This document shows, one piece after another, positions 1-64,000 of a stretch of 64,000 bases of DNA; position 1 is the stretch's first letter, and each line of letters starts with the position of its first letter. Where the stretch lies: assembly GCF_003634105.1 (NCBI RefSeq), contig NZ_RBIQ01000008.1, positions 248,001-312,000 on the forward strand, read 5' to 3'. A model generated the notes under the pieces. It saw only the letters and a program-made list of their open reading frames with translations, searched no databases and was not told where the DNA came from. The DNA comes from Maribacter vaceletii. Its GTDB lineage: Bacteria > Bacteroidota > Bacteroidia > Flavobacteriales > Flavobacteriaceae. The position numbers and the translations under genes are program-made.

Positions 1-2541
1 CCCCTCTCTTTTACCCATGAATTGCCATTTTAGAAAGGTGTTGAATTTATTATTATCATAAGCTGTACCTAGATTAAACATGCTTGTTGGGTTAAATGGT
101 AAATTATTACCAGAATAATCTAGGATTGTATCATCATCTGTGGCAACAGAACCTGCTGCATCATAAACTTTCCAATTGGTAGCTTCTGCTTTTTGTATAG
201 TTCCACCAAAAGAGAAATTTAAATTAGTACTAAGAGAATATGCAGCTTCCCATTCTAATCCAATAGTAGTGGAAGTATTAAATTGAACAGGGGAATAGAA
301 AACAGTATTTGTATCTTCATCAAACTCGAAATTTGAAGACCCTATATCACTTAACTGACTCCAAAATGCGGTAGTTTGGAGCGAGAAATTTTGCGCATTC
401 CATTTTAATCCTAACTCTGCTTGATTAATTTTTTGTATTTCTCCTTTATTTGGAATTTCTATATTAGAAAAATTGTTAAAGTAATAGTTTAACTCCGGAG
501 CTTTGTTTCCTCTAGAAAACCTAGTAAATAGGGACATTTTATCTGATAAAGAATAGTTTATACCTAAAGAATAAGAAAGGTATTTATAATTAAAATCAAA
601 AGTATCTTGTTCGCCTGTTGGTGTATTTACACTATTATCATAGCTAGTTGTTGCATCCCCATCTATTCCTCCTGGAGTAATAAAAGGAGCATACCTATCT
701 TTAATACCATCATGATTAATAGTTTCCCATCGCAAACCTATATCAAACTCTAATTTATCATTTAAAATAAAACGGTCACTTGCAAAAGCTGCAAATTGAC
801 TAACATCTGCTCTTGCATTTACAAAAAACAATCCTCCATAATTACTTAACCCATTAGCATCTGATAACGCCTCTATAGGGACATTAGGGTTTTCTAATGT
901 TACTTGCAACATTCTTGGGTTAGGTTCATAAGTTACAAAACCAAATGTTCCTTGTGTAAAAGTTTCTGTATTTGCCAACCCTAAAGCTACACCAAAGTTT
1001 ATATCATGTTTTTCTAGCTGTTTTCTAATAGTAAGTTGGTCTATAAATTCTTTAGAAGTATTGTCTTTATACCAAGCAGAAGTTCCCATTATAGCATCGT
1101 TTGGTAAAGTGCCTTCTCCAATATATTGAAAAGATTCCCCTGCTAAAATGCCACTGTTATCTACACGAGCCAATTCTTGACCAGATGTTGCTTCTTTAAA
1201 AACAACTTGCCCAATAGGGAAGGGGGATCCAGTTATAAAATATGCTAAAGGATTACTTAAAGAAACAAAAGCATTACTTATACTGGTTTGCCAGTTTGCA
1301 ATTTTATTAGAAAATTTACCATTATTATGAATAGACCAATTGTTGCCTAATTCTTGATTTATGTCTAATCCAAAAGAAATGTCTTGCACTTTTACCCCTT
1401 GCGAAGGATCAAAACTATTGGTTTTGTTTTCCGAGATAAATCTGCCATCAGGTATGGTGCCATTATATGCAGGCATTAATAAGGCGGTAGAATTAAAGTC
1501 TTGCCCAAATGCTGCTTGTGGCTCTTCCCAATTAGTTGCAGCTACACCAGTATATCTATTTGTATTATCGCTAAGGACTTTTCCATAAAATTTAATAGAA
1601 CCCTTTTTGGTCTTTTTTATAAGATTGTATTTTATTTGTCCTCCTTTTCCAAAAGTAAAATCGGTATCTCTAATTCCTTGATCTCTTCTATAATGTCCGC
1701 CAAAATTAAAATACCAATTATTACCAAGTGTTCCGCCAATAGTACCTTCTACTTTATATAAATTATTATCGTTGCCTTGTAAATTACTCCCCAATCTAAT
1801 TTTTCCGGATAGTTTTTCATGAACTCCTTGAGATATAAAATTATAGATACCACCAGGTGCATTTAATGCAGTAATGGCACTACTTCCGCCAGTAACAGCT
1901 TCTACTCTTTCTGTTGTTATGTCTACTCTATGAAATAGGTCTGGGCCATAATACGAGTGCTGTACTAAACTAACAGGTAAACCATCTTCTTGTAAAGATG
2001 CGTAATACCAACCCATATCATCTTCCGCAGAAGCAGATATTCCTCTAGAATATACTCTTGTAAATACTTCCCCTGCAGAAGCATCTACAAAAGTTCCTGG
2101 AACTTCACTTAAAAGGTCTGCAGTACCTCTAGGAATACGATTATTAATAGCTTTAGAGGATACTACAGAAACTGTAGCAGCACTAGCCAATAAAGTTTTG
2201 GGAGCAAAATTCCCTGTAACAATTACATTATTTAAGTACAGCAAATCTTCTTCTAAGATAAAATTAAATGTATTATTCCCATTATCAACCTTAATAGGTT
2301 GTGATACTGTTTTATAGCCTAAATAATTGACTGTAAGGTTATAATTCCCAGTTTTTATATCAGAGAAAAGAAATTCTCCTTTAGTATCTGAAATTATAGA
2401 ACTATTTGTTGGGGTTATGCGTATTGTTGCTCCTGATAATCTATTTCCTTTGGCATCAGAAATAGTACCAGAAATACTTTGTGCAAATGAAAATTGGAAA
2501 AATAAAAAACTACATAAAATAAGTCCTCTAGAAAAATTCAT
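1..2541 (-). CDS. TonB-dependent receptor, 3' end outside window
   Basis: Outer-membrane TonB-dependent receptor; 847 codons are open from the ATG at 2541 down to base 1, so the C-terminal end of the barrel is missing. Residues 1-20 form a signal peptide ending FQFSFA. Residues about 21-100 are a carboxypeptidase-regulatory-like domain (SISGTISDAKGN), followed by a plug domain with VIVTGN and TADLLSEVPGTFVDASAGEV, then beta-barrel sequence rich in aromatic residues. No SusD-type partner lies upstream; the EamA transporter ends 27 bases before this start, so the two may share a transcript. The substrate cannot be told: the domain order fits iron-complex or small-nutrient receptors, and no ligand-specific motif was recognised. 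Confidence 0.92.
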   Translation of the reverse strand, partial: MNFSRGLILCSFLFFQFSFAQSISGTISDAKGNRLSGATIRITPTNSSIISDTKGEFLFSDIKTGNYNLTVNYLGYKTVSQPIKVDNGNNTFNFILEEDLLYLNNVIVTGNFAPKTLLASAATVSVVSSKAINNRIPRGTADLLSEVPGTFVDASAGEVFTRVYSRGISASAEDDMGWYYASLQEDGLPVSLVQHSYYGPDLFHRVDITTERVEAVTGGSSAITALNAPGGIYNFISQGVHEKLSGKIRLGSNLQGNDNNLYKVEGTIGGTLGNNWYFNFGGHYRRDQGIRDTDFTFGKGGQIKYNLIKKTKKGSIKFYGKVLSDNTNRYTGVAATNWEEPQAAFGQDFNSTALLMPAYNGTIPDGRFISENKTNSFDPSQGVKVQDISFGLDINQELGNNWSIHNNGKFSNKIANWQTSISNAFVSLSNPLAYFITGSPFPIGQVVFKEATSGQELARVDNSGILAGESFQYIGEGTLPNDAIMGTSAWYKDNTSKEFIDQLTIRKQLEKHDINFGVALGLANTETFTQGTFGFVTYEPNPRMLQVTLENPNVPIEALSDANGLSNYGGLFFVNARADVSQFAAFASDRFILNDKLEFDIGLRWETINHDGIKDRYAPFITPGGIDGDATTSYDNSVNTPTGEQDTFDFNYKYLSYSLGINYSLSDKMSLFTRFSRGNKAPELNYYFNNFSNIEIPNKGEIQKINQAELGLKWNAQNFSLQTTAFWSQLSDIGSSNFEFDEDTNTVFYSPVQFNTSTTIGLEWEAAYSLSTNLNFSFGGTIQKAEATNWKVYDAAGSVATDDDTILDYSGNNLPFNPTSMFNLGTAYDNNKFNTFLKWQFMGKREG

Positions 2542-2568
2542 AAAATATAAATATCTATTTGGTTAAAA

Positions 2569-3468
2569 CTAAGAATATAAAATTAGTGCTACTCCTAACA
2601 TAATACCTATTAGGGGAACAAGCTTTTTTCGTTTATTTTTTTCTTTAAAAACAATACCGCCAATTAAAACTGCTATAAGTATTTGACTTCTTTTTATGGC
2701 TGATAATAGCATTATTAAAGCTTCTGGGTCTTGCAGAGCCTTAAAATAAAAATAGTCCGCTGTTTGTAATAAAACTCCAACAAGAGGAATGGTCCACCGC
2801 CATTTAAATGCTTTTCTTTTTTCTTTATTTGGGAACCATGTTATGGATAGTATTACTAAAAGTATTAACACGGTATACCAACAAAACCAAAATTGTAAAG
2901 TTTGTGGGGCTAAATCTTGGTATTGAATTAAAAATTTATCGTACAAACCGCTAGAAGCACCTAAGAAAGTAGCACCAATAATTGCAAAAATCCATTTATT
3001 CTTTTTAAAATTTATACCTTCTTTTTTACCAACTCTAGAATATAGAAGTACAGAAAATATAATAAGAAAAAAACCAATCCATTGTAAAAAATTAGGACTT
3101 TCTTGGTATAAGAATATAGCACCTATAAAAGTAAAAAATGGCCCTGCAGAACGTATTGGTGTAACAATGGTTATGGGCAAATGTTTTAATGCTTGGTAAG
3201 CCAAAAGCCACGAAGAGGCCATAATCATAGATTTTATTACTATAAAACCATGCACTTTCCAAGAAATATTGGCAACATAAAAACCTATTTTTTGCATATA
3301 TTCCGGAGATGTTAAAGAACCAATGTAAAATGGCAGTAACAACATAAAACCAGCAATTGTAGTACCTAAAAGCACTGGGAATACTTCATTTCCTTGTACT
3401 GCATGCTTTTTACATAAATTATGTAACCCTAAAAATAAAGCCGATAACAGGCCTAAATACATCCACAT
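2569..3468 (-). CDS. EamA/DMT family membrane transporter
   Basis: A 299-residue inner-membrane protein with about ten hydrophobic segments in two repeated halves, the architecture of the EamA drug/metabolite transporter superfamily. Typical marks are the N-terminal WMYLGLLSALFLGL helix, TIVTPIRSAGPFFTF in the first half and the C-terminal PLIGIMLGVALILYS. The lysine-rich loop between the last helices (KEKNKRKK) fits the positive-inside rule. The substrate is unknown. The gene lies 27 bases upstream of the TonB-dependent receptor, so it may head that operon. A motif TATCTTCG, close to the Bacteroidetes -7 consensus, lies just upstream of the ATG, suggesting a very short leader. Confidence 0.88.
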   Translation of the reverse strand: MWMYLGLLSALFLGLHNLCKKHAVQGNEVFPVLLGTTIAGFMLLLPFYIGSLTSPEYMQKIGFYVANISWKVHGFIVIKSMIMASSWLLAYQALKHLPITIVTPIRSAGPFFTFIGAIFLYQESPNFLQWIGFFLIIFSVLLYSRVGKKEGINFKKNKWIFAIIGATFLGASSGLYDKFLIQYQDLAPQTLQFWFCWYTVLILLVILSITWFPNKEKRKAFKWRWTIPLVGVLLQTADYFYFKALQDPEALIMLLSAIKRSQILIAVLIGGIVFKEKNKRKKLVPLIGIMLGVALILYS

Positions 3469-3671
3469 TCGCGCGAAGATACTTTTTTGAAACGTATTTT
3501 TTTGTGTATTTAAACCTAAAAAAATAACAATTCACGAAAACTTTTCACACCATATAATTAACAATATAATACAAGCATTGTTAGGGTTTTATACTATTAA
3601 AATTCTATTTTTTTTAAAAGAACATCTAACTTGCGTTTTTTTACGTATAGAATTATAATTAAAACCATTAT

Positions 3672-5633
3672 ATGAACCATAAAAGGCTTACCAACCCCTT
3701 TTTATTTGGCTTAGTAGTAATTTTATTTTTTTCTAGTTCTTTATTTGGGCAAACAAAACAGTATTCTGGCCCATATGCTATTGAGAAATATGCTGGTATT
3801 GCTGAATATGATTATTATTTAGTTTCTAAGGATACTGTTTTAGAAGGTGATTTTAAAATGTATCGCTCTAATCTAGATTTATTAATAAACAAAGAAGATT
3901 CTTCCTTTTTATTTGAAGGTGGTTTTAAAGAAAATTATCCTACAGGAGAATGGCTTTTTCAATTCGGAGATTTTAAAACAGATAAAAGTTCGCAACTTGT
4001 AAATTACCAATACCGAGTAAATATTAATGGTATTCAAGAAGAAGCAAAGGGTAAAATTAGAGAAGGAAGACCAGATGGTATATGGGTATATACCGTAAAT
4101 CATATTAAGGATTCTGAAATAGAAAAAACCACCTTTAAAAGTACTATAGAATTTAATAAAGGTGTGCCGCAAAAAGATTTTAGTATAGAAAATGACCAAA
4201 ATACTCTGGTTGGAAGGTTTTTAAGAAATGGAGTAGCGCATGACCAATGGTCCTTATTCTCTAGTAATGCTATGGGGACTAATGAGGATTGGAATTTTTC
4301 TGATGGTATTCTAAAAAACATTCAAATAAATGATTCTAGAAATAAAAGTATTCCCATTTATACACTCAAAAATAAGAATACAAAAACCGTACATTTAGAT
4401 AAACGTTATTTAAACGCTATTCAATTACAAATAGCATTAAATGGAGAAGATTCTATTTATCATGGTAATATAGAACAGTTATTAAAACAGAATAATGATT
4501 ACTACAAAAAGATAGATGGGATACTTTCTAACCTAGGAAAATCTACTTTTTCACCAGAACTTAAAGTAAAAGTACCATATTACCCATTAGATTCTGTAGA
4601 AATTGGTTTAGTAAAAACTATTGTAGATAAGAATAACTCTTCAAAAAAAATACGTGAAGCTTTATTACGAAATACCCAATTAAATATTTTAAAACTCTCC
4701 GATTCTGAATCTTTTTATTACTACAATCTTATAAATGAAATTACCAATACGTTTGTAAACCCAATAGAAAATTTTGTATTATACAATAAGCAACAAATAG
4801 TAGAATTTGTTCCAAGAGAAGCAGTTTTACAAAGCTTATGGGAAGATAAAATTCCTTCTTATAAAACAATAACTGTAGCAAATGATGTAAACAATGTAGA
4901 AAATAAAAAAACATATGAACTTTATGCCGATAAAGATTTTTCTTTTACTACATCTACCAGTTTAGAACAAATTGCACAAATAGCTTCTAATACCCAAAAA
5001 AGCTTAGCACATATTCAAGAAATAGTACTAAATAAATTAACTAAAGAGCAAAGGCAGCAAGAACTAATTAGTTTAGAGGAAACATTAATATCGGATAATA
5101 CGACATTATCAAATTACATAGATTCTACAGCTAATTTCATCAGCAAAAAATATGTTCCAGCATTGCAAAGTATTAATGCTAAATCTAAAGAACAATTAAG
5201 TATTTATGCTACTATAAAAGATAACGGACTTAAATTAGAAAAAGCAAAATCTATCCTTGCGTGTAATAAAACCTATTTAGAACTAGCGAAAACTACAGCT
5301 AATATTCCGGTACAAGTAGACAGTCTTCAAAAAGTATATATAGATAAAATTTGGAATCCTTTTACGGCTACTTTAATGGATGAAGTTATAAAAAAGCAAA
5401 TAACCAATGCTTATGAAAAAGTAGTAATTCCTCATTTTTTAGAGCAAGTAATAAGTAACTTAGATTGTAAACAAGCAGAGGAAATAAATACACAAATAAA
5501 AGCAACATATATAGATGTGTTGGCCCTACGAAATAAGGATACTCATAAACTAGAGCGTAAATTAAAGAAAGAACAAAATCCAAAAACGATAATGGAGTTG
5601 TTTCATAATTACGCAAATACCAAAGACCACTAA
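3672..5633 (+). CDS. Secreted protein with MORN-like repeats and helical C-terminal half
   Basis: A 653-residue protein with a signal peptide (hydrophobic core FLFGLVVILFFSSSLFG). The first third carries at least three diverged MORN/YwqK-type repeats of the form G-x-F/I-(K/R)-(E/N)-x(4)-G-x-W: FEGGFKENYPTGEWLF near residue 80, AKGKIREGRPDGIWVY near 125 and LVGRFLRNGVAHDQWSLF near 185. The remainder is charged, probably alpha-helical and coiled-coil-like, with no recognised domain. It is the first gene of a tight plus-strand set: the DUF2490 gene starts 2 bases after its stop, and a second MORN-repeat gene follows. The shared repeat type in genes one and three suggests one envelope-associated function. 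No enzymatic motif is visible. Confidence 0.8.
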   Translation: MNHKRLTNPFLFGLVVILFFSSSLFGQTKQYSGPYAIEKYAGIAEYDYYLVSKDTVLEGDFKMYRSNLDLLINKEDSSFLFEGGFKENYPTGEWLFQFGDFKTDKSSQLVNYQYRVNINGIQEEAKGKIREGRPDGIWVYTVNHIKDSEIEKTTFKSTIEFNKGVPQKDFSIENDQNTLVGRFLRNGVAHDQWSLFSSNAMGTNEDWNFSDGILKNIQINDSRNKSIPIYTLKNKNTKTVHLDKRYLNAIQLQIALNGEDSIYHGNIEQLLKQNNDYYKKIDGILSNLGKSTFSPELKVKVPYYPLDSVEIGLVKTIVDKNNSSKKIREALLRNTQLNILKLSDSESFYYYNLINEITNTFVNPIENFVLYNKQQIVEFVPREAVLQSLWEDKIPSYKTITVANDVNNVENKKTYELYADKDFSFTTSTSLEQIAQIASNTQKSLAHIQEIVLNKLTKEQRQQELISLEETLISDNTTLSNYIDSTANFISKKYVPALQSINAKSKEQLSIYATIKDNGLKLEKAKSILACNKTYLELAKTTANIPVQVDSLQKVYIDKIWNPFTATLMDEVIKKQITNAYEKVVIPHFLEQVISNLDCKQAEEINTQIKATYIDVLALRNKDTHKLERKLKKEQNPKTIMELFHNYANTKDH

Positions 5634-5635
5634 GA

Positions 5636-6466
5636 ATGATACAGTTTATGAAAATTTTTACAGGTATTTTGGTGTTTTTAATCTTAGGAATTTCCAATAG
5701 TATACAAGCACAAGAAACAGAAAAAGTATTGCCAAAAGAATCTAAATATAAAGAGCCTTCTACAAAGACATGGATAAATACATACGGTAATATTCGTATT
5801 TCTAAACGTCTTTTTTGGATAGCACAAACCCATTTTAGATTTGCAGAAACAGAAGATACTCCTTTTGTTGGCCAGGTAGCACAAATATATAACCGCCATG
5901 CCATTGGATATTTACATTCTAAAAAGTTTAATGCTAGTTTAGGTGGTGTTTTGCGACTTAATTTTAATACCGATGAAAGTTCTACAGACCGTAATTTAGT
6001 TCCAGAATGGCGTATATGGCACCAATACCAATTTGCTGTTCCATTGTCTAGTATGATGATTTATCATAGATTACGTATAGAACATAGATGGACACAAGGT
6101 TTTGAAGAAAATAGCAACTATACATTTAGAAATAGATGGCGCTATATGTTTCGTTTAAAAATTCCGCTAAATAATCATAAACTAAAACCAAAAACTTTTT
6201 ACGTAGCGCCAGAAACCGAACTAATTATGCAGAGTGGAAAATCTGTTGTAGCTAGCCCAATGGAAGACTTAAGGGTAACTACTACTTTAGGATATATATT
6301 AACTCCAAGACTTACCGTAGCTGCAGGAGCAATGTATTCTCAAGGGCAAAATTTAAGTAATGGCGGAGAATATAAACAAAGCTGGGCTATACGTTGCCAC
6401 CTTTATTTTTCTCCTGATTTTAGAAAAGTACGTAATAAACTACCAGAAATACATTTGGACGATTAA
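5636..6466 (+). CDS. DUF2490 family protein, probable outer-membrane beta-barrel
   Basis: A 276-residue protein with an N-terminal signal peptide ending SNSIQAQ. The body contains INTYGNIRISKRLFWIAQTHFRF and repeated amphipathic strands (WRIWHQYQF, RLRIEHRWTQGF, FRNRWRYMFRLKIPL) characteristic of DUF2490, a Bacteroidetes family predicted to form outer-membrane barrels; its function is unknown. The first ATG at 5636 follows the upstream stop by 2 bases. A second ATG at 5648 (MKIFTG) gives a more conventional signal peptide and may be the true start. It lies between two genes with MORN-type repeats and 5 bases before the second, so all three are probably co-transcribed. Confidence 0.85.
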   Translation: MIQFMKIFTGILVFLILGISNSIQAQETEKVLPKESKYKEPSTKTWINTYGNIRISKRLFWIAQTHFRFAETEDTPFVGQVAQIYNRHAIGYLHSKKFNASLGGVLRLNFNTDESSTDRNLVPEWRIWHQYQFAVPLSSMMIYHRLRIEHRWTQGFEENSNYTFRNRWRYMFRLKIPLNNHKLKPKTFYVAPETELIMQSGKSVVASPMEDLRVTTTLGYILTPRLTVAAGAMYSQGQNLSNGGEYKQSWAIRCHLYFSPDFRKVRNKLPEIHLDD

Positions 6467-6471
6467 ATCCT

Positions 6472-7326
6472 ATGAAAATGAAAAGCAAACAAACTATTTT
6501 ATACATACTACTGGCAGCTAGCGTAATAACTTCTATAATTTTTATTACAAAAACAGTTAGCACTCAAAAAAAACTAGAAGAAAGTATAGCAGCACAAAAA
6601 GAGTTACAAAATAGGGTAGAGGTAGAAGATAATATTCTTGAAGCCGATTCTTTATTAATAAAAGGACAATACAGTAAGGCTTTAAAAGTGTACGACGCAC
6701 AATTATCTAATAAAGCTCAGTTTAATAAGGAGCTAAAACTTAAAATTGCATTAACTAATAAACTTCAGGCCTTAGGAGATAATCTACCTGCTAAGACAAA
6801 AGAGTTTATTCCTGAAAATATAGATTCTTTACAAAACGCAAACAAAGAAAAAACACAAGTATTTACAAGAGAGGTAGATTCTTTAAATTTTGCATTAAAA
6901 AAAGCTAGAGTACAAGTAAAACGTATGCGAGCGCAATTACAAGATAATTCGCTAGGAGCATATGTAACTTTTAAAAGCAAAAAAGGAAACTATATTCACT
7001 ACGTTGGTAAAGTAACTAACCAAAAAGCAAATGGTTTTGGAATAGCAATTTTAGACTCTGGTAGCCGCTATGAAGGGCAATGGCATAATAACCAACGTCA
7101 TGGTGAAGGTGTTTTTTATTGGAAAGACGGGGAACACTATAAAGGCTCTTATGAAAATGATGAAAGAAATGGAGAAGGAACATATTATTGGACAAATGGC
7201 GAAAAATATGTAGGTCATTGGAAAGGAGACAAACGTAATGGACAAGGTATTTTTTATAATAAAAAAGGAGACATAATTACACAAGGAGTTTGGGAAAATG
7301 ATAAGCTAGTAGAACAAAAAAAATAA
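6472..7326 (+). CDS. Membrane-anchored coiled-coil protein with C-terminal MORN repeats
   Basis: A 284-residue protein. Residues about 8-28 form one transmembrane segment (TILYILLAASVITSIIFI), followed by a coiled coil to about residue 165. The C-terminal 110 residues hold MORN repeats, clearest at YEGQWHNNQRHGEGVFYW, YKGSYENDERNGEGTYYW and YVGHWKGDKRNGQGIFYN, with degenerate ones on either side. MORN repeats usually bind membranes or proteins. The gene closes the 3672-7326 cluster and shares its repeat type with the first gene. A second ATG two codons downstream is possible. No catalytic domain is present. Confidence 0.85.
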   Translation: MKMKSKQTILYILLAASVITSIIFITKTVSTQKKLEESIAAQKELQNRVEVEDNILEADSLLIKGQYSKALKVYDAQLSNKAQFNKELKLKIALTNKLQALGDNLPAKTKEFIPENIDSLQNANKEKTQVFTREVDSLNFALKKARVQVKRMRAQLQDNSLGAYVTFKSKKGNYIHYVGKVTNQKANGFGIAILDSGSRYEGQWHNNQRHGEGVFYWKDGEHYKGSYENDERNGEGTYYWTNGEKYVGHWKGDKRNGQGIFYNKKGDIITQGVWENDKLVEQKK

Positions 7327-7439
7327 AAAAACATACCTGAGACTCAAAAAAAATACTTTCATAGAATCTTCCTAATTATTAATTTTTACCTAAATTATGA
7401 GAGAAACTCAAAATTTAAACTACTTAAAAATTAATACTA

Positions 7440-7925
7440 ATGAGAAAAATAGACCAGCTATTAGAAGAATATGGAGAAAGTCATCAAACAAAATTTAATA
7501 GAATAGTTCACTATTTTTGCGTTCCTGCAATCTTTTTTAGCCTAATTGGTTTATTAGCATCTATCCCATTAGGAAATTTACTACCAGAAATTATTCCTAA
7601 CGCATTAGTATCCTATGCACATATTGGTAGCATTGTAATTATATTAGGATTGTTATATTATTTAAGACTCTCTATTCCTTTGTTTATTGGTATGTTACTT
7701 TTTTCGGCTTTAGTATTATTTGGTATAAATCAAATACAAGTTCTAAATATAGCACCGCTTTGGGTTATTATGCTTGGTATTTTTGTAATAGCATGGATTG
7801 TGCAATTTGTAGGGCATAATCATGAAGGAAAAAAACCATCTTTTTTAAAAGATGTACAGTTTTTAATGATTGGTCCTGCTTGGACAATGAGTCATTTATT
7901 TGAAGCAGTTGGAATTAAGTTTTAA
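7440..7925 (+). CDS. Mpo1-like (DUF962/YGL010w) membrane protein
   Basis: A 161-residue integral membrane protein with four to five hydrophobic helices. It matches the Mpo1/YGL010w-like family: an N-terminal Y-x(3)-H (YGESH) and NRIVHYFCVPAIFFSLIGLL, then FVGHNHEGKKPSFLKDVQFL and the end GPAWTMSHLF. In yeast the family member Mpo1 is an iron-dependent dioxygenase acting on 2-hydroxy fatty acids, and the conserved histidines (H of HYF, GHNHEGK, MSH) are visible here. Whether the bacterial protein has that activity is inference. The gene stands alone, converging with the Lrp regulator gene one base after its stop. Confidence 0.85.
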   Translation: MRKIDQLLEEYGESHQTKFNRIVHYFCVPAIFFSLIGLLASIPLGNLLPEIIPNALVSYAHIGSIVIILGLLYYLRLSIPLFIGMLLFSALVLFGINQIQVLNIAPLWVIMLGIFVIAWIVQFVGHNHEGKKPSFLKDVQFLMIGPAWTMSHLFEAVGIKF

Positions 7926-7926
7926 A

Positions 7927-8391
7927 TTATTTTATTTTAATCTTGGTTTCATCTTTAAGTTGTCTTATAACAAAAGAACTTTGCAAATTAGATACTATTT
8001 TTAGTTGTGATATTTTATCTAAAATAAACTCTTGGTACTCTTTCATATCACGGAGAACAATTTTTAGTAAATAATCATAAGCACCTGCTATATAACAAAC
8101 TTCTTGTACTTCTTCTAAGGTGTTAATATATGCTTCAAATTCTTTAAAATAATCTTCTTGATGTTTTGCTAAGGTAACCTGGCAATACACTACTAAGTTT
8201 ATATTAATACTTTCTGGATCTATAAGGGCTACATATTTTTTTATAATACCACTAGCTTCAATCCTTTTTATTCTTTCATGAGTAGGTGTAATAGACAAGT
8301 TTACTTTTTGCGCAAGTTGTTTTATAGACTGCTTGCCATCTTCCTGAAGTTCGTTAAGTAACTTTTTATCAATAGCATCTAAAGTCTGCAT
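7927..8391 (-). CDS. Lrp/AsnC family transcriptional regulator
   Basis: A 154-residue regulator: an N-terminal helix-turn-helix (LDAIDKKLLNELQEDGKQSI and the recognition region SITPTHERIKRIEASGII, residues 4-53) joined to an AsnC/RAM ligand-binding domain (residues about 65-140, with YIAGAYDYLLKIVL). Family members sense amino acids and bind as octamers. It is transcribed away from the histidine-decarboxylase-like gene across a 151-bp gap, the usual arrangement for a local Lrp regulator and its target. An amino-acid effector, possibly histidine, is therefore a reasonable inference, but nothing in the sequence identifies it. Confidence 0.9.
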   Translation of the reverse strand: MQTLDAIDKKLLNELQEDGKQSIKQLAQKVNLSITPTHERIKRIEASGIIKKYVALIDPESININLVVYCQVTLAKHQEDYFKEFEAYINTLEEVQEVCYIAGAYDYLLKIVLRDMKEYQEFILDKISQLKIVSNLQSSFVIRQLKDETKIKIK

Positions 8392-8496
8392 AGTAGATTT
8401 TTCTGTTTTACTTTAAAATATAAATTACAAATAGAATTTTTTTTTAATTAAAACCATAAAATTAGAATAATATTTCAATTTACTACTAAAATATAA

Positions 8497-8522
8497 TTGT
8501 ATAATTCTAAAAATTACCTTTG
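8497..8522 (+). promoter_or_regulatory. Promoter of the histidine-decarboxylase-like gene
   Basis: TACCTTTG at 8515-8522 is an exact match to the Bacteroidetes -7 consensus TAnnTTTG. A TTG at 8497-8499 is a possible -33 element; the 15-bp gap is slightly short. The ATG at 8543 lies 20 bases past the -7 box. The divergent lrp-type gene starts on the other side, so an Lrp operator probably lies in 8392-8520. Confidence 0.6.
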
Positions 8523-8542
8523 TAAAAGAAAATATTAATATT

Positions 8543-9664
8543 ATGAATGATAGAATAAAAGGTATATATGAAAGAATTAACACTAATTCTGAAAGCTTTT
8601 TGGGGTACCCACTAGCTAAAGATTTTTCATACCAAGAATTTGCTCCTTTCTTAGATGTTTGTCTTAATAATATTGGAGATCCAGAATCACCATCAACTCT
8701 TGCTATTGATACAAAAGATATAGAAAAAGAATGTGTTGCTTTTTTTGCTGACATTTTATCTACCAATGTAAAAGATGCTTGGGGCTATATAACTAATGGC
8801 GGTACAGAAGGTAATTTATACGGACTCTATTTAGCAAGAGAAACCTTTCCAGATGCTGTTGTGTATTATAGTGAAGCTACACATTATAGCGTAAAAAAGA
8901 ACCTACATTTGCTTAACATAAAAAATATAGTAGTTAGAAGCCAACCAAATGGTGAAATGGATTATGATGATTTAGACCAAATTCTAATGTTAAGAAGAGA
9001 TAAGCCTGCTATATTCTTTCTAAACATTGGTACTACAATGACCGAGGCTATAGATAAATTAGATGAGATAAAACGCATTATTAGAAAATATGCTATAAAA
9101 AACTACTATATACATTGTGATGCTGCTTTCCTTGGTTTAATAGCTCCATTTATAGAACCAAAACCAAAGTTTGATTTTGCGGAGGGAGTAGATAGTATAT
9201 CTATATCTGGGCATAAATTTATTGGTGGCCCAATACCTTCTGGAGTGGTACTTGTAAAGAGAAACCATAGAAATAGAATTGCTAACTCTATTTCTTATAT
9301 TGGCGCTATGGACACTACTATTACGGGTTCTAGAAACGCGTTAACACCTTTGTTTATTTGGTCATTTATTCAAAAACATGGAAAGCAAGGTTTAATAGAA
9401 CGTGCAAGAAATTCTCAGAAAGTAGCTGCATATACCGAGAAAAAATTAAAAGAAATAGGAGTAAATGCTTGGCGTAATAATGAAGCTCTTACGGTTGTTT
9501 TAGATAAACCATCTGAAGCTTTATGCCATAAATACCAATTAGCAAGTGAAGATGGTATAGCGCATATTATTTGTGTTCCAGGCATAGAAAAAGTACAAAT
9601 AGATTTATTTGTAGAAGACTTAAAAAGAGAAAAACAACAGTTAATAACGCAAGAGTTGGTATAA
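8543..9664 (+). CDS. hdc: PLP-dependent histidine decarboxylase (group II family)
   Basis: A 373-residue group II PLP-dependent amino-acid decarboxylase. The sequence follows the Gram-negative histidine decarboxylase pattern: WGYITNGGTEGNLYG (residues 80-94), EATHYSVKKN with the PLP-stacking His114, SQPNGEMDYDDL, HCDAA with Asp193, and SISGHKFIGGPIPSG with the Schiff-base Lys225. Later ITGSRN and INAWRNN-type segments (here VNAWRNNEAL) are also typical. Length equals that of Morganella-type enzymes (about 378). The closest alternative is a serine decarboxylase of the same fold. It probably makes histamine plus CO2 in the cytoplasm. No histidine/histamine antiporter is adjacent. It has its own promoter and terminator and a divergent Lrp regulator. 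Confidence 0.85.
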   Translation: MNDRIKGIYERINTNSESFLGYPLAKDFSYQEFAPFLDVCLNNIGDPESPSTLAIDTKDIEKECVAFFADILSTNVKDAWGYITNGGTEGNLYGLYLARETFPDAVVYYSEATHYSVKKNLHLLNIKNIVVRSQPNGEMDYDDLDQILMLRRDKPAIFFLNIGTTMTEAIDKLDEIKRIIRKYAIKNYYIHCDAAFLGLIAPFIEPKPKFDFAEGVDSISISGHKFIGGPIPSGVVLVKRNHRNRIANSISYIGAMDTTITGSRNALTPLFIWSFIQKHGKQGLIERARNSQKVAAYTEKKLKEIGVNAWRNNEALTVVLDKPSEALCHKYQLASEDGIAHIICVPGIEKVQIDLFVEDLKREKQQLITQELV

Positions 9665-9697
9665 CACCTGTTCTTTATTTAATTTGCTTTAATAGAT

Positions 9698-9750
9698 GAG
9701 CAATACCTTCAATGTATATTTTTACAATGAAGGTATTGCTCTCTTTTTTT
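9698..9750 (+). terminator. Rho-independent terminator after the decarboxylase gene
   Basis: A perfect 14-bp stem (GAGCAATACCTTCA at 9698-9711 with its complement at 9728-9741) and a 16-base A/T-rich loop are followed by CTTTTTTTT. It lies 33 bases after the decarboxylase stop codon and isolates that gene from the next one. Confidence 0.85.
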
Positions 9751-9859
9751 TATTCTAAAAAACTAAACATTTTATATTTTAAAATAATTATTTCTAAGTT
9801 TACTATTGTAAAAGGCACTATTTTATAATATCCAAATTAGCTAACAATCAAAATTTGTA

Positions 9860-10507
9860 ATGAAACACTTTATATTTTTTTTCTTTCTTAGTATTGCAAT
9901 ATATTCTCAAGCACCAGAAGCAGAGAATTTAGTTAAGATTCACGAAGCAACTACAATAGAAATTAATGCTATAGTAAATCCTATAAAAGGTTCTTTTGTT
10001 TATAATACAACCGAAAATAAAATGTATTTCTATAATGGAACAACTTGGGTAGAAATTAATGATTCCCAGCCTACCGCATATACGGGTCATTTTATTATTA
10101 CTGCTACAGGAGCTCAAACTATTTCTGACTTACCTTTTGAACCTAGTTCTATAACATTTGTGGCACATGCCAATATAGAAAGTACAACTATTAATAATGA
10201 TAATGGCGTTGGTAACAATTCTAATACTATTGTAAATGCATTTGGAACTATGAACGGCTATGCCAGAAATGATAACGGAACTATTAACCAACAAGTTATA
10301 TATGTTGGTGGTAACGGAACTTCAATTAATGATATATCTAGATATTCTAATGCTTCTCAATGTGTGGGTATACGTTATTCTAACCAAAATGGAGATAACA
10401 TTGGACTTACTACAGCCAATTTAACAGCATTTACTACTAATGGTTTTGTTATTAATGTAAGCAGCAGAGCAGATAATCTTTTAGTAATGTACACTGCTTA
10501 TAAATAA
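9860..10507 (+). CDS. Secreted protein of unknown function
   Basis: A 215-residue protein with a signal peptide (MKHFIFFFFLSIAIYSQ). Residues about 40-70 contain KGSFVYNTTENKMYFYNGTTWVEI, a short motif common in flavobacterial surface and trimerising adhesin-like proteins. The rest is rich in Asn, Thr, Gly and Ser and has predicted beta-strand character, with a single Cys late in the chain. I do not recognise a family for the C-terminal part; the asparagine-rich sequence suggests a cell-surface or fibre-like protein. The following gene starts 5 bases after its stop and may be co-transcribed. Confidence 0.75.
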   Translation: MKHFIFFFFLSIAIYSQAPEAENLVKIHEATTIEINAIVNPIKGSFVYNTTENKMYFYNGTTWVEINDSQPTAYTGHFIITATGAQTISDLPFEPSSITFVAHANIESTTINNDNGVGNNSNTIVNAFGTMNGYARNDNGTINQQVIYVGGNGTSINDISRYSNASQCVGIRYSNQNGDNIGLTTANLTAFTTNGFVINVSSRADNLLVMYTAYK

Positions 10508-10512
10508 GTACC

Positions 10513-11373
10513 ATGAAAAAAAAATCCAAACTATTTTTAGTTGCAACAATACTCTTTTTTGGGCTACTTATCTATTTAAAATATTTTGCTTCTGCAGGTG
10601 CAGATGGTTTAAGTACTTTTTTCCCTACTGTGGTAGTGTTAGTTCTTTTTGTTTGCTCCCTAATAGCTTTCCTATTTAGTTTTTTTACAAACTCCATTAA
10701 AATACCAATTCTTATCATTGCTCTTGGTGCTTTTGGGTGTATTGCAACCTTACTATATTTTAGTTTTGACTATACATCGCAACATAAAGAGCAGATAGAA
10801 AATAAAAAGAAGTGGATAAAAACAAAAAGCTTTAAAAATATAGAAAACGGCATTGCTTTTCAACATGTTTCTGGGACAATTAATGCATATACAGGAAATA
10901 CACCTATTGTAAACAACATACATATTGCTATAGAAAATGAAACAATATATGTTCCTTCAGAATTCTCTTATTCACCGTCAGATATTATACGTAAAGAGTT
11001 AAAAAATAGCACGATATCCTTAAAAAAACATTTAAAAAAGACATTTAGCTCTAATAAAGTTCTTTTAGAGTGTGATTTAAAAAAAGTTAATAACTCCAAT
11101 TTTAAAAACCTTCCTAATGAGAGTGAAATTTATAAGATAGAATTTTCTGGAAAAAATGAGAATTGTAGAAAAGCAATAGTAAATAATTGGCTTCCAAATT
11201 ATGAGAATACGCCAGAGGAAATTTTCTTTATTTCTAAAAGTGAAAAAGCAAATTCGTATCTTATTATTTTAATTAATTCCCCCATGTTTAGTATATCTGC
11301 TAATGTTTCTAAAATGGGAAGCTCAGATGTTAAAGACAAAAACAAATGGTATAACACTATATATTTTCTATAA
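10513..11373 (+). CDS. Membrane protein of unknown function
   Basis: A 286-residue protein with three N-terminal transmembrane helices (about residues 5-25, 38-60 and 65-85) followed by a hydrophilic, lysine- and asparagine-rich domain of about 190 residues that probably faces the periplasm. No known motif was found. The gene sits 5 bases after the secreted protein and 24 bases before the nucleotide cyclase gene, so the three may form one operon. Confidence 0.75.
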   Translation: MKKKSKLFLVATILFFGLLIYLKYFASAGADGLSTFFPTVVVLVLFVCSLIAFLFSFFTNSIKIPILIIALGAFGCIATLLYFSFDYTSQHKEQIENKKKWIKTKSFKNIENGIAFQHVSGTINAYTGNTPIVNNIHIAIENETIYVPSEFSYSPSDIIRKELKNSTISLKKHLKKTFSSNKVLLECDLKKVNNSNFKNLPNESEIYKIEFSGKNENCRKAIVNNWLPNYENTPEEIFFISKSEKANSYLIILINSPMFSISANVSKMGSSDVKDKNKWYNTIYFL

Positions 11374-11397
11374 AGGAAAAAATACATTTTACACAGA

Positions 11398-12447
11398 ATG
11401 AACTTTAGAAGTAAAAGAAGATTAATAATAGTTAGAGATTATGTAATTGGGTGGACTCTAGCATTTATTTTTTTATCTATTGTACGTGGTGTTGGTACTA
11501 TAGAAGTTGGTTCTGTACAGTTTGAGTTTTGGCATTCTATATTAATTTCTTTATCCTTTGGCTTCTTTTTCGGGAATATTTCTGGCTATGTACAAATATT
11601 TATAGAAGAAAGATTGTATAAAAAAATATCTATACTAAACTTTATAGTACTTAGATTAATTTATATAATATCATTACTTATACTAATTATAATTTCCTCC
11701 TATTTTATAGTAACTCAATTTCTGGGAGAAGCAAAAGGGATATGGGCATTTGCAATAGAGCCTGGGAGTGGAGCTATCTATTTTTATATTATAGTAACAG
11801 ATATTTTCTTGACTCTTTTAAGGCTAATTAATTTAATGTTGGGTAAAAATAATTTATGGCAACTTTTTTCAGGTAAATTTTATACACCAAGAGAAGAAGA
11901 AAGGATTTTTATGTTTTTAGATTTACATTCTTCTACAAAACATGCAGAAACTTTAGGACATTTAAAATATAGTAAATTAATACAAGATTGCTTTATGGAT
12001 CTAAGTGTTGTTATAGAAAACGAAGCCGAAATATACCAGTATGTAGGAGATGAAGTAATTTTAACATGGAAGTTAAAAGACGGACTTAAAAATAATAACT
12101 GCATAAACGCATTTTTTAATTTTAAAAATCAATTATTAAAAAAAGAAGCCTATTATATAAAAAATTACGGTGTAGTACCATTTTTTAAAGCAGGTTTAAA
12201 TTCTGGTATTGTAACAGTAACCGAAGTAGGTAAATACAAAAAAGAAATTGCCTATCATGGAGATACTATAAATACGGCTGCTAGAATACAAGAAAAATGT
12301 AATGCATACAAACAAGAGGTGCTCCTATCTGAAAGTCTAAAAAATACTTTAAACACCAATGTCTATGCTTTTAATAAACTTGGAAGCGTACTTTTAAAAG
12401 GAAAAGATAAGGAAGTTCTTATCTATTCTATTGCAGAAAACAAATAG
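11398..12447 (+). CDS. Membrane class III adenylate/guanylate cyclase
   Basis: A 349-residue protein: four or five transmembrane helices (residues about 10-150) followed by a class III nucleotide cyclase domain (about 170-345). Both metal-binding aspartates are present, D175 in FMFLDLHSST and D218 in QYVGDEVILTW, as is the transition-state pair N292/R296 in GDTINTAARIQ. The two positions that normally choose between ATP and GTP are non-canonical: Gln at the usual Lys position four residues before D218, and Ala seven residues before N292. Product identity is therefore uncertain. It probably makes cAMP or cGMP at the inner membrane; no cyclic-nucleotide receptor is adjacent. Confidence 0.85.
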   Translation: MNFRSKRRLIIVRDYVIGWTLAFIFLSIVRGVGTIEVGSVQFEFWHSILISLSFGFFFGNISGYVQIFIEERLYKKISILNFIVLRLIYIISLLILIIISSYFIVTQFLGEAKGIWAFAIEPGSGAIYFYIIVTDIFLTLLRLINLMLGKNNLWQLFSGKFYTPREEERIFMFLDLHSSTKHAETLGHLKYSKLIQDCFMDLSVVIENEAEIYQYVGDEVILTWKLKDGLKNNNCINAFFNFKNQLLKKEAYYIKNYGVVPFFKAGLNSGIVTVTEVGKYKKEIAYHGDTINTAARIQEKCNAYKQEVLLSESLKNTLNTNVYAFNKLGSVLLKGKDKEVLIYSIAENK

Positions 12448-12477
12448 GGGAGTAGTGCTGTATATTCTTCATTATAA

Positions 12478-12485
12478 TATCTTTG
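12478..12485 (+). promoter_or_regulatory. Promoter -7 motif of the second EamA transporter gene
   Basis: TATCTTTG matches TAnnTTTG exactly and lies 21 bases before the ATG at 12507, indicating an independent promoter rather than read-through from the cyclase gene. No clear -33 TTG was assigned. Confidence 0.5.
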
Positions 12486-12506
12486 CAATATTAAATTATT
12501 TGCAAG

Positions 12507-13361
12507 ATGGACTTAAGGAGGGCAATTTATTTTATGATGCTAAGTACAATAGCTTTTGCTTTTATGAATGTGCTTATAAAATATTTAACAGCCTATGATA
12601 CTTTTGAACTCGTTTTCTTTAGATCTTTAGGAACCTTATTCTTCACTTTTGGTATATTAATCCATAAAAAAATACCCATTTTAGGTACTCATAAAAAATT
12701 ACTCGTTCTAAGAGGCGTAGTGGGGGTAACATCTATGTCCTTGTTCTTTTTAGCAATACATTATATGCCAGTTGGATCGGCAGTTGGCTTACGCTATATT
12801 TCTCCCATTTTTGCTGCCATATTTGCCATTTTTATGCTAAAAGAAAAAGTAAAACCAGTACAATGGTTGTTTTTTTTAATGTCCTTTGTGGGCGTTATTG
12901 CTTTAAAAGGGTTCGATAAAAATGTATCTATTATAGGGTTTGTGTTTGCAATTGCAGCGGCTGCTACCAGCGGATTAGTATATAATATTATAAGAAAAAT
13001 AGGAGATAGGGAACATCCCGTAGTTATTGTAAATTACTTTATGTGCATTGCTACTGTAGTTGGTGGTGTATTAGCTGTTTTTAATTGGAAAACCCCACAC
13101 GGTATAGACATATTACTATTATCTAGTCTTGGTGTTTTAGGGTATGTAGGACAGTTATTTATGACCAAAGCGTTTCAGATTGGAGAAACCAATATTATAG
13201 CACCTATAAAATATATAGAAGTAGTTTTTTCTATTGTTGCTGGCGTTGGGTTTCTTGGAGAAGAATACACTCTTTTAAGTATTGTAGGAATGCTGCTCAT
13301 TATTACTGGAGTATTATTAAATATTTGGTACAAAAGAAAATTTAGCCCTGTACGTACTTAA
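12507..13361 (+). CDS. EamA/DMT family transporter
   Basis: A 284-residue inner-membrane protein with ten predicted helices in two EamA halves. Characteristic stretches are the N-terminal YFMMLSTIAFAFMNVLIKYL, a first-half end at GLRYISPIFAAIFAIFMLKE, and the second-half NIIAPIKYIEVVFSIVAGVGF with FLGEEYT. It is unrelated in detail to the EamA protein at 2569. The substrate is unknown; many relatives export amino acids or metabolites. It has its own -7 promoter motif and stands alone. Confidence 0.88.
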   Translation: MDLRRAIYFMMLSTIAFAFMNVLIKYLTAYDTFELVFFRSLGTLFFTFGILIHKKIPILGTHKKLLVLRGVVGVTSMSLFFLAIHYMPVGSAVGLRYISPIFAAIFAIFMLKEKVKPVQWLFFLMSFVGVIALKGFDKNVSIIGFVFAIAAAATSGLVYNIIRKIGDREHPVVIVNYFMCIATVVGGVLAVFNWKTPHGIDILLLSSLGVLGYVGQLFMTKAFQIGETNIIAPIKYIEVVFSIVAGVGFLGEEYTLLSIVGMLLIITGVLLNIWYKRKFSPVRT

Positions 13362-13364
13362 AGC

Positions 13365-13400
13365 TTTAGTTTATGTTTTTTTTGTTAGTTATAAACTAAA
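13365..13400 (+). terminator. Possible terminator hairpin after the EamA gene
   Basis: A 10-bp perfect stem (TTTAGTTTAT at 13365-13374 with ATAAACTAAA at 13391-13400) lies 4 bases after the stop codon. The T-run is in the loop rather than after the stem, so termination function is uncertain. Confidence 0.35.
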
Positions 13401-13474
13401 ATATACCATGTATACAGTTTTACTTTTCTTAAAGTTATTCAAGAACTATATTTAAGGTATAGAACGAGAACTGT

Positions 13475-13600
13475 ATGGAATTTAAATTTTCTTTAGTAGA
13501 ACTTTTAGGGACACTAAGTGTAACTATTGCTTTTTTTAGTATTCTAGTAATTAGTATTTCTATGTATGTACAAGCAACAAAAACAGATACAAAAGAGTAG
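13475..13600 (+). CDS. Candidate 41-residue single-helix membrane peptide
   Basis: An ATG at 13475 opens a 41-codon frame ending TAG at 13600. The product starts MEFKFSLVELLG, has one hydrophobic helix of about 20 residues (TLSVTIAFFSILVISISMYV) and ends in a hydrophilic tail rich in Thr and Lys. The composition is that of a genuine small membrane protein, but no homologue is recognised and there is no clear promoter. It abuts the long repeat-rich non-coding region that follows. Confidence 0.4.
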   Translation: MEFKFSLVELLGTLSVTIAFFSILVISISMYVQATKTDTKE

Positions 13601-13614
13601 TATCCAAATTTTCT

Positions 13615-13801
13615 ATTTTACATAATATAAATTATAGAACAAGCATAGTAAATTGGCGGATAGACCATTTTCGGTCTATTTTACATAGTTGCAGATATCG
13701 GCCTTTAGGACTATATCGTTAGCAATTATGTAAAAGACAATTTACGGGAAGCTTGTAACAAATTTGAAACCAAGTTGCTATAATTCTATATTATGTAAAA
13801 T
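13615..13801. repeat. Nested imperfect palindrome
   Basis: The outer arms at 13615-13637 and 13778-13801 begin ATTTTACATAATATA and pair over 23 bases with one extra base in the right arm. Inside, a 7-bp hairpin (ATAGACC/GGTCTAT, 13660-13679) is followed by a second inverted pair, TTTTACATAGTTGC at 13679-13692 against GCAATTATGTAAAA at 13722-13735 (one mismatch), whose inner parts pair with a 3-base bulge. Ends of the TTACATAA/TTATGTAA type recur in the hairpins at 23654 and 25481. Confidence 0.65.
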
Positions 13802-13850
13802 ATCCCTCAAGCTCTGAGAATCGATTAAAACTTACAACAGGGTTATCAAT
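13794..13850. repeat. Dispersed repeat, copy 1 (second copy at 24768-24833)
   Basis: This stretch shares the ordered blocks GTAAAATAT, CTGAGA and GATTAAAACT with 24768-24833, at roughly 70-75 % identity by eye. Both copies lie in non-coding DNA downstream of minus-strand genes. Confidence 0.45.
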
Positions 13851-14527
13851 CTTTTTTTAAGCGGTGCCTACGGCGCATATTTCATTTTGTCCCATAATTA
13901 GTCGTTATGTAAAATTGCCGCACAGCCAATCGCTCAATTGCTTTTTAAATTATAAAATGCTGAAATACGCATTTTAAATTTAAACACAATTTTCCAGCGC
14001 TTGCCAACGCCAAAAAAAGCAAAACTTTTAGATTTTTTTGAAATACACGATTTATAAGAAACTATACGTCAATAAATTTTTCACAAACATTTAGTCAGTT
14101 TGCTGCAAGAGCACAAAATTTAAGAAAAATAAATTTCTGTGCACTTACTACCATTTAGCCCCGTTTCAACAATTACTTTAAGTGCTTTTAATATTATGTC
14201 AAATAGTATGTAAGTTTTAGAGATTAAATATCTCTGAAATTTTAGGCCAGATGTAGCGTTGGCATTAACTAGTACGTTGTTTAAAGAAGTCTCCTTTCTT
14301 TTTTTCTAGATAAAAAAAGAAACAAAAAAATCAAGGCTTACAGATAATTTTGGAAACAATGTACGGGTCGGTCGCTAAATTTTAGGAAACATTGAAACTA
14401 ACCAAAATTACTAAAGGAAAATGCCTCAGAAAGCAAAAAAAACCATTAATTACAGTAACTAACCCCCTAAAATATAACGCTCCTCTCTCCTATTCTTTCA
14501 CCAAAATTTTATGAGGTCAGACAAGTT

Positions 14528-15979
14528 TTAATAAAATAATTTTGGAACCTTAAAGCCATCCGTTAACTTTTCTAATTCTTTCGCCATCTGTAATAATCGA
14601 TAATCATTCCATCTTTTACCATGAATTTGAACCCCAACAGGTAATCCTTTCTGAGTAATTCCAATAGGAATAACTACAATTGGGTGTCCAGGGATAGTAG
14701 AAGGAAAGTTGAAAGGAATAAATGCTTTTGTATAAGCTACTTTCTGCCCATTTATTTCAAATGGTAATCCAGGTTTTTGGTGTTTAAACGCAGAAGTTAT
14801 AGAAGCTGGGGTTATCCAAATATCATGTTTATTAAAAAAACTAGTAAAAGAATCTGATACATCATCTTTTTGTTCTAATGCGCTTGCATAATCATTTGGA
14901 GAACTTGTCGCACCTTGTCGCATTCCTTTAGCCCATTGACTATCTTTATATTTTGATTTAATAAATAGATATGAAATTAAACCTTTTAATGGTATGCGTT
15001 TCATAGCAGCAGCAAAATCGTAACCAGCTATTCTCCCCCAAAGATTAATAAGAGTGCCACTGCTATAACTAGGTTTTGATTGGATAAGTATGTGATTGGA
15101 TTGATTAATTTTGTTAAGAAAGGATTGATAAACATCCTTATAATCTTTTTCAAGAGTTAAACCATCTAAAGTTTCAGAAAAAGCTATAGTTAGTTTCTCT
15201 CCTTTATAAGTATACTTCTTTAATGCAACAGGAGGATTTTCTGAAGTGATTTGCCCTTCACTCCAAAGTACTTCCATTGCTAATATTAAATCATTTACAT
15301 TTCTTGCCAAAGGACCATTACTTATTAAATAGCGTCCTAATCTTGGTAAACTTGTTGTCACCATATTACCTCTATTTGGCAATGCCGTTTCTGTGGTACG
15401 AATACCACAGACACCGCAAAAGTGTGCCGGTACTCTAATGGAGCCCCCTGCATCTGTTCCTAGCTCTAGGGAGGTGAAACCAGAAGCTAATGCCGCAGCT
15501 GAACCTCCTGAACTCCCACCCACGACATGATTAAGGTTGTATGGATTGTTCGTCTGCCCAAACCATGGATTTGTTGACTGCCAATCTAAAGCATACAATG
15601 CCAAATTTGTTTTTCCAATAATTATTGCTCCAGCGTTTTTTAATCTTGTAACTAACTCTGCATCATTATTTACAATATTATTTTTTAATTTTGGGTTACC
15701 ATTTGAAGAGATTAAACCTTTTACATTAAAAGTGTCTTTTACTGTCATCGGTAATCCATGTAAAGTACCTAAGACTATTCCTTCTCTTAATAGTTGATCT
15801 TTCTTTTTAGCTTCATTTAAAATATCAGCCTCATTTCTTAAATCAACTACAGCATTGATAGTACTATTATAACTTTTAATATGCTCTAAAAATTGATTTG
15901 TTACTTCAACACAAGATATTTTCTTTTCTCTTATAAGTTTTGTTATTTCTGTTGCGCTTTTAAATACTATATTTTTCAT
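14528..15979 (-). CDS. Amidase signature family hydrolase
   Basis: A 483-residue amidase of the amidase-signature family. The catalytic triad is visible: Lys in GLPMTVKDTFNVKG, the cis-Ser in the hallmark GGSSGGSAAALASG and the nucleophile Ser in LGTDAGGSIRVPAHF. The C-terminal PGHPIVVIPIGITQKGLPVGVQIHG is also typical. These enzymes hydrolyse carboxamide bonds of varied small substrates; because no GatB or GatC lies nearby, a role in tRNA-dependent amidation is unlikely. No signal peptide is seen, so it is probably cytoplasmic. It is the last gene of a four-gene minus-strand operon (18092 to 14528), starting 10 bases after the DUF4386 gene. Confidence 0.9.
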   Translation of the reverse strand: MKNIVFKSATEITKLIREKKISCVEVTNQFLEHIKSYNSTINAVVDLRNEADILNEAKKKDQLLREGIVLGTLHGLPMTVKDTFNVKGLISSNGNPKLKNNIVNNDAELVTRLKNAGAIIIGKTNLALYALDWQSTNPWFGQTNNPYNLNHVVGGSSGGSAAALASGFTSLELGTDAGGSIRVPAHFCGVCGIRTTETALPNRGNMVTTSLPRLGRYLISNGPLARNVNDLILAMEVLWSEGQITSENPPVALKKYTYKGEKLTIAFSETLDGLTLEKDYKDVYQSFLNKINQSNHILIQSKPSYSSGTLINLWGRIAGYDFAAAMKRIPLKGLISYLFIKSKYKDSQWAKGMRQGATSSPNDYASALEQKDDVSDSFTSFFNKHDIWITPASITSAFKHQKPGLPFEINGQKVAYTKAFIPFNFPSTIPGHPIVVIPIGITQKGLPVGVQIHGKRWNDYRLLQMAKELEKLTDGFKVPKLFY

Positions 15980-15989
15980 AAATTATTTT

Positions 15990-16535
15990 TTAATTAAATC
16001 CTTCTATTATTAACCAAATCGCTAAAAACAATTCATTTAATATAATTGGTATTACTAATGCGTTTAATATTTCTACTTCAATTCCAAACAGTTTAAAAAT
16101 TGTTACTATAAAAAGTGCCAGCGTTGCAATAATTCCCCATATGGAGATAAACCTTGGAATAATTAGCGTTCTATATAATAAGATGTAGAATAATAAGGCT
16201 CCAAAAATGAAGAAATAAATTTGAACATCTCTGTATATAATATCTCTATAGCCTTGTAATGAAGGAATTATTAGAATTACCCCACCAAGAATCATTAATA
16301 GACCTTCAATAGTTCTGCAAACTAAATATAAGGAGGTTAGTTTTTTATTTTTTTCCGTTTTAAAAAAAGGTAACAGTAATAATGGTATTCCAATTACTGC
16401 TAACCCACTTATTATATCTGTGACAATTCCTAATGTAATATTTTTTGTGATTGAATAGGTTAGCATACTATACGCTGCTAAAATTAATACTCCTATTATT
16501 GATGCTCTATGTCTAGTTATAATACTATTCATCAT
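15990..16535 (-). CDS. DUF4386-like membrane protein
   Basis: A 181-residue protein with six hydrophobic helices. The end LIIPRFISIWGIIATLALFI followed by PIILNELFLAIWLIIEGFN matches the C-terminal pattern of DUF4386 membrane proteins, whose function is unknown. It is the third gene of the operon, 12 bases downstream of the MDR dehydrogenase gene and 10 bases upstream of the amidase. A second Met directly follows the first. Confidence 0.75.
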   Translation of the reverse strand: MMNSIITRHRASIIGVLILAAYSMLTYSITKNITLGIVTDIISGLAVIGIPLLLLPFFKTEKNKKLTSLYLVCRTIEGLLMILGGVILIIPSLQGYRDIIYRDVQIYFFIFGALLFYILLYRTLIIPRFISIWGIIATLALFIVTIFKLFGIEVEILNALVIPIILNELFLAIWLIIEGFN

Positions 16536-16547
16536 TTAATTCATAAT

Positions 16548-17660
16548 CTATTTAGTCATATCAATTATGATCCTGCCAGAAGCCTTGTGTGCCGAAAGGT
16601 GTTTTAAAGCTTCTTTCAATTTTTTAATTTCCAATGGAATGATTCTATCAACAGGAACTTTAATATTATTTTTAATTACAAAGGCATGCATATCGTTAAT
16701 AGTTGTCGAAGGAGGCTTTGCAGAAAATATATATCTTGGCCCAATTATTTTTGATAAAATTGACCGATACATAATATACCAAAGCATATGTATCACCTTT
16801 CTCCAGCTTAGTTTTTTTGAACCAATATATTTTTCAGGACCACAAACCGTTAAAAATCTACCTTTTTTATGTAAAACTTTTATAGCGATATTTTCTAATT
16901 CCTTGCCACCAACAGAATCAAAAACAAGATTTATTTTTTTATTTTGAGATGTTAGTTTTTTAACAAAGTTGTCTTTTGTATAATCAATAACATAATCAAC
17001 TCCATTGGCTTTAACCATTTCAATATTTCTAGTACTACATAAACCTATAACAATTGCACCCTTTGACTTTAGCATTTGGGTAATAACACTACCTATTCCT
17101 CCAGATGAACCAAGTACTAAACAATGATCTCCTTTTTTTACTTTTGAAGAAACAAGCATCCCATAGGCAACACAGCCTGCAACAATCATAGAAACCGCTT
17201 CTTGATGAGATAATGCTTTCGGTTTTATTCGAATATTCCTTTCATCCAAGCATCTATAGGTTGCCCATGAACCGTGTTCTCCTGCAACATTTGGGATACC
17301 AATGACTTCGTCACCAATTTTGAATTGAGAAACTTGCTTACCTATAGCTTCAATAACACCCGAAAAGTTAGTTCCCATAATATATGGTTTCTTTTCAGAG
17401 ACTTCTTTAGGTCCATAGAACCTTCCAATAGCTGTACCTTGGGCTACTGCAATATCATCGACATGAATTGTTGATGTTATTATTTTAACAAGCACTTCGG
17501 TACTATTAATTTTTGGAATTGAAACTGTCAGTTCCTTTATTTCATTAGGAATATTAGCAATTTTTGGTTTTTGTAATAATCCCATTGCTTTCATTTTTAA
17601 AGTAGTTGCCATTTTCTTTTTATTTATTGTTAAATCACTCATATTTGGCACTTTACTCAT
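16548..17660 (-). CDS. MDR-family NAD(P)-dependent oxidoreductase (quinone oxidoreductase-like)
   Basis: A 370-residue medium-chain dehydrogenase/reductase. An N-terminal GroES-like domain (residues about 30-170, with FSGVIEAIGKQVSQFKIGDEV) precedes a Rossmann domain with the nucleotide motif GSSGGIGSVITQML. The zinc-ligand residues of true alcohol dehydrogenases are not evident, so it belongs with zeta-crystallin/RTN4IP1-like reductases. The start is uncertain: Met23 (MKAMGLLQ) resembles the usual family start, so the first 22 residues may be untranslated. It is the second gene of the operon. The substrate is unknown. Confidence 0.85.
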   Translation of the reverse strand: MSKVPNMSDLTINKKKMATTLKMKAMGLLQKPKIANIPNEIKELTVSIPKINSTEVLVKIITSTIHVDDIAVAQGTAIGRFYGPKEVSEKKPYIMGTNFSGVIEAIGKQVSQFKIGDEVIGIPNVAGEHGSWATYRCLDERNIRIKPKALSHQEAVSMIVAGCVAYGMLVSSKVKKGDHCLVLGSSGGIGSVITQMLKSKGAIVIGLCSTRNIEMVKANGVDYVIDYTKDNFVKKLTSQNKKINLVFDSVGGKELENIAIKVLHKKGRFLTVCGPEKYIGSKKLSWRKVIHMLWYIMYRSILSKIIGPRYIFSAKPPSTTINDMHAFVIKNNIKVPVDRIIPLEIKKLKEALKHLSAHKASGRIIIDMTK

Positions 17661-17708
17661 AATAAACTACAAACATTGTTGGGAGCTAGCATATAATTTT
17701 TTTAAACT

Positions 17709-18092
17709 TTAAAATTCAACGTTTAAAGCAGTTAACCAATAACAAATTGCAATTACAAATGATAAAGGAGTCATATAAAAAAATTCTTTTTTGCTTTTTG
17801 ATAACAGGTTCATTAAAATGTTGAGAGATAGATAAACTGCGAAAAAATAACAAAACACATTCGCTATTTTATCCGAAACCCCAAAACTTATTAGTCCTCC
17901 ACATTGTAATAATATTAAAATTGCGAATGTTTGAATTATAACAGATAAGAGGGATATTATTCGTTCTTTCTTCGGGAGTACCTTATACTTGCCTCCCATA
18001 GCATATTCACCATAAGGAAGTCGTAGGGCCATTAAAATGTATAAAACTAGAACAATTGAAAAAAGGATGCTGCCAATTATTGATATTATCAT
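17709..18092 (-). CDS. Small four-helix membrane protein
   Basis: A 127-residue protein with four predicted transmembrane helices and the conserved-looking loop LPYGEYAMGGKYKVLPKKER between helices one and two. Similar small membrane proteins occur in Firmicutes and Bacteroidetes without assigned function. It is the first gene of the minus-strand operon, 48 bases before the MDR dehydrogenase gene. Confidence 0.7.
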   Translation of the reverse strand: MIISIIGSILFSIVLVLYILMALRLPYGEYAMGGKYKVLPKKERIISLLSVIIQTFAILILLQCGGLISFGVSDKIANVFCYFFAVYLSLNILMNLLSKSKKEFFYMTPLSFVIAICYWLTALNVEF

Positions 18093-18242
18093 ATTTTATC
18101 CTTTTTTTAGTATATCTTTTAAGTGCTTCATCTTGTTTTGTCAATTAATTCTGATATCAGTTCTTTTGTTTTAACATTTATATTTTGAGTTTTAAATAAG
18201 AACAAGTCTATTTATATTATTTTTGATTAAAATTAATATGGC

Positions 18243-18440
18243 CTACTTTATTAAATTATGGTGTAAATCATTAATTGCTTCAATAACACTTTTGCCATAC
18301 CCTTTTGTTATTGTATCGTTAGATGAATCATTTAGTGATACTTCGCAGCTATTATTAATCACCTCAAACTTTAAATAGTTGAGGCGATTAATTTCACCAA
18401 CAAATTCTTGCTCTATGATGTTTAGTGTTTCACAAAATGA
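18243..18440 (-). pseudogene. Frameshifted or start-less small gene after the M23 peptidase
   Basis: After the two stop codons that end the M23 peptidase frame, the same frame is open for 65 codons to the TAG at 18243. Its product has normal protein composition (FVGEINRLNYLKFEV, then GYGKSVIEAINDLHHNLIK) but no ATG. An ATG overlapping the end of the peptidase gene opens MIINNHF in another frame; restoring one T in the run of four T would join it to this frame and give a roughly 70-residue product. It is most likely a small gene broken by a single-base deletion. The family is not recognised. Confidence 0.45.
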
Positions 18441-18443
18441 TTA

Positions 18444-19130
18444 TTAATAATCATTGATAACATATTCATTTTGAACAGGCTCTCCTCTTTCTACATATTG
18501 GTCATTTGCATAATAATTTATAAATTGGGTAGGTAGACCATCACCATCAAATGGGTCTGCTGTTGTTTGCATATGATAATGTAAATGTGGTTCACTTGAG
18601 TTACCACTATTACCAGCTTTTCCCAATTCTTGACCTTTTAATACCATTTCTCCAACAGATACTATTATAGATCCTTTTTTAAAATGTGCCAAAATTGAAA
18701 ATTCACCATTTTCATGATCGATAATTACATAATTCCCGATAGGGAAATCTCTATTGAACTGCCCTGGAACATTGTCATGAATATTGTTTATCATCGCTAT
18801 AACAACACCAGATCCAGGTGCATTTAAGCGTTTTCCAAAACAATAATAGTCTTCATTTTGAGAACCATTTCCAGTATGTGTACTTCTATTAATTTTTTGT
18901 ACTATATCTAAGGCAAATCTTTGCTCTCGATGTGCTGCATGATAATTATCGCTAACACTTCGACCTCCCCAAAAAACCCACCATTCTTCATCAAAAGGAA
19001 GCTCTAGTGCTGTTTGTGTTTCATAGTTTAAGTAATCACTAGGGTGTACTTCTGGTAAATCATCTTTAGAACAGCTAATTGTTAAGCTTAGAATGATTGC
19101 TATGATTGTAATACTTACTATTTTTTTCAT
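18444..19130 (-). CDS. M23 family metallopeptidase lipoprotein
   Basis: A 228-residue lipoprotein. The signal IIAIILSLTISCS gives a lipobox ending at the Cys followed by SKDD. The catalytic domain shows the M23 zinc ligands: H-x(n)-D in HREQRFALDIV and the terminal HLHYH in SGNSSEPHLHYHMQ, with GSGVVIAM and ILAHFKKGSI in between. M23 enzymes cut peptidoglycan cross-bridges or act as structural LytM domains. It probably sits in the periplasm or on the outer membrane. It follows the alpha/beta hydrolase lipoprotein gene by 44 bases and is likely co-transcribed with it. Confidence 0.88.
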   Translation of the reverse strand: MKKIVSITIIAIILSLTISCSKDDLPEVHPSDYLNYETQTALELPFDEEWWVFWGGRSVSDNYHAAHREQRFALDIVQKINRSTHTGNGSQNEDYYCFGKRLNAPGSGVVIAMINNIHDNVPGQFNRDFPIGNYVIIDHENGEFSILAHFKKGSIIVSVGEMVLKGQELGKAGNSGNSSEPHLHYHMQTTADPFDGDGLPTQFINYYANDQYVERGEPVQNEYVINDY

Positions 19131-19174
19131 TTGTTTACTTTTTATAATTTGATTGATAATATGGGGTGTAACAT

Positions 19175-19990
19175 TTAGTCTAATAATGCATTGATTGCAT
19201 CTATGACTAATTGTGGCTCTTCAATTTGAATATAATGACCACTGTCTTCGGTAATCAAGTGTGTAAAATCTGAAACACCTTCACCAAGTGTGGCATGCAC
19301 TTCTATCCAATGTTGTGCATTCTCTGGAACCTCTAGACGATCTTTTATACTTGTAAGTACAATAGTTGGTACATCTGGCAAAGTTGTTAGGTTCTCTAAA
19401 ATTTCGAAATTTTCAATTATTTGAGCGTATTCATTTGCAGCCTCTGGGCTACCATTTTCCATGAAAAATGCAACTCCAGCATCTTCAGCTACCTGAGTAA
19501 CCACCTCAAAATCTTCATGACTAGGATCTACAAATAATAGTGCTTCTACCATTTCTGGATGTTGCACTGCATAATATCGAATCACAGCACCACCTAGAGA
19601 GTGACCAACTAATATTACTTTTTCATTTTCTGATTTACTTATAATAACCTGATGCAAATCTTCTGCTAACTGAATAATATTTCTATCATTATTAGCAACA
19701 TCAGAGGGTTCGTATCCTGCTCTATTGTAGGCAATAACTTGGTTCGACTCAGAAAGTCCTAAAAGCTTATACCAAGATTCGTAATTATCACCAAGGCCAG
19801 ATTCAAAAACTAAAGTATGGTTTCCTTCACCAAAACTTTCTGCAAATAAATTGTAGTCTCCAACATCAACCATATTTTCTTGCAATTGAGGTGTTGGTGT
19901 GTTGTCGTCATCATTACTACATGATGTAATCAGCAATAGAAATACTATTGCAAGCATAAATGTGTTTACTGTACTTTTAATTGTTTTCAT
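19175..19990 (-). CDS. Alpha/beta hydrolase lipoprotein
   Basis: A 271-residue lipoprotein (lipobox FLLLITSC) with an alpha/beta hydrolase fold: oxyanion segment TLVFESGLGDNYESW, nucleophile elbow VILVGHSLGGAVIRYYA, acid near SIKDRLEVPENA and the catalytic His in ITEDSGHYIQIEEP. It is an esterase, lipase or peptidase of unknown substrate, anchored in the envelope. A candidate AraC-type operator (20034-20070) lies 44 bases upstream of the start. Confidence 0.85.
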   Translation of the reverse strand: MKTIKSTVNTFMLAIVFLLLITSCSNDDDNTPTPQLQENMVDVGDYNLFAESFGEGNHTLVFESGLGDNYESWYKLLGLSESNQVIAYNRAGYEPSDVANNDRNIIQLAEDLHQVIISKSENEKVILVGHSLGGAVIRYYAVQHPEMVEALLFVDPSHEDFEVVTQVAEDAGVAFFMENGSPEAANEYAQIIENFEILENLTTLPDVPTIVLTSIKDRLEVPENAQHWIEVHATLGEGVSDFTHLITEDSGHYIQIEEPQLVIDAINALLD

Positions 19991-20033
19991 TTTAATTGAT
20001 TTATATTAATTTTTAGACATAACAAACCTGTTT

Positions 20034-20070
20034 CCGAACTTCTTATTGATAAGGCATTCGAGTTGTAAGG
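20034..20070. promoter_or_regulatory. Candidate activator site shared with 22134-22172
   Basis: This segment contains CGAACTT, a first TAAGG and then TTCGAGTTGTAAGG. The segment at 22134-22172 has the same order: CGAATT, TAAGG, TTCGAGTTTATAAGG. Each lies 30-80 bases upstream of a minus-strand operon next to the AraC-family gene at 22203, which makes it a plausible binding site for that regulator. Confidence 0.4.
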
Positions 20071-20164
20071 CTTATAAATTTTAATTGATTTTAACTAATT
20101 GTTTTAAGTTGTATTCTAAATAAAATGGACGATTACCTACATTAATAGACTTCTTATTTTTTAG

Positions 20165-20872
20165 TTAATTAATCACTAGTTCTTCATTAATTAAGTTTAT
20201 AGTAAATTCAATCTCATATAGAACTTCATGATATACCTTGTCTTTCTCAATCATAACCTGAAGAATAGAAAGTACGAGGTTTTGAAATTTATAATTATAA
20301 ATTTCGTCAGGCTTTTGAATTTTACCGTTTGAAAACTTAATTACAGGATTAATAGCTTGAATTACATGAGACATTATAGCGTCATAATGAATGTTTTCCA
20401 TTCTATTGACATAGTTGTACTTTTCTTCTAGCATCCTTATTCTATTAACAATGGTATTATTTTTAAGTAATTTTATTTCTCCGCTATTAACAAGGGTTTC
20501 ATGAATATTTCCTTTTCTATCAAAGTCTGAGTATTGCGTAAGGTTACGAATTATATGTCCTAATGTATCCATTTTACTTCGATCATTTGCGTCAAGAACC
20601 TCATTAGCATACTTGAATTGAGACATGTAAAGGTTGTTATATTCTAATTGCTCAATAATTAAGGTTTTATCATCATCAATTTGATCTTTAATATTTTTAT
20701 AATAATTTATTTCAGTATTTTCCTTTATACGGTTTTCATTCCAATTGTCCAATTGAAAAGCTAAGCTTATTCCAACCATAACTAATAGAATTTCACCAAT
20801 TGCATATAATAGATATCGTTTTAAATTTCCTTCTTTTATCATGGTCTTCCTTATTTTTTTAAATAGTTTCAT
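20165..20872 (-). CDS. DUF6090 family membrane protein
   Basis: A 235-residue protein with the diagnostic DUF6090 N-terminus: basic MKLFKKIRKTMIKEGNLKRY, then one transmembrane helix YAIGEILLVMVGISLAFQLD and the conserved NWNENRIKE. The remaining 180 residues are helical and charged and lie outside the membrane. Function is unknown; the family is abundant in Flavobacteriia. It lies 18 bases downstream of the acyltransferase gene. Confidence 0.85.
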   Translation of the reverse strand: MKLFKKIRKTMIKEGNLKRYLLYAIGEILLVMVGISLAFQLDNWNENRIKENTEINYYKNIKDQIDDDKTLIIEQLEYNNLYMSQFKYANEVLDANDRSKMDTLGHIIRNLTQYSDFDRKGNIHETLVNSGEIKLLKNNTIVNRIRMLEEKYNYVNRMENIHYDAIMSHVIQAINPVIKFSNGKIQKPDEIYNYKFQNLVLSILQVMIEKDKVYHEVLYEIEFTINLINEELVIN

Positions 20873-20890
20873 TTTATACGTTTTAATATA

Positions 20891-22081
20891 TTACTTATCG
20901 AATGCGAATGATTTATTGTGTTCTTCAGATAATAAAATTTCTTTTTTAGATTTCTTTTTCATTCCAAAAATTATTCTTAAGAAATTAAATTTTCTAATTA
21001 TAAACCAATAACAAACCATTATTGATATCAATGAAAATATTGTGATTAGTAATGCCTGCATACCATAAGATATATCCAATTTCAACACCACATACCCAAC
21101 AAATATTAAAGCTGGCTGGTGTAATAAATAAAAGGGATAGATAGCTTCATTAAGTATTTTTCTATACTTATGGTCTTTATTAAAATACCGTTTAAAATAT
21201 CCAATTGCTGTTAATCCACATGACAATGAGATTATCATTTCTGTAAGCCCTCTTGCATTACCCTTTATTACCGAAAGTTCTCGAAAAATAGAGGGTAATA
21301 AGAATAATAAAGCTGTAAACACAATGGTTTGATATAAATACAATCTTCTATTGTTTGCAAGAGTCTTAATTACTTTATCACTAGTAAACAACATAAAACC
21401 ACTTAAGAAAAATAACAAATAGTAAGTGAAATATGCCCAATCATTATATAACGCATGTGTACTTTTGGGAAAGTATTGTCTTAGAATAAATTGGGATAAA
21501 ATAATGATTGGTAACAACCAATTTAATCCTCCTTTTTTAGAGGCCATATTTATTAGTTTTCCTCTAACCATATTATAATGTCCACTTTTAGTATAATTTA
21601 AAAAAGGTGTGATTAAAAGAGAAATAATAAATAAATATAGAATAAACCAGAGGTGATGCCAAGAAATATTACCAACAGGGTAAGCACCACCATCAAACAT
21701 GTGAGGAATATAATCTAAAAATGAATCATAGGCATCAATACGTTCAACATATACCATTAATGGTACAAGCGTAAAAAAACCAAAAGTAAAAGGTATATAT
21801 AATCTTCTAAACCGCTCTTTAGCGTATTGCCAACTTGTTTTGTGTCCAATAGCATAATAAGTTCCGACTCCTGAAACTAAAAATAATAGTGGCATTCTCC
21901 ATAAATGTAACCACCACATAATTGGCTCTAAAAAAGGAAATGATTCTGCACTATTAACGTGCCATTGTTCTGGTATAAAGATCATACCCAAATGAAAAAA
22001 GAATACACTTATAATTAGTCCAATTCTTAACCAGTCGATAAAATATTTTCTTTCTCTATTTGATTTAATTTGTGAATTCAT
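20891..22081 (-). CDS. Acyltransferase family (AT3) membrane protein
   Basis: A membrane acyltransferase of the AT3/OpgC-like family, 396 residues from the ATG at 22081; an upstream TTG at 22108 would add nine residues but overlaps the leader. The family signature follows the start: RKYFIDWLRIGLIISVFFFHLGMIF with the catalytic His, then LWRMPLLFLVSGVGTYYA and HHLWFILYLFIISLL. About ten transmembrane helices follow. These enzymes transfer O-acyl groups to cell-surface glycans or lipids. A DUF6090 gene is downstream, and a candidate AraC-type site lies 50-90 bases upstream of this ATG. Confidence 0.85.
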   Translation of the reverse strand: MNSQIKSNRERKYFIDWLRIGLIISVFFFHLGMIFIPEQWHVNSAESFPFLEPIMWWLHLWRMPLLFLVSGVGTYYAIGHKTSWQYAKERFRRLYIPFTFGFFTLVPLMVYVERIDAYDSFLDYIPHMFDGGAYPVGNISWHHLWFILYLFIISLLITPFLNYTKSGHYNMVRGKLINMASKKGGLNWLLPIIILSQFILRQYFPKSTHALYNDWAYFTYYLLFFLSGFMLFTSDKVIKTLANNRRLYLYQTIVFTALLFLLPSIFRELSVIKGNARGLTEMIISLSCGLTAIGYFKRYFNKDHKYRKILNEAIYPFYLLHQPALIFVGYVVLKLDISYGMQALLITIFSLISIMVCYWFIIRKFNFLRIIFGMKKKSKKEILLSEEHNKSFAFDK

Positions 22082-22084
22082 AAC

Positions 22085-22099
22085 TGCTCGTTTTTGATT
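22085..22099 (-). promoter_or_regulatory. 5'-leader motif shared with 28766 and 34641
   Basis: On the minus strand the leader contains AATCAAAAACGAGCA directly before the ATG. The leaders of the metallophosphatase (28766-28781) and the barrel-like protein (34641-34656) contain the nearly identical AATCAAAAAACGAACA. The role is unknown. Confidence 0.35.
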
Positions 22100-22133
22100 A
22101 TGAAGCAAATCTATAACAGTTATGTAATTTCAA

Positions 22134-22172
22134 GCGAATTAGCCTATAAGGGAGACGTTCGAGTTTATAAGG
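22134..22172. promoter_or_regulatory. Candidate activator site upstream of the acyltransferase gene
   Basis: It contains GCGAATT, CTATAAGG and ACGTTCGAGTTTATAAGG, matching the order of elements at 20034-20070. It lies between the AraC-family gene (22203-23360) and the acyltransferase gene. Confidence 0.4.
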
Positions 22173-22202
22173 AAGTACTAATTGCCCTTGATTATCAGTA
22201 AT

Positions 22203-23360
22203 TTATGAATCTCTAAAAGCAGAAGGTGTTTGCGAAGTAATTTTTTTGAATGCTGTATTAAAAGCAGATTTTGAGTTATAACCAACACGTTCAGCAACGT
22301 CTTCAATGGTTAATTTTTTACCCAAATCAGTTTTTAATATTGTTTTAGCTTCTTCTATTCTATATGATGCTAGCATCTCGAAAAAAGACTGATTGAGCTT
22401 TTCATTTATGACTTGTGAAACATGGTGAGAACTTTCTTTAATCTCTTTAGACAATCCTGATAATGATACAGTACTGCTTAAGAAATATTTTTCATTTTCC
22501 ATTAATGAAATAATCTTCTCATGAATAGATTTTTTTTCTAGCTCGTCAAGAGAAGACTTCTTATATTTTAGAGATGGTAGTTCTAAAAATGTAGATACTT
22601 CGTTATAGTAATTGGATTGATTCATGATATTCATTGCGGTTATAAATATCAAAAAAGATGCATATAAATGAATAAAATAATCACCGACGTCGTTTTTAAA
22701 AAATATTTTCACTAAAATAAAAATGATAATTATTACTGAAACGTGATAAGATATATTACGTACTATCTTAAGTGTTTTGTTAGTGGTTGTGAAAATAGAT
22801 TCTCCGATAGAATTTGCTTTAAGAAGTATCTTTCTTCCTATAATAAGTATATAGAAGGTGAAATAAATCCCAATTAAAAGACTTGTATGTTTTCTAATTC
22901 TGAAAGGGTTATCGGAAAAAGGAGGAGTTTCATTAGCTCTAGGTATGTTCAATTGCATAACTTCAATCGTATCATTATACTTGACAACATCTGGCTGAAG
23001 GAAATAAAACATGCAAATTCCCAGCCATACTATAGAAGGGATAAAATGTAACCAATATTTTTTTTTTATCTCAGGTTCTATTTGTGTATCAATAAATAGA
23101 TAAAGCAAGCCGCCAATTAGAAAATTTATTGGCTCCGAAAAATTGGAAAGCCACAAAACTTTAAAAATATAGCCAGTATAATCTAACCAGCCTTCTAACA
23201 TTGTTAAAGAAATACATAAAATAAACAAACCCATAAAAAGGTTTGGTAAATTAGATTTCCAAGATTTTTTAATCAGGAAATAAGATGCAAAAAAACCTAG
23301 AAATAATCCCAAAAGAGTTAATAGAGCGATAAAATCTAGATGTAATGGTATTTCTTGCAT
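22203..23360 (-). CDS. AraC-family regulator with membrane sensor domain
   Basis: A 385-residue regulator. Seven hydrophobic helices (residues about 8-245) form an integral membrane sensor, followed by a C-terminal AraC DNA-binding domain with two helix-turn-helix units (GLSKEIKESSHHVSQVINEK and KLTIEDVAERVGYNSKSAFN, ending FKKITSQTPSAFRDS). This membrane-AraC design is common in Bacteroidetes. The ligand is unknown. It probably acts on the flanking acyltransferase and hydrolase operons through the repeated sites at 20034 and 22134. Confidence 0.88.
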   Translation of the reverse strand: MQEIPLHLDFIALLTLLGLFLGFFASYFLIKKSWKSNLPNLFMGLFILCISLTMLEGWLDYTGYIFKVLWLSNFSEPINFLIGGLLYLFIDTQIEPEIKKKYWLHFIPSIVWLGICMFYFLQPDVVKYNDTIEVMQLNIPRANETPPFSDNPFRIRKHTSLLIGIYFTFYILIIGRKILLKANSIGESIFTTTNKTLKIVRNISYHVSVIIIIFILVKIFFKNDVGDYFIHLYASFLIFITAMNIMNQSNYYNEVSTFLELPSLKYKKSSLDELEKKSIHEKIISLMENEKYFLSSTVSLSGLSKEIKESSHHVSQVINEKLNQSFFEMLASYRIEEAKTILKTDLGKKLTIEDVAERVGYNSKSAFNTAFKKITSQTPSAFRDS

Positions 23361-23527
23361 ATTTCAAAAATAAGTTTTTAAAAATGAAAAATGGCCTAAG
23401 GGAAGCTTTCATTTAATGACTGTTCTTTAGATCCTTTTCTATTGAGTTTTAAAATTAAAATTAAAATTAAAGTATATCGAATTAGCATGATTGTATAGCT
23501 ATATTTTTTAATATATCGTAAAATAAC

Positions 23528-23575
23528 CATTCCACTTCACTCCTATCGTCGCTACGTAAAAAGAGTATTCCATTA
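23528..23575. repeat. Dispersed repeat, copy 1 of 3
   Basis: It contains CATTCCACTTCACTCCTATC, then CGTAAAAAGAG and TATTCCATTA. It aligns with 24658-24720 (TTCGCTCCTATCG ... GTAAAGCGTATTCCATTA) and more loosely with 30510-30560. All copies are in non-coding DNA of the 13.6-30.7 kb zone. Confidence 0.5.
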
Positions 23576-23653
23576 GCATCGTAGAAAAAACTTTTGAAAT
23601 AAATTTTTTTAAAGAAACAATAAAAAGAACTTTCGCTTTTAGCCAAAGCTCAA

Positions 23654-23727
23654 GTTACATAACGCGGAACATTTTGAAACAAAAATGTTTCATAATCCGA
23701 CGTTATATAAAATAGCGATAAGTTATT
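23654..23727. repeat. attC-like imperfect hairpin element, copy A
   Basis: A 74-bp element whose outer arms GTTACATAACG and CGTTATATAA are inverted complements. The inner arms pair as well (CGGA...TTGAAACA against TGTTTCATAATCCG) with three unpaired bases in the left arm and a one-base bulge in the right. Copy B at 25481-25554 has the same length and 67 of 74 identical bases. The fold resembles an integron attC site, but the core triplets do not match the classical RYYYAAC/GTTRRRY consensus exactly. Confidence 0.6.
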
Positions 23728-23769
23728 GTAATATTTTTTGGATTGCTATTAAAAATACTAGCTTATGAG

Positions 23770-24570
23770 TTAATATATTCTTTCAATTTCTTCAACTACT
23801 TGTCCGTTCTCGCGAACAACCATCTTTATAATCTTAGCTTCAGCATTTTTAATAAACTCAAAGGTAAGCGGCGCTTCTGGGCTAAAAAACAGATTTTGTG
23901 ACACAGGTTGAATAATTAATTGCAATGCACCAGAAACCATTTGGAGTGCGTTTTCTTTTTTTGAGATACTTGCACTTGTGGTTGCACTTTTATATTCACC
24001 AACGTATTCCGCTAGTATTTTATCTGCCAATGAAATTGCTTTATGCTCACTAATTTCATGTTTCGGTTGTTTGTGGTTATAGCTCAATACACGTTTCAAT
24101 TGCCAGGTTTCCTTTTTAAGGATATAAAGATGAGTGAATGTAGCCGTGCTGGTTAGATAAACCTCTTTATTAATTTCTTTCATATAAAACTCATGTAAAC
24201 CGTTTTGAATGGCACCATATAAAACCCCATTATTGTACAGAGGGTAGACTTCTACACTATTCTCAATTAATTTGCGAATGGGTTTCATATCTGGGTTTGA
24301 GCAAATGTTTTGCTCAAGTGCCTTAAAAAAATCTTTTTTTGTAGTGCTTGGCCCACTTTGGTCGTGATAAAACTCAAGATCTTCACTTATGTAAGCTTCC
24401 ATATCGGAAAGCACACACTTATTGAAACCATTCTCAAATAGGATGCTATCTATTTTTTTTATGTTTTGGTATAATTCTGATGAGGGTTCTACTTGGGAAT
24501 TACCACTTTTAAACGAGAAAATTGCGATTAATAAAAGAAGTGTTGTCTTAGAAGCGGATTTTTTTTTCAT
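23770..24570 (-). CDS. Secreted NTF2-like (DUF4440-type) protein
   Basis: A 266-residue secreted protein (signal TTLLLLIAIFSFKSGNSQ). Residues about 40-165 resemble an NTF2-like/DUF4440 domain (MEAYISEDLEFYHDQSGPS, then FTHLYILKKETWQLKRVLSY). The C-terminal 90 residues (EYVGEYKS to VVRENGQVVEEIERIY) resemble the DUF3471-type beta domain often attached to serine beta-lactamase-like hydrolases. The exact role is unknown. It stands alone, with the hairpin element on its 3' side and a long gap upstream. Confidence 0.78.
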   Translation of the reverse strand: MKKKSASKTTLLLLIAIFSFKSGNSQVEPSSELYQNIKKIDSILFENGFNKCVLSDMEAYISEDLEFYHDQSGPSTTKKDFFKALEQNICSNPDMKPIRKLIENSVEVYPLYNNGVLYGAIQNGLHEFYMKEINKEVYLTSTATFTHLYILKKETWQLKRVLSYNHKQPKHEISEHKAISLADKILAEYVGEYKSATTSASISKKENALQMVSGALQLIIQPVSQNLFFSPEAPLTFEFIKNAEAKIIKMVVRENGQVVEEIERIY

Positions 24571-24657
24571 GAATATTATCTATTAAGTTAATTCCTTCTA
24601 AAGATGAATGTCTTTTATCATTGTTACAGTCACGATGAAACATTGGAACACAAAATA

Positions 24658-24720
24658 CCATTCCATACACATTACCACTTCGCTCCTATCGCCACTTCGG
24701 GTAAAGCGTATTCCATTACA
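24658..24720. repeat. Dispersed repeat, copy 2 of 3
   Basis: It shares CACTTCGCTCCTATCG and GTATTCCATTA with copy 1 and CATTCCA...CATTAC...CTCCTA with copy 3 near 30510. Confidence 0.5.
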
Positions 24721-24767
24721 TTTTCTCGCAAAAAATAGAAATTGCCTTTTTGGGTAATACCTTTATC

Positions 24768-24833
24768 GCGTGTAAAATATACCTAAAGCCCTGAGATTTG
24801 ATTAAAACTAACTATCGGGATACTCATAAAAAA
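24768..24833. repeat. Dispersed repeat, copy 2 (first copy at 13794-13850)
   Basis: The blocks TGTAAAATATACCTAAAG, CCTGAGA and GATTAAAACTAACTATCGGG occur in the same order as at 13794-13850. Confidence 0.45.
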
Positions 24834-24858
24834 GATTCATAACCTTCCTTTTTTTGGT

Positions 24859-25374
24859 TTAGAAGGCTCCTTTAAGAACCTCTTCGTACCAAATAAAATT
24901 TTCTAATTCGTATTCGTTACCGTCAATGGTTTGAATATTCATATCTAAATAAAGTAGATAGTCATCACTACTCCCAGGATGGCTACAATCTACGTAGTCT
25001 TCCCTATCTGGAAAGTTCAGTAAAGGAGCATAATTAAGCACCTCTCCAGGGCCTGGAACAAATGCTGATTGTACTACCAGCCTTATTGTAGTCTTGGTTG
25101 CCTCCACACTTTCAGTAACTTCTATTGCTTCCCCTGTTCTCGAATCCGTTAAAGTATTCCGTAACACTACCTGCTCAAAATAACGCGCAGGTAAGTCGTT
25201 TATAGTATTCATGGCAAATTCTATTATCAGGTTCCCAGACGCGTCTTTTTCTACTTTGTCAATATTTATTGAAATAAAGGTGTCGCCAAATTGGTCACAA
25301 TTGTCTTTCCAACAACTAGATAATTGAAAGGCCACTACTAACAAAATGAACATATTTTTGGTTCTCATAAACAT
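24859..25374 (-). CDS. Lipoprotein of unknown function
   Basis: A 171-residue lipoprotein (signal FILLVVAFQLSSC, then WKDNCDQFGD). The mature part is acidic and beta-rich with two further Cys residues and no motif I recognise. GC content looks higher than in the neighbouring genes. It is flanked on both sides by repeat-containing non-coding DNA, as a single-gene cassette would be. Confidence 0.72.
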   Translation of the reverse strand: MFMRTKNMFILLVVAFQLSSCWKDNCDQFGDTFISINIDKVEKDASGNLIIEFAMNTINDLPARYFEQVVLRNTLTDSRTGEAIEVTESVEATKTTIRLVVQSAFVPGPGEVLNYAPLLNFPDREDYVDCSHPGSSDDYLLYLDMNIQTIDGNEYELENFIWYEEVLKGAF

Positions 25375-25480
25375 AGTTTTTTTTGATTATATATCGTTTT
25401 ATGAAAATGAAAGAGGAAGGTTAACACCCTAAGCTATATATATCCTCATTTACCTGATTTTACGCACCAACCAAAGCAAA

Positions 25481-25554
25481 GTTACATAACGCAGAACATT
25501 ATGAAACAGAAATGTTCCATAATTCAGCGTTATATAAAATAGCGATAAGTTATT
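25481..25554. repeat. attC-like imperfect hairpin element, copy B
   Basis: It is 74 bp long and differs from copy A (23654-23727) at seven positions. Several differences lie opposite each other in the stem (left CGCAGAA, right TTCAGCG, versus CGCGGAA and TCCGACG), so pairing is largely kept in both copies. It lies on the 3' side of the micro-gene array. Confidence 0.6.
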
Positions 25555-25707
25555 TCTAATGGAAGTGAATTCCTAGACATTACATAGGTTAGTATTTGCG
25601 TTTGTAGCCTAATAGCCGTGGAGTTTATACGGAGCTTATCGAAGTATAAATTTTCCGCACAGCCAACTGGGAACAATTCTTACGAAATAAAAATATGAAC
25701 CTATAAG

Positions 25708-25748
25708 AAAGGGACACATTGATTAAGTGTGTCCCTTTTTAAGTCTTT
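25708..25748. terminator. Hairpin terminator downstream of the micro-gene array
   Basis: An 11-bp perfect stem (AAAGGGACACA at 25708-25718, TGTGTCCCTTT at 25728-25738) with a 9-base loop. On the plus strand it is followed by TTTTT-type runs; on the minus strand, which carries the peptide genes, by TTTCTT. It lies 20 bases past the last micro-gene stop and can end minus-strand transcripts. Confidence 0.6.
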
Positions 25749-25758
25749 TTTTATTACC

Positions 25759-25893
25759 CTATGAAAGGTAATACATTTGATCTACCCCACGAATCTTTTT
25801 ACTATTCTTAAAATTGGAAAAGAAAACGAATTTTTTAGATTCTGTTGGATAATAGACTTGGTTTTTGATGGCTTGATTAATGTATGTTTTCAT
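25759..25893 (-). CDS. Basic 44-residue peptide, divergent member of the micro-gene array
   Basis: ATG at 25893, TAG at 25759. The peptide starts MKTYINQAIKNQ and has a central FFSNFKNSKKIR. Both parts match the layout of the three 37-residue peptides upstream (MKASINKTV and YFSSFRSSKR): the shared pattern is M-K-x2-I-N near the start and F-S-x-F-(K/R)-x-S-K-(K/R) in the second half. It has about eight Lys/Arg against two acidic residues, no signal peptide and no transmembrane helix. It is the most downstream of the four, just before a hairpin terminator. Function is unknown. Confidence 0.68.
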   Translation of the reverse strand: MKTYINQAIKNQVYYPTESKKFVFFSNFKNSKKIRGVDQMYYLS

Positions 25894-25933
25894 GACCTTG
25901 TTGTTTTTTGTTGATGATATTTACAAATCGTAA

Positions 25934-26047
25934 TTAGCGATTAAAATTCCTATACTGTGCCCATTGTGCTCTTTTGCTAGAGCGAAATGAAGAAAAATAC
26001 TGTCCTGTTTTAGTTTCTGTTACTGTTTTGTTGATTGATGCTTTCAT
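25934..26047 (-). CDS. Basic 37-residue peptide, array copy 1
   Basis: ATG at 26047, TAA at 25934. The peptide starts MKASINKTVTETKTG and continues with YFSSFRSSKR and AQWAQYRNFNR. It is strongly basic (eight Lys/Arg, one Glu) and rich in Tyr, Phe and Trp towards the C-terminus. Compared with copy 2, five codons differ and four of the changes are silent (CAA/CAG, GCA/GCG, AGG/AGA, CGC/CGA); only one alters a residue (Phe35 to Tyr). That pattern supports translation and selection on the peptide. No homologue is recognised. Confidence 0.72.
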   Translation of the reverse strand: MKASINKTVTETKTGQYFSSFRSSKRAQWAQYRNFNR

Positions 26048-26181
26048 GATTTTATATTTTTAAAATGTTTGTTGTTTATTGATAGTGCAAATGTGCTTCG
26101 ATTTAGAAGAAAAAGAAAATGCTTATTACCGAGTTGTATTTTTTAATTACTCAATTGTTGTTATTTTCTTTACAACTGATA

Positions 26182-26295
26182 TTATCGATTATAATTTCTA
26201 TACTGCGCCCACTGTGCTCTTTTGCTAGAGCGAAATGAAGAAAAATACTGTCCTGTTTTAGTTTCTGTTACTGTTTTGTTGATTGATGCTTTCAT
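26182..26295 (-). CDS. Basic 37-residue peptide, array copy 2
   Basis: ATG at 26295, TAA at 26182. The product is identical to copy 3 and differs from copy 1 only at residue 35 (Tyr instead of Phe). Its 134-bp upstream region on the minus strand is nearly identical to that of copy 1 and contains CACATTTG, one base off the -7 consensus TAnnTTTG, so each copy probably has its own promoter. Confidence 0.72.
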   Translation of the reverse strand: MKASINKTVTETKTGQYFSSFRSSKRAQWAQYRNYNR

Positions 26296-26429
26296 GATTT
26301 TATATTTTTAAATTGTTTGTTGTTTATTGATAGTACAAATGTGCTTCGATTTAGAAGAAAAAGAAAATGCTTATTACCGAGTTGTATTTTTTAATTACTC
26401 AATTGTTGTTATTTTCTTTACAACTGATA

Positions 26430-26543
26430 TTATCGATTATAATTTCTATACTGCGCCCACTGTGCTCTTTTGCTAGAGCGAAATGAAGAAAAATACTGCC
26501 CTGTTTTAGTTTCTGTTACTGTTTTGTTGATTGATGCTTTCAT
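26430..26543 (-). CDS. Basic 37-residue peptide, array copy 3
   Basis: ATG at 26543, TAA at 26430. The peptide is identical to that of copy 2; the single base difference found between them (GGA to GGG) is silent. The upstream sequence differs completely from that of the other copies, so its promoter may be distinct. The 281-bp gap to the CPBP protease gene upstream holds no other gene. Confidence 0.72.
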   Translation of the reverse strand: MKASINKTVTETKTGQYFSSFRSSKRAQWAQYRNYNR

Positions 26544-26823
26544 GATTGGTTGTTTTTAATATTCTAATTATTAATTGTTTATACTTCGTTTATACCCAAT
26601 AGACGAGTATGCGTTTATTTTGTTACAGTACTATGCATAAAAAGGTACTATATTATATAAATTTTAACATTTTAGACAATAAATTAATAGCGCATACTAG
26701 TACCGAAATAGCATTTTTCTTTAAATATCATGAAACAAATTAACTTCTGGTATTTTTAAAGCTTTAACAGTTGTATCGCATTTCCAGCAATTCCTTTACT
26801 TGTTAAATACATAATAATTGTAT
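26544..26823. other. Non-coding leader region of the peptide array
   Basis: A/T-rich, no gene seen. It contains an 8-bp inverted pair AGTATGCG (26606-26613) / CGCATACT (26691-26698) with repeated GGTACTA/TAGTACC words between and beside the arms, a possible operator or leader structure for the array. Confidence 0.35.
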
Positions 26824-27561
26824 TTATAAAAACAGTAATTGTTGAAACCATTCATTTACGATACTATCTTTATTTAAATAAATTAAAGTAATCCAAATAG
26901 AATCATATATACCATGAATTAAAACTAATAGTAATAAGTTAGTTTTGTTTTTATAATATAATGCAGCAAAAAATAAGCTTCCAATGCCCACTCCTATTAT
27001 TCCTGATAATCCTTGGTATCCATGTGAAATCCCAAAATAGATCGCAATTAATACTCCAGATAGTAACCATGCTTTGTTAGTGTCTCCAAATAGTTTAGCA
27101 AATTGTCGCATATAATACCCATGAAAAAGTAGTTCTTCGCCAAAGGCTGCAAAAACCCACATCATTGCCATCATTCCTAAATAACTACCAAAGTCACCTC
27201 TAATATCATCTAATGAGCTTAAATTATGGGCTCCTAAATAATACTGGATAATCGTATCAATTAAACCAGTAGCAAAAAAGAATAGAACGGATATCCAGAC
27301 ACTTTTTATTATGGTATTAAGATTTAATTTTTGCCCAATTCCAGAAAATGACCAATCCCATTTCTTTTGCCAAATAATAAATAGTGTAATGCCTAATCCA
27401 AAAAAGTAACCCAAGTTTCTATCTACTAAAGATAACAGTGTTGCAATTAGTATTACGAATACTACCGCATAAGGTTTTGTTACATAATTAAATAATTTAG
27501 TTTTACTCATGACATTATTATTGTTTTTTTTGTGTTCGTGATTTTTCGTTGAAAAGTTCAT
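26824..27561 (-). CDS. CPBP family intramembrane metalloprotease
   Basis: A 245-residue membrane protein with about eight helices and the CPBP (Rce1/Abi) motifs: EE in GEELLFHGYYMR (residues 141-152), FxxxH in FGISH (176-180) and HxxxD in HGIYD (216-220). The first motif has HG where many members have RG. CPBP proteases mature prenylated proteins in eukaryotes; in bacteria they are often linked to bacteriocin immunity or peptide processing. It is 11 bases downstream of the metallophosphatase gene and precedes the micro-gene array on the same strand. Met18 is an alternative start. Confidence 0.85.
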   Translation of the reverse strand: MNFSTKNHEHKKNNNNVMSKTKLFNYVTKPYAVVFVILIATLLSLVDRNLGYFFGLGITLFIIWQKKWDWSFSGIGQKLNLNTIIKSVWISVLFFFATGLIDTIIQYYLGAHNLSSLDDIRGDFGSYLGMMAMMWVFAAFGEELLFHGYYMRQFAKLFGDTNKAWLLSGVLIAIYFGISHGYQGLSGIIGVGIGSLFFAALYYKNKTNLLLLVLIHGIYDSIWITLIYLNKDSIVNEWFQQLLFL

Positions 27562-27572
27562 TTTTTGAATTT

Positions 27573-28745
27573 TTATAATTGTTTCTTTTCTCCATTTGCT
27601 AATACCTGAAAGTATTTTCCTTTTGTTATTAGTAGGCCTTCCGATTTTTTAAATGGCCAATGTTTACTATAATCTTTTGGGTGTTTAACATCGATAGCAA
27701 ATACTTTTCCATTGAATAATTTATTTACATTCCATTGCAATGTATGACCAACAACAACTGCTTTACCGTTAAATTGGTTAATGCCCTTTTCAACATCTTC
27801 TTGAGATAAATCCTCATTAAAATAACCTCTATACCAGCTTATTCCTTTTTTACTAGAGGTAATTAGTTGGGCAACAGTTTCTTCTGGTTTAGGAAAAAAG
27901 GCTTTGCGATAGTTGCCTCTATTAATGTGATTGACCTCGTCTATACTAATATCATAATTTGCAAAATCTGGATGTATGCCTCCATGAACAAAAAGATGCC
28001 CATTAATTAGTTCTATAGTGTTTTTGGAGGTCATCCACCTTCCTAAAAATGCGTTTTCATCGTATAGGTTATGTTGCTGTTTACCAAGGATTGATGCTAC
28101 GCCATTATATTTATAAGAAGCAGATTTAAATTTTCCTTGTAAATTGTAGAGTTCATGATTTCCTATAATAAAATGGACGTGTCCGCCCTGTTTTTTAGCG
28201 TCTTGCTCTAGTTTATACATAAACCAAAGTACTTGCGTAGTTGAAAACCCCCTATCCATAAAGTCGCCAACCAATACAAGATGCCCTTTACCAAATGTCC
28301 AATTTAGATTGGTATCAATTACTTTGCTGTTAATAAGGAAGTCTCTAAAGGCTTTATAACCACTCTCAATATCTGAAACAGCAAGTATAGGTTCCTTATC
28401 CGAATACGTACTATTGGGAATTTTAAAATTAGAATTTAAGGTGAAATTGAAGGTTGAATCGTCTAAAGGAAAATAACAACTGGAAGGAATTTTTTCATTT
28501 ATAGCATATTCCTTTTGATCAAGATAAAATCCATCTGTTTTATTTCCTTTAATGTAGTTAACATTTAGGGTGCTGTCTGTTTCATAAAAAACGTATGGCC
28601 CTTCGTTTTCTAAATTTAGTTTTAACGGATTATCGCCAAAATCAAATGTGCCATTTAGTGCGACTACCGTTATAACTCCTAAAATTAGTAGCACTGTTAT
28701 GGTCCCGAAAATGTGCTTTAAATAACGTAAAATTCTTTTTTTCAT
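27573..28745 (-). CDS. Membrane-anchored calcineurin-like metallophosphatase
   Basis: A 390-residue protein with one N-terminal transmembrane helix (GTITVLLILGVITVVAL) and a periplasmic metallophosphatase domain. Metal-binding motifs are GDFMDRG (residues 160-166), GNHE (195-198), a later LFVHGG and VVVGHTLQW. The first motif reads SDIES (124-128), with Glu where most family members have His in D-x-H. The domain resembles Shewanella-like protein phosphatases. The substrate is unknown. It heads the two-gene operon with the CPBP protease. Confidence 0.82.
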   Translation of the reverse strand: MKKRILRYLKHIFGTITVLLILGVITVVALNGTFDFGDNPLKLNLENEGPYVFYETDSTLNVNYIKGNKTDGFYLDQKEYAINEKIPSSCYFPLDDSTFNFTLNSNFKIPNSTYSDKEPILAVSDIESGYKAFRDFLINSKVIDTNLNWTFGKGHLVLVGDFMDRGFSTTQVLWFMYKLEQDAKKQGGHVHFIIGNHELYNLQGKFKSASYKYNGVASILGKQQHNLYDENAFLGRWMTSKNTIELINGHLFVHGGIHPDFANYDISIDEVNHINRGNYRKAFFPKPEETVAQLITSSKKGISWYRGYFNEDLSQEDVEKGINQFNGKAVVVGHTLQWNVNKLFNGKVFAIDVKHPKDYSKHWPFKKSEGLLITKGKYFQVLANGEKKQL

Positions 28746-28765
28746 TTTTATTAATTATATGATGC

Positions 28766-28781
28766 TGTTCGTTTTTTGATT
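28766..28781 (-). promoter_or_regulatory. 5'-leader motif of the metallophosphatase gene
   Basis: The 16-mer AATCAAAAAACGAACA on the minus strand is identical to the one at 34641-34656 and nearly identical to 22085-22099, in each case in the leader of a minus-strand gene. Confidence 0.35.
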
Positions 28782-28955
28782 GGAGCGAAAATATTTACAT
28801 ACCCACTATCATAAAAACAATTGGGATAGACACATGTGGATGAGTGACATAAAACACGTCATGATGTATAAAAGACCTTTATCACGCCTGCAGGGCGTTA
28901 TGTATTAAAAAAATTCCCGTTTGTCACTATTACTTACTTATATAATAGATTCTCC

Positions 28956-28963
28956 TAACTTTG
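28956..28963 (+). promoter_or_regulatory. Promoter -7 motif of the LytS-type kinase gene
   Basis: TAACTTTG matches TAnnTTTG exactly and ends only 4 bases before the ATG at 28968. Transcription starting at the usual distance would give a leaderless or nearly leaderless mRNA. Confidence 0.55.
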
Positions 28964-28967
28964 CAGT

Positions 28968-29792
28968 ATGATAAATTGGATGGAAAAAAATAAAAACGCC
29001 CTTATTATAATTGGTGTAGTATCTATACTAATTCCATTAGTATATGTAAGCTATAAACTCTTTACTGAAGAAGGAAGTTCTGTCGCAATTTCATTAGATT
29101 TTAACCCGATTACGGGATATACCTTGATTGCATATTACACGTTACTGATTGGATTGATAATAGGAGGTGTTATCTATTGGATTATAAGGAACATCAAATC
29201 AATTATTAGATTAAAGAACGAAAAAGCAAAAACGGAATTGATGCATTTAAAAAGTCAGGTGAATCCACATTTCTTTTTTAATATGCTTAATAACCTTTAT
29301 GGCTTAGTAAGTAAAGATTCTAAAAAAGCACAAGAGCTCATTTTAAAACTATCAGATATGATGCGTTATAGTATTTATGATGGCGAAAAAGAGACGGTTC
29401 TACTTTCTGAAGAAGTAATATATTTAGAAAATTATATAGAACTTCATAAAATGCGTTATCATAAAACTATTGATATACAATTTCATATTGATATTAAGGA
29501 TGATGATTATGAGATAATGCCACTTCTGTTTATCATACTTTTAGAAAATGCATTTAAACATGGAGTAGAAAATTTAAGAGAACATGCTTTTGTTAGAATA
29601 AATTTAGAAGCCCATAACAATATCGTTAATTTTGAAATAGAAAATAACTTTGAAGCTAGTGAAAATCATGAAGCAGGAATAGGTTTAAAAAATTTAAAAC
29701 GTAGATTAGAGATTGTATACCCCAAAAGGCATATGTTAACCATATATGAAGCTAATAGTATTTATAATGCTAAATTGAATATAACACTATGA
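28968..29792 (+). CDS. LytS-type sensor histidine kinase
   Basis: A 274-residue kinase with two transmembrane helices (residues about 12-32 and 50-73) and a short external loop, then a His_kinase domain with the phosphoacceptor His101 in LKSQVNPHFFFNMLNNL and a HATPase with LLENAFKHGVENLREH and GIGLKNLKRRLEIVY. It lacks a recognisable extracellular sensor domain. Its stop overlaps the start of the LytTR response regulator gene by 4 bases, so the two form a two-component system. Confidence 0.9.
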   Translation: MINWMEKNKNALIIIGVVSILIPLVYVSYKLFTEEGSSVAISLDFNPITGYTLIAYYTLLIGLIIGGVIYWIIRNIKSIIRLKNEKAKTELMHLKSQVNPHFFFNMLNNLYGLVSKDSKKAQELILKLSDMMRYSIYDGEKETVLLSEEVIYLENYIELHKMRYHKTIDIQFHIDIKDDDYEIMPLLFIILLENAFKHGVENLREHAFVRINLEAHNNIVNFEIENNFEASENHEAGIGLKNLKRRLEIVYPKRHMLTIYEANSIYNAKLNITL

Positions 29793-30490
29793 TTACGTAT
29801 TTAATAATAGATGATGAACATATAGCACATGATATTATAAAAGGCTATTGTGATATGCTACCCAATTTAGAATTTAAAGCCAATTGTTATGATGCCATAG
29901 AAGCTCTTGATTATTTGAGTAAACACAAGGTTGATTTAATTTTTTTAGATTTAAATATGCCCAAATTAAAAGGGTTTGAATTTTTGAAAACCTTATCATT
30001 TCCTCCAAAAGTTATTGTAACTACGGCATATAGTGAATTTGCCATAGAAGGCTACGAATTAAATGTTGTTGATTATTTATTAAAACCATTTAGTTTTGAA
30101 CGCTTTTTGAGTGCTGTGAATAAAGTGACAACTTCTAACACAAACACAGTAAAAAAGGAAACTAATACAAACTTAAAACCTGAAGAAAAGCACATTTTTC
30201 TAAAACAAAATAATAGTCATATTCAAGTGGATTTAGATACCATACTATTTGTTGAAGCGTCAGGAAATTACACCAAAGTGGTCACTACAAACGACACCAT
30301 AACCATCCGCGAAAAAATATCTGATACTATACAATTACTTCCTAATAATAATTTTCTTCAAGTACATAAATCATTTGCAGTCGCAAAAAAACATATAAAG
30401 AGTATTGAAGGAAATCGGATTTATATTCAACAGCATACTATTCCTATTGGGAAATTGTTTAAAACAAATGTTAATCAGCTATTTAAGTAG
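29789..30490 (+). CDS. LytR/AlgR-type response regulator (LytTR domain)
   Basis: A 233-residue regulator: receiver domain (residues 1-115) with DDE at 8-10, phospho-acceptor Asp54 in LIFLDLNMPKLKG and Lys in YLLKPFSFERF, then a LytTR DNA-binding domain (about 140-233) with ILFVEASGNYTKVVT and FLQVHKSFAVAKKHI. It is translationally coupled to the kinase gene. Targets are unknown; the region after it carries repeats rather than a co-directional gene. Confidence 0.9.
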   Translation: MITYLIIDDEHIAHDIIKGYCDMLPNLEFKANCYDAIEALDYLSKHKVDLIFLDLNMPKLKGFEFLKTLSFPPKVIVTTAYSEFAIEGYELNVVDYLLKPFSFERFLSAVNKVTTSNTNTVKKETNTNLKPEEKHIFLKQNNSHIQVDLDTILFVEASGNYTKVVTTNDTITIREKISDTIQLLPNNNFLQVHKSFAVAKKHIKSIEGNRIYIQQHTIPIGKLFKTNVNQLFK

Positions 30491-30721
30491 ATTTGAAATA
30501 GATTAATTCATTCCACAAACATTACGCTTCCCTCCTACTTCGCTTTACATAAAAAGAGTCCCGTTCATTTAAGTATTCGGTATTTTTTAAACATACTATT
30601 TTCTTTTTTAAGATTACGAGACAAAAAAAGAGCAAGAAACTTACAAAAACTGTCGATATGATAATTTAGTCAGAGTAAATTATTATTCTGCAATTGGATA
30701 AAAGGAGTAATATGCTTTTTT
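30491..30721. other. Non-coding region with dispersed repeat copy 3
   Basis: It contains CATTCCAC...CATTACGCTTCCCTCCTACT and AAAAAGAGTCCCGTTCATT at 30510-30560, related to the repeats at 23528 and 24658. No gene was found. It marks the right edge of the repeat-bearing zone. Confidence 0.45.
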
Positions 30722-31975
30722 TTAGTTAGTTATGTCTTTTAAGACCCAATTCAAGGTTTCATCATAACCCTTCTTAAAATTCTTCCATTTTGGAGTTATT
30801 AAAACATCTGGTTTAAGAGATTTGTTTTTTCTATTATGAAATTGAAATTCTCTTTTTGAGTATGTTACTATTAATTTTGAATTAGAAAGTGAAAATTCTC
30901 CCATATCTTGATAACCATTAGGTTTTCCTCCAGATGGTTCACCTATAATTTTTGCATGTAACAATTGCTTAAATTGGAGAGCGTTTATCATGGCTGCCGA
31001 ATATGTTTTTCTATTTGTTAAAACATATACTTTAGAAAGCCATTCTACAGAATCTGAAATATTTAACCAATTCGCTAATAACAATCCTTTATAAAAATCT
31101 CCTCCATAATTATCGCGAAGATCAATAATAAGGTGTTGTGAATTATTGGCTTCTATAAATTTAAAAACACTTTCAGAAAAATCATTCATTTCTTTTCTAG
31201 AAGGATACTTTTTAAAATTTATATATACTGTTTTCGAATTATTTATAGAAGAGAACCAAAGGTCCTTATCTTTTACCGTTTTTGGTTTCTTTATAATAGG
31301 GTTTAAATGTATATTTTTAAAAGTTAGAGTTGCATATTTTTCTTTTTCAAAAGAATTCAATTGTACAGATATTTCTTTACCATAGTTATCAGAAAAAGTA
31401 AAGGTGCTTTGTTCAATCTTATCAATAATGTTTAGCGCTTTCAATAGGTCTGCTACTACCAAATATCTACATTTTCTATCCATGGAGGATTGTATATTTT
31501 CAGTAAATGGAGTAAGCTTAGAAACTCTTTTGTATATCTTTTTTACTGGAATACCATTTATACTTTTTAATTTTTTTCCAAGAAGTTGCGCATGGTTTTC
31601 TAGGATACTAATGACCCTTAAATCTCCCTCGAAATCATAAAATTTTATAGGGAATTTGTTTAAATTCACGCCCCAAAGGGGTACAGAAGTATGGCCATCT
31701 CTTTTACCAGCACCAACCTTATGCGTTAGTCGCATAAGCTCTGTAGTAATTTGAAAATTTGTTAGTTGAGGGATATTGGACTTTAGTTTTTCAATTTCAG
31801 ATGTAAATTGATTTTTTGAAATAGTATGGTAAAGATTTATATGTTTGATTTCTAGTGTTTTATGATAATAATCTATGTCTTCTATCCATTCCTCTACATC
31901 TTGCCCATTACAAATGAATGCTAAAAAGAATACAGCTAGAAAAGCAGTAAGTTTATTTCTCATCTTATTTGGCAT
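30722..31975 (-). CDS. Secreted S41-like (tail-specific) peptidase
   Basis: A 417-residue secreted protein (signal LTAFLAVFFLAFICNGQ). The C-terminal half has the S41 fold: HLIIDLRDNYGGDFYKGLLL, then KVYVLTNRKTYSAAMINALQ with the candidate nucleophile Ser of TYSAA, and IIGEPSGGKPNGYQDMGEFS. The N-terminal region contains a PDZ-like part (LGKKLKSINGIPVKKIYKRV). It overlaps the end of the preceding serine hydrolase gene by 11 bases and is the last gene of the 35994-30722 operon. Met5 is an alternative start. Confidence 0.85.
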   Translation of the reverse strand: MPNKMRNKLTAFLAVFFLAFICNGQDVEEWIEDIDYYHKTLEIKHINLYHTISKNQFTSEIEKLKSNIPQLTNFQITTELMRLTHKVGAGKRDGHTSVPLWGVNLNKFPIKFYDFEGDLRVISILENHAQLLGKKLKSINGIPVKKIYKRVSKLTPFTENIQSSMDRKCRYLVVADLLKALNIIDKIEQSTFTFSDNYGKEISVQLNSFEKEKYATLTFKNIHLNPIIKKPKTVKDKDLWFSSINNSKTVYINFKKYPSRKEMNDFSESVFKFIEANNSQHLIIDLRDNYGGDFYKGLLLANWLNISDSVEWLSKVYVLTNRKTYSAAMINALQFKQLLHAKIIGEPSGGKPNGYQDMGEFSLSNSKLIVTYSKREFQFHNRKNKSLKPDVLITPKWKNFKKGYDETLNWVLKDITN

Positions 31976-33080
31976 GTTTTAATAATTGACTTATAAATTG
32001 GTACGGATTAAAGCCAGGTTTTGCTTGACTAATACTATAAGATAGTGTTGTATTCGTTTTAGGACTATAACCTACAAATGTGCCATAAAAACCAAAATGG
32101 CCATAAAATATATGTTCGTTTACAGCAAACTCATAAACACCTAAACCATATCTACTTTCATGGGTTTTGGTAAATTTTACATCTATCATTTTATCTAAAG
32201 ATTCTTTATTAATCAATTTTAGACTAAAAAGCGATGTAATGAATATGGACAAGTCTGTATTTGTAGAAACTAAACCTCCACCAGACCAATCAAAAGAGGT
32301 GTTGATATTTGAAAAATTTGCATCGCCTACATACTGTTGTATAATGTTGTTTTCTTCAATTGCTTCTTCATAAAACTCAAAATAGGTATCCTTCATTTTT
32401 AAAGGTTCTAGAATTCTATTTCGAATAGCTGCTGAAAGCGATTTTTGGTCTATTTGCTCTATTAATAAGCCCAAGAGTACATAATTAACATCGGAATAAT
32501 ACCAGCCATCATTAGGTTTAAAATGTGGATTGTTATTTAAATTGAATTTATAATACAAGCCAATCATTTCTTGGGGAGAATATTGTTTTAAAGGGTTTTG
32601 AAACACCAAATTAAAAAACTCTTCTTCTTTATCTATAAAAGTATCTGCAAGCCCTGAACGATGAGATAACAGCTGTTCAATAGTAATCTCTTGGGCATAT
32701 TTATGCTCTTCAAAATTGTGAAAATCATCAAAATTAAGATAGGATAAACCTTTTAAGTAAAGGGACACTTTATCATTCAAATGAAGTTTTCCTTCTTCCT
32801 GAAGTTGAAGTATAATGGTAGCTACAAATAGTTTTGTACTACTAGCTATTCTAAATGAACTATTCTTAGAAACAGAATCTCCGGCTTTATCCTTTAAACC
32901 AAAGCCTTCATTATAGTGGAAAGTATCATTTTCAATATTAATTAAAATACTATGTACAGGACTCTCAATAGTATGATTTATTCTGTCTTTAATCAAAGAG
33001 GTCATAGCATCTTTCTGACCAAAAGAAAGACTTGTAGTGAACAGAAAACTAAATACTACTAATTTTATTTTTGATTTCAT
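31965..33080 (-). CDS. Serine hydrolase of the beta-lactamase/class C fold
   Basis: A 371-residue secreted enzyme (signal LVVFSFLFTTSLSFGQ). The active site S-x-x-K is S80-S-T-K83 (FRIASSTKLFVATII), and the Tyr motif is in GWYYSDVNYVLLGLLIEQ. HFGFYGTFVGYS supplies the third motif region. The family includes D-aminopeptidases, esterases and class C lactamases; the substrate is unknown. It starts 1 base after the NAD(P)-binding gene and overlaps the S41-like gene. Confidence 0.87.
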   Translation of the reverse strand: MKSKIKLVVFSFLFTTSLSFGQKDAMTSLIKDRINHTIESPVHSILINIENDTFHYNEGFGLKDKAGDSVSKNSSFRIASSTKLFVATIILQLQEEGKLHLNDKVSLYLKGLSYLNFDDFHNFEEHKYAQEITIEQLLSHRSGLADTFIDKEEEFFNLVFQNPLKQYSPQEMIGLYYKFNLNNNPHFKPNDGWYYSDVNYVLLGLLIEQIDQKSLSAAIRNRILEPLKMKDTYFEFYEEAIEENNIIQQYVGDANFSNINTSFDWSGGGLVSTNTDLSIFITSLFSLKLINKESLDKMIDVKFTKTHESRYGLGVYEFAVNEHIFYGHFGFYGTFVGYSPKTNTTLSYSISQAKPGFNPYQFISQLLKHAK

Positions 33081-33081
33081 T

Positions 33082-33966
33082 TCAAGATTGTTTTACACTT
33101 TCATTAAAAAAAGATTCTAACCTTTGTTGACCAAACCTTGGTGCTATATTGTCTTCTGCCATGAGGGTTAAAAAGAACTCAATGGGTCCGTATGTTTTGG
33201 TTGATGTAAATGTTCGTAATGCCCATATTATAAACCTTCTTATCCAATCTGGTAAATGAACAATTTTTACAGGTTTTTGTAGTGTATGTAGTGCCATTTC
33301 CCCTATTTCATTTAAAGTTAGAATATCTGGACCACCAACAACAATTTCATTACTAGTTGAATTAATAGCCTGCAAGCAAACAATAGCTAAATCTTCCCCA
33401 TGAATGGGGTTAAACTTTTGATTTCCATTACCAAAAAGATACACTTTTCCTTTTCTAGCCATATCTAAAAAGTCTTTCATATCAGAAAAAAAACCATTAG
33501 GCCGAATTACAGTATACGATAATCCCGATGCTTTTAAGGCATCTACAAATTTTTCTTTAGCTTCAAATATTTTAAGATACCTGTACTTATCGCCATTAAT
33601 GGCCGAAATGTAAATAAACCTTTTTACTCCCGCTTTTTTTGCTTCATTAAGTAAGTTAAGATTGGCTTGGTAATCTACGTCCATGTAGGTTACACCATCT
33701 TTTTGACGTGTTATTCCAACTGTAGAAATTACAGTAGTAACACCTTCGCAAACTCCTAATAATTGCTCAGGTTTTGTTACTTCTGCTTTTATAATTTTGA
33801 CCGTTTTACTTTCAAAATTTTTAAGTTTATGTGGTGACCGTGCAATTAATTTGGTTTTAATAGCATCTTCAACTAAAGCTTGTGCAATGTAGTTACCTAA
33901 ATAACCTGTAGCTCCTGCAAGTAATACTGTTTGTAAGTTATTGGTGCTCATTTTTGTGTGTTTCAA
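33082..33966 (-). CDS. NAD(P)-binding NmrA/SDR-like protein
   Basis: A 294-residue Rossmann protein. The nucleotide-binding motif is TVLLAGATGYLGNYIAQALV, followed by TTVISTVGITRQKDG and KRFIYISAINGDKYR, an atypical short-chain dehydrogenase of the NmrA-like group. The C-terminal part has a hydrophobic stretch (WIRRFIIWALRTF). It may be a redox sensor or an epimerase-like enzyme. Met6 is an alternative start. It is the third gene of the hydrolase operon. Confidence 0.85.
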   Translation of the reverse strand: MKHTKMSTNNLQTVLLAGATGYLGNYIAQALVEDAIKTKLIARSPHKLKNFESKTVKIIKAEVTKPEQLLGVCEGVTTVISTVGITRQKDGVTYMDVDYQANLNLLNEAKKAGVKRFIYISAINGDKYRYLKIFEAKEKFVDALKASGLSYTVIRPNGFFSDMKDFLDMARKGKVYLFGNGNQKFNPIHGEDLAIVCLQAINSTSNEIVVGGPDILTLNEIGEMALHTLQKPVKIVHLPDWIRRFIIWALRTFTSTKTYGPIEFFLTLMAEDNIAPRFGQQRLESFFNESVKQS

Positions 33967-33974
33967 ATAGTTAC

Positions 33975-34604
33975 TTAAAATTTGTATCCAATATATAGGT
34001 TGGGTTCAAAAAGAAAATAACTTTTCCATTTATTGTCTAGCGTTTTAAATTCTTCTGGAGTATTGGTATCAAATATCCAATTTTGACCGTGAATTTGAGG
34101 TTCAACAAAGAAGCGTTTCTTTTTACCAAAAGCAAAATGGTAACCAACGTGATAGGATGTGTAAAGCTTAAATCCGTTAGCAATTTTGTCATTATTTATA
34201 TCTAAATAGGTTTTGTATTGTGGTAAAACTTCAACCGATGCAAATAAACCTTTCCAAAGCATTCGCTGGTAGGTAACTCCTACTCCCGTTTCTCGAACAT
34301 GGCCAGGGTAGAACTCACTTTCGGTATCTATTTTATCCTTTAGTCCGTCCCACCATTGAATTCCCATTGGCTGAAAAAGTCTCCAAGTGGACAATTTTAT
34401 TCCAACTATATTTTTAGCATCTAGTTCGCGTTTTATGTGTAGTTCAATATGTTGTGTATTCGTTGTTTCTCCTCCTTTTCCAATATTACCTAAGGTTATT
34501 GCCGGAAAACTAATTCTGTAATTGTGCTCATTGCTATCTGTTTTATTTTGTGCAAATACATTTAGAACACTAAATAACATACTAACTAATAAGAATTTTT
34601 TCAT
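33975..34604 (-). CDS. Secreted or outer-membrane protein of unknown function
   Basis: From the ATG at 34604 the product is 209 residues, starting with a clear signal peptide MKKFLLVSMLFSVLNVFAQ; an ATG at 34637 would add 11 residues before it and is less likely. The mature part has alternating strands with aromatic ends (VGYHFAFGKKKRFFVEPQIH, and a final YFLFEPNLYIGYKF) that suggest a small outer-membrane barrel. No family is recognised. It lies 8 bases upstream of the NAD(P)-binding gene. Confidence 0.75.
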   Translation of the reverse strand: MKKFLLVSMLFSVLNVFAQNKTDSNEHNYRISFPAITLGNIGKGGETTNTQHIELHIKRELDAKNIVGIKLSTWRLFQPMGIQWWDGLKDKIDTESEFYPGHVRETGVGVTYQRMLWKGLFASVEVLPQYKTYLDINNDKIANGFKLYTSYHVGYHFAFGKKKRFFVEPQIHGQNWIFDTNTPEEFKTLDNKWKSYFLFEPNLYIGYKF

Positions 34605-34640
34605 GGTGTTTGTTTTTAATTGATTTGATGAAATCATGAT

Positions 34641-34656
34641 TGTTCGTTTTTTGATT
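34641..34656 (-). promoter_or_regulatory. 5'-leader motif of the barrel-like protein gene
   Basis: The minus-strand 16-mer AATCAAAAAACGAACA is identical to that at 28766-28781. It lies inside the operon, between the serine hydrolase lipoprotein gene and the barrel-like gene. Confidence 0.35.
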
Positions 34657-34686
34657 TTATTATTGATGTTGTTCTCAATGAGATAA

Positions 34687-35994
34687 CTAGGAGTTATTTG
34701 AAATGTATTCTTCTATTCCTTCTGTTATTAATGATTTTACTTCTTCCCATTTTACTTCATTACCTGTAAAAGTGCCATCCATATTAGAAATAATGAAGAA
34801 GCCTGAAGAACCATCTTGCTTTAGTTGTATATGTGTAGAAACCCCTAAACTGTTACCACCATGCATTAGATTACCATCTTTCATATACCAAAACAATCCA
34901 TGATTTTCAGCGAAAGCATTAGGCACTACTCCATCTGCCAATTGTTCCGTAAATAATAATTCGTAATATTCACTAGAGAATAAAACAGAAGATTCTCCCC
35001 TTGCACCTTTCATCATGTCCAATAAGTAGTGGCTCATATCATCACTAGTACTGTAAAAGCCACCTTCTACATAGCCATGATTTCCATAGATAGGAAAGGC
35101 TTCGTTTGTATCATAATATTGAGTAGCTGCATTTTGAAAATCTACAGACTCCAAATTAAATGTTGAATTTTGCATTTGTAATGGATTCAGTATGTAGTTC
35201 TCTACATAGGCATCAAAAGATTCCCCAGAAACATAGGCAATAATATAGCCCATTAACGATGTTGCATCATTAGAATATGCCCAAGTTTCACCGGGTAGTA
35301 CCTCCAAATAATTATCCAAATTGTAGAGGTCTCCGTCTTCATCAAAAATCTCAACGAGATATGCATCTAACTCTACTTGTTCCATTTGCTGCATCCCCAA
35401 TTCGTTTACTAATATGCTGCCAATATTTGTTGTAATATCTTCTCCTGGTAAAATGTAATAGTTTGTAGCTATATAGGTTTCTGGTACATCTACAATCCCC
35501 GAAGTATGTGTAACCAGATGCTTAATTTTAATACTTCCGTTTGGCATTTTAGGATTGCTAATAGCAATAGGTAAAAGGTCATTAATTTCTGTTTCTAGAG
35601 TAAAATACCCTTGTTCAATAGCTTTTGCTGTAGCCGCACCTACAAAGGTTTTACTTACCGATGCCATATTGTTTATTGTTTGATTGGTATAGGGCGTTTG
35701 ATTTGCAATATTGGCATAGCCAAAAGATTCTTGAAAGACCACTTCATTTTCTACACTTACATTTACTGAAAAGCCAGGAACCTCAGTAGTGTTTACAATA
35801 TTCTCTAAATATGTGGCTAGTTGTTTCGTAGTTGTTATACCTTCAGGTCTTGGAGGTTCTATGTTATTATCATCGCTAGAACATGAAGCTACAAATGCGG
35901 TAATGCATAGTAAAAAGGCTAGCTTAAAAAGGTGTAATTTTTTCCTTTCTTTATGCTTACTACTGTTTTTTATTTTCTGATTAAATAAATTCAT
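34687..35994 (-). CDS. Serine hydrolase lipoprotein of the beta-lactamase fold
   Basis: A 435-residue lipoprotein: a basic N-terminus, hydrophobic FKLAFLLCITAFVASC and the lipidated Cys38 followed by SSDDN. The active-site S-V-S-K is at residues 112-115 (NNMASVSKTFVG), and the Tyr motif is WAYSNDATSLMGYIIAY. The C-terminal FWYMKDGNLMHGGNSLGVST supplies the HGG-type third motif. It is probably attached to the outer membrane and heads the five-gene operon. A 16-bp palindrome (36068-36083) lies 74 bases upstream. Confidence 0.88.
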   Translation of the reverse strand: MNLFNQKIKNSSKHKERKKLHLFKLAFLLCITAFVASCSSDDNNIEPPRPEGITTTKQLATYLENIVNTTEVPGFSVNVSVENEVVFQESFGYANIANQTPYTNQTINNMASVSKTFVGAATAKAIEQGYFTLETEINDLLPIAISNPKMPNGSIKIKHLVTHTSGIVDVPETYIATNYYILPGEDITTNIGSILVNELGMQQMEQVELDAYLVEIFDEDGDLYNLDNYLEVLPGETWAYSNDATSLMGYIIAYVSGESFDAYVENYILNPLQMQNSTFNLESVDFQNAATQYYDTNEAFPIYGNHGYVEGGFYSTSDDMSHYLLDMMKGARGESSVLFSSEYYELLFTEQLADGVVPNAFAENHGLFWYMKDGNLMHGGNSLGVSTHIQLKQDGSSGFFIISNMDGTFTGNEVKWEEVKSLITEGIEEYISNNS

Positions 35995-36333
35995 AATTGC
36001 TTTTTTATTGATTGATATTAAATGATTTAATACTGCAAATATGTAGTGTAATGGAACGTCAATCGTCCTAAATTATAATTTAGAACGTTCGGAATTTATT
36101 TGGTTTTCATTAAAATTAGAGCATAGTATTTTCCTATTTTCATATATTGAAAAAAGAGGACTATTTGTAAAAAATGAATACGAGTTATTAGAATTTACTT
36201 GAGAATTTACACCTAATAATTGATAATAAAATACTCAAAACCCTGTCACAAATATTAAATGAAGTTTTCTTGTGAATGTTTTATAAACTTACTCTGAAAG
36301 TGTGTATTTAAGAATTTACAAAGTATTTAAAAA
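35995..36333. other. Regulatory intergenic region
   Basis: It separates the hydrolase operon from the TolB/TPR/AraC regulator gene. The main feature is a 16-bp palindrome at 36068-36083, flanked by GAACGTCAATCG on one side and GAACGTTCGGAATTTAT on the other. No supported gene was found. Confidence 0.5.
36068..36083. promoter_or_regulatory. Perfect 16-bp palindrome, candidate operator
   Basis: CTAAATTATAATTTAG reads the same on both strands. It lies upstream of the serine-hydrolase operon start at 35994 and downstream of the AraC-type regulator gene, and is flanked by ACGTTCGGAATTTAT, which resembles ACGTTCGAGTTTAT at 22155. Confidence 0.4.
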
Positions 36334-38121
36334 TTACTTGCTATGTGCTTTCATCCACTGACTAGGAGTAACCCCTTCTGCGTTTTTGAAATAGGTGTTA
36401 AAAACACTTTTTGAATTAAAACCACTGTCATAAGCTAATCCTAAAATGGTAATATTCTTAAATTTGGGATTTGCAGCTAGAGTTTTAAAATGTTGTAATC
36501 TATATTGATTTATAAAATCATTAAAGTTCTTATCGTATTCAGCATTTAGAAGCCACGACAATTTATTGGGGTGTAGATGTATACTTTCCGCTAGTTTTTT
36601 TAGAGAAAGATTAGAATTTAGGTAAGGCTCATTACTTGCAATAAAATTTTCTAAAAGTAATTTGTTCTCAGCTATTTCTATTTTATTTAAAGAATTTGAA
36701 GTTTCTTTTTTAAGAATTTTTACTTCTTCCTCTTTTTCAGAAAGTAAATCAGAAGATATGGTTTGTTGTTCAATTATTTGATACTGTTTGTGTTCCCGTA
36801 GCGGATTTAAAAAAGGGTCTAGTTTAAAATTAACAAGCTGCCCTATTTTTAGATTAATCTTTTCTTCAAAAACCTGCATAGCTTTATTAATCTTTCCCAG
36901 ATGAACCAGAAAATAAAAATGCCATGGATAAACATTTTTGAAACTTTCATCAACATCTATCTTAATTGTAGTTAAATCAATTTCAACCTGTTTATTGTTT
37001 ATCGCATTAAAAAGAGCCTCACAGACCTTGGGGCTAATTAATTGTGGCATTGTTGCAATGTAGTTATGGAACTTATCTGCATCATTCAGAAACATATAAC
37101 AAGCTAATTTGGTTTCTATCGCCAAAGTAAAATTAGTATCAATTTTTAAACATTCTTCTAAATAATGAATTGCGGTTGTATATTCCTTTTTTAAAAAATA
37201 GATGTTTCCTTTTGTAAAATAATGGTTTGGAGATAAAGGACTAATTTCTATGGCTCTATTTATATTAGATAATGCTTTATGTAATTGATTGGTAGCTATG
37301 TAAATTTCTGCGATGCCTTCGTATGCAATAGCATAACTAGGGTTTTGGTGCAATGTCTTTTTTAAGTAAGTAATACCTTTTGTATAATTCCAATTATTCC
37401 AAAAAGATAATGAAGAGGTAGAAAAATAACCTAAATAAGAATCCTGATTAATTTTTAAACCTTGGTCTAAATAATTCTTAGCATCCTTTAAACCTTTATT
37501 TTTATCTATGGCTCCCCAACTAGAAAGAATGCCATATGACCTGCTTATTGCAAAATATGAATCATAAAAATCAGAATCTATTTCAATACTTTTTTTATAA
37601 CAGTCTATCGCTTTTAAATAATCTTTTAAATCCCAATTAAGTTGGTATGCCCTTCCTTTTAAGTATAACTTATATGCATTAATATCTTTGGTACCTATTA
37701 TAGATATATGTTCTGAAATATTTAAGTGCCCGAAATTTTCTCTTATTTTTTCTGCTATTATAAGGCTTATTTCATCTTGAAGTTCAAAAATATCATCTAG
37801 GTTTCTATCAAAGTTTTGCGACCAGACCTGAAAACCATCGTCTGTTCTAATTAATTGAATATTTATACGAATTCTTTTATTAAAGATTCTTATGCTTCCT
37901 TCAAGAACCGTTGCAACACCTAATTGATTTCCTATATGGCGAACATCTAAATTGTTGTTTTTAAATACAAAAGAAGAGGTACGCGCAATAACTTTTAAAC
38001 CCTTTACTTTGGTTAAAGCATTAATAATCTCTTCTGTAATTCCATCGCAAAAATATTCGTTATCAATATCATTACTCATATTGACAAAAGGTAAAACTGC
38101 TATGGATTTTTGGTTTATCAA
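36334..38121 (-). CDS. TolB-like/TPR/AraC fusion transcription regulator
   Basis: A 595-residue regulator with three parts: an N-terminal TolB-like/FlgO-like nucleotide-cyclase-associated domain (residues 1-125, IAVLPFVNMSNDIDNEYFCD and GVATVLEGSIR), a TPR array (about 150-400, including YAIAYEGIAEIYIATNQLHK and NHYFTKGNIYFLKKEY), and a C-terminal AraC DNA-binding domain (about 495-595, ending FKNAEGVTPSQWMKAHSK). No ATG exists upstream of SIAVLPF, a core strand, so the TTG at 38121 is probably the start. It is likely cytoplasmic and may regulate the adjacent hydrolase operon. Confidence 0.87.
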   Translation of the reverse strand: MINQKSIAVLPFVNMSNDIDNEYFCDGITEEIINALTKVKGLKVIARTSSFVFKNNNLDVRHIGNQLGVATVLEGSIRIFNKRIRINIQLIRTDDGFQVWSQNFDRNLDDIFELQDEISLIIAEKIRENFGHLNISEHISIIGTKDINAYKLYLKGRAYQLNWDLKDYLKAIDCYKKSIEIDSDFYDSYFAISRSYGILSSWGAIDKNKGLKDAKNYLDQGLKINQDSYLGYFSTSSLSFWNNWNYTKGITYLKKTLHQNPSYAIAYEGIAEIYIATNQLHKALSNINRAIEISPLSPNHYFTKGNIYFLKKEYTTAIHYLEECLKIDTNFTLAIETKLACYMFLNDADKFHNYIATMPQLISPKVCEALFNAINNKQVEIDLTTIKIDVDESFKNVYPWHFYFLVHLGKINKAMQVFEEKINLKIGQLVNFKLDPFLNPLREHKQYQIIEQQTISSDLLSEKEEEVKILKKETSNSLNKIEIAENKLLLENFIASNEPYLNSNLSLKKLAESIHLHPNKLSWLLNAEYDKNFNDFINQYRLQHFKTLAANPKFKNITILGLAYDSGFNSKSVFNTYFKNAEGVTPSQWMKAHSK

Positions 38122-38187
38122 ATTATATTATCTGTTAAATCAAAAATAAAAAAAGAAAATGATATTGTTATTTTTATACGTTTTGTT

Positions 38188-39603
38188 TTAAAACGTATTT
38201 TCAACTTCTGCAGCTTCTAACATTAAATAATGAAGGTCTGTATTTTTTATAAATGGTTTTAATAAACTACTGCCAGGGCCATACATGGCTAATTCTACAT
38301 AATCGGCAGAATGTTGCATACTAATCCAACCCACAGAATTATGTTGTTTTTGAATTTCAGCCAAAACCTTAAACGGAAGATTCTTTGGATTATAAAGCCC
38401 TTCTTCTTTTTGTAAGTTAGAATAATAGCTTAATACTAATTTTGCTTCCTCATTTGTAAGCTCAAAATTATTAGCATACGCTATTCTTTCTTTTATTTGT
38501 GCTACAGAAGTTTCTCTCCCTATTCCATTTAATATCCAATCATTTGTATGTTTATATTTTTGAATGGAATCAAAATTTTCATTAGCCTTACCCCCATAAA
38601 TAACTCCCGGATTTGCATTACCATGATCGGTAGTTATAATTACTAAAGTTTCCTCATCTTGCTCTGCAAAATTCATTGCTACTTGTATAGCCTCATCATG
38701 AGCTACTTGGTCATAAATAAGGCCAGAAATATCATTACCATGTGCAGCCCAATCTACTTTTCCTGCTTCTACTTGCAATACAAAACCATTAGGATGGTCT
38801 TTCATAGCTTCAATAGCTTTCTGAGTCATTTCGGCAAGCGTAGGCACTTTTTGTAATATTTCCTTATTGTTTTCTCTATCTATAGAATATGGAAGTCCGT
38901 CATAATGAAAAACGCCTAAAATAGGTTTGTCATTAGTAGCAGAAAACATAGCATCTCTTGTTTTTACTACTTCATAACCGCTTTTTACAAAGTCATTATA
39001 CATATCTTTTTTATCTTTTCTGTTTTCTGAAGAAAAGTACTTATCTCCCCCTCCCATCATAACATCAAACTTTTGCTCTAAATATTTCTCTGCAATTTTT
39101 TCCTGCTCATTTCTAGATTTAGAATTTATACAAAAACCTGCCGGAGTAGCATGGGTAATTGGAACGGTAGTAACACAACCAGCTTTTTTACCTGCTTGTT
39201 TAAATTTTTGCCATATAGGTAAATGTACTTCTCCACTTTTACTTACATTAATTGTACCATTACTTATACGTACTCCTCCACCCCAAGAAGAACTTGCTGC
39301 AGCAGAATCTGTAACCATAGAACTTGCAGATGCCATATCCATTAAAGCTCTATTAACTCTATTATCTTTGTATAGTTGTAACCAATTAGAACCTTTTCCT
39401 GTTTTTCTTGAAAGATAAAGATCAGCCATATTTAAAGTACCTGTACTCATACCATCGCTAACAACTATAATAATATTCTTTGCCTTTTTGTTTTTAGATT
39501 GAAGATAAAATGGGATAGTGTTGGCTTTACCTGTAAAAGGGTGTAATACTGTTGTTCCTAATGTAAGTAGCGATCCATTTTTAAAAAATTTTCTTCTGTT
39601 CAT
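38188..39603 (-). CDS. Alkaline phosphatase
   Basis: A 471-residue PhoA-type alkaline phosphatase. The N-terminus MNRRKFFKNGSLLTLGTTVL has the RR and hydrophobic core of a Tat signal. Metal site and nucleophile are present: D50 in IIIVVSDGMSTG, nucleophile S100 in MVTDSAAASSSWGGG, GKVDWAAHGNDI, and ITTDHGNANPG. The enzyme uses two zinc ions and magnesium in the periplasm. It lies 33 bases downstream of the DUF3299-like gene, at the end of the probable zinc module, and may share its transcript. Confidence 0.9.
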   Translation of the reverse strand: MNRRKFFKNGSLLTLGTTVLHPFTGKANTIPFYLQSKNKKAKNIIIVVSDGMSTGTLNMADLYLSRKTGKGSNWLQLYKDNRVNRALMDMASASSMVTDSAAASSSWGGGVRISNGTINVSKSGEVHLPIWQKFKQAGKKAGCVTTVPITHATPAGFCINSKSRNEQEKIAEKYLEQKFDVMMGGGDKYFSSENRKDKKDMYNDFVKSGYEVVKTRDAMFSATNDKPILGVFHYDGLPYSIDRENNKEILQKVPTLAEMTQKAIEAMKDHPNGFVLQVEAGKVDWAAHGNDISGLIYDQVAHDEAIQVAMNFAEQDEETLVIITTDHGNANPGVIYGGKANENFDSIQKYKHTNDWILNGIGRETSVAQIKERIAYANNFELTNEEAKLVLSYYSNLQKEEGLYNPKNLPFKVLAEIQKQHNSVGWISMQHSADYVELAMYGPGSSLLKPFIKNTDLHYLMLEAAEVENTF

Positions 39604-39636
39604 TTTTAAAAATTATTTAGCAATTAAAGGATTCCA

Positions 39637-40077
39637 TTATTTCATATCCATACCTGAACAATCAGTAAGAATATAATTAAAGTGTTCTATATCGTCTTTA
39701 TTAAGTTTTAATGTTCCTGTTATTACCACTACATCATCGGTCTTAAAATTGGGTTTATTTTTAAATTGTATTTCTACAGCAGTTTCTGGTCCTCCTTTTC
39801 CACAAAAAAAGCAAGAGGCTAAAGGGTTTTTAGACAATACAAGTAATTTTCCATCTGGAGAAACATCCAAAAAATAACCGGATAATGTAACTTCTTTACC
39901 TGCTAGGCTAGCCATTTTTTTACTAAATTCAGGGTATAGAAAATTAGAATCATAAGCGATAAAATATTTTTCTGTGTATTCTATATCAGCCAAATCATCC
40001 CATGTAAGGTTTACCTGCCCCACAGCACTCATAGAAGCGAACATTAATAACAGATAAAAGAATTTACTTTTCATCAC
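39637..40077 (-). CDS. Secreted DUF3299-like protein of the metal module
   Basis: A 146-residue secreted protein (signal FFYLLLMFASMSAVGQ). It contains TWDDLADIEY, the region AGKEVTLSGYFLDVSPDGKL and a Cys pair in LASCFFCGKGGPETAVEI, with a late single Cys (LTDCSGMDMK). The pattern resembles DUF3299, a small periplasmic or lipoprotein family that accompanies FtsX/ATPase pairs under Zur control in Pseudomonas. The cysteines could bind zinc. Its start overlaps the end of the FtsX gene by 14 bases, so the two are co-transcribed. The exact role is unknown. Confidence 0.72.
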   Translation of the reverse strand: MMKSKFFYLLLMFASMSAVGQVNLTWDDLADIEYTEKYFIAYDSNFLYPEFSKKMASLAGKEVTLSGYFLDVSPDGKLLVLSKNPLASCFFCGKGGPETAVEIQFKNKPNFKTDDVVVITGTLKLNKDDIEHFNYILTDCSGMDMK

Positions 40078-41287
40078 TTAAAATTTTAGAAATATTCATT
40101 TTTAATAAGGGAAATATGGCAAATAAAATGGATACCATTGCTATAAGTATTACTATTAAAATGTTATTTAACATTTGTTTAATAGAATATGTAAGTATAA
40201 TATCTTGTTGAAATTGAGATTTAAAGAGGGTAACAATAAAATATAACCCAAGCTGAGCAAATAAAAACCCAAAAAATAAGGAAATAAAGACTATTACAAT
40301 TCCTTCAAAAGCTATAATACGAAACAATTGAAAATTACTTGCTCCATAGGTTCGCATTAAAGCTAAATCAAAAGAACGCTCTTTTACCATTTTGTATAGA
40401 CTTATAAAAATGGTAATACATGAAATAAGCAATATAATATAAGCAATCCACGAAATTGCCTTAACGCCAACACCAGTAAAACGAAATAGCCTATCTAATT
40501 CATATTTAGGTAAGGCTGCTTGCATATTAGAATTTACATTAATATTTCTTGGCATGGTCATTAACCCCATAGGATTTCTAAAAGAAACCAGAATAGAAGT
40601 TACTTCTTTATCTTCATGTTTTTGAGTAGGATGTTCATGCGCTTCATGAACTTCCTCTTCTTCCTCTTCTTCATGATGGTGTACGTCCCAAATACTACTT
40701 AGGTTAGTTACAATAAGCTTGTCAATAACTTTATAGGTTGGTTTATAGATACCTACAACTTTAAAAGATTGTTTATGTTCCTCTATTGCATTTTCTGTTA
40801 AACCGTGTGAACTTATAAATGTATCTCCTATTTCTAAATTTAATTTTTGGGCTACATTATTCCCTAAAACTACTTCCATAGAATTTTCTACTTCTTTTCC
40901 TTTTAAGAGTTGTGCATCATAAATTTTAGCAAACTCTAATGTAGAACCAACAATTCGATAGCCTTTAAAATTATCTCCATAGGATATTGGCACAGCCTTT
41001 TTTATTAATGGATTCTTTTTTAATTTTTCTACTTCAGAATACTTAACATTTCCTGTTGGATTATCTATATGCAATACCGAAGAAAGTACTAATTGCAAAG
41101 GGCTTCCTTTTGCTCCTACCACCATTTCTATATTCCCTAATGTATTAGTAAATTGGTTTTGTATGGAGGTATCGAGTTGCTGAATTCCTAATAATAAACC
41201 AACACTAATAGATAAAGAAAATATACTAAGAAAGGCATAAAGAGGCTTATGAAGAAGATTTTTAATACTTATAATCCAGTTATTCAT
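40064..41287 (-). CDS. FtsX-like ABC permease with His/Glu-rich loop
   Basis: A 407-residue permease of the MacB/LolC type: one N-terminal helix (residues about 15-35), a large periplasmic domain, and three C-terminal helices (about 280-400) with the FtsX signature DLALMRTYGASNFQLFRIIA. Inside the periplasmic domain, residues 203-226 form an extraordinary His/Glu stretch (HHHEEEEEEEVHEAHEH and following), a likely zinc-binding loop. It works with the ATPase gene upstream, whose stop overlaps its start by 4 bases. In this setting it is probably involved in moving a zinc-related lipoprotein, chelator or metal. Confidence 0.87.
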   Translation of the reverse strand: MNNWIISIKNLLHKPLYAFLSIFSLSISVGLLLGIQQLDTSIQNQFTNTLGNIEMVVGAKGSPLQLVLSSVLHIDNPTGNVKYSEVEKLKKNPLIKKAVPISYGDNFKGYRIVGSTLEFAKIYDAQLLKGKEVENSMEVVLGNNVAQKLNLEIGDTFISSHGLTENAIEEHKQSFKVVGIYKPTYKVIDKLIVTNLSSIWDVHHHEEEEEEEVHEAHEHPTQKHEDKEVTSILVSFRNPMGLMTMPRNINVNSNMQAALPKYELDRLFRFTGVGVKAISWIAYIILLISCITIFISLYKMVKERSFDLALMRTYGASNFQLFRIIAFEGIVIVFISLFFGFLFAQLGLYFIVTLFKSQFQQDIILTYSIKQMLNNILIVILIAMVSILFAIFPLLKMNISKILSDEK

Positions 41288-41913
41288 AACGTAAGTACAT
41301 TTTTAAAGGATGATGTAATACGTGCATCATGAGTAATGACTATTAAATTTGCCTTATTTTTTTGCGCCTGTTGCTGCAACAAATGCATTACAATGCTACA
41401 ATTTTCATTGTCTAGACTAGAGGTAGGTTCATCTGCTAGAATAATTTTTGGACCATGAATTACCGCCATAGCAATGCCAAGACGCTGCAATTGTCCTTCG
41501 CTAAGCTCATTTATCGTACTATATTTAGTATTTGTTAAATCTAATTGTTCTAGTAAAATATCAATCTCTGTACGGTTTATGTTCTTTTTACTAAAAAAGA
41601 GACGCGCCTTTAAATTATCATAAACACTTAGAGAGGTAATTGCATGACTTTTTTGAAATACAAGACCAATATTTTGCCCTCTAAAGTTATCTAACTGCGA
41701 ATGCGACAAGGCATTTATATCCAATTCATCTATTACTACAGAACCACTAGTAGGCTGTAATAGACCTGCCAAAAGGTGTAGAAGTGTTGTTTTTCCTATT
41801 CCAGACTTTCCTAGAATAAGTAAACTTTCTTGCTCCTGTAACGTTATGTTTGGGAATTGAAAAACAGCTTCCTTATTATTATATTTAAATGTAAGATTAT
41901 TGGTTTGTACCAT
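41284..41913 (-). CDS. ABC transporter ATPase of the metal module
   Basis: A 209-residue ATPase (LolD/MacB type) from the ATG at 41913; a TTG at 41934 would add seven residues. It has Walker A LGKSGIGKTT, Q-loop region QNIGLVFQKSH, signature LSEGQLQRL and Walker B IILADEPTSSLD. It energises the FtsX-like permease encoded immediately downstream. The micro-ORF and MerC-like gene lie upstream on the same strand. Confidence 0.9.
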   Translation of the reverse strand: MVQTNNLTFKYNNKEAVFQFPNITLQEQESLLILGKSGIGKTTLLHLLAGLLQPTSGSVVIDELDINALSHSQLDNFRGQNIGLVFQKSHAITSLSVYDNLKARLFFSKKNINRTEIDILLEQLDLTNTKYSTINELSEGQLQRLGIAMAVIHGPKIILADEPTSSLDNENCSIVMHLLQQQAQKNKANLIVITHDARITSSFKNVLTL

Positions 41914-41965
41914 CTTAAATTTTGTATGCTGCAATATACTAATACTCTATGGGTCGTTGATATTG

Positions 41966-42067
41966 TTACAGAAATAAATGTTTTTCCCATTCCTGGATTT
42001 CAGGCTCTATAAGGTCTCCATTTTCCAAATTAGCTATCGTTTTTCTTTCTCGATAGGTTAAATCATA
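41966..42067 (-). CDS. Candidate 33-residue peptide between MerC-like and ATPase genes
   Basis: ATG at 42067, TAA at 41966. It begins 1 base after the MerC-like stop and ends 52 bases before the ATPase start. The peptide starts MILTYRERKTIANLE and contains EPEIQEWEKHLF; composition is protein-like and it has no Cys. The tight position within the operon suggests a real small gene, but no homologue is recognised. Confidence 0.45.
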   Translation of the reverse strand, partial: YDLTYRERKTIANLENGDLIEPEIQEWEKHLFL

Positions 42068-42068
42068 T

Positions 42069-42473
42069 TTATTTCTCATTTACACAACATTTATCAGTCC
42101 TACATTTACAATGTTTTCTATTATATAAATGCAATACCACTAAAGCAATAGAAGGAATATATATAATAGCTTCTGGGAAAGAAAATATTTCTAACTTTTC
42201 GTTTAAGATAATTACTGATAATACTCCCCAACTAGACCAAAACATTGGTTTAATCCACTTTATAGTTGTTGTTTTTGTAGTCCAATAAATAGCAAAAAAT
42301 GAAATAGCAAGAAAAAAATAATCTATAAACTTCCACCATGTTGGCGGACCACTGGAAAATGTAGCTGAACCAGCTTGTGCTAAAAATAAAAATGGAGTGG
42401 CTACACAATGAACAAGACATAATGAACTTGCAAAAGTTCCTAAAATATCTGACCTCTGTTTAATTAATATCAT
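42069..42473 (-). CDS. MerC-domain small membrane protein
   Basis: A 134-residue protein with four helices. The start ILGTFASSLCLVHCVATPFLFL is the MerC signature, with a Cys-x3-Cys in the first helix; the C-terminal tail NRKHCKCRTDKCCVNEK is rich in Cys and ends in the cytoplasm. MerC was described as a mercury transporter; in Bacteroidetes such proteins often sit in zinc or copper regulons. It is divergent from the Fur-like gene and has an exact -33/-7 promoter overlapping two 7-1-7 boxes. I infer metal uptake or binding, most likely zinc. Confidence 0.82.
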   Translation of the reverse strand: MILIKQRSDILGTFASSLCLVHCVATPFLFLAQAGSATFSSGPPTWWKFIDYFFLAISFFAIYWTTKTTTIKWIKPMFWSSWGVLSVIILNEKLEIFSFPEAIIYIPSIALVVLHLYNRKHCKCRTDKCCVNEK

Positions 42474-42488
42474 TTATAAAATTATTAT

Positions 42489-42503
42489 TACAACTGAGTT
42501 GCA
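42489..42503. promoter_or_regulatory. Fur/Zur-type 7-1-7 box, site 1
   Basis: TACAACT-G-AGTTGCA is an inverted repeat with one mismatch in seven pairs. It lies directly downstream of the MerC-side -7 box, over the expected transcription start. Confidence 0.6.
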
Positions 42504-42538
42504 AATGTAAAGATATTATTTGTTAATGCAACACTGTT
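42496..42538 (-). promoter_or_regulatory. Promoter of the MerC-like metal operon
   Basis: On the minus strand a TTG (-33) inside box 2 is separated by 19 bases from TACATTTG, an exact -7 match, and the ATG follows at 42473. Box 2 covers the -33 element and box 1 the start site, the geometry expected for repression. Confidence 0.6.
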
Positions 42539-42550
42539 GCGTTATATTTG
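42519..42550 (+). promoter_or_regulatory. Promoter of the Fur-family regulator gene
   Basis: TTTG (-33) and TATATTTG (-7, 42543-42550) are 20 bases apart and box 2 sits between them. The ATG at 42555 follows the -7 box by 4 bases, so the mRNA is probably leaderless. Confidence 0.6.
42527..42541. promoter_or_regulatory. Fur/Zur-type 7-1-7 box, site 2
   Basis: TGCAACA-C-TGTTGCG is an inverted repeat with one mismatch in seven pairs and shares the TGCAAC/GTTGC half-site with site 1. It lies within both divergent promoters. Confidence 0.62.
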
Positions 42551-42554
42551 TTTT

Positions 42555-42935
42555 ATGGGAGTAATAAGAAAAACAAAGGCTGTTGAAGTTTTACTTAAGG
42601 AGTTTAACACTAGTGCTACAGCTATTTCTGCAAAAAAATTAATTGACGAATTACATACTTCATTCAATAAAACCACTATTTACCGTGTATTAGATAAATT
42701 AGAAGACGATGGTGTTTTACACTCTTTTTTAGGCAAAGAGGGCCATAAATGGTATGCAAAATGTAATGGGTGTTCTGCATCTGAACATAACGATATACAT
42801 CCTCATTTTCAATGTCTAAGTTGCGGAAAAATGGATTGTTTACCTGTAAATGTTACTCTTCCTAAAATCCCTAATAGAAAAATAGAATTTTCTCAATTAT
42901 TAATACAAGGAAAATGCGAAGCATGTATTGCTTAG
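42555..42935 (+). CDS. Fur-family metal-responsive repressor, Zur-like
   Basis: A 126-residue regulator from the ATG at 42555; an in-frame TTG upstream lies inside the operator and is unlikely. The winged helix (residues 1-80, FNKTTIYRVLDKLEDDGVL) is followed by a dimerisation domain with many metal ligands: CNGCSASEHNDIHPHFQC, LSCGKMDC and KCEAC. The three C-x2-C pairs provide structural zinc sites, and the HNDIHPHF region is the Fur-type regulatory site. Adjacency to MerC, His-rich permease and DUF3299-like genes points to zinc sensing, but Fur, PerR or copper roles cannot be excluded by sequence alone. It probably represses itself and the divergent operon. Confidence 0.85.
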   Translation: MGVIRKTKAVEVLLKEFNTSATAISAKKLIDELHTSFNKTTIYRVLDKLEDDGVLHSFLGKEGHKWYAKCNGCSASEHNDIHPHFQCLSCGKMDCLPVNVTLPKIPNRKIEFSQLLIQGKCEACIA

Positions 42936-42939
42936 ATAA

Positions 42940-43743
42940 TTAAAGTATTTTATTTTTTAACTTTTGCCACTCTTTTTCAATTTTTTCTTCTGGCAGGTAA
43001 TGTTTTTCAAAACAAATACCTTTTGCTATATTTTTAATATCTATATACTTCGTATTTTCTATACCTAGTGCCGTTTTTACTATTTTATCTACATGAATAT
43101 TACCTGTATCAAACGATGGAATAGATATATCTTTTTCTTTAATAAGCATTGGTAGTTCTGTACATGCTAAAACAACCCCTTCTACAAATTCTGTATTCTT
43201 AATAATTTTTAAAATCTTTTGTTTTGCTTTATCATTAAACACTCCTTTTAGTAATTCTTCGTAAATAATATTGTGAATAATATTCCTATCTTCCTTATTC
43301 GGAATAACTATTTTTAGTCCTTTTTCTTTAAGAGTATTAGTATAAAAATCTTTTTCCATAGTGTATTTTGTTCCTATGAGGAGAATTCTTTTAAGTCTTT
43401 TTTTAAGAATAGCATCTGCAGTAGCGGTAGCGATATGTATAAATGGAATAGTAATAACTCTAATAATCTCATCACTCACAATATGTATAAGATTAGTGCA
43501 TAACACTACCATATCTGCTCCCGCTTTCTCTAACTGTTTTGCACTTTTAACAATAATTTTGCTAATTGCCTCCCAATCATTTCTGAAAGTTAATTTTTCA
43601 ATTTCCCCAAAATCAACAGAAACCATTATAATTTTTGCCGAATGAGAACCACCTAAAACCTTATTAACTTTTTTATTAATACGCTCATAGTATAATTTAG
43701 AAGACTCCCATCCCATGCCTCCTATTAAACCTATTGTTTTCAT
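42940..43743 (-). CDS. Aspartate/glutamate racemase family protein
   Basis: A 267-residue racemase of the Asp/Glu family: N-terminal TIGLIGGMGWESSKLYYERI, catalytic Cys82 in MVVLCTNLIH and the second catalytic Cys in VEGVVLACTELPM. The two cysteines are both present, so it is likely an active cofactor-independent amino-acid racemase, with aspartate or a related amino acid as substrate. It is divergent from the LysR gene, which is the probable regulator, and converges with the Fur-like gene 4 bases away. Confidence 0.88.
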   Translation of the reverse strand: MKTIGLIGGMGWESSKLYYERINKKVNKVLGGSHSAKIIMVSVDFGEIEKLTFRNDWEAISKIIVKSAKQLEKAGADMVVLCTNLIHIVSDEIIRVITIPFIHIATATADAILKKRLKRILLIGTKYTMEKDFYTNTLKEKGLKIVIPNKEDRNIIHNIIYEELLKGVFNDKAKQKILKIIKNTEFVEGVVLACTELPMLIKEKDISIPSFDTGNIHVDKIVKTALGIENTKYIDIKNIAKGICFEKHYLPEEKIEKEWQKLKNKIL

Positions 43744-43838
43744 ATATTTTTTTATTGTTGTACTTAATGCTATATTAATGCTGTTACATAAATATGCGAG
43801 AACATATTACATTGTTCACCATCATATTTAGTGTTAAA

Positions 43839-43859
43839 ATTATTGTCCTAAATGATAAT
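43839..43859. promoter_or_regulatory. LysR-type operator (T-N11-A)
   Basis: ATTAT-N11-ATAAT is a perfect LysR box in the 203-bp gap between the divergent racemase and LysR genes, about 90 bases from each start codon. Confidence 0.5.
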
Positions 43860-43934
43860 ATCCCAGAAATTTAATTGAATGCTTTAACTCTCGTAGTTGA
43901 AAATTTATCAATCATAACACATATTTATGTATTG

Positions 43935-43942
43935 TATCTTTG
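43935..43942 (+). promoter_or_regulatory. Promoter -7 motif of the LysR gene
   Basis: TATCTTTG is an exact TAnnTTTG match, 4 bases before the ATG at 43947, again implying a leaderless mRNA. Confidence 0.5.
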
Positions 43943-43946
43943 AGAG

Positions 43947-44834
43947 ATGGAATTAAAATACTTTAGACTTATTAAAACAATTGCAGAAGAAGGTAGTATT
44001 GCCAATTCTTCTGAACGCTTATTTTTAACTCAATCTGCCTTATGTCATCAATTAAAGGACCTTGAAGAACGTTTAGGTTTTAAAGTTTTTAATAGAAGTA
44101 GAAACAAATGGAATCTTACTGATGAAGGAAACGAACTTTATAAATTAGCAAACAAATTATTCACTTCTATTGATCATAGTTTTAATTCAATCAAACACAT
44201 TAAAGAAGGTTCTAAAGGTTCTATAACTTTAAGTGCAGAATGCCAATCTTTTTTACACTCTATTCCTAATTTTGTTCAACAAATGGGGATTCTTTACCCA
44301 GAGATTAATATTGATTTAAACTTAGATTCTAGACATCCAATTATTTCAAAATTAATAGCTAATGAAGTTGATGTAGCAATAGTTACCTTTAAACCTATTT
44401 CTAAGGAATTAAAAAGTATTAAGCTGTTTGAGGATGAAATTTACGCTGTAATGCATAAAGAAAATAAGCTAAACGACTTAGATTTTTTGGATTCTAATCA
44501 TTTTTCTGATATACATATGCTCATACATTCTTATCCTTTGGATAGTGTCTCTATATATGAACACTATTTAAAACCAAATAACGTAACACCAAATAAAGTA
44601 TCAGCTATTCCATTTACAGAGGTTTCTTTATCGATGATTGAATCTAACATGGGGGTTTTTTGCGCCCCAAAATGGCAATTAAACTCCTTTAAAGTGTCTG
44701 AGAATATTGTTTTTAAACGTATTAGTAAAAATGGAATAAAAAGAAATCACTATTTAGTTGTAAAAAAAGTTAATATAAATAAAAAATACATCCACAATTT
44801 CATATCCAATTTTGTAGAATATTTTTTAAAATAG
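43947..44834 (+). CDS. LysR family transcriptional regulator
   Basis: A 295-residue LysR regulator: winged helix-turn-helix at residues 1-60 (YFRLIKTIAEEGSIANSSER, then LFLTQSALCHQLKDLEERLG) and a periplasmic-binding-like effector domain (about 90-290, EVDVAIVTFKPISKELKSI). It is divergent from the racemase gene, with a T-N11-A box between them, so racemase control by an amino-acid effector is likely. The gene downstream is a decayed fragment and then the TetR operon. Confidence 0.9.
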   Translation: MELKYFRLIKTIAEEGSIANSSERLFLTQSALCHQLKDLEERLGFKVFNRSRNKWNLTDEGNELYKLANKLFTSIDHSFNSIKHIKEGSKGSITLSAECQSFLHSIPNFVQQMGILYPEINIDLNLDSRHPIISKLIANEVDVAIVTFKPISKELKSIKLFEDEIYAVMHKENKLNDLDFLDSNHFSDIHMLIHSYPLDSVSIYEHYLKPNNVTPNKVSAIPFTEVSLSMIESNMGVFCAPKWQLNSFKVSENIVFKRISKNGIKRNHYLVVKKVNINKKYIHNFISNFVEYFLK

Positions 44835-44848
44835 TACTACTATTTTTC

Positions 44849-44956
44849 CTATTCATTATCCCTAATAAACGCAATTACTTCTTGTGCAAATATATCTGGT
44901 TCTTTTAACATAGGGGAATATCCAGATTTTTCAAAATTCACATTAAATACAATTTT
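44849..44956 (-). pseudogene. Remnant of an alpha/beta hydrolase C-terminus
   Basis: On the minus strand a 35-codon frame closes with TAG at 44849 and reads NFEKSGYSPMLKEPDIFAQE, then VIAFIRDNE. It matches the usual alpha/beta hydrolase end (GHSPMLEKPEEFAKEVLEF), including the catalytic-His region, here Tyr in GYS. A stop precedes it and no upstream part of the gene remains. It is a relic, lying between the LysR gene and the TetR promoter. Confidence 0.5.
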
Positions 44957-44989
44957 TTAACTTTATTTTAATATGATAAATTTCAAAAT

Positions 44990-45006
44990 TAATAGTAATA
45001 CTATTA
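44990..45006. promoter_or_regulatory. TetR-type operator palindrome
   Basis: TAATAGT-AAT-ACTATTA is a perfect 7-3-7 palindrome centred 33 bases upstream of the TetR ATG at 45031, next to the -7-like motif TATTTTAG. It is a good autoregulation site for the efflux operon. Confidence 0.55.
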
Positions 45007-45030
45007 TTTTAGCGATAAATAATTTTGATT

Positions 45031-45711
45031 ATGAAAAAATTACTATCAAATATTAAAATAGAAATACCTCAAGAAATATATTTAAAAGACCCTGAATCAT
45101 CATCATTGGGTAAAAAAATACTAGAATACAGTATTATATTAATAGAAGAAGGTGGTTTTGAAAACTTTAATTTTAAAAAACTTGGAAAACATATAGGTTC
45201 TAACGAAAGTTCTATATACAGGTATTTTGATAGTAAACACAAACTTCTGGTATACCTTACTTCTTGGTATTGGGGATGGATAGAATACCAATTAGTATTA
45301 GAAACCTACAGCATAACAAATGCAAAGGAAAAACTACTGAAGGCCATTAGTATACTTACTAGAACCACAAAGCAGGACACTAACTTTAGTTATATAAATG
45401 AGGTGTTATTAAACCAAATTATTATTAATGAAAACTCAAAATCTTATTTAACTAAAGATGTTGACACGGAAAATAAAGAAGGCTATTTTATGTCTTACAA
45501 AAGAGTTGTTCAGCGCTTTTCAGATATAATTACGGCATACAACAGCCAATATAAGCATAGTTTAAGTTTGGCAAATACAGTAATTGAGGGAGCCTTGCAT
45601 CAACATTATAACAGAATGCATTTTAAATCAATTACCAATTGCAATTCCAATATAACTCCTTCTGATTTTTTCACAGATTTAGTACTAAAAACAATTTCAG
45701 TAAATGAATAA
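45031..45711 (+). CDS. TetR family transcriptional regulator of the export operon
   Basis: A 226-residue regulator from the ATG at 45031; the TTG at 45025 is less likely. The N-terminal helix-turn-helix is GFENFNFKKLGKHIGSNESS-type with IYRYFDSKHKLLVYL. The C-terminal domain is all-helical with no obvious ligand motif. Its stop overlaps the ABC transporter start by 8 bases, and the palindrome upstream suggests autorepression of the TetR-ABC-HlyD-TolC operon. Confidence 0.87.
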   Translation: MKKLLSNIKIEIPQEIYLKDPESSSLGKKILEYSIILIEEGGFENFNFKKLGKHIGSNESSIYRYFDSKHKLLVYLTSWYWGWIEYQLVLETYSITNAKEKLLKAISILTRTTKQDTNFSYINEVLLNQIIINENSKSYLTKDVDTENKEGYFMSYKRVVQRFSDIITAYNSQYKHSLSLANTVIEGALHQHYNRMHFKSITNCNSNITPSDFFTDLVLKTISVNE

Positions 45712-47371
45712 TACTATTTTATCTCCATGGCAACGCTTTTTAGGACTATTAAAACTAGAACGAAAAGATATTTTTCAGGTTTTTTATTACGCAATTTTTG
45801 AGGGTATTGTAGCATTGTCCCTACCGCTTGGAATACAGGCTATTATAAACTTAATTCAAGGTGCACAAATATCTACCTCTTGGATAGTTTTAGTAGTCTT
45901 AGTAACCGCAGGTGTAGCATTTTCTGGAATTCTGAAGTTAATGCAAATGCGTATTATTGAAACAATACAACAACGTATTTTTACAAGAGCTTCCTTAGAA
46001 TTGAGTTATAGGTTCCCTAAAATAAAAATGAGCGAATTACGAAATTACTATTTGCCAGAATTAGCAAATCGTTTTTTTGATACACTTACAATTCAAAAAG
46101 GATTATCCAAAATTTTAATAGACGTACCGTCTGCATTTTTACAAATTATATTTGCATTAATTCTGCTTTCATTTTATCATCCTTTCTTTATAGTTTTTGG
46201 GTTACTACTTTTACTTTTAATTTATATGGTCTTTAAATTTACTGTTAAAAAAGGGCTAGACACTAGTTTAAAAGAGTCTAAGATAAAATACCAAGTAGCG
46301 TATTGGCTACAAGAAATATCTAGAGTAGTAATTAGTTTTAAATTATCTGGCAAGACAAATTTAGCAATGTCTAAAAATGACAATTTGGTTTCTCACTATC
46401 TAAAATCCAGAGAAAGCCACTTTAAAATACTAATACTACAATTTATACAAATGATTGGTTTTAAGGTATTAGTTACGGCAGGACTATTATTAATTGGTGG
46501 TTTTTTAGTTCTTGACCAACGTATGAATATAGGACAATTTGTAGCCGCAGAAATAATTATTCTTCTAGTTATAAATTCTGTTGAAAAATTAATATTAGGG
46601 TTAGAATCTTTCTATGATGTATTAACCTCAATAGAAAAACTAGGACAAGTTGTAGACAAACCCATAGAATCTCAAAAAGGGGAAGTAATTAATACAAACA
46701 AAGACTTAACTATAGAGTTTCAAAATGTTACATATGCCGTTAAAGAAAGAAATCAGCCAATTTTAGAAAACATTTCTTTTACGATAAACCAAAAGGATAG
46801 AATACTAATAGAAGGGGAAAGTGGTTCTGGAAAATCTAGCTTATTTCAATTAATTGCAGGAGTTATATTGCCTACTTCAGGATATATTTACATCAACAAT
46901 TTATCTATAGAAAGTCTGTTTATTAGCAAATATAGAGCTATTCTAGGTTTATCTCTTTCTTCAGAAACACCATTTGAAGGTACCATAAGAGAGAACATAA
47001 CTTTTGGTGACACCACAATTACGGATGAAGAAATTTATGAAGCTTTTGATAATTTAGATTTAACTGTATTTTTAAAGCAACAGCCCATGGGGCTTAACAC
47101 TATCTTAAAACCTGAAGGAAAACAAATAGCATATACTACAGCCAAAAAAATAGTTTTAGCAAGAGCTATTGTAAAAAAACCAAAATTATTAATTCTAGAA
47201 GATCCACTAGATCAATTTCATAAAACAGAAGCAGAAAAAATAATCAATTTTATTACTAAAGATACACATGCCTGGAGTTTAATTGTTGTTAGTAATAATG
47301 AAACCTGGAAAGGTAAATGTAATAAGCATATTACGCTTAAAGAAGGTAATATTATAAAAACCAATAGATAA
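45704..47371 (+). CDS. ABC exporter with degenerate ATPase motifs
   Basis: A 555-residue half-transporter of the type I secretion kind: six transmembrane helices (residues about 25-310) and a nucleotide-binding domain (about 330-550). No C39 peptidase domain precedes the helices. Walker A is intact (LIEGESGSGKSSLFQLIAG). The signature LSGGQ is replaced by PEGKQIAYTT, and the Walker B end reads LLILEDPLDQF, with Glu and Asp where DE is expected. Close Bacteroidetes relatives with HlyD and TolC partners share such changes to my recollection, so hydrolysis may be slow or altered rather than lost. It overlaps the TetR and HlyD genes. Confidence 0.87.
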   Translation: MNNTILSPWQRFLGLLKLERKDIFQVFYYAIFEGIVALSLPLGIQAIINLIQGAQISTSWIVLVVLVTAGVAFSGILKLMQMRIIETIQQRIFTRASLELSYRFPKIKMSELRNYYLPELANRFFDTLTIQKGLSKILIDVPSAFLQIIFALILLSFYHPFFIVFGLLLLLLIYMVFKFTVKKGLDTSLKESKIKYQVAYWLQEISRVVISFKLSGKTNLAMSKNDNLVSHYLKSRESHFKILILQFIQMIGFKVLVTAGLLLIGGFLVLDQRMNIGQFVAAEIIILLVINSVEKLILGLESFYDVLTSIEKLGQVVDKPIESQKGEVINTNKDLTIEFQNVTYAVKERNQPILENISFTINQKDRILIEGESGSGKSSLFQLIAGVILPTSGYIYINNLSIESLFISKYRAILGLSLSSETPFEGTIRENITFGDTTITDEEIYEAFDNLDLTVFLKQQPMGLNTILKPEGKQIAYTTAKKIVLARAIVKKPKLLILEDPLDQFHKTEAEKIINFITKDTHAWSLIVVSNNETWKGKCNKHITLKEGNIIKTNR

Positions 47372-48729
47372 TGTTAAATATATCTAACAACAAAGTTTCT
47401 GAATATATAGATTTAAAGAAATTTGAATCTGGTAAAGAAATATTTACAAAGGAATATCATAAAAGGTTTAAAATATTTTTACTGGTATTTTCCATTGCTT
47501 TAATAATTATTTTATTCTTGCCATGGACACAAAATATAACTAGTAACGGTAATGTTACTACTATAAAACCTAACCAACGTCCGCAAACCATACAATCTCA
47601 AATACCTGGCCGTATTGAAGAATGGTTTGTACAGGAAGGGAACATTGTTAAAAAAGGAGATACTATTCTTAGAATTTCTGAGGTAAAAAGCGATTATTTT
47701 GATAAAAAATTAGCAGAAAGAACAGATAACCAAATTACTGCAAAAAGTTCTTCAGTTGCTGCATATAAAAGTAAGGTTGGTGCATTAAAAAATCAAATTT
47801 CTGCTTTAAAACAAGAAAGAGTATTAAAACTAAAGCAAGCAAAAAATAAATTAATACAAACAAGGTTAAAAGTAAAAACAGACAGCATAGATTTAGTTGC
47901 TGCGAAAATAAAAGCAGATATAGCAAAAACACAATTTAATAGGGCTGTCTTATTGCAACAAGAAGGATTAAAAGCTGTTAAAGATGTAGAGGAAAAAAGA
48001 GCAAAACTACAAGAAGCAGAAGCAAAATTAATTTCACAAGAAAATAAATTTTTAAGTGCAAATAATGACGTAGTTATTTCAGAACTTTCTATTTCTACCC
48101 TAAATGCAACGTATGCAGACAAACTTGCAAAAGCCCAAAGTAATTTATATACAGCGCAATCTAGCGGTTATGATACAGAAGTAGAAGTATCTAAATTAGA
48201 AACTAATCTTGCAAACTACCAAAAGCGTAATAGTTTACTATTTATAACAGCACCTCAGGATGGTTTAATTAATAAAACAATAAAATCTGGTGTTGGTGAA
48301 ACGTTTAAAGAAGGAGAACACTTAGTTAACATTATGCCAACTAACTATGAGTTAGCTGTAGAAATGTATGTTCGTCCAATAGATTTACCACTATTACATT
48401 TAGATGAAAAAGTACGTGTCCAGTTTGATGGTTGGCCTGCAATAGTGTTTAGTGGATGGCCAAATGTATCTTATGGTACTTATGGAGCAAAAGTTATTGC
48501 TATTGAAAACTATAGTAGCAAAAATGGAATGTATAGAGTATTACTAGCTCCAGATAAAAATGAAGTTATGTGGCCTAAAGATATTCGTGTAGGTTCTGGA
48601 GCTAAAACAATTGCCCTTTTAGATGATGTACCTATTTGGTTTGAAATGTGGAGGCAGTTAAACAGCTTTCCTCCTAATTTTTATCAGCCTAACCAGGGTA
48701 AAAATAAAAAATATCAAAATAAAGAATAA
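47371..48729 (+). CDS. HlyD-type membrane fusion protein
   Basis: A 452-residue periplasmic adaptor with one N-terminal transmembrane helix (residues about 32-50), a biotinyl-lipoyl half (IPGRIEEWFVQEGNIVKKGD), a long coiled-coil hairpin (about 110-280), the second lipoyl half (LFITAPQDGLINKTIKSGVG) and beta-barrel domains. It links the ABC exporter to the TolC-type outer-membrane channel. Its ATG overlaps the exporter stop (TAATG), and the TolC gene starts the same way, so all three are co-translated. Confidence 0.9.
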   Translation: MLNISNNKVSEYIDLKKFESGKEIFTKEYHKRFKIFLLVFSIALIIILFLPWTQNITSNGNVTTIKPNQRPQTIQSQIPGRIEEWFVQEGNIVKKGDTILRISEVKSDYFDKKLAERTDNQITAKSSSVAAYKSKVGALKNQISALKQERVLKLKQAKNKLIQTRLKVKTDSIDLVAAKIKADIAKTQFNRAVLLQQEGLKAVKDVEEKRAKLQEAEAKLISQENKFLSANNDVVISELSISTLNATYADKLAKAQSNLYTAQSSGYDTEVEVSKLETNLANYQKRNSLLFITAPQDGLINKTIKSGVGETFKEGEHLVNIMPTNYELAVEMYVRPIDLPLLHLDEKVRVQFDGWPAIVFSGWPNVSYGTYGAKVIAIENYSSKNGMYRVLLAPDKNEVMWPKDIRVGSGAKTIALLDDVPIWFEMWRQLNSFPPNFYQPNQGKNKKYQNKE

Positions 48730-50117
48730 TGCGAAAAATATTTACTTTACTAATTTTTCTTAATATATCTTTTGTTTTTTCACAAGAAATAAGCTCTATT
48801 TTATCTTTAGAGGAATATTTAGGTTACGTAAAAAAATACCACCCTATTGTAAAACAATCACAACTTATTACTACAAATAGTGAAGCAAAATTATTAAAAG
48901 CAAGAGGTGCTTTTGACCCCAAAATAGAAGTAGATTATAATAGGAAAAAATTTAAAGAAACAGAATATTATGATAAGTTAAATACAACTTTTAAAATACC
49001 TACATGGTATGGCATTGAATTAAAAGCTAATTATGAAAATAATGATGGAGCTTTCTTAAACCCAGAGTTTAATACTCCAAATAATGGCTTATATAGTGCA
49101 GGGTTTTCTATACCGTTAGCTAAAAATTTGCTTACTAATAAGCGAATGGCAACCTTAAAAAAAGCAAAATCATACAATAAACTAGCTCAAGCAAAACAAC
49201 AATTAGTTGTTAATGATATTTTATATGAAGCGATTTCGGTCTATTATAACTGGCTAAAAAATTATAATGCAAAATTAATTTATGAAGATTATTTAGCTAA
49301 TGCTAACATAAGGTTTAATAATGTAAAAAGTAGCTTTATGGCTGGAGATAAGCCTGCAATTGATACTTTAGAAGCAAAAATTAACTACAAAAATAGAGTG
49401 TTAGATTTGGAAAAATCTAAAATTAATTATATTAAATCTAAGCTAGAGCTCTCTAACTATTTATGGTTGGAAAATAATTTACCTGTAGAGTTAGAAACTA
49501 CTATAAAACCAGATATAAATACGCTTAATACTATTGATACTGTATTAAATAGTTCTGTTTTAAACATACAAAATGACATCATAAAAAATCATCCAAAAAT
49601 ACAAGAACTTAATGCAAAAAGAGATATTTTAATTACTGATAAACGACTAAAAAAGAACAACTTATTGCCTACAATAGATTTAGAATATAATTTTTTAACA
49701 ACAGAATACAACACTACTAATTCTTTAAACACCGCAAACTACAAAAGTGGGTTATCTATAAATTTTCCTCTTTTTTTAAGAAAAGAACGTGCTGATTTAA
49801 AATTAGCAAAATTAAAATTAAAAGATACAGAGTATACTATTACCGCTACAGAAGTTAGCTTAAAAAATAAAATTGAAAGTTTAGAAAAAGAAATAGAATC
49901 TTATACAACACAACATAGTATTTTAAAAGAACTAGTTAAGGACAATAAAAAGTTTGTTAAGAGTGAAGAACGAAAATTTATATTAGGTGAAGGCTCTCTT
50001 TTTCTTGTAAATTATAGAGAGGTTAAGTTTATAGAAAGTCAACTAAAAAATATAGATATAGAATACCTTTTACTTAAAACAAAATCAAATCTTTTGAGAA
50101 CTCTAGGTAACTTATAA
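48729..50117 (+). CDS. TolC-family outer-membrane efflux protein
   Basis: A 462-residue outer-membrane channel protein with a signal peptide (FTLLIFLNISFVFSQ). It has the two repeated halves of the TolC family: SLEEYLGYVKKYHPIVKQS at the start and LKNHPKI-type repetition (IIKNHPKIQELNAKRD) in the second half, followed by helical and strand segments. It completes the tripartite TetR-regulated exporter. The exported substrate cannot be inferred; no substrate gene or protease is nearby. Confidence 0.9.
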   Translation: MRKIFTLLIFLNISFVFSQEISSILSLEEYLGYVKKYHPIVKQSQLITTNSEAKLLKARGAFDPKIEVDYNRKKFKETEYYDKLNTTFKIPTWYGIELKANYENNDGAFLNPEFNTPNNGLYSAGFSIPLAKNLLTNKRMATLKKAKSYNKLAQAKQQLVVNDILYEAISVYYNWLKNYNAKLIYEDYLANANIRFNNVKSSFMAGDKPAIDTLEAKINYKNRVLDLEKSKINYIKSKLELSNYLWLENNLPVELETTIKPDINTLNTIDTVLNSSVLNIQNDIIKNHPKIQELNAKRDILITDKRLKKNNLLPTIDLEYNFLTTEYNTTNSLNTANYKSGLSINFPLFLRKERADLKLAKLKLKDTEYTITATEVSLKNKIESLEKEIESYTTQHSILKELVKDNKKFVKSEERKFILGEGSLFLVNYREVKFIESQLKNIDIEYLLLKTKSNLLRTLGNL

Positions 50118-50180
50118 GAATTTATAAAGCAATAAATAATAACCACTTAACAACGGTGTAATTTATACAATAAATTTAGT

Positions 50181-50924
50181 TCAAATAATAATTCCATTTT
50201 TTTTGCAAAAAAGAAGTAAATCTTCTTGGGAATGACTTTTTGCTTTTCTCAATATATTTTTTCTGTGAGTAAGTACTGTATGCGGACTAAGGCTTAAATT
50301 ATCGGCAATACTATCAGAGGTATTACCCTTATCTATTAACATAATAATTTCTTTTTCTCTCTTTGTAAAGAAATTTTGGTATGCATTATATACAGAGGAT
50401 TTAAATGCTTTAATGTTTAGCTCATCTGCTTGTACATCCCACTCTACCCTATCTGGAGTGTCTAAAAAAGTAATATCTGTTAATAAAGAAAAATTACTTA
50501 CCATTCTTCCTTTTTTATCTCTTTCAAAAGCAGAGGATTGCCTTAAGATTTTACAATAGGTTCCATCTTTTTTTAAAAATCTAAACGATATAAAAAGGTG
50601 TGATTCTGTTTTATTAAATGGTGTTTCTATAACGTGCTGGACTACTCCTTTTGTAATGTCTTTTACAATTTGTCTATCTTCTGGATGGGTATAACCAACC
50701 AAGTCTTCAGGCGAAAATTCATCTAAACTATATCCTGTGAGTTTTTCAAGGTTTTTTTCATAAACCATACCTTCAAAAGCCCAATGTGCTACATAAAGAC
50801 ATTGTTTATCGTTTAAAGGAAAGTTCTCAAAAATTGAATAATCTTTGGGTTCATAATCATATTTTTCCACAACTTTATGAATCCCCTTACGAAAAGATTC
50901 CATTTCACTTTTAGAATCCACCAT
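50181..50924 (-). CDS. PAS-LuxR family transcription regulator
   Basis: A 247-residue regulator. The N-terminal part has a PAS-like fold (GYSLDEFSPEDLVGYTHPED and RFLKKDGTYCKILRQSSAFE, residues about 60-150); the C-terminal LuxR helix-turn-helix is FFTKREKEIIMLIDKGNTSD, then LSPHTVLTHRKNILRKAK. It is probably a cytoplasmic signal-dependent regulator. The start overlaps the stop of the hydrolase gene at 50924 by 1 base, so the two are translationally coupled. Confidence 0.88.
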   Translation of the reverse strand: MVDSKSEMESFRKGIHKVVEKYDYEPKDYSIFENFPLNDKQCLYVAHWAFEGMVYEKNLEKLTGYSLDEFSPEDLVGYTHPEDRQIVKDITKGVVQHVIETPFNKTESHLFISFRFLKKDGTYCKILRQSSAFERDKKGRMVSNFSLLTDITFLDTPDRVEWDVQADELNIKAFKSSVYNAYQNFFTKREKEIIMLIDKGNTSDSIADNLSLSPHTVLTHRKNILRKAKSHSQEDLLLFCKKNGIII

Positions 50925-51727
50925 TACTTTACAACATAGTTTATAAATTCTAATAGCAATAAATTAAAAGCCTTTGGATTTTCCATATTTGGACTATGAC
51001 TACTTTTTGGAACTATAATTATTTTATTTTTCCATAATTGAGGTATTTGTAAAGAATGAAGATACTCCACACTAACCAATGAATCTTTTTCTCCTTGAAG
51101 AATAGCAATTGGTATTTTTGATTCTTTTAAAATAGTATACTCATCTGTAAACTCGCCATTAGCAATAGAGCCTCCTAATGAGGTTCTAAAATTAGAGTCC
51201 GATTTTTTAATATGTGTAGTAAGAGGCTTTATCCAATTTTGATTTTCTCCTACTAATATCTTTACAAATTCAGAAACTTCTACTTTATTTAAATCCCCTT
51301 TAAATAAATTTCCCATTTTCTCATTTGGTAAAAAAGCTACATCAATATTAATTGGCTTTTTTACTGGTGGCGCTCCAAAAACTAAGCTTCCTATACAATT
51401 AGATAAATATGGTAAAGATTCCATAACTAAATGCCCACCAAAAGAATGCCCTATAAGAATTACGCTTTTATACTGTTCGCAATTTTCTATTAGAATCTGG
51501 ATTAAATTTTTAATGCTATAATCTTTTAAAGAAGGAGACTTTCCATGACCTGGAATGTCAAAAGCAACCATTGAAAAAGTTTTAAGTTTCTCTTCCTGCA
51601 ATTGATGGTCCCAAACTATACTTGAAGTAGAATTACCATGAATAAAAATAATGGTTGGCTTATTTTCTAAAACTTTTTGAGTAAATTGATTTTCAACCTT
51701 ATAAAGGGGTACTGTTGGTGTTGGCAT
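50924..51727 (-). CDS. Alpha/beta hydrolase, cytoplasmic type
   Basis: A 267-residue alpha/beta hydrolase without signal peptide. It has the oxyanion-hole region IIFIHGNSTSSIVWDHQL, nucleophile SVILIGHSFGGHLVMESLPY, the acid near ILQGEKDSLVSVEYLHSLQI and the catalytic His in IVPKSSHSPNMENP. The substrate is unknown. It is translationally coupled to the PAS-LuxR gene, so it may make or remove the signal sensed by that regulator. Confidence 0.87.
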   Translation of the reverse strand: MPTPTVPLYKVENQFTQKVLENKPTIIFIHGNSTSSIVWDHQLQEEKLKTFSMVAFDIPGHGKSPSLKDYSIKNLIQILIENCEQYKSVILIGHSFGGHLVMESLPYLSNCIGSLVFGAPPVKKPINIDVAFLPNEKMGNLFKGDLNKVEVSEFVKILVGENQNWIKPLTTHIKKSDSNFRTSLGGSIANGEFTDEYTILKESKIPIAILQGEKDSLVSVEYLHSLQIPQLWKNKIIIVPKSSHSPNMENPKAFNLLLLEFINYVVK

Positions 51728-51828
51728 AATTACTTCAAATAATTTTCAATAACTGAAAAGTTTAGTTATTTACCAAATTAACCCTATGTATAACTATAAT
51801 TATTAGTGTATTGGGGAGTTATAAATAT

Positions 51829-51858
51829 AAAAGGGCTATAATTTGTATAGCCCTTTTT
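51829..51858. terminator. Terminator between hydrolase operons
   Basis: A 12-bp perfect stem (AAAAGGGCTATA at 51829-51840 and TATAGCCCTTTT at 51846-51857) with a 5-base loop. It can end minus-strand transcription of the lipoprotein at 51959; the T-rich tail is on both strands. Confidence 0.6.
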
Positions 51859-51958
51859 CAAAATGGATTATATTAAATGGTTGAAGTTTCGGGGTAGTTT
51901 TAAGTAAATTTACCTTGAGATAAGTTATATTAATTTAAACTCTATTTTAATTGTACAG

Positions 51959-52873
51959 TTAATTTTGCAGTATTATTTCTATCCCGAAAGCGTCATTAAG
52001 ACCCTGAACAATAAATTCAAAGAAAGTTACATCATGATTGCCTTCACCTGCCAATACGGTAGCGTTTTTAGACTGTAAAAACTGAACTTCTTCAGAGGTA
52101 AGGCCCCCAACAGCCTGATCTGTGGCTCCGTATACATATGTTATTTTAGAGAGGTCAGGGATAGAATTAAATTCTTGTGTATATCTGTTGCTACCTAATT
52201 CAGCGGTTATTCTATTAAGATTTCTTTCCTTTACATCTGGGTCTGGATTCGCGTCTATTATAGGAGTAACTCCGTTTTCAAAATAACCAACCCTTCCTTC
52301 AGACATCGCTTCCCAAACCACAGCATTGATATCTAATCTACCGGTCATGATTAGATATTTATCAGCACTATCAATACCTTTTTTTGCTATAAGTTCTTGG
52401 GTCATAAAAGCACCAAAAGAATTTCCTAAAATATATACTGTTCTGCCCTGCTTTTTAAAATATGTACTCACTTTATGCAGTATTTCTATACTTTCTTCAT
52501 TGAAGGCAATGGCTTGGTCTAATGTTATATCATTGCCTTTTACTATAGTAGAGTCTAAAGTTTGTGCTTGGTGCGGATTTACCGTTAAAAAGTCTTTAGT
52601 TTCTGAATTATCCAAGATTGAACCAACCAAACTGGTATCAAGTTTTGTATCAGGGCCTCCCTGTACATTGATTAAAACTGTTGACGCTTTTTCATCTCCT
52701 TTGAAATATATTAAATCTTTAATTTCTTCTGATATTTCCTTCTTAACCACTACCGGTGGCTCATCATCATTAGTACAAGAGAATGTAAGGATAGATAAGA
52801 AAGCAATTAGCATAACGTTGGTAACGATTTGAAAATGATTTGTTTGTGTCGTCTTAAAAGATACTTTTTCCAT
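51959..52873 (-). CDS. Alpha/beta hydrolase-like lipoprotein
   Basis: From the ATG at 52873 the protein has 304 residues; an upstream TTG-type extension to 52915 is unlikely because it precedes the signal peptide. The signal is VTNVMLIAFLSILTFSC, with the lipidated Cys followed by TNDDEPP. The domain shows nucleophile elbow VYILGNSFGAFMTQELIAKK and the late GNHDVTFFEFIVQGL, so it is probably an envelope esterase or peptidase of unknown substrate. It is divergent from the gene at 53188. Confidence 0.78.
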   Translation of the reverse strand: MEKVSFKTTQTNHFQIVTNVMLIAFLSILTFSCTNDDEPPVVVKKEISEEIKDLIYFKGDEKASTVLINVQGGPDTKLDTSLVGSILDNSETKDFLTVNPHQAQTLDSTIVKGNDITLDQAIAFNEESIEILHKVSTYFKKQGRTVYILGNSFGAFMTQELIAKKGIDSADKYLIMTGRLDINAVVWEAMSEGRVGYFENGVTPIIDANPDPDVKERNLNRITAELGSNRYTQEFNSIPDLSKITYVYGATDQAVGGLTSEEVQFLQSKNATVLAGEGNHDVTFFEFIVQGLNDAFGIEIILQN

Positions 52874-53187
52874 GATTAAATATTTTTGATTTGTATAGTA
52901 TAGAAGACAATTCAATTTTTAAATAGTTGCATGTAAGGGAAAAATCGTACAAGACTATAATTATAATGAGTAAGAATATCTATTGCTGTATTTTACCTAT
53001 TATTTATTAGGTTAAGTATGGCGCAACTACCTCATAATTAACACAATATAATAGGGTGTGTAACGCCAGGAGAATTACAATACTTCATTTCTTCTTTTAG
53101 CTTTTATTTAATCCCAAATGCAACCTTAGGATAATATTCTTGTCTTTTAGTATTAGTTCATCACAAATCATTTTTAAAAAAAGACAA

Positions 53188-53808
53188 ATGAGAAACGGTA
53201 TTATAATAGCATTACTAATTTATTTTTGCATATGTACTATGCAAGCACAGAGCGATACGGACAATTCTGCTACTTTTTTAGACAAAACAGAATTTAAAGT
53301 TGGGTATAGTGGTAATTTATTCTGGAATAATGGGTTGAGCGTTGGCGCCGAATACTTATGGAAGCAAAACACTAAAATTAAAGAAAAAAGAAAAGGGCCT
53401 AAAAAAATAACCCATCAATACCTACTAGATGGTAACCTAGGTTTTACTACCAATTTTGCAACAAAGACAGATACGGGAATTTATACCAATTATGGCCTTA
53501 TCTGGCGAAGAACCAATGCCAAAGGAAAGCAAATTAGTATTGCATTAAACCCTTTAGGGTATTACCGCTCTATTTTACCCGAAACTTATGAAGTTAAAGG
53601 AGAGCAAGTAGATAAAGTGTCTTTCCCTGGTAGAAGTTATTATGCTCCTTCCCTATCTATTGGTTTAGGTAAATTAAGAAAAGGAAAAAAACTTACAGGT
53701 AGGTATTTTAATGTGAATCTAATGTTTAGAACACCTTATAATGCAGGCACACTTCCCTCAATTTCATTACAATACGGATATCGTTTTAACTTTAAAAAGA
53801 AAAAATAA
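53188..53808 (+). CDS. Secreted protein of unknown function
   Basis: From the ATG at 53188 the product is 206 residues, with signal peptide MRNGIIIALLIYFCICTMQA. The mature part (FKVGYSGNLFWNNGLSVGAE, QIALNPLGYYRSI-like segment and a final YGYRFNFKKKK) has alternating strands ending in aromatic residues, as in a small outer-membrane barrel. No family is recognised. The next gene begins at its last base, so the two are coupled. Confidence 0.78.
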   Translation: MRNGIIIALLIYFCICTMQAQSDTDNSATFLDKTEFKVGYSGNLFWNNGLSVGAEYLWKQNTKIKEKRKGPKKITHQYLLDGNLGFTTNFATKTDTGIYTNYGLIWRRTNAKGKQISIALNPLGYYRSILPETYEVKGEQVDKVSFPGRSYYAPSLSIGLGKLRKGKKLTGRYFNVNLMFRTPYNAGTLPSISLQYGYRFNFKKKK

Positions 53809-54860
53809 TGTATAAAAAAATATGTAACTCAGTAAAAGTACTACTTGTATTAGTAGCCGTAATTAATATTTCTTCATGTACTAAGGAGAGCGATGATAGT
53901 AGCAATTTAAGTGACACCCTATTTGTACGCCATAAAAAAGCAGATATGCCAGCTTACATACATGGCAATAGTACAGAAAAAGTTTTCCTCATTACTTTAC
54001 ATGGTGGGCCAGGAGGTAATGGCTTAAATTTTAGAAACGACACTTTTAAAAATAATATAGAAAAGACCTGTGCAGTAGTATATTTTGACCAACGAGGTTC
54101 GGGTATGTCTCAAGGTAGTTATTCAGAATCAAAGGTAAGTATAGATATTATGGTAGAAGATGTTCTTGCCTTGGTAAAGGTAATAAAGCATAAATATGGA
54201 AATGATTCTCGTTTTTTCCTCATGGGAGGCAGTTGGGGTGGTACTTTAGGAACTGCCACTTTATTAAAAAATCAGAATGAGTTTCTTGGTTGGATTGAGT
54301 TGGACGGTGCTCATGACCCAAAAGGGATGTATGCAGAATATATAGAAAATTTTAAGCGGGTAGCAACAACACAAATTGAAAAAGGAAATAGTATTGTGTA
54401 TTGGGAAGGCGTACAGAATTTTATTAAAAATGTGGAACCAAGCTACAAAGAGGAAGATTTTTTTAAAATGAATTCAGAAGCTTTTAAGGCTGAAGAAAAA
54501 CTGATAGATGATAAAATTATTGCAAATCATGATATAGAAGGACTTGATTCTTTTTTTAAATATAACTTGCTTACATCAACCTGGAATGCAGGAGGTATTC
54601 AGTCTATACTTACAAAGCAAGGTCTTTGGGAGAATGTTTCTTATACTAATAGACTACCCGAAATAACAATACCATCTTTAATTATTACAGGTGAACATGA
54701 TATGATTGTTCCTCCAAAATTTGCCCAGGAGGCTTTTGAGAATTTAGGCTCTACAGAAAAAGAGTTATTGGTTTTAGGACAATCCGGTCATAGTCCTAGT
54801 GTTGGTGATAAAGATATTTTTGTAGAAAGAGTTTTAGATTTTATAAACGAACATAAATAA
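53808..54860 (+). CDS. Prolyl aminopeptidase-like alpha/beta hydrolase lipoprotein
   Basis: A 350-residue lipoprotein (VLVAVINISSC with lipidated Cys, then TKESDDS). The sequence follows proline iminopeptidases: FLITLHGGPGGNGLNFRN (oxyanion region), VVYFDQRGSGMS, nucleophile elbow FLMGGSWGGTLGTATLL, and SGHSP-type catalytic His near the C-terminus (LGQSGHSPSVGDKD). A prolyl peptidase of the envelope is probable. It is coupled to the barrel-like gene upstream. Confidence 0.87.
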   Translation: MYKKICNSVKVLLVLVAVINISSCTKESDDSSNLSDTLFVRHKKADMPAYIHGNSTEKVFLITLHGGPGGNGLNFRNDTFKNNIEKTCAVVYFDQRGSGMSQGSYSESKVSIDIMVEDVLALVKVIKHKYGNDSRFFLMGGSWGGTLGTATLLKNQNEFLGWIELDGAHDPKGMYAEYIENFKRVATTQIEKGNSIVYWEGVQNFIKNVEPSYKEEDFFKMNSEAFKAEEKLIDDKIIANHDIEGLDSFFKYNLLTSTWNAGGIQSILTKQGLWENVSYTNRLPEITIPSLIITGEHDMIVPPKFAQEAFENLGSTEKELLVLGQSGHSPSVGDKDIFVERVLDFINEHK

Positions 54861-54949
54861 ATTTTTTAAGAAATCATTCTTTATTAAACACCTATTATAC
54901 TGCCTTTTAAAGTTGGTTTGGAAAATGGGTGTTACTGCATTTATAGAAC

Positions 54950-55813
54950 TTATTCCAAAGCATCTTTTATAACATTTACAATTCGCGAATTATCTAAACT
55001 ATTTTGAACATGCTTAGACTGTTCTAATAGTATAGTCTGCTTTAAGGAAGGGAATATCTTATTGGCACGTTTAATCATTTTTTCACCCGGAAACATTAAA
55101 TCGTTTTTTGCTGCTATTAGCGTGATAGGTGTTTGTAAAGATTTTGCAGCTTGGGTTTTAATAACAGGCACTGGTGTAAAATCCATCTTAAAATGCAAAA
55201 ACACTTTTGAAAGGAATTGTATTGCAAAGGCATCCTGTTCTGTAAACAGTTCTTTTAAAAAACGTTCTACAAACTTTATCTTTTTTGTTTTCATATACCT
55301 TTTCATTGGTATAAAAACCTTAAACAATGCTTTTAATGGGTTTCCGTTTACGATATAGGCCGGCGCCGATAAAAAAACTTCTTTTATATTGGCATCTTTA
55401 TATTCTAATGTCTTTAAAATAACCAAACCGCCAAGTGAAAATCCTGCAAGGGTTACATTCTTTAACTCTAAAGTATCTATCACTTCATGTAGCCACTTGC
55501 CATAATCATCATTTTTCATAGATAGTAGTGTTTCTGCACTTTTATTGGGTTGTGCCAGTACATCCACTGCAAATACTTGAAAATGCGATTCTAATCCGGA
55601 ATAGGTTTCTAATGCTATGGGAGCACAACCATTAGAACCATGAACTAGAAATAAAGGTGGTTTAGCTGCATCTCCTGTTACAATTATATTGGTGGCACCA
55701 AAGGAAGTATCCACATTTTGATACTGATACTTGATATTTAAATCCTCTAACTTTTGATTATAAAGTTTTAAGATTTCTGTTTTTCCTTTTTCGGACTTAA
55801 ATAGTGGTTTCAT
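54950..55813 (-). CDS. Alpha/beta hydrolase
   Basis: A 287-residue alpha/beta hydrolase without signal peptide: PLFLVHGSNGCAPIALETYS (oxyanion), nucleophile elbow VTLAGFSLGGLVILKTLEYK, acid near TLIAAKNDLMFPGEKM and catalytic His in LLEQSKHVQNSLDNSRIV. The substrate is unknown. It converges with the plus-strand lipoprotein gene; there is a weak inverted repeat between them but no clear terminator. Confidence 0.87.
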   Translation of the reverse strand: MKPLFKSEKGKTEILKLYNQKLEDLNIKYQYQNVDTSFGATNIIVTGDAAKPPLFLVHGSNGCAPIALETYSGLESHFQVFAVDVLAQPNKSAETLLSMKNDDYGKWLHEVIDTLELKNVTLAGFSLGGLVILKTLEYKDANIKEVFLSAPAYIVNGNPLKALFKVFIPMKRYMKTKKIKFVERFLKELFTEQDAFAIQFLSKVFLHFKMDFTPVPVIKTQAAKSLQTPITLIAAKNDLMFPGEKMIKRANKIFPSLKQTILLEQSKHVQNSLDNSRIVNVIKDALE

Positions 55814-55903
55814 TTTTAGATGTACAGTTTGTAAAGCAACAGAATTTATGTTGCTAGTAAATGTTTTAAAATTTCAGTTTTAGTGACTATCTCCATTTAA
55901 AAC

Positions 55904-56803
55904 CTAATTGCAAGATGTATTTAATTCTTGGTAATCGGATAAAGATACTGTTGGTATGTTTTGCCGACTCTCTAACTTAATACAGGTTAAATCTGGATTT
56001 CTATCTACCCTTAAATCAATTAATTTAGGATTTTTGCTTATATCGAGAGTGTTAAGTAAATTACTTGAACTATATAGATGCGTTAAACTAGTATTATTCT
56101 CAAGATTTATGTTTTGAAGCTTGTTGCCGGAAATAACTAAGGTTTCTAACAATGTGTTTGAGCTGAAATCAACTGTTGTAAGTTGATTAAGTATTATTAA
56201 AACATTTTTTAGATTTACAGCATCATTTGTGTTTATAGATTTCAATAGATTATGACTAATGAGCAACACCTCAATAGATTCATTATTAATGCTAATTTCT
56301 TCAAAGTTATTAAAGGATAAATTTACATTTTTCAATTTTTTCAATTTTGATAATCCATTAATTGTACTAAGTTCATTGGACTGAATATCTAACAGAACTA
56401 GATTTATATTATTACTAATGTCAATTGTGGTAAGATTATTTCCATTAAGAATTAAAGTGTCTAATTTAGTGTTATAGCTTAAATCCACAGTTTCAATTTT
56501 TTGTCCAGTCGCATAAAATGACTTTATGTTTATAAAACCTTCAATACCTCTTAAATCGGTGATTTCACCAAAGTTAGCAGAATGGTTTAAATCTAATAAA
56601 TTAACCTTAGCAGCATCTGATTTTAACATTTTTTGATTAATAATACCATCAGAGTCAATACCTTGTTCTACCAAAATATTTTCAAAATGACCGTCTGGGA
56701 TATCTAAATAAATATCATTTATAGTTTCATCATTACTACAAGAGAGAGCAAAACAAGATGTTATTAGGATGAATATTATTGTTGCGATTTTTATGTTATG
56801 CAT
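55904..56803 (-). CDS. Leucine-rich repeat lipoprotein
   Basis: A 299-residue lipoprotein (IFILITSCFALSC with the lipidated Cys, then SNDETINDIYLDI). After an N-terminal part typical of flavobacterial LRR proteins (FENILVEQGIDSDGIINQKM) it holds about eight leucine-rich repeats of the LxxLxLxxNxL type (LDTLILNGNNLTTIDISNNI, LLETLVISGNKLQNINLENN). It is likely an outer-surface adhesion or binding protein. Confidence 0.87.
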   Translation of the reverse strand: MHNIKIATIIFILITSCFALSCSNDETINDIYLDIPDGHFENILVEQGIDSDGIINQKMLKSDAAKVNLLDLNHSANFGEITDLRGIEGFINIKSFYATGQKIETVDLSYNTKLDTLILNGNNLTTIDISNNINLVLLDIQSNELSTINGLSKLKKLKNVNLSFNNFEEISINNESIEVLLISHNLLKSINTNDAVNLKNVLIILNQLTTVDFSSNTLLETLVISGNKLQNINLENNTSLTHLYSSSNLLNTLDISKNPKLIDLRVDRNPDLTCIKLESRQNIPTVSLSDYQELNTSCN

Positions 56804-56846
56804 TATGTTTTAAGGAATATTATTTTTATTAGTTTTTTATATTGTT

Positions 56847-56957
56847 TTACTTTAAGATTACGTGCTTTTGCCCTTTCCATTTAGTTGATTAGGCTAAATT
56901 ATCCATAAAGTGACCAAAATCTTCAAGGCTCATTTTACCAGCATTAAAAACAGTCCT
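56847..56957 (-). pseudogene. Decayed C-terminal copy of the NAD(P)-binding gene at 59633
   Basis: The minus strand reads RTVFNAGKMSLEDFGHFMDN, then a stop, then STKWKGQKHVI. The intact gene at 59633 has FNAGKVSRINVGHFMASLI, then NLWTKWKGQMPVIYSKLH at the same distance. An in-frame stop and loss of all upstream sequence show that it is a relic of a duplicated 3' end. The genes between the two copies may have arrived or been rearranged after the duplication. Confidence 0.7.
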
Positions 56958-57078
56958 ATTATTATTATTAGGGAGAATTACACTTTATTAAGACGAGTTA
57001 ATACTATGATTGTTACACTTGTTTATATTAAAGATTCAATTTCAATGATTCTTTAAAAGATTTTTGCTTTACTATTGA

Positions 57079-57531
57079 TTATAACACGTTGCCAGCTTCT
57101 TTAGCTTGAGAATCCAAACGGTGCCCTATAAATGCACCGATGAACATACCAATACAAATTCCAAAAGAAGTTCCTAAACTTTTTTCAAAACGCTCCCCTA
57201 CAAGAACTCCTAAAACAACTCCAAATAAAATCCCAAAACTTACACTCGAGTTAGTATAGTACCCCTTGGAGGTTAAGGAAAAGGTGTCCTTTAAATATTT
57301 TTCAAATCTTTCTAATGCTTTTTTGAAGAATTTTTTTCTGTTCTTAGGGTTTGCTTCTAATTGTAAACTATCTAATTCTATTTCTAAAGATTGAATTTCA
57401 TCCGTGGTGAATTCTCTGTTTTCTAATTTTATAAGAATATCAATAAATTTCTCGTAAATCTTAATTTCAGATTTTTTAGTTGTTTCCGTTTTTAAAATTT
57501 CAAAAAAGTTAAGTGCTTTTTTTAATGTCAT
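57079..57531 (-). CDS. Small protein with glycine-zipper membrane segment
   Basis: A 150-residue protein: an N-terminal charged helical part (residues about 1-85) and a C-terminal glycine-rich hydrophobic hairpin, GILFGVVLGVLVGERFEKSL plus GICIGMFIGAFIGHRLDSQA. Such glycine zippers mark small membrane-associated proteins. I recognise no family. It stands alone and its function is unknown. Confidence 0.68.
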   Translation of the reverse strand: MTLKKALNFFEILKTETTKKSEIKIYEKFIDILIKLENREFTTDEIQSLEIELDSLQLEANPKNRKKFFKKALERFEKYLKDTFSLTSKGYYTNSSVSFGILFGVVLGVLVGERFEKSLGTSFGICIGMFIGAFIGHRLDSQAKEAGNVL

Positions 57532-57643
57532 AATTTTTACTATTTTTTTGGTTAGTGGTCTATCTCAAAAATTATTACATGTAAAATTTAATTTTTCTAT
57601 AAAATTTTACAAAAGACTAATAAGTAAGTCTTTTAAAAAGTGT

Positions 57644-58300
57644 TTAGCTTCTTAAGTTTTCAATATCTGTCATTAATTCTTTTAGTTTTTTAAATACTCT
57701 CCCGTAAACCAAGTTTAAATCCCATTGATAAATGCGACCTCCAAAATGGACTAGTAAACTTATTATAGCTAAAGCTATAACTATTGCTATTAGAGGTATT
57801 CCAAATAGAAGATACGTATCTGGAAAACCAATAAGAACTTCGCTCACAAGTCTTTCTCCTAAGGGAATTCCTTCGGCATCTTTAAACCAAAATCCTAAAA
57901 TCATTGAGATAAATATAATTGGGTAAAGAAACTTAGAAATTTTCTCATTAATGGCTACTTGCTTGTTTATCCATTGATTAAAAGCCTTTAAGTAGTTATA
58001 ACTACTTATTCCTAAATCTATTTTTTCTAAATCATTTAATAATCGCTTATTAATTATAACAAGAACAGAAAGCGTTACAAAGAAGATAACACCTGTTATG
58101 GGTATTCCTACAATAAAAGAGACGATTAAAAAAGCAAATGAGAATGCTACAATAGCAATCAAATTTATTTTAAACATTCTTTTGAATTTATCAATGATAT
58201 GAATTGATTTTTGGTTGTAAAGATTGTTTAATTTTGGCGCTACTAATGCATCACTTGCTAGAAAACCTTCTTTCCATATGGTTTCAATTGATCTTTCCAT
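57644..58300 (-). CDS. Membrane protein co-encoded with the ECF sigma factor
   Basis: A 218-residue protein with four transmembrane helices (two near residues 47-85, two near 125-190) and a hydrophilic N-terminus that begins MERSIETIWKEGFLASDALV. Its start overlaps the sigma-factor stop by 17 bases. Position and topology suggest a partner that controls the sigma factor at the membrane, as anti-sigma factors do, but no ZAS or FecR motif is seen. Confidence 0.78.
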   Translation of the reverse strand: MERSIETIWKEGFLASDALVAPKLNNLYNQKSIHIIDKFKRMFKINLIAIVAFSFAFLIVSFIVGIPITGVIFFVTLSVLVIINKRLLNDLEKIDLGISSYNYLKAFNQWINKQVAINEKISKFLYPIIFISMILGFWFKDAEGIPLGERLVSEVLIGFPDTYLLFGIPLIAIVIALAIISLLVHFGGRIYQWDLNLVYGRVFKKLKELMTDIENLRS

Positions 58301-58775
58301 CTAATATTTTTTTTAATCTATTTTTAATTCTTTGAACACGTACACCAATATTATTAGGATTTGTTCCAATAATTTCGGCAATTTCCTTTTGCGATTTTTC
58401 TTCCAAATAAAGCGTAATGATAGCCCTATCTATCTCTGATAGTTTTCTAATAGCATCATATAATAGATTTAGAGATTCGTTTGAAAAAGCGTAGTTGTCT
58501 TCCGTTTCTTCCGCAGTTAAAGAGTCGGATACAAAATGTTGAACATTATTTTTCTTTTTCTTAAGTAAGGTTAAACAAACATTTAAAGAAATTCTATACA
58601 CCCAAGTACTCCATTGCGACTCCTCTTTAAAATTGTCTTTACTCCTCCAAATTTGCAAACACACTTCTTGGTAATAGTCTTCAAAATCTAGTTGCGAATT
58701 AGTATATGCTCTGCATAATTTTATAATTATGCCAGCATAAGGTAAAATAGATATGTTATAAAAATCGCTACTCAA
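58284..58775 (-). CDS. ECF RNA polymerase sigma factor
   Basis: An RNA polymerase sigma-70 factor of ECF type. Region 2 is LDFEDYYQEVCLQIWRSKDN plus WSTWVYRISLNVCL; region 4 is LSEIDRAIITLYLEEKSQKE plus IIGTNPNNIGVRVQRIKNRL. No ATG lies in the frame. The TTG at 58775 gives a 163-residue protein whose start MSSDFYNISILPYAG fits the family; a TTG at 58814 would give 176 residues. The membrane gene overlapping its stop is the likely cognate regulator. Confidence 0.88.
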   Translation of the reverse strand: MSSDFYNISILPYAGIIIKLCRAYTNSQLDFEDYYQEVCLQIWRSKDNFKEESQWSTWVYRISLNVCLTLLKKKKNNVQHFVSDSLTAEETEDNYAFSNESLNLLYDAIRKLSEIDRAIITLYLEEKSQKEIAEIIGTNPNNIGVRVQRIKNRLKKILDGKIN

Positions 58776-58880
58776 TCGTGTTATTTTTATTTGGTTAGTG
58801 GCGTAAATTAGCAATTATTACACATTAGCTTAAAAATAGATAAAAAGGAATAGATTTTATCAAGTATGTAGCTTACACCG

Positions 58881-59594
58881 CTATAAATTGTTTTGGTGAT
58901 TCTTTAATTTATTCCGATTTGTTTCAAAAGCTTTTGTTCGTTCTATTTGCTCTTCAAGATTCCATTCAAAATCAAATCTATTTTTAAGGAATTTCGCGAT
59001 TGAGTCAAGTCCTATTTCTGCTCGTCGTTTATCAATATTGGTTGGGTCATAAACTGGCCATACATTAAAACTTTTTGTTTCAGGATAGTATTTCATTTGC
59101 CCGCCATAGATTTGTGTGTTTCCTGCTTCAGTAGCAATTCTGTCTTCTGCACGTACTAAAAATCGAGGTTCTAATTTCTTCTCTTTAACAGCTTTCCTCA
59201 TTAATGGAAGGTATTTTATTCGAACATCATTATCTGAATGTTGAATAACGTTACATATGGTCCAATTTCCTTGATCACCAGCCATTTCTTTAGTTGGCCA
59301 ACCAAAATTATCTAGAATGCCTCTTACTTTTTTTTCATTTATAATATGGTTTTTCTTATATATCAGTTGTTGTTCTTTAACTAATTCTGATTCAGTACCA
59401 TATATTTTAATTAGCGAATCTCTTGAGGTAATTGGTCGCTGTTCTGCTTCCCATATAGTATCTAAGACGGCAATAAAATTTTCTTTTTTTGACGAATTTT
59501 TGGTTTCTGCTGAGCTATCATTATTATTTTTTTCTTGCTTACAACAAGTTAATAGTATTGCAAACAAAATAAATATGAGATTTGTTATTTTCAT
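58881..59594 (-). CDS. DUF6624 lipoprotein
   Basis: A 237-residue lipoprotein (LIFILFAILLTCC with a lipidated Cys, then KQEKNNN). The body matches DUF6624: VRGILDNFGWPTKEMAGDQG, NVIQHSDNDVRIKYLPLMRK and LVRAEDRIATEAGNTQIYGG, then FNVWPVYDPTNIDKRRAEIG. The family is common in Bacteroidetes and its function is unknown. It lies 38 bases downstream of the NAD(P)-binding gene and may be co-transcribed. Confidence 0.85.
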   Translation of the reverse strand: MKITNLIFILFAILLTCCKQEKNNNDSSAETKNSSKKENFIAVLDTIWEAEQRPITSRDSLIKIYGTESELVKEQQLIYKKNHIINEKKVRGILDNFGWPTKEMAGDQGNWTICNVIQHSDNDVRIKYLPLMRKAVKEKKLEPRFLVRAEDRIATEAGNTQIYGGQMKYYPETKSFNVWPVYDPTNIDKRRAEIGLDSIAKFLKNRFDFEWNLEEQIERTKAFETNRNKLKNHQNNL

Positions 59595-59632
59595 CTGACA
59601 AGAGTTTATTTGATTTAATTAACGGTTATGGT

Positions 59633-60358
59633 TTAATGTAATTTGCTATAGATTACCGGCATTTGCCCTTTCCATTTAGTCCATAAGTTGTTATCATGGA
59701 TTAAACTAGCCATAAAATGACCAACATTTATACGGCTAACTTTCCCGGCATTAAAAATTGCACTTCTTGTTGGTGAAGGGTGTATTTCATAATCGCTTAC
59801 TGCTACTTCATTAATTAAGCCATCTGGCCTTACAGTAACCCATTCTATAGATGTATTGTTTTGACCAATTTGAGTTCTTAAATAATCTGCTGCTTTCTCA
59901 TTATCTACATGCGGTGGTAATAACATACGAAGCAAACCAATAACGCATTTTTGAGCAAAAGAAATAGGTTCGTTTAAATCGCGATTACGATTGCCTGTAG
60001 TGTTCATTAAAACAAACTTTGTTGGTGTTTGGTGATTGTTCGCATTTATGGCATCACATAGCCGTTGTGTGGCATCAGTTACTAACCTTCTAGGCTTGCC
60101 ATATATTCCTTTCCAAGTTAAATTATGACCAAGACAAGACGCCACAGCATTACAATTGCTAACAATCTCCTGCATTTCTGTATCACTTAATTCTAATACA
60201 CTTGCAGAGATAACTTCCAGGGCTTCATTAGTTTTCCATGATTCTGGCAACTTTTCTGGAGACCTTACAATTACTTTTACCTTATGTTTTTCAATTAGAA
60301 GTTGCTCTACTAATTTACTACCCGTAGCGCCACTTGCTCCTACTACTAAAACTTTCAT
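59633..60358 (-). CDS. NAD(P)-binding SDR-like protein
   Basis: A 241-residue Rossmann protein of the NAD(P)H-binding/NmrA-like group: nucleotide motif VLVVGASGATGSKLVEQLL, then AVASCLGHNLTWKGI and IEWVTVRPDGLINEVAVS. It is probably an oxidoreductase or regulator of unknown substrate. Its last 34 residues have a decayed homologue at 56847-56957, so this gene or its ancestor was duplicated. It lies 93 bases downstream of the serine-hydrolase gene. Confidence 0.85.
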   Translation of the reverse strand: MKVLVVGASGATGSKLVEQLLIEKHKVKVIVRSPEKLPESWKTNEALEVISASVLELSDTEMQEIVSNCNAVASCLGHNLTWKGIYGKPRRLVTDATQRLCDAINANNHQTPTKFVLMNTTGNRNRDLNEPISFAQKCVIGLLRMLLPPHVDNEKAADYLRTQIGQNNTSIEWVTVRPDGLINEVAVSDYEIHPSPTRSAIFNAGKVSRINVGHFMASLIHDNNLWTKWKGQMPVIYSKLH

Positions 60359-60451
60359 ATTGATTTATTGATTGATGTATCTAAAAGACGTTTTGCTTCT
60401 AAATTTGTTACACTCTTAATTAATTTATAAGTGCAACCTATTATTTCTTTT

Positions 60452-61495
60452 TTACAGCCCCTTTGCTTTGCGTAAGATTTTAACAACTCGAGTATGGGTT
60501 ATTTCTAGTAAGTTCCATTGGTAACCTTCAAAATCAGTGGTATTCATAAATTGAATAACTACAGCATCTATATCTTTATGGTATTCTGCTAAACATTGAT
60601 ACCCTGGAGCCAAACCGCCATGATTAAACTCATAAAGTGAAGTGTAGATTTCCATCTCCTTTTCATTAAGTAAAGATCCATCATTTAAGGCTCTTAAAAA
60701 GATACCAACATCTTCTGCGGTAGCAATCATCATTCCATTATTCTCGTTTTTGAAATCCTTATCAATTCCTACATAATAACCACTCATAACATCGTCTAGA
60801 TTTACTTCACTAATCGAACCAAAAGTATTTTTAAGTCCAAGTGGTAATAAGATTTCCTTTTTAAAATAGTCTTGACGACTACCCCCTGTAACTTGCTCAA
60901 TAATTCTTGAGAGCAACAAGTAATTTGTATTAGAATAACCATAATCCTTATTTGGTTCAAAGACTGCTGGTAAATCTAGCGCATATTTAAGTACATCTAT
61001 ATCTTTGTTGGGTTGGTTTTTCCAAAAATCTGCACTGTCCGTGAAATTAGGAATGCCACTTCGGTGTTGTACCATCATTCTCAAGGTAATTTTATCTGAA
61101 TTTTCAATTCTGCCTGTGAGTTCGGGAAAATACTCCGAGAGTGTTTTATCTAAAGAGATACGTTTTTCAGTATCCAATTTTGTAATAGCAACAGCAACAT
61201 ATAGTTTGCTTATACTCGCAATTTTAAACAAAGCATTAGGTTTTACGGGTATTTTTTGTTCTTTATTATGATAACCAGCACCATAGAAAGCAGGCGGTTT
61301 TCCGGCTTCATCTACATATACTAAGACACCATCAAAACCATAACTTTGGGTTTGATCTACTTGCTCTTGTACTGTACTTGGTAAAGGTAATATCCATGCT
61401 TTTACTAAAATCCATGGCACAAACCACAAGGATATGAAAGTACTCACGAGTAAGACAACCCTAAATATTTGTTTTCCTTTATTACTTTTTTTCAT
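60452..61495 (-). CDS. Serine hydrolase of the beta-lactamase fold, membrane-anchored
   Basis: A 347-residue protein with an N-terminal hydrophobic segment (VVLLVSTFISLWFVPWILV) that serves as signal or anchor. The active-site S-I-S-K is residues 94-97 (LFKIASISKLYVAVAIT), and the Tyr motif is YGYSNTNYLLLSRIIEQ. It is the third such enzyme in the window and resembles D-aminopeptidase/class C esterases; the substrate is unknown. Confidence 0.87.
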   Translation of the reverse strand: MKKSNKGKQIFRVVLLVSTFISLWFVPWILVKAWILPLPSTVQEQVDQTQSYGFDGVLVYVDEAGKPPAFYGAGYHNKEQKIPVKPNALFKIASISKLYVAVAITKLDTEKRISLDKTLSEYFPELTGRIENSDKITLRMMVQHRSGIPNFTDSADFWKNQPNKDIDVLKYALDLPAVFEPNKDYGYSNTNYLLLSRIIEQVTGGSRQDYFKKEILLPLGLKNTFGSISEVNLDDVMSGYYVGIDKDFKNENNGMMIATAEDVGIFLRALNDGSLLNEKEMEIYTSLYEFNHGGLAPGYQCLAEYHKDIDAVVIQFMNTTDFEGYQWNLLEITHTRVVKILRKAKGL

Positions 61496-61825
61496 ACTAC
61501 GTGTAATTTATTGGTCAAATATATTCTAGAGGATCCTATAAAGGTATTGTAAGTTACTGAATTGTACATTATTGTGGATGAATTGGTTTTCTGAGTATAA
61601 TTAAGGTGCAAAAAACCTATACATAGTAGCGGAATGATATATATCATGGTTTGGCGAAATGCAACACCCAATCACTTTTACGTACCTTTTATTGGGCATC
61701 CTTCCGTAGATTCTTTTAAAGAATTTGTAGCTAAAGATGTTATTCTTTTACATAGCGATATTCAATTGAATCCATAATTGGTTATAGCTAGATGAATTAT
61801 ATTCTAATATTTTTCGAGGAAAAGA
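61496..61825. other. Intergenic region with a candidate micro-ORF
   Basis: Between the serine hydrolase start and the 3' end of the large secreted protein gene. Only the plus-strand frame 61634-61777 stands out; the rest is A/T-rich without a clear motif. Confidence 0.45.
61634..61777 (+). CDS. Candidate 47-residue protein or gene fragment
   Basis: ATG at 61634, TAA at 61777. The product (MVWRNATPNHFYVPFIGHPS, then EFVAKDVILLHSDIQLNP) has a normal amino-acid composition, which is unusual for random frames here. No homologue is recognised and neither promoter nor terminator is clear, so it may be a relic of a larger gene. Confidence 0.3.
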   Translation: MIYIMVWRNATPNHFYVPFIGHPSVDSFKEFVAKDVILLHSDIQLNP

Positions 61826-63859
61826 TTATTTTCTATAATCTCCTTGGGCATAAGAAGCTACAATACTAGAATTAGATTTTTTACAATTAGTAGGGAAATC
61901 AGAAAAATAGATACATTCTGGCAATCCGTTTTTAAATGTAATAGAAACCGTGCCTTTACTTACACCGCCAAAACCTGTGTAACTATAATTTGCTTGCAAT
62001 CTTTTGGGTCTTCCTTGCTGATCTTTATACCCAGTTGTAACATTAGAAATACTTCCTTTCTTATATCTATTAAAGCCCCATGTTTTGGATTGGTTAGTAA
62101 CTAAATCATCAATTAATTTATTGAAATTCTGTGGTCCAGATGGTCCTCCTGAAATTTTCATTTTGGCATACTTACTTATTCCTTGTAAACGAATAGCTGG
62201 TTTACCTAAAGCAAATCTTTTAAAATTTTCTTCAAATTGTTTTATACTAGTACTTGAACAAGAATTCTGAGGAATAATTTTTAACATATCTGCTTTTAAT
62301 CCTTTAGCTTTATGCAATGCGTCTACAGAATTACCCATAGCATTTTCGTTCGTATAAAAAGCTATACCTTTTTGCAATGCCACAGATTTTTGGTAATTTT
62401 CTAATTCCATTTTGGTACTATATAAATCGGGTTTTGCATATAAACCAGAAGGCACCCACCTATACCTAATACATGTTCTATCTTCAGGAGTTCCATCATA
62501 GTATGTAGTAACTCGTTCTTCAGCACATTCTTGTTCCATTATTTTTACTTTGTTTTGCGGTAAATAACTTGCACATTGACTACCGTATGCTCTTAGATAT
62601 TGATTAAATATGGAGTACAGAACAGTGTCATCTGGTTTTATTTCAATATTCTCAAAGTGACCACGAAAAATATAATCATAAAATTCTGCAAAATATAAAC
62701 CATCGCTATTAAAAACCATGTCTTCTCCCAAAGCTGTTTCTTGGTTAGCACGTTGCTGCTCTAACTTAAGCTTTTCATCGGTTTTAATTTTAACTTTTTG
62801 TTTCGCTATAACATTGTATAAACTAGTAATATTAGTATTGTTCGCTACATGTGTTGTATACTTATCTTGAATTCTAGACAAATCTGTTAAACTTGTAGAG
62901 GCCTTAATTTCAGTTTGTATTTTTGAAAATTGATTTGCAATTTTTTGGGTTTTCACCTCTTTAATTTTTGAATTTGCATTCCTAACCGGTCTTTTAGAGA
63001 TATACGAGTTATATTTTTTATTAAAATTGGTTCTAAATCTATTTAAATCTGAGATACTCATGGCAGAAATATTCTTAATTTCTTGCGTAGTAGTATGCGT
63101 CAAAATCTGATTAATTTTAGTTTCAATAGCATTGTCATATGCTCTTTGTGTATTTATATCTGCAGTTTGGTAAAATGCTCTGTTTTGTTGTTGTAATGTA
63201 TGTACTCTTGCTAAAGATTGAAAATTGTTTTGCAATCCATTTACAACTTGTACTTGTGCTAGTAAGGACTTTGTTCCTGTAATTTTTTCTTGGGAATTTA
63301 GTAATATGCTAAGCGTTTCTATTTCTTTAGAGGTTAATTTTCCGTATTTTCTTGCATATTGTTTTTTCTCTAAGGCTATAGCATTAAAATTTACCTTCCC
63401 AGATTTTAGGTTATTTATAGTAGTAGTATAGTCTTCTCTTTGCTTTCTTAAAAAAACAACTTCTTTTACTGCATCATTATAAGGTTTGTTTTGATCAAAG
63501 ACACCCCACAGATACCAATCTAATCTTTGGGCCCAAGGGTTTTTTGGTCCAGTATTACCGTACTTCTTTTTCTGTTTATACCCTCTTATTTTTTTACCTA
63601 TACTTTTAATTTTAGATGCACTCAACTTATCAAAAGGTTTTCCAAATGCAGGAACAAAATATGTGTCAGATAAAAGGTTAAATCGAACTCGATTATATAT
63701 AGCGCTACCTGAGCGTAGATTAGACATGGTAGCTGTTCTATCTACTTCTTTAAATTCTTTTTCTACACTTTCCTGCCAGTTTTGAAGTGTTTCCTTATTT
63801 TGAGAAAGGCTATTAGTATAAATTAATACTACTACTAGTAGTGTTGCTAATTTTTTCAT
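61826..63859 (-). CDS. Large secreted coiled-coil protein of unknown function
   Basis: A 677-residue secreted protein (signal KKLATLLVVVLIYTNSLSQ). The first two thirds are helical and coiled-coil-like, rich in Lys, Gln and Asn (LKSGKVNFNAIALEKKQYAR, IANQFSKIQTEIKASTSLTD). The last third has five Cys and an aromatic beta-rich domain (YYDGTPEDRTCIRYRWVPSG, then GFGGVSKGTVSITFKNGLPE). I recognise no family. It could be a surface or matrix-associated protein. It stands alone; the upstream region on the minus strand contains TATATTTAG, a weak -7-like motif. Confidence 0.75.
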   Translation of the reverse strand: MKKLATLLVVVLIYTNSLSQNKETLQNWQESVEKEFKEVDRTATMSNLRSGSAIYNRVRFNLLSDTYFVPAFGKPFDKLSASKIKSIGKKIRGYKQKKKYGNTGPKNPWAQRLDWYLWGVFDQNKPYNDAVKEVVFLRKQREDYTTTINNLKSGKVNFNAIALEKKQYARKYGKLTSKEIETLSILLNSQEKITGTKSLLAQVQVVNGLQNNFQSLARVHTLQQQNRAFYQTADINTQRAYDNAIETKINQILTHTTTQEIKNISAMSISDLNRFRTNFNKKYNSYISKRPVRNANSKIKEVKTQKIANQFSKIQTEIKASTSLTDLSRIQDKYTTHVANNTNITSLYNVIAKQKVKIKTDEKLKLEQQRANQETALGEDMVFNSDGLYFAEFYDYIFRGHFENIEIKPDDTVLYSIFNQYLRAYGSQCASYLPQNKVKIMEQECAEERVTTYYDGTPEDRTCIRYRWVPSGLYAKPDLYSTKMELENYQKSVALQKGIAFYTNENAMGNSVDALHKAKGLKADMLKIIPQNSCSSTSIKQFEENFKRFALGKPAIRLQGISKYAKMKISGGPSGPQNFNKLIDDLVTNQSKTWGFNRYKKGSISNVTTGYKDQQGRPKRLQANYSYTGFGGVSKGTVSITFKNGLPECIYFSDFPTNCKKSNSSIVASYAQGDYRK

Positions 63860-64000
63860 GTTTTCCTATTTCATACAGAAAACAATTTTCATGATTAAAT
63901 TGTTGAAATCTATATGTTTATGTCTTATTTATGCTAAATATAAAAAAAATTAGAGCTAACTAATTGCGGCTTTCCGTAAACACTTTAAATATTAAGGCAG

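Follow-up and report, generated by a model that had tools for sequence, protein, structure and literature searches.

Arrays of tandem micro-genes encoding basic, aromatic-rich peptides in Maribacter vaceletii and other Flavobacteriaceae, with a candidate ECF-type promoter cassette

Here, we analyzed an array of four micro-genes in Maribacter vaceletii and found that the basic, aromatic-rich peptides it encodes belong, by sequence comparison, to a real protein family with homologues in other genera of the Flavobacteriaceae. The genes look translated, with purifying selection acting on the peptide, and many arrays are preceded by a cassette in which a candidate ECF-type promoter is joined to an array-specific repeat. 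Both the family and the cassette look new, while a stress-regulated small-protein operon is already a known kind of system. Annotation readily overlooks genes of fewer than 50 codons, and the stress regulons of Bacteroidota are poorly mapped; tiny-protein arrays behind a stress-type switch would amount to a small-protein response in marine flavobacteria for which we found no description. Throughout, the window means the whole stretch of 64,000 nucleotides that was analyzed.

The four genes and their family

The preliminary description of this DNA had placed four minus-strand frames of 44, 37, 37 and 37 residues at 25759-26543, and these coordinates are exact in the open reading frame list (Table 1). 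All four peptides carry the M-K-x2-I-N start and the F-S-x-F-[KR]-x-S-K-[KR] motif that it had reported. The 37-mers share the sequence MKASINKTVTETKTGQYFSSFRSSKRAQWAQYRN[YF]NR, and the last gene encodes the divergent form MKTYINQ...YPTESKKFVFFSNFKNSKKIRG... The three 37-mer genes are contained in 248-bp direct repeats, two whole units of which are 97% identical. Codon counts also agree with those first given: the copies at 25934 and 26182 differ by four silent changes and one replacement, and those at 26182 and 26430 by one silent change. Five silent changes alone are thin evidence, and the case for selection rests on the family-wide test given below. The 44-mer matched profile A1 at E 1.7e-16, a profile that contains this 44-mer, and when searched alone with phmmer it matched an ORF of another genome at E 4.8e-10. 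The stem-loop behind the array forms a hairpin on the minus strand (z -3.2). A relaxed-threshold Rfam scan of 24800-27600 gave two matches only, both below the gathering score; a cow-rumen-4 match on this hairpin (E 0.29, plus strand) was judged to be chance.

Table 1. Positions of the array genes and of putative regulatory features in the window.
Feature	Position	Strand	Basis
Array gene 1, first transcribed, 37 aa	26430..26543	-	ORF list; ATG with A-rich start context
Array gene 2, 37 aa, peptide identical to gene 1	26182..26295	-	ORF list, HMM
Array gene 3, 37 aa, single replacement (Y to F)	25934..26047	-	ORF list, HMM, codon comparison
Array gene 4, 44 aa, divergent last member (MKTYINQ...PTESKK...NSKKIR), core Trp absent	25759..25893	-	ORF list, HMM
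Putative ECF-type promoter TGTAAC-N16-CGTCT	26601..26627	-	3 sites in window, shuffle mean 0.07
Array-specific element, TGTTAAA...AGTACC...AGTACT repeat, abuts -35 hexamer	26627..26669	-	47 aligned elements <80% identity
LytTR-like 21-bp direct repeat ACAATTGAG-N12-ACAACTCGG, before gene 2	26377..26406	-	gap pattern search
LytTR-like 21-bp direct repeat, before gene 3	26129..26158	-	gap pattern search
Candidate -7 box CACATTTG, internal promoter (sigmaA consensus TAnnTTTG)	26336..26343	-	sequence; gap pattern
Candidate -7 box CACATTTG, internal promoter	26088..26095	-	sequence; gap pattern
Stem-loop 3' of array, possible terminator	25706..25740		terminator scan, plus strand only; U-tract weaker on minus strand

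A search across relatives had been proposed in the preliminary description, and in it the frames proved to be conserved and stop-free in other genera. With a single 37-mer as query, homologues reached E values down to 1.1e-17 and identities up to 89%, 22 of 199 genomes had matches at E<1e-3, and no match at E<0.005 contained a stop codon. Of 299 Flavobacteriaceae genomes, 39 had matches at E<=1e-3 in a profile search; we count 36 as clear, the window's own genome among them, and leave out three (G056, G117 and G269) whose matches reached only E 2e-4 to 4e-4. Profile A1 was built from the 37-mer search matches, and those genomes therefore match it by construction; the best profile match (7e-22) lies in a genome outside profile construction. 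Order and phylum samples (5/296 and 3/296 genomes matched) yielded no match in any other family; absence is not proof in the family, order and phylum searches with profile A1 or A4, as these scored at most 25 first-look candidates per genome. Named carriers include Maribacter, Arenibacter, Pricia, Ulvibacterium, Croceivirga, Croceitalea, Muriicola, Zeaxanthinibacter and Euzebyella. The whole-family profile A1 was too variable for contig scans and the close group A2 was used, and the 77 named loci from that scan are biased toward near relatives of the window. One same-genus genome (G152) has the ECF sigma gene discussed below and no array detected by the 37-mer and profile searches, which suggests that the array is dispensable.

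Iterating an HMM over 118 stretches, of which 117 had members, delineated 119 arrays and 314 members in all at E<1e-4; these are partly redundant, some loci having been fetched twice via two collections, so that counts of arrays are not independent. Arrays of one, two, three, four and five genes numbered 21, 33, 39, 20 and 6, such that 98 of the 119 loci have two to five genes in a row. Intergenic gaps have a median of 45 bp (195 gaps), with a second group near 119-136 bp. The core motif [KR][KR]x2W is kept in all 157 distinct non-last genes and in 65 of the 91 distinct last genes, being absent in the other 26, as it is in the 44-mer of the window. Many arrays end in a gene of divergent type; last genes keep a conserved start, and their C-terminus varies more. 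Two genomes (L168 and L170) carry tandem 24-aa versions, MRTTIFKNSKRIRWSEHRNYAIKS and near copies, in which only the C-terminal core is kept.

Searches of known families support the earlier remark that the peptides belong to no known one, as no convincing relative was found in Pfam, NCBIfam, PHROGs, PADLOC or PDB sequences. Pfam, PADLOC and PHROGs gave weak single-member matches only (best E 0.029, 0.03 and 0.054, respectively), NCBIfam gave no match, and the best E against PDB sequences was 0.63, with no significant profile match to any chain. Queried with the 37-mer or close group A2 only, phages, plasmids and viral contigs had no match, and a mobile-element or phage cargo is improbable on that ground. 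In the open PMC literature, no paper was found with the peptide strings or on the topic; papers sharing an 11-base DNA string were unrelated by title.

The preliminary description had also held that the peptides are translated and selected, naming dN/dS as a check, and the sequence evidence from the family supports this. Among 129 unique group-A genes, dN/dS was 0.036-0.151 across the computable identity bins (the most divergent bin was not computable), and codon-position entropy was 0.31, 0.33 and 0.95 bits, the third position being about three times the others. A motif at positions 13-17 served to select these genes from among 244 unique 37-codon genes without gaps, and T14 and G15 are invariant as a result of that choice. 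In 272 distinct upstream sequences, considered without a background set, A occupies position -3 in 81%, -12 in 93% and -11 in 91%. The A at -3 fits the positive translation determinant A-3 measured in Flavobacterium johnsoniae (PMC6847099). Relative to neighbouring genes, array genes favour ATC (78 vs. 34%), TAC (61 vs. 31%) and TTC (40 vs. 28%), with CAA being rarer (48 vs. 64%); this codon usage lends at most mild support to high expression.

Promoters and candidate regulators

ECF promoters carry AAC at -35 and CGTC at -10. A putative promoter of this type precedes the array of the window, and upstream of many arrays the full cassette reads TGTTAAA...ATAGTACC-N9-ATAGTACTGTAACAAAA-N12-CGTCT. 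TGTAAC-N16-CGTCT occurs within 700 bp upstream of 84 of the 119 partly redundant arrays (33 are without it, and the contig truncates 2), the 47 promoter elements of less than 80% identity being the safer figure. The promoter stands at a nearly constant distance from its array: below 130 nt in 60 cases and 130-230 nt in 23, with a single case at 327 nt. The cassette was sought in 36 genomes, comprising 35 chosen for family matches and G152, using array positions from the profile search, though not from every row of it, a point that bears on the adjacency test alone. All 34 perfect AGTACTGTAAC-N16-CGTCT sites lay within 700 bp of an array gene, as did 4 of the 10 sites with one mismatch, and a backward control gave 1 match vs. 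44. No site with up to one mismatch was present in 7 of the 36 genomes, 6 of which have family matches. When up to three mismatches were allowed to the N16 cassette in the window's own genome, the one perfect site was that of the array; the other 14 all had three mismatches, and the control gave 7.

Without the AGTAC element, the promoter pattern had 10 sites in the same genome vs. 1 in the control. These plain promoters precede, among others, genes for an ECF sigma factor (Sigma70_r2, r4), DUF456, DUF4870, ankyrin and NmrA-type proteins and an LRR lipoprotein. Two of them lie in the window on the minus strand, one at 60386-60412 before the NmrA-type gene (59633-60358) and the other at 56991-57017 upstream of the LRR lipoprotein gene (55904-56803). 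The sigma gene (L213, own genome C2:692378) has its own TGTAAC..CGTCT promoter and is followed by a gene for an anti-sigma-like membrane protein, which has no Pfam match, and then by a DUF4252-like gene, both assignments being our reading of the sequences. All 28 genomes tested have this sigma gene, and in 24 of them TGTAAC..CGTC stands where it is expected. This is probably the sigma gene of the regulon, with an autoregulated promoter, and we infer its link to the array from several lines of evidence. In Flavobacterium psychrophilum, motif SM6 is an ECF motif with a CGT box that stands before a sigma/anti-sigma operon and that rises under low nutrients (PMC9723704). An ECF sigma/anti-sigma operon is among the targets of SM6; the passages on this motif (PMC9723704) report neither tandem micro-gene arrays nor a -35 sequence, and the AGTAC repeat is an addition here.

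A second type of input may act between the genes. A LytTR-activated promoter is expected to have upstream direct repeats spaced by about two turns of the helix, and both 134-bp gaps of the window hold such a repeat together with the -7 box (Table 1). Among 20 distinct gaps of 120-160 bp, [any]AnnTTTG is present in 18 and the LytTR-like repeat in 16; base shuffles gave a mean of 0.006 and a maximum of 1 for the repeat, and test composition only, because the pattern was read off these same gaps, some of which are related. A LytTR response regulator is encoded in the window at 29789-30490. From their expected layout, the window repeats are putative LytTR sites. AgrA-type LytTR promoters likewise have two direct repeats upstream of the promoter (PMC4227749); here the spacing of the repeats is 21 bp, and a sigmaA-like -7 box follows them.

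Arrays without the ECF element (35 of 119, including the 2 cut by the contig) comprise 13 that stand beside a divergent gene of an AraC-TPR cluster and 22 that do not. This gene, whose cluster was identified from one scanned representative, lies 165-371 nt from the array, mostly about 237 nt, and the copy at L139 encodes a shorter protein. Behind 12 of the 13 AraC-facing arrays, within 200 bp, is a gene of cluster c9, which is ankyrin by the one member scanned, or of cluster c33, which is exported by reading of the sequence. Arrays placed between such a divergent regulator and one of these downstream genes are found at L081, L083, L093, L096, L098, L103, L107, L108, L116, L120, L133 and L176. 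With ECF, LytTR-like and AraC-type layouts found at the arrays, distinct circuits seem to control these peptides.

Neighbours and companion peptides

Clustering of the genes around the arrays revealed no constant partner. The clusters that recur are AraC-TPR, class III cyclase, DUF4251 and EF-G-like (one representative of each scanned), and they look like local synteny. The cyclase, a membrane class III nucleotide cyclase by the one representative scanned, is divergent to 13 arrays (redundant counts), among them L060, L062, L064, L076, L082 and L102. The EF-G-like gene adjoins arrays at the 9 loci of its cluster, again with one representative scanned.

A second small ORF with a GFGW pattern lies upstream of the first gene in 15 of the 84 ECF arrays. 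A looser search found 17 such peptides in L060-L136, most of them before the array and two inside it (L063 and L120), with the consensus M-x-T-L-H-P-H-L-x-R-P-K-I-Y-F-x-I-G-F-G-W-N-T-D-R-W-Y-D-Q-K. Members of this RPKIYFxIGFGWNTDRWYDQ family are 35-42 aa long and lie just upstream of the arrays at L061, L065, L121, L124, L130 and others; none was found in the window. An alignment of 16 GFGW-type peptides had no Pfam match at E<=0.1, and the model of the first of them shows a beta hairpin and a helix (pLDDT 74.5).

Possible roles of the peptides

The AlphaFold model of the 37-mer has two helices (residues 9-22 and 25-35) with a mean pLDDT of 68, best in the second half. R26, W29, R33 and R37, present in all 129 group-A genes, span 80 degrees of the helix, and by a post hoc count 1.3% of four-position sets within residues 25-37 are equally tight; the helix-face result is weaker for K25, R26, W29 and R33, the family-wide set, which spans 100 degrees (5.2%). 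Across the 314 members, charge ranges from +1 to +9 with a median of +6, and 16% of residues are aromatic. The hydrophobic moments of the two helices of the window peptide (0.16 and 0.30) are not above those of shuffles, and an amphipathic membrane peptide is improbable on this basis. By our reading, the array peptides have no signal peptide.

The reading that we favour, tentatively and as slightly more likely to be wrong than right, is that the array is a self-contained operon which supplies a set amount of basic cytosolic peptides when they are needed. An envelope- or starvation-type signal would free the ECF sigma factor, encoded in its operon with the anti-sigma-like and DUF4252-like proteins behind the same promoter, and the freed sigma would transcribe the array, with another regulator acting as a gate at the AGTAC repeat. 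A LytTR regulator would add output from the internal promoters, and the repeated genes would raise the amount of peptide, the dose being set by copy number and the two promoter types, with an AraC-type input at other arrays. The peptide itself would fold into a short helix with a K-R-x2-W-x3-R(-x3-R) face; through this face it would bind a single partner, acidic or nucleic acid, in a stoichiometric manner, and the activity of that partner would change during stress. That a 37-aa protein is dosed by many genes and several circuits points to a regulator acting stoichiometrically, on a target that would be new for marine flavobacteria. Sda is a small helical-hairpin inhibitor of about 40 aa; the array peptides resemble it in size, in the two helices predicted by a weak model and in the proposed stoichiometric action, and differ from Sda-type inhibitors in having no significant profile match to a PDB chain.

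The strongest rival is a nucleic-acid partner. In this reading, which we consider unlikely though still to be taken seriously, the products would be nucleic-acid or ribosome-binding mini-proteins whose basic-aromatic face grips RNA or DNA, for instance as an RNA chaperone or a translation brake during stress. The median charge of +6 with 16% aromatic residues, the placement of R-W-R-R on one helix face and the EF-G-like gene at 9 loci are all compatible with it, but that neighbourhood occurs in few loci and may be local synteny, the peptides have no sequence relative among nucleic-acid binders, and K/R composition alone is weak evidence. By analogy with staphylococcal psm-alpha, in which several leaderless tiny peptides are encoded in tandem under a LytTR-type regulator, the arrays might instead supply leaderless secreted peptides, antimicrobial or signalling, dosed like a PSM-type operon. 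Tandem tiny cationic genes and LytTR-like repeats speak for this, and several leaderless tiny peptides encoded in a row are common to both systems; the array peptides, however, are hydrophilic and strongly basic, lack an amphipathic moment in the window and follow an ECF-type promoter, no recurrent exporter was noticed among the neighbour clusters, and the sequence is conserved across genera rather than diversifying. We judge secretion improbable.

The preliminary description had seen in the Lys and Trp spacing a layout of crosslinked ribosomal peptides. A RiPP precursor with a Lys-Trp crosslink or another modification would fit the K-x3-W spacing, the multiple aromatic residues, the multi-copy genes and those last genes in which a conserved start precedes a more variable C-terminus. 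A helix face explains the spacing equally well, however, and the C-terminal core, where a RiPP core would sit, is kept in 157/157 distinct non-last genes. Moreover, CX3CX2C occurs in 4 of 1221 neighbours (within 6 kb of the 119 arrays), of which two are probable radical-SAM proteins (HemN-like and MoaA-like by our own reading) and neither is recurrent; the crosslinking proposal finds no support in these neighbourhoods, and a RiPP now seems very improbable, the variable ends of last genes leaving it a little room. Tandem toxin genes of a toxin-antitoxin type would account for tiny tandem genes that are dispensable within a genus, but the peptides are soluble-looking rather than membrane-spanning by our reading and the PADLOC scan gave only its weak single-member matches, so that we give this explanation just as little weight. 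A regulatory RNA with an incidental reading frame would agree with the conserved leader and short spacing; against it stand the dN/dS of 0.04-0.15, a third-position entropy about three times that of the others, the stop-free matches at E<0.005 and the two sub-threshold matches of the Rfam scan of 24800-27600, and we find it hardly credible.

Returning to the dosed cytosolic peptides, a broader and more doubtful version may be considered. The arrays could form a clade-specific stress system of interchangeable micropeptides, in which at least two small-peptide families, the apparently unrelated KRxxW and GFGW types, share one cassette with a dedicated DNA element, and ECF, LytTR-like and AraC-type circuits are separately wired to the same peptides. 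These would act as ligands with a helix motif of about 15 residues, and the regulator of the AGTAC element may itself be among the peptides.

The cassette marks tiny genes without a protein search and thereby offers a direct way to find them. At one of the six stray one-mismatch sites (L217), a row of tiny ORFs lies downstream, consisting of two ORFs of 28 aa, which carry IWN[ST]KRRY close to their ends, and one of 43 aa; these are possibly a further branch of the array-peptide family.
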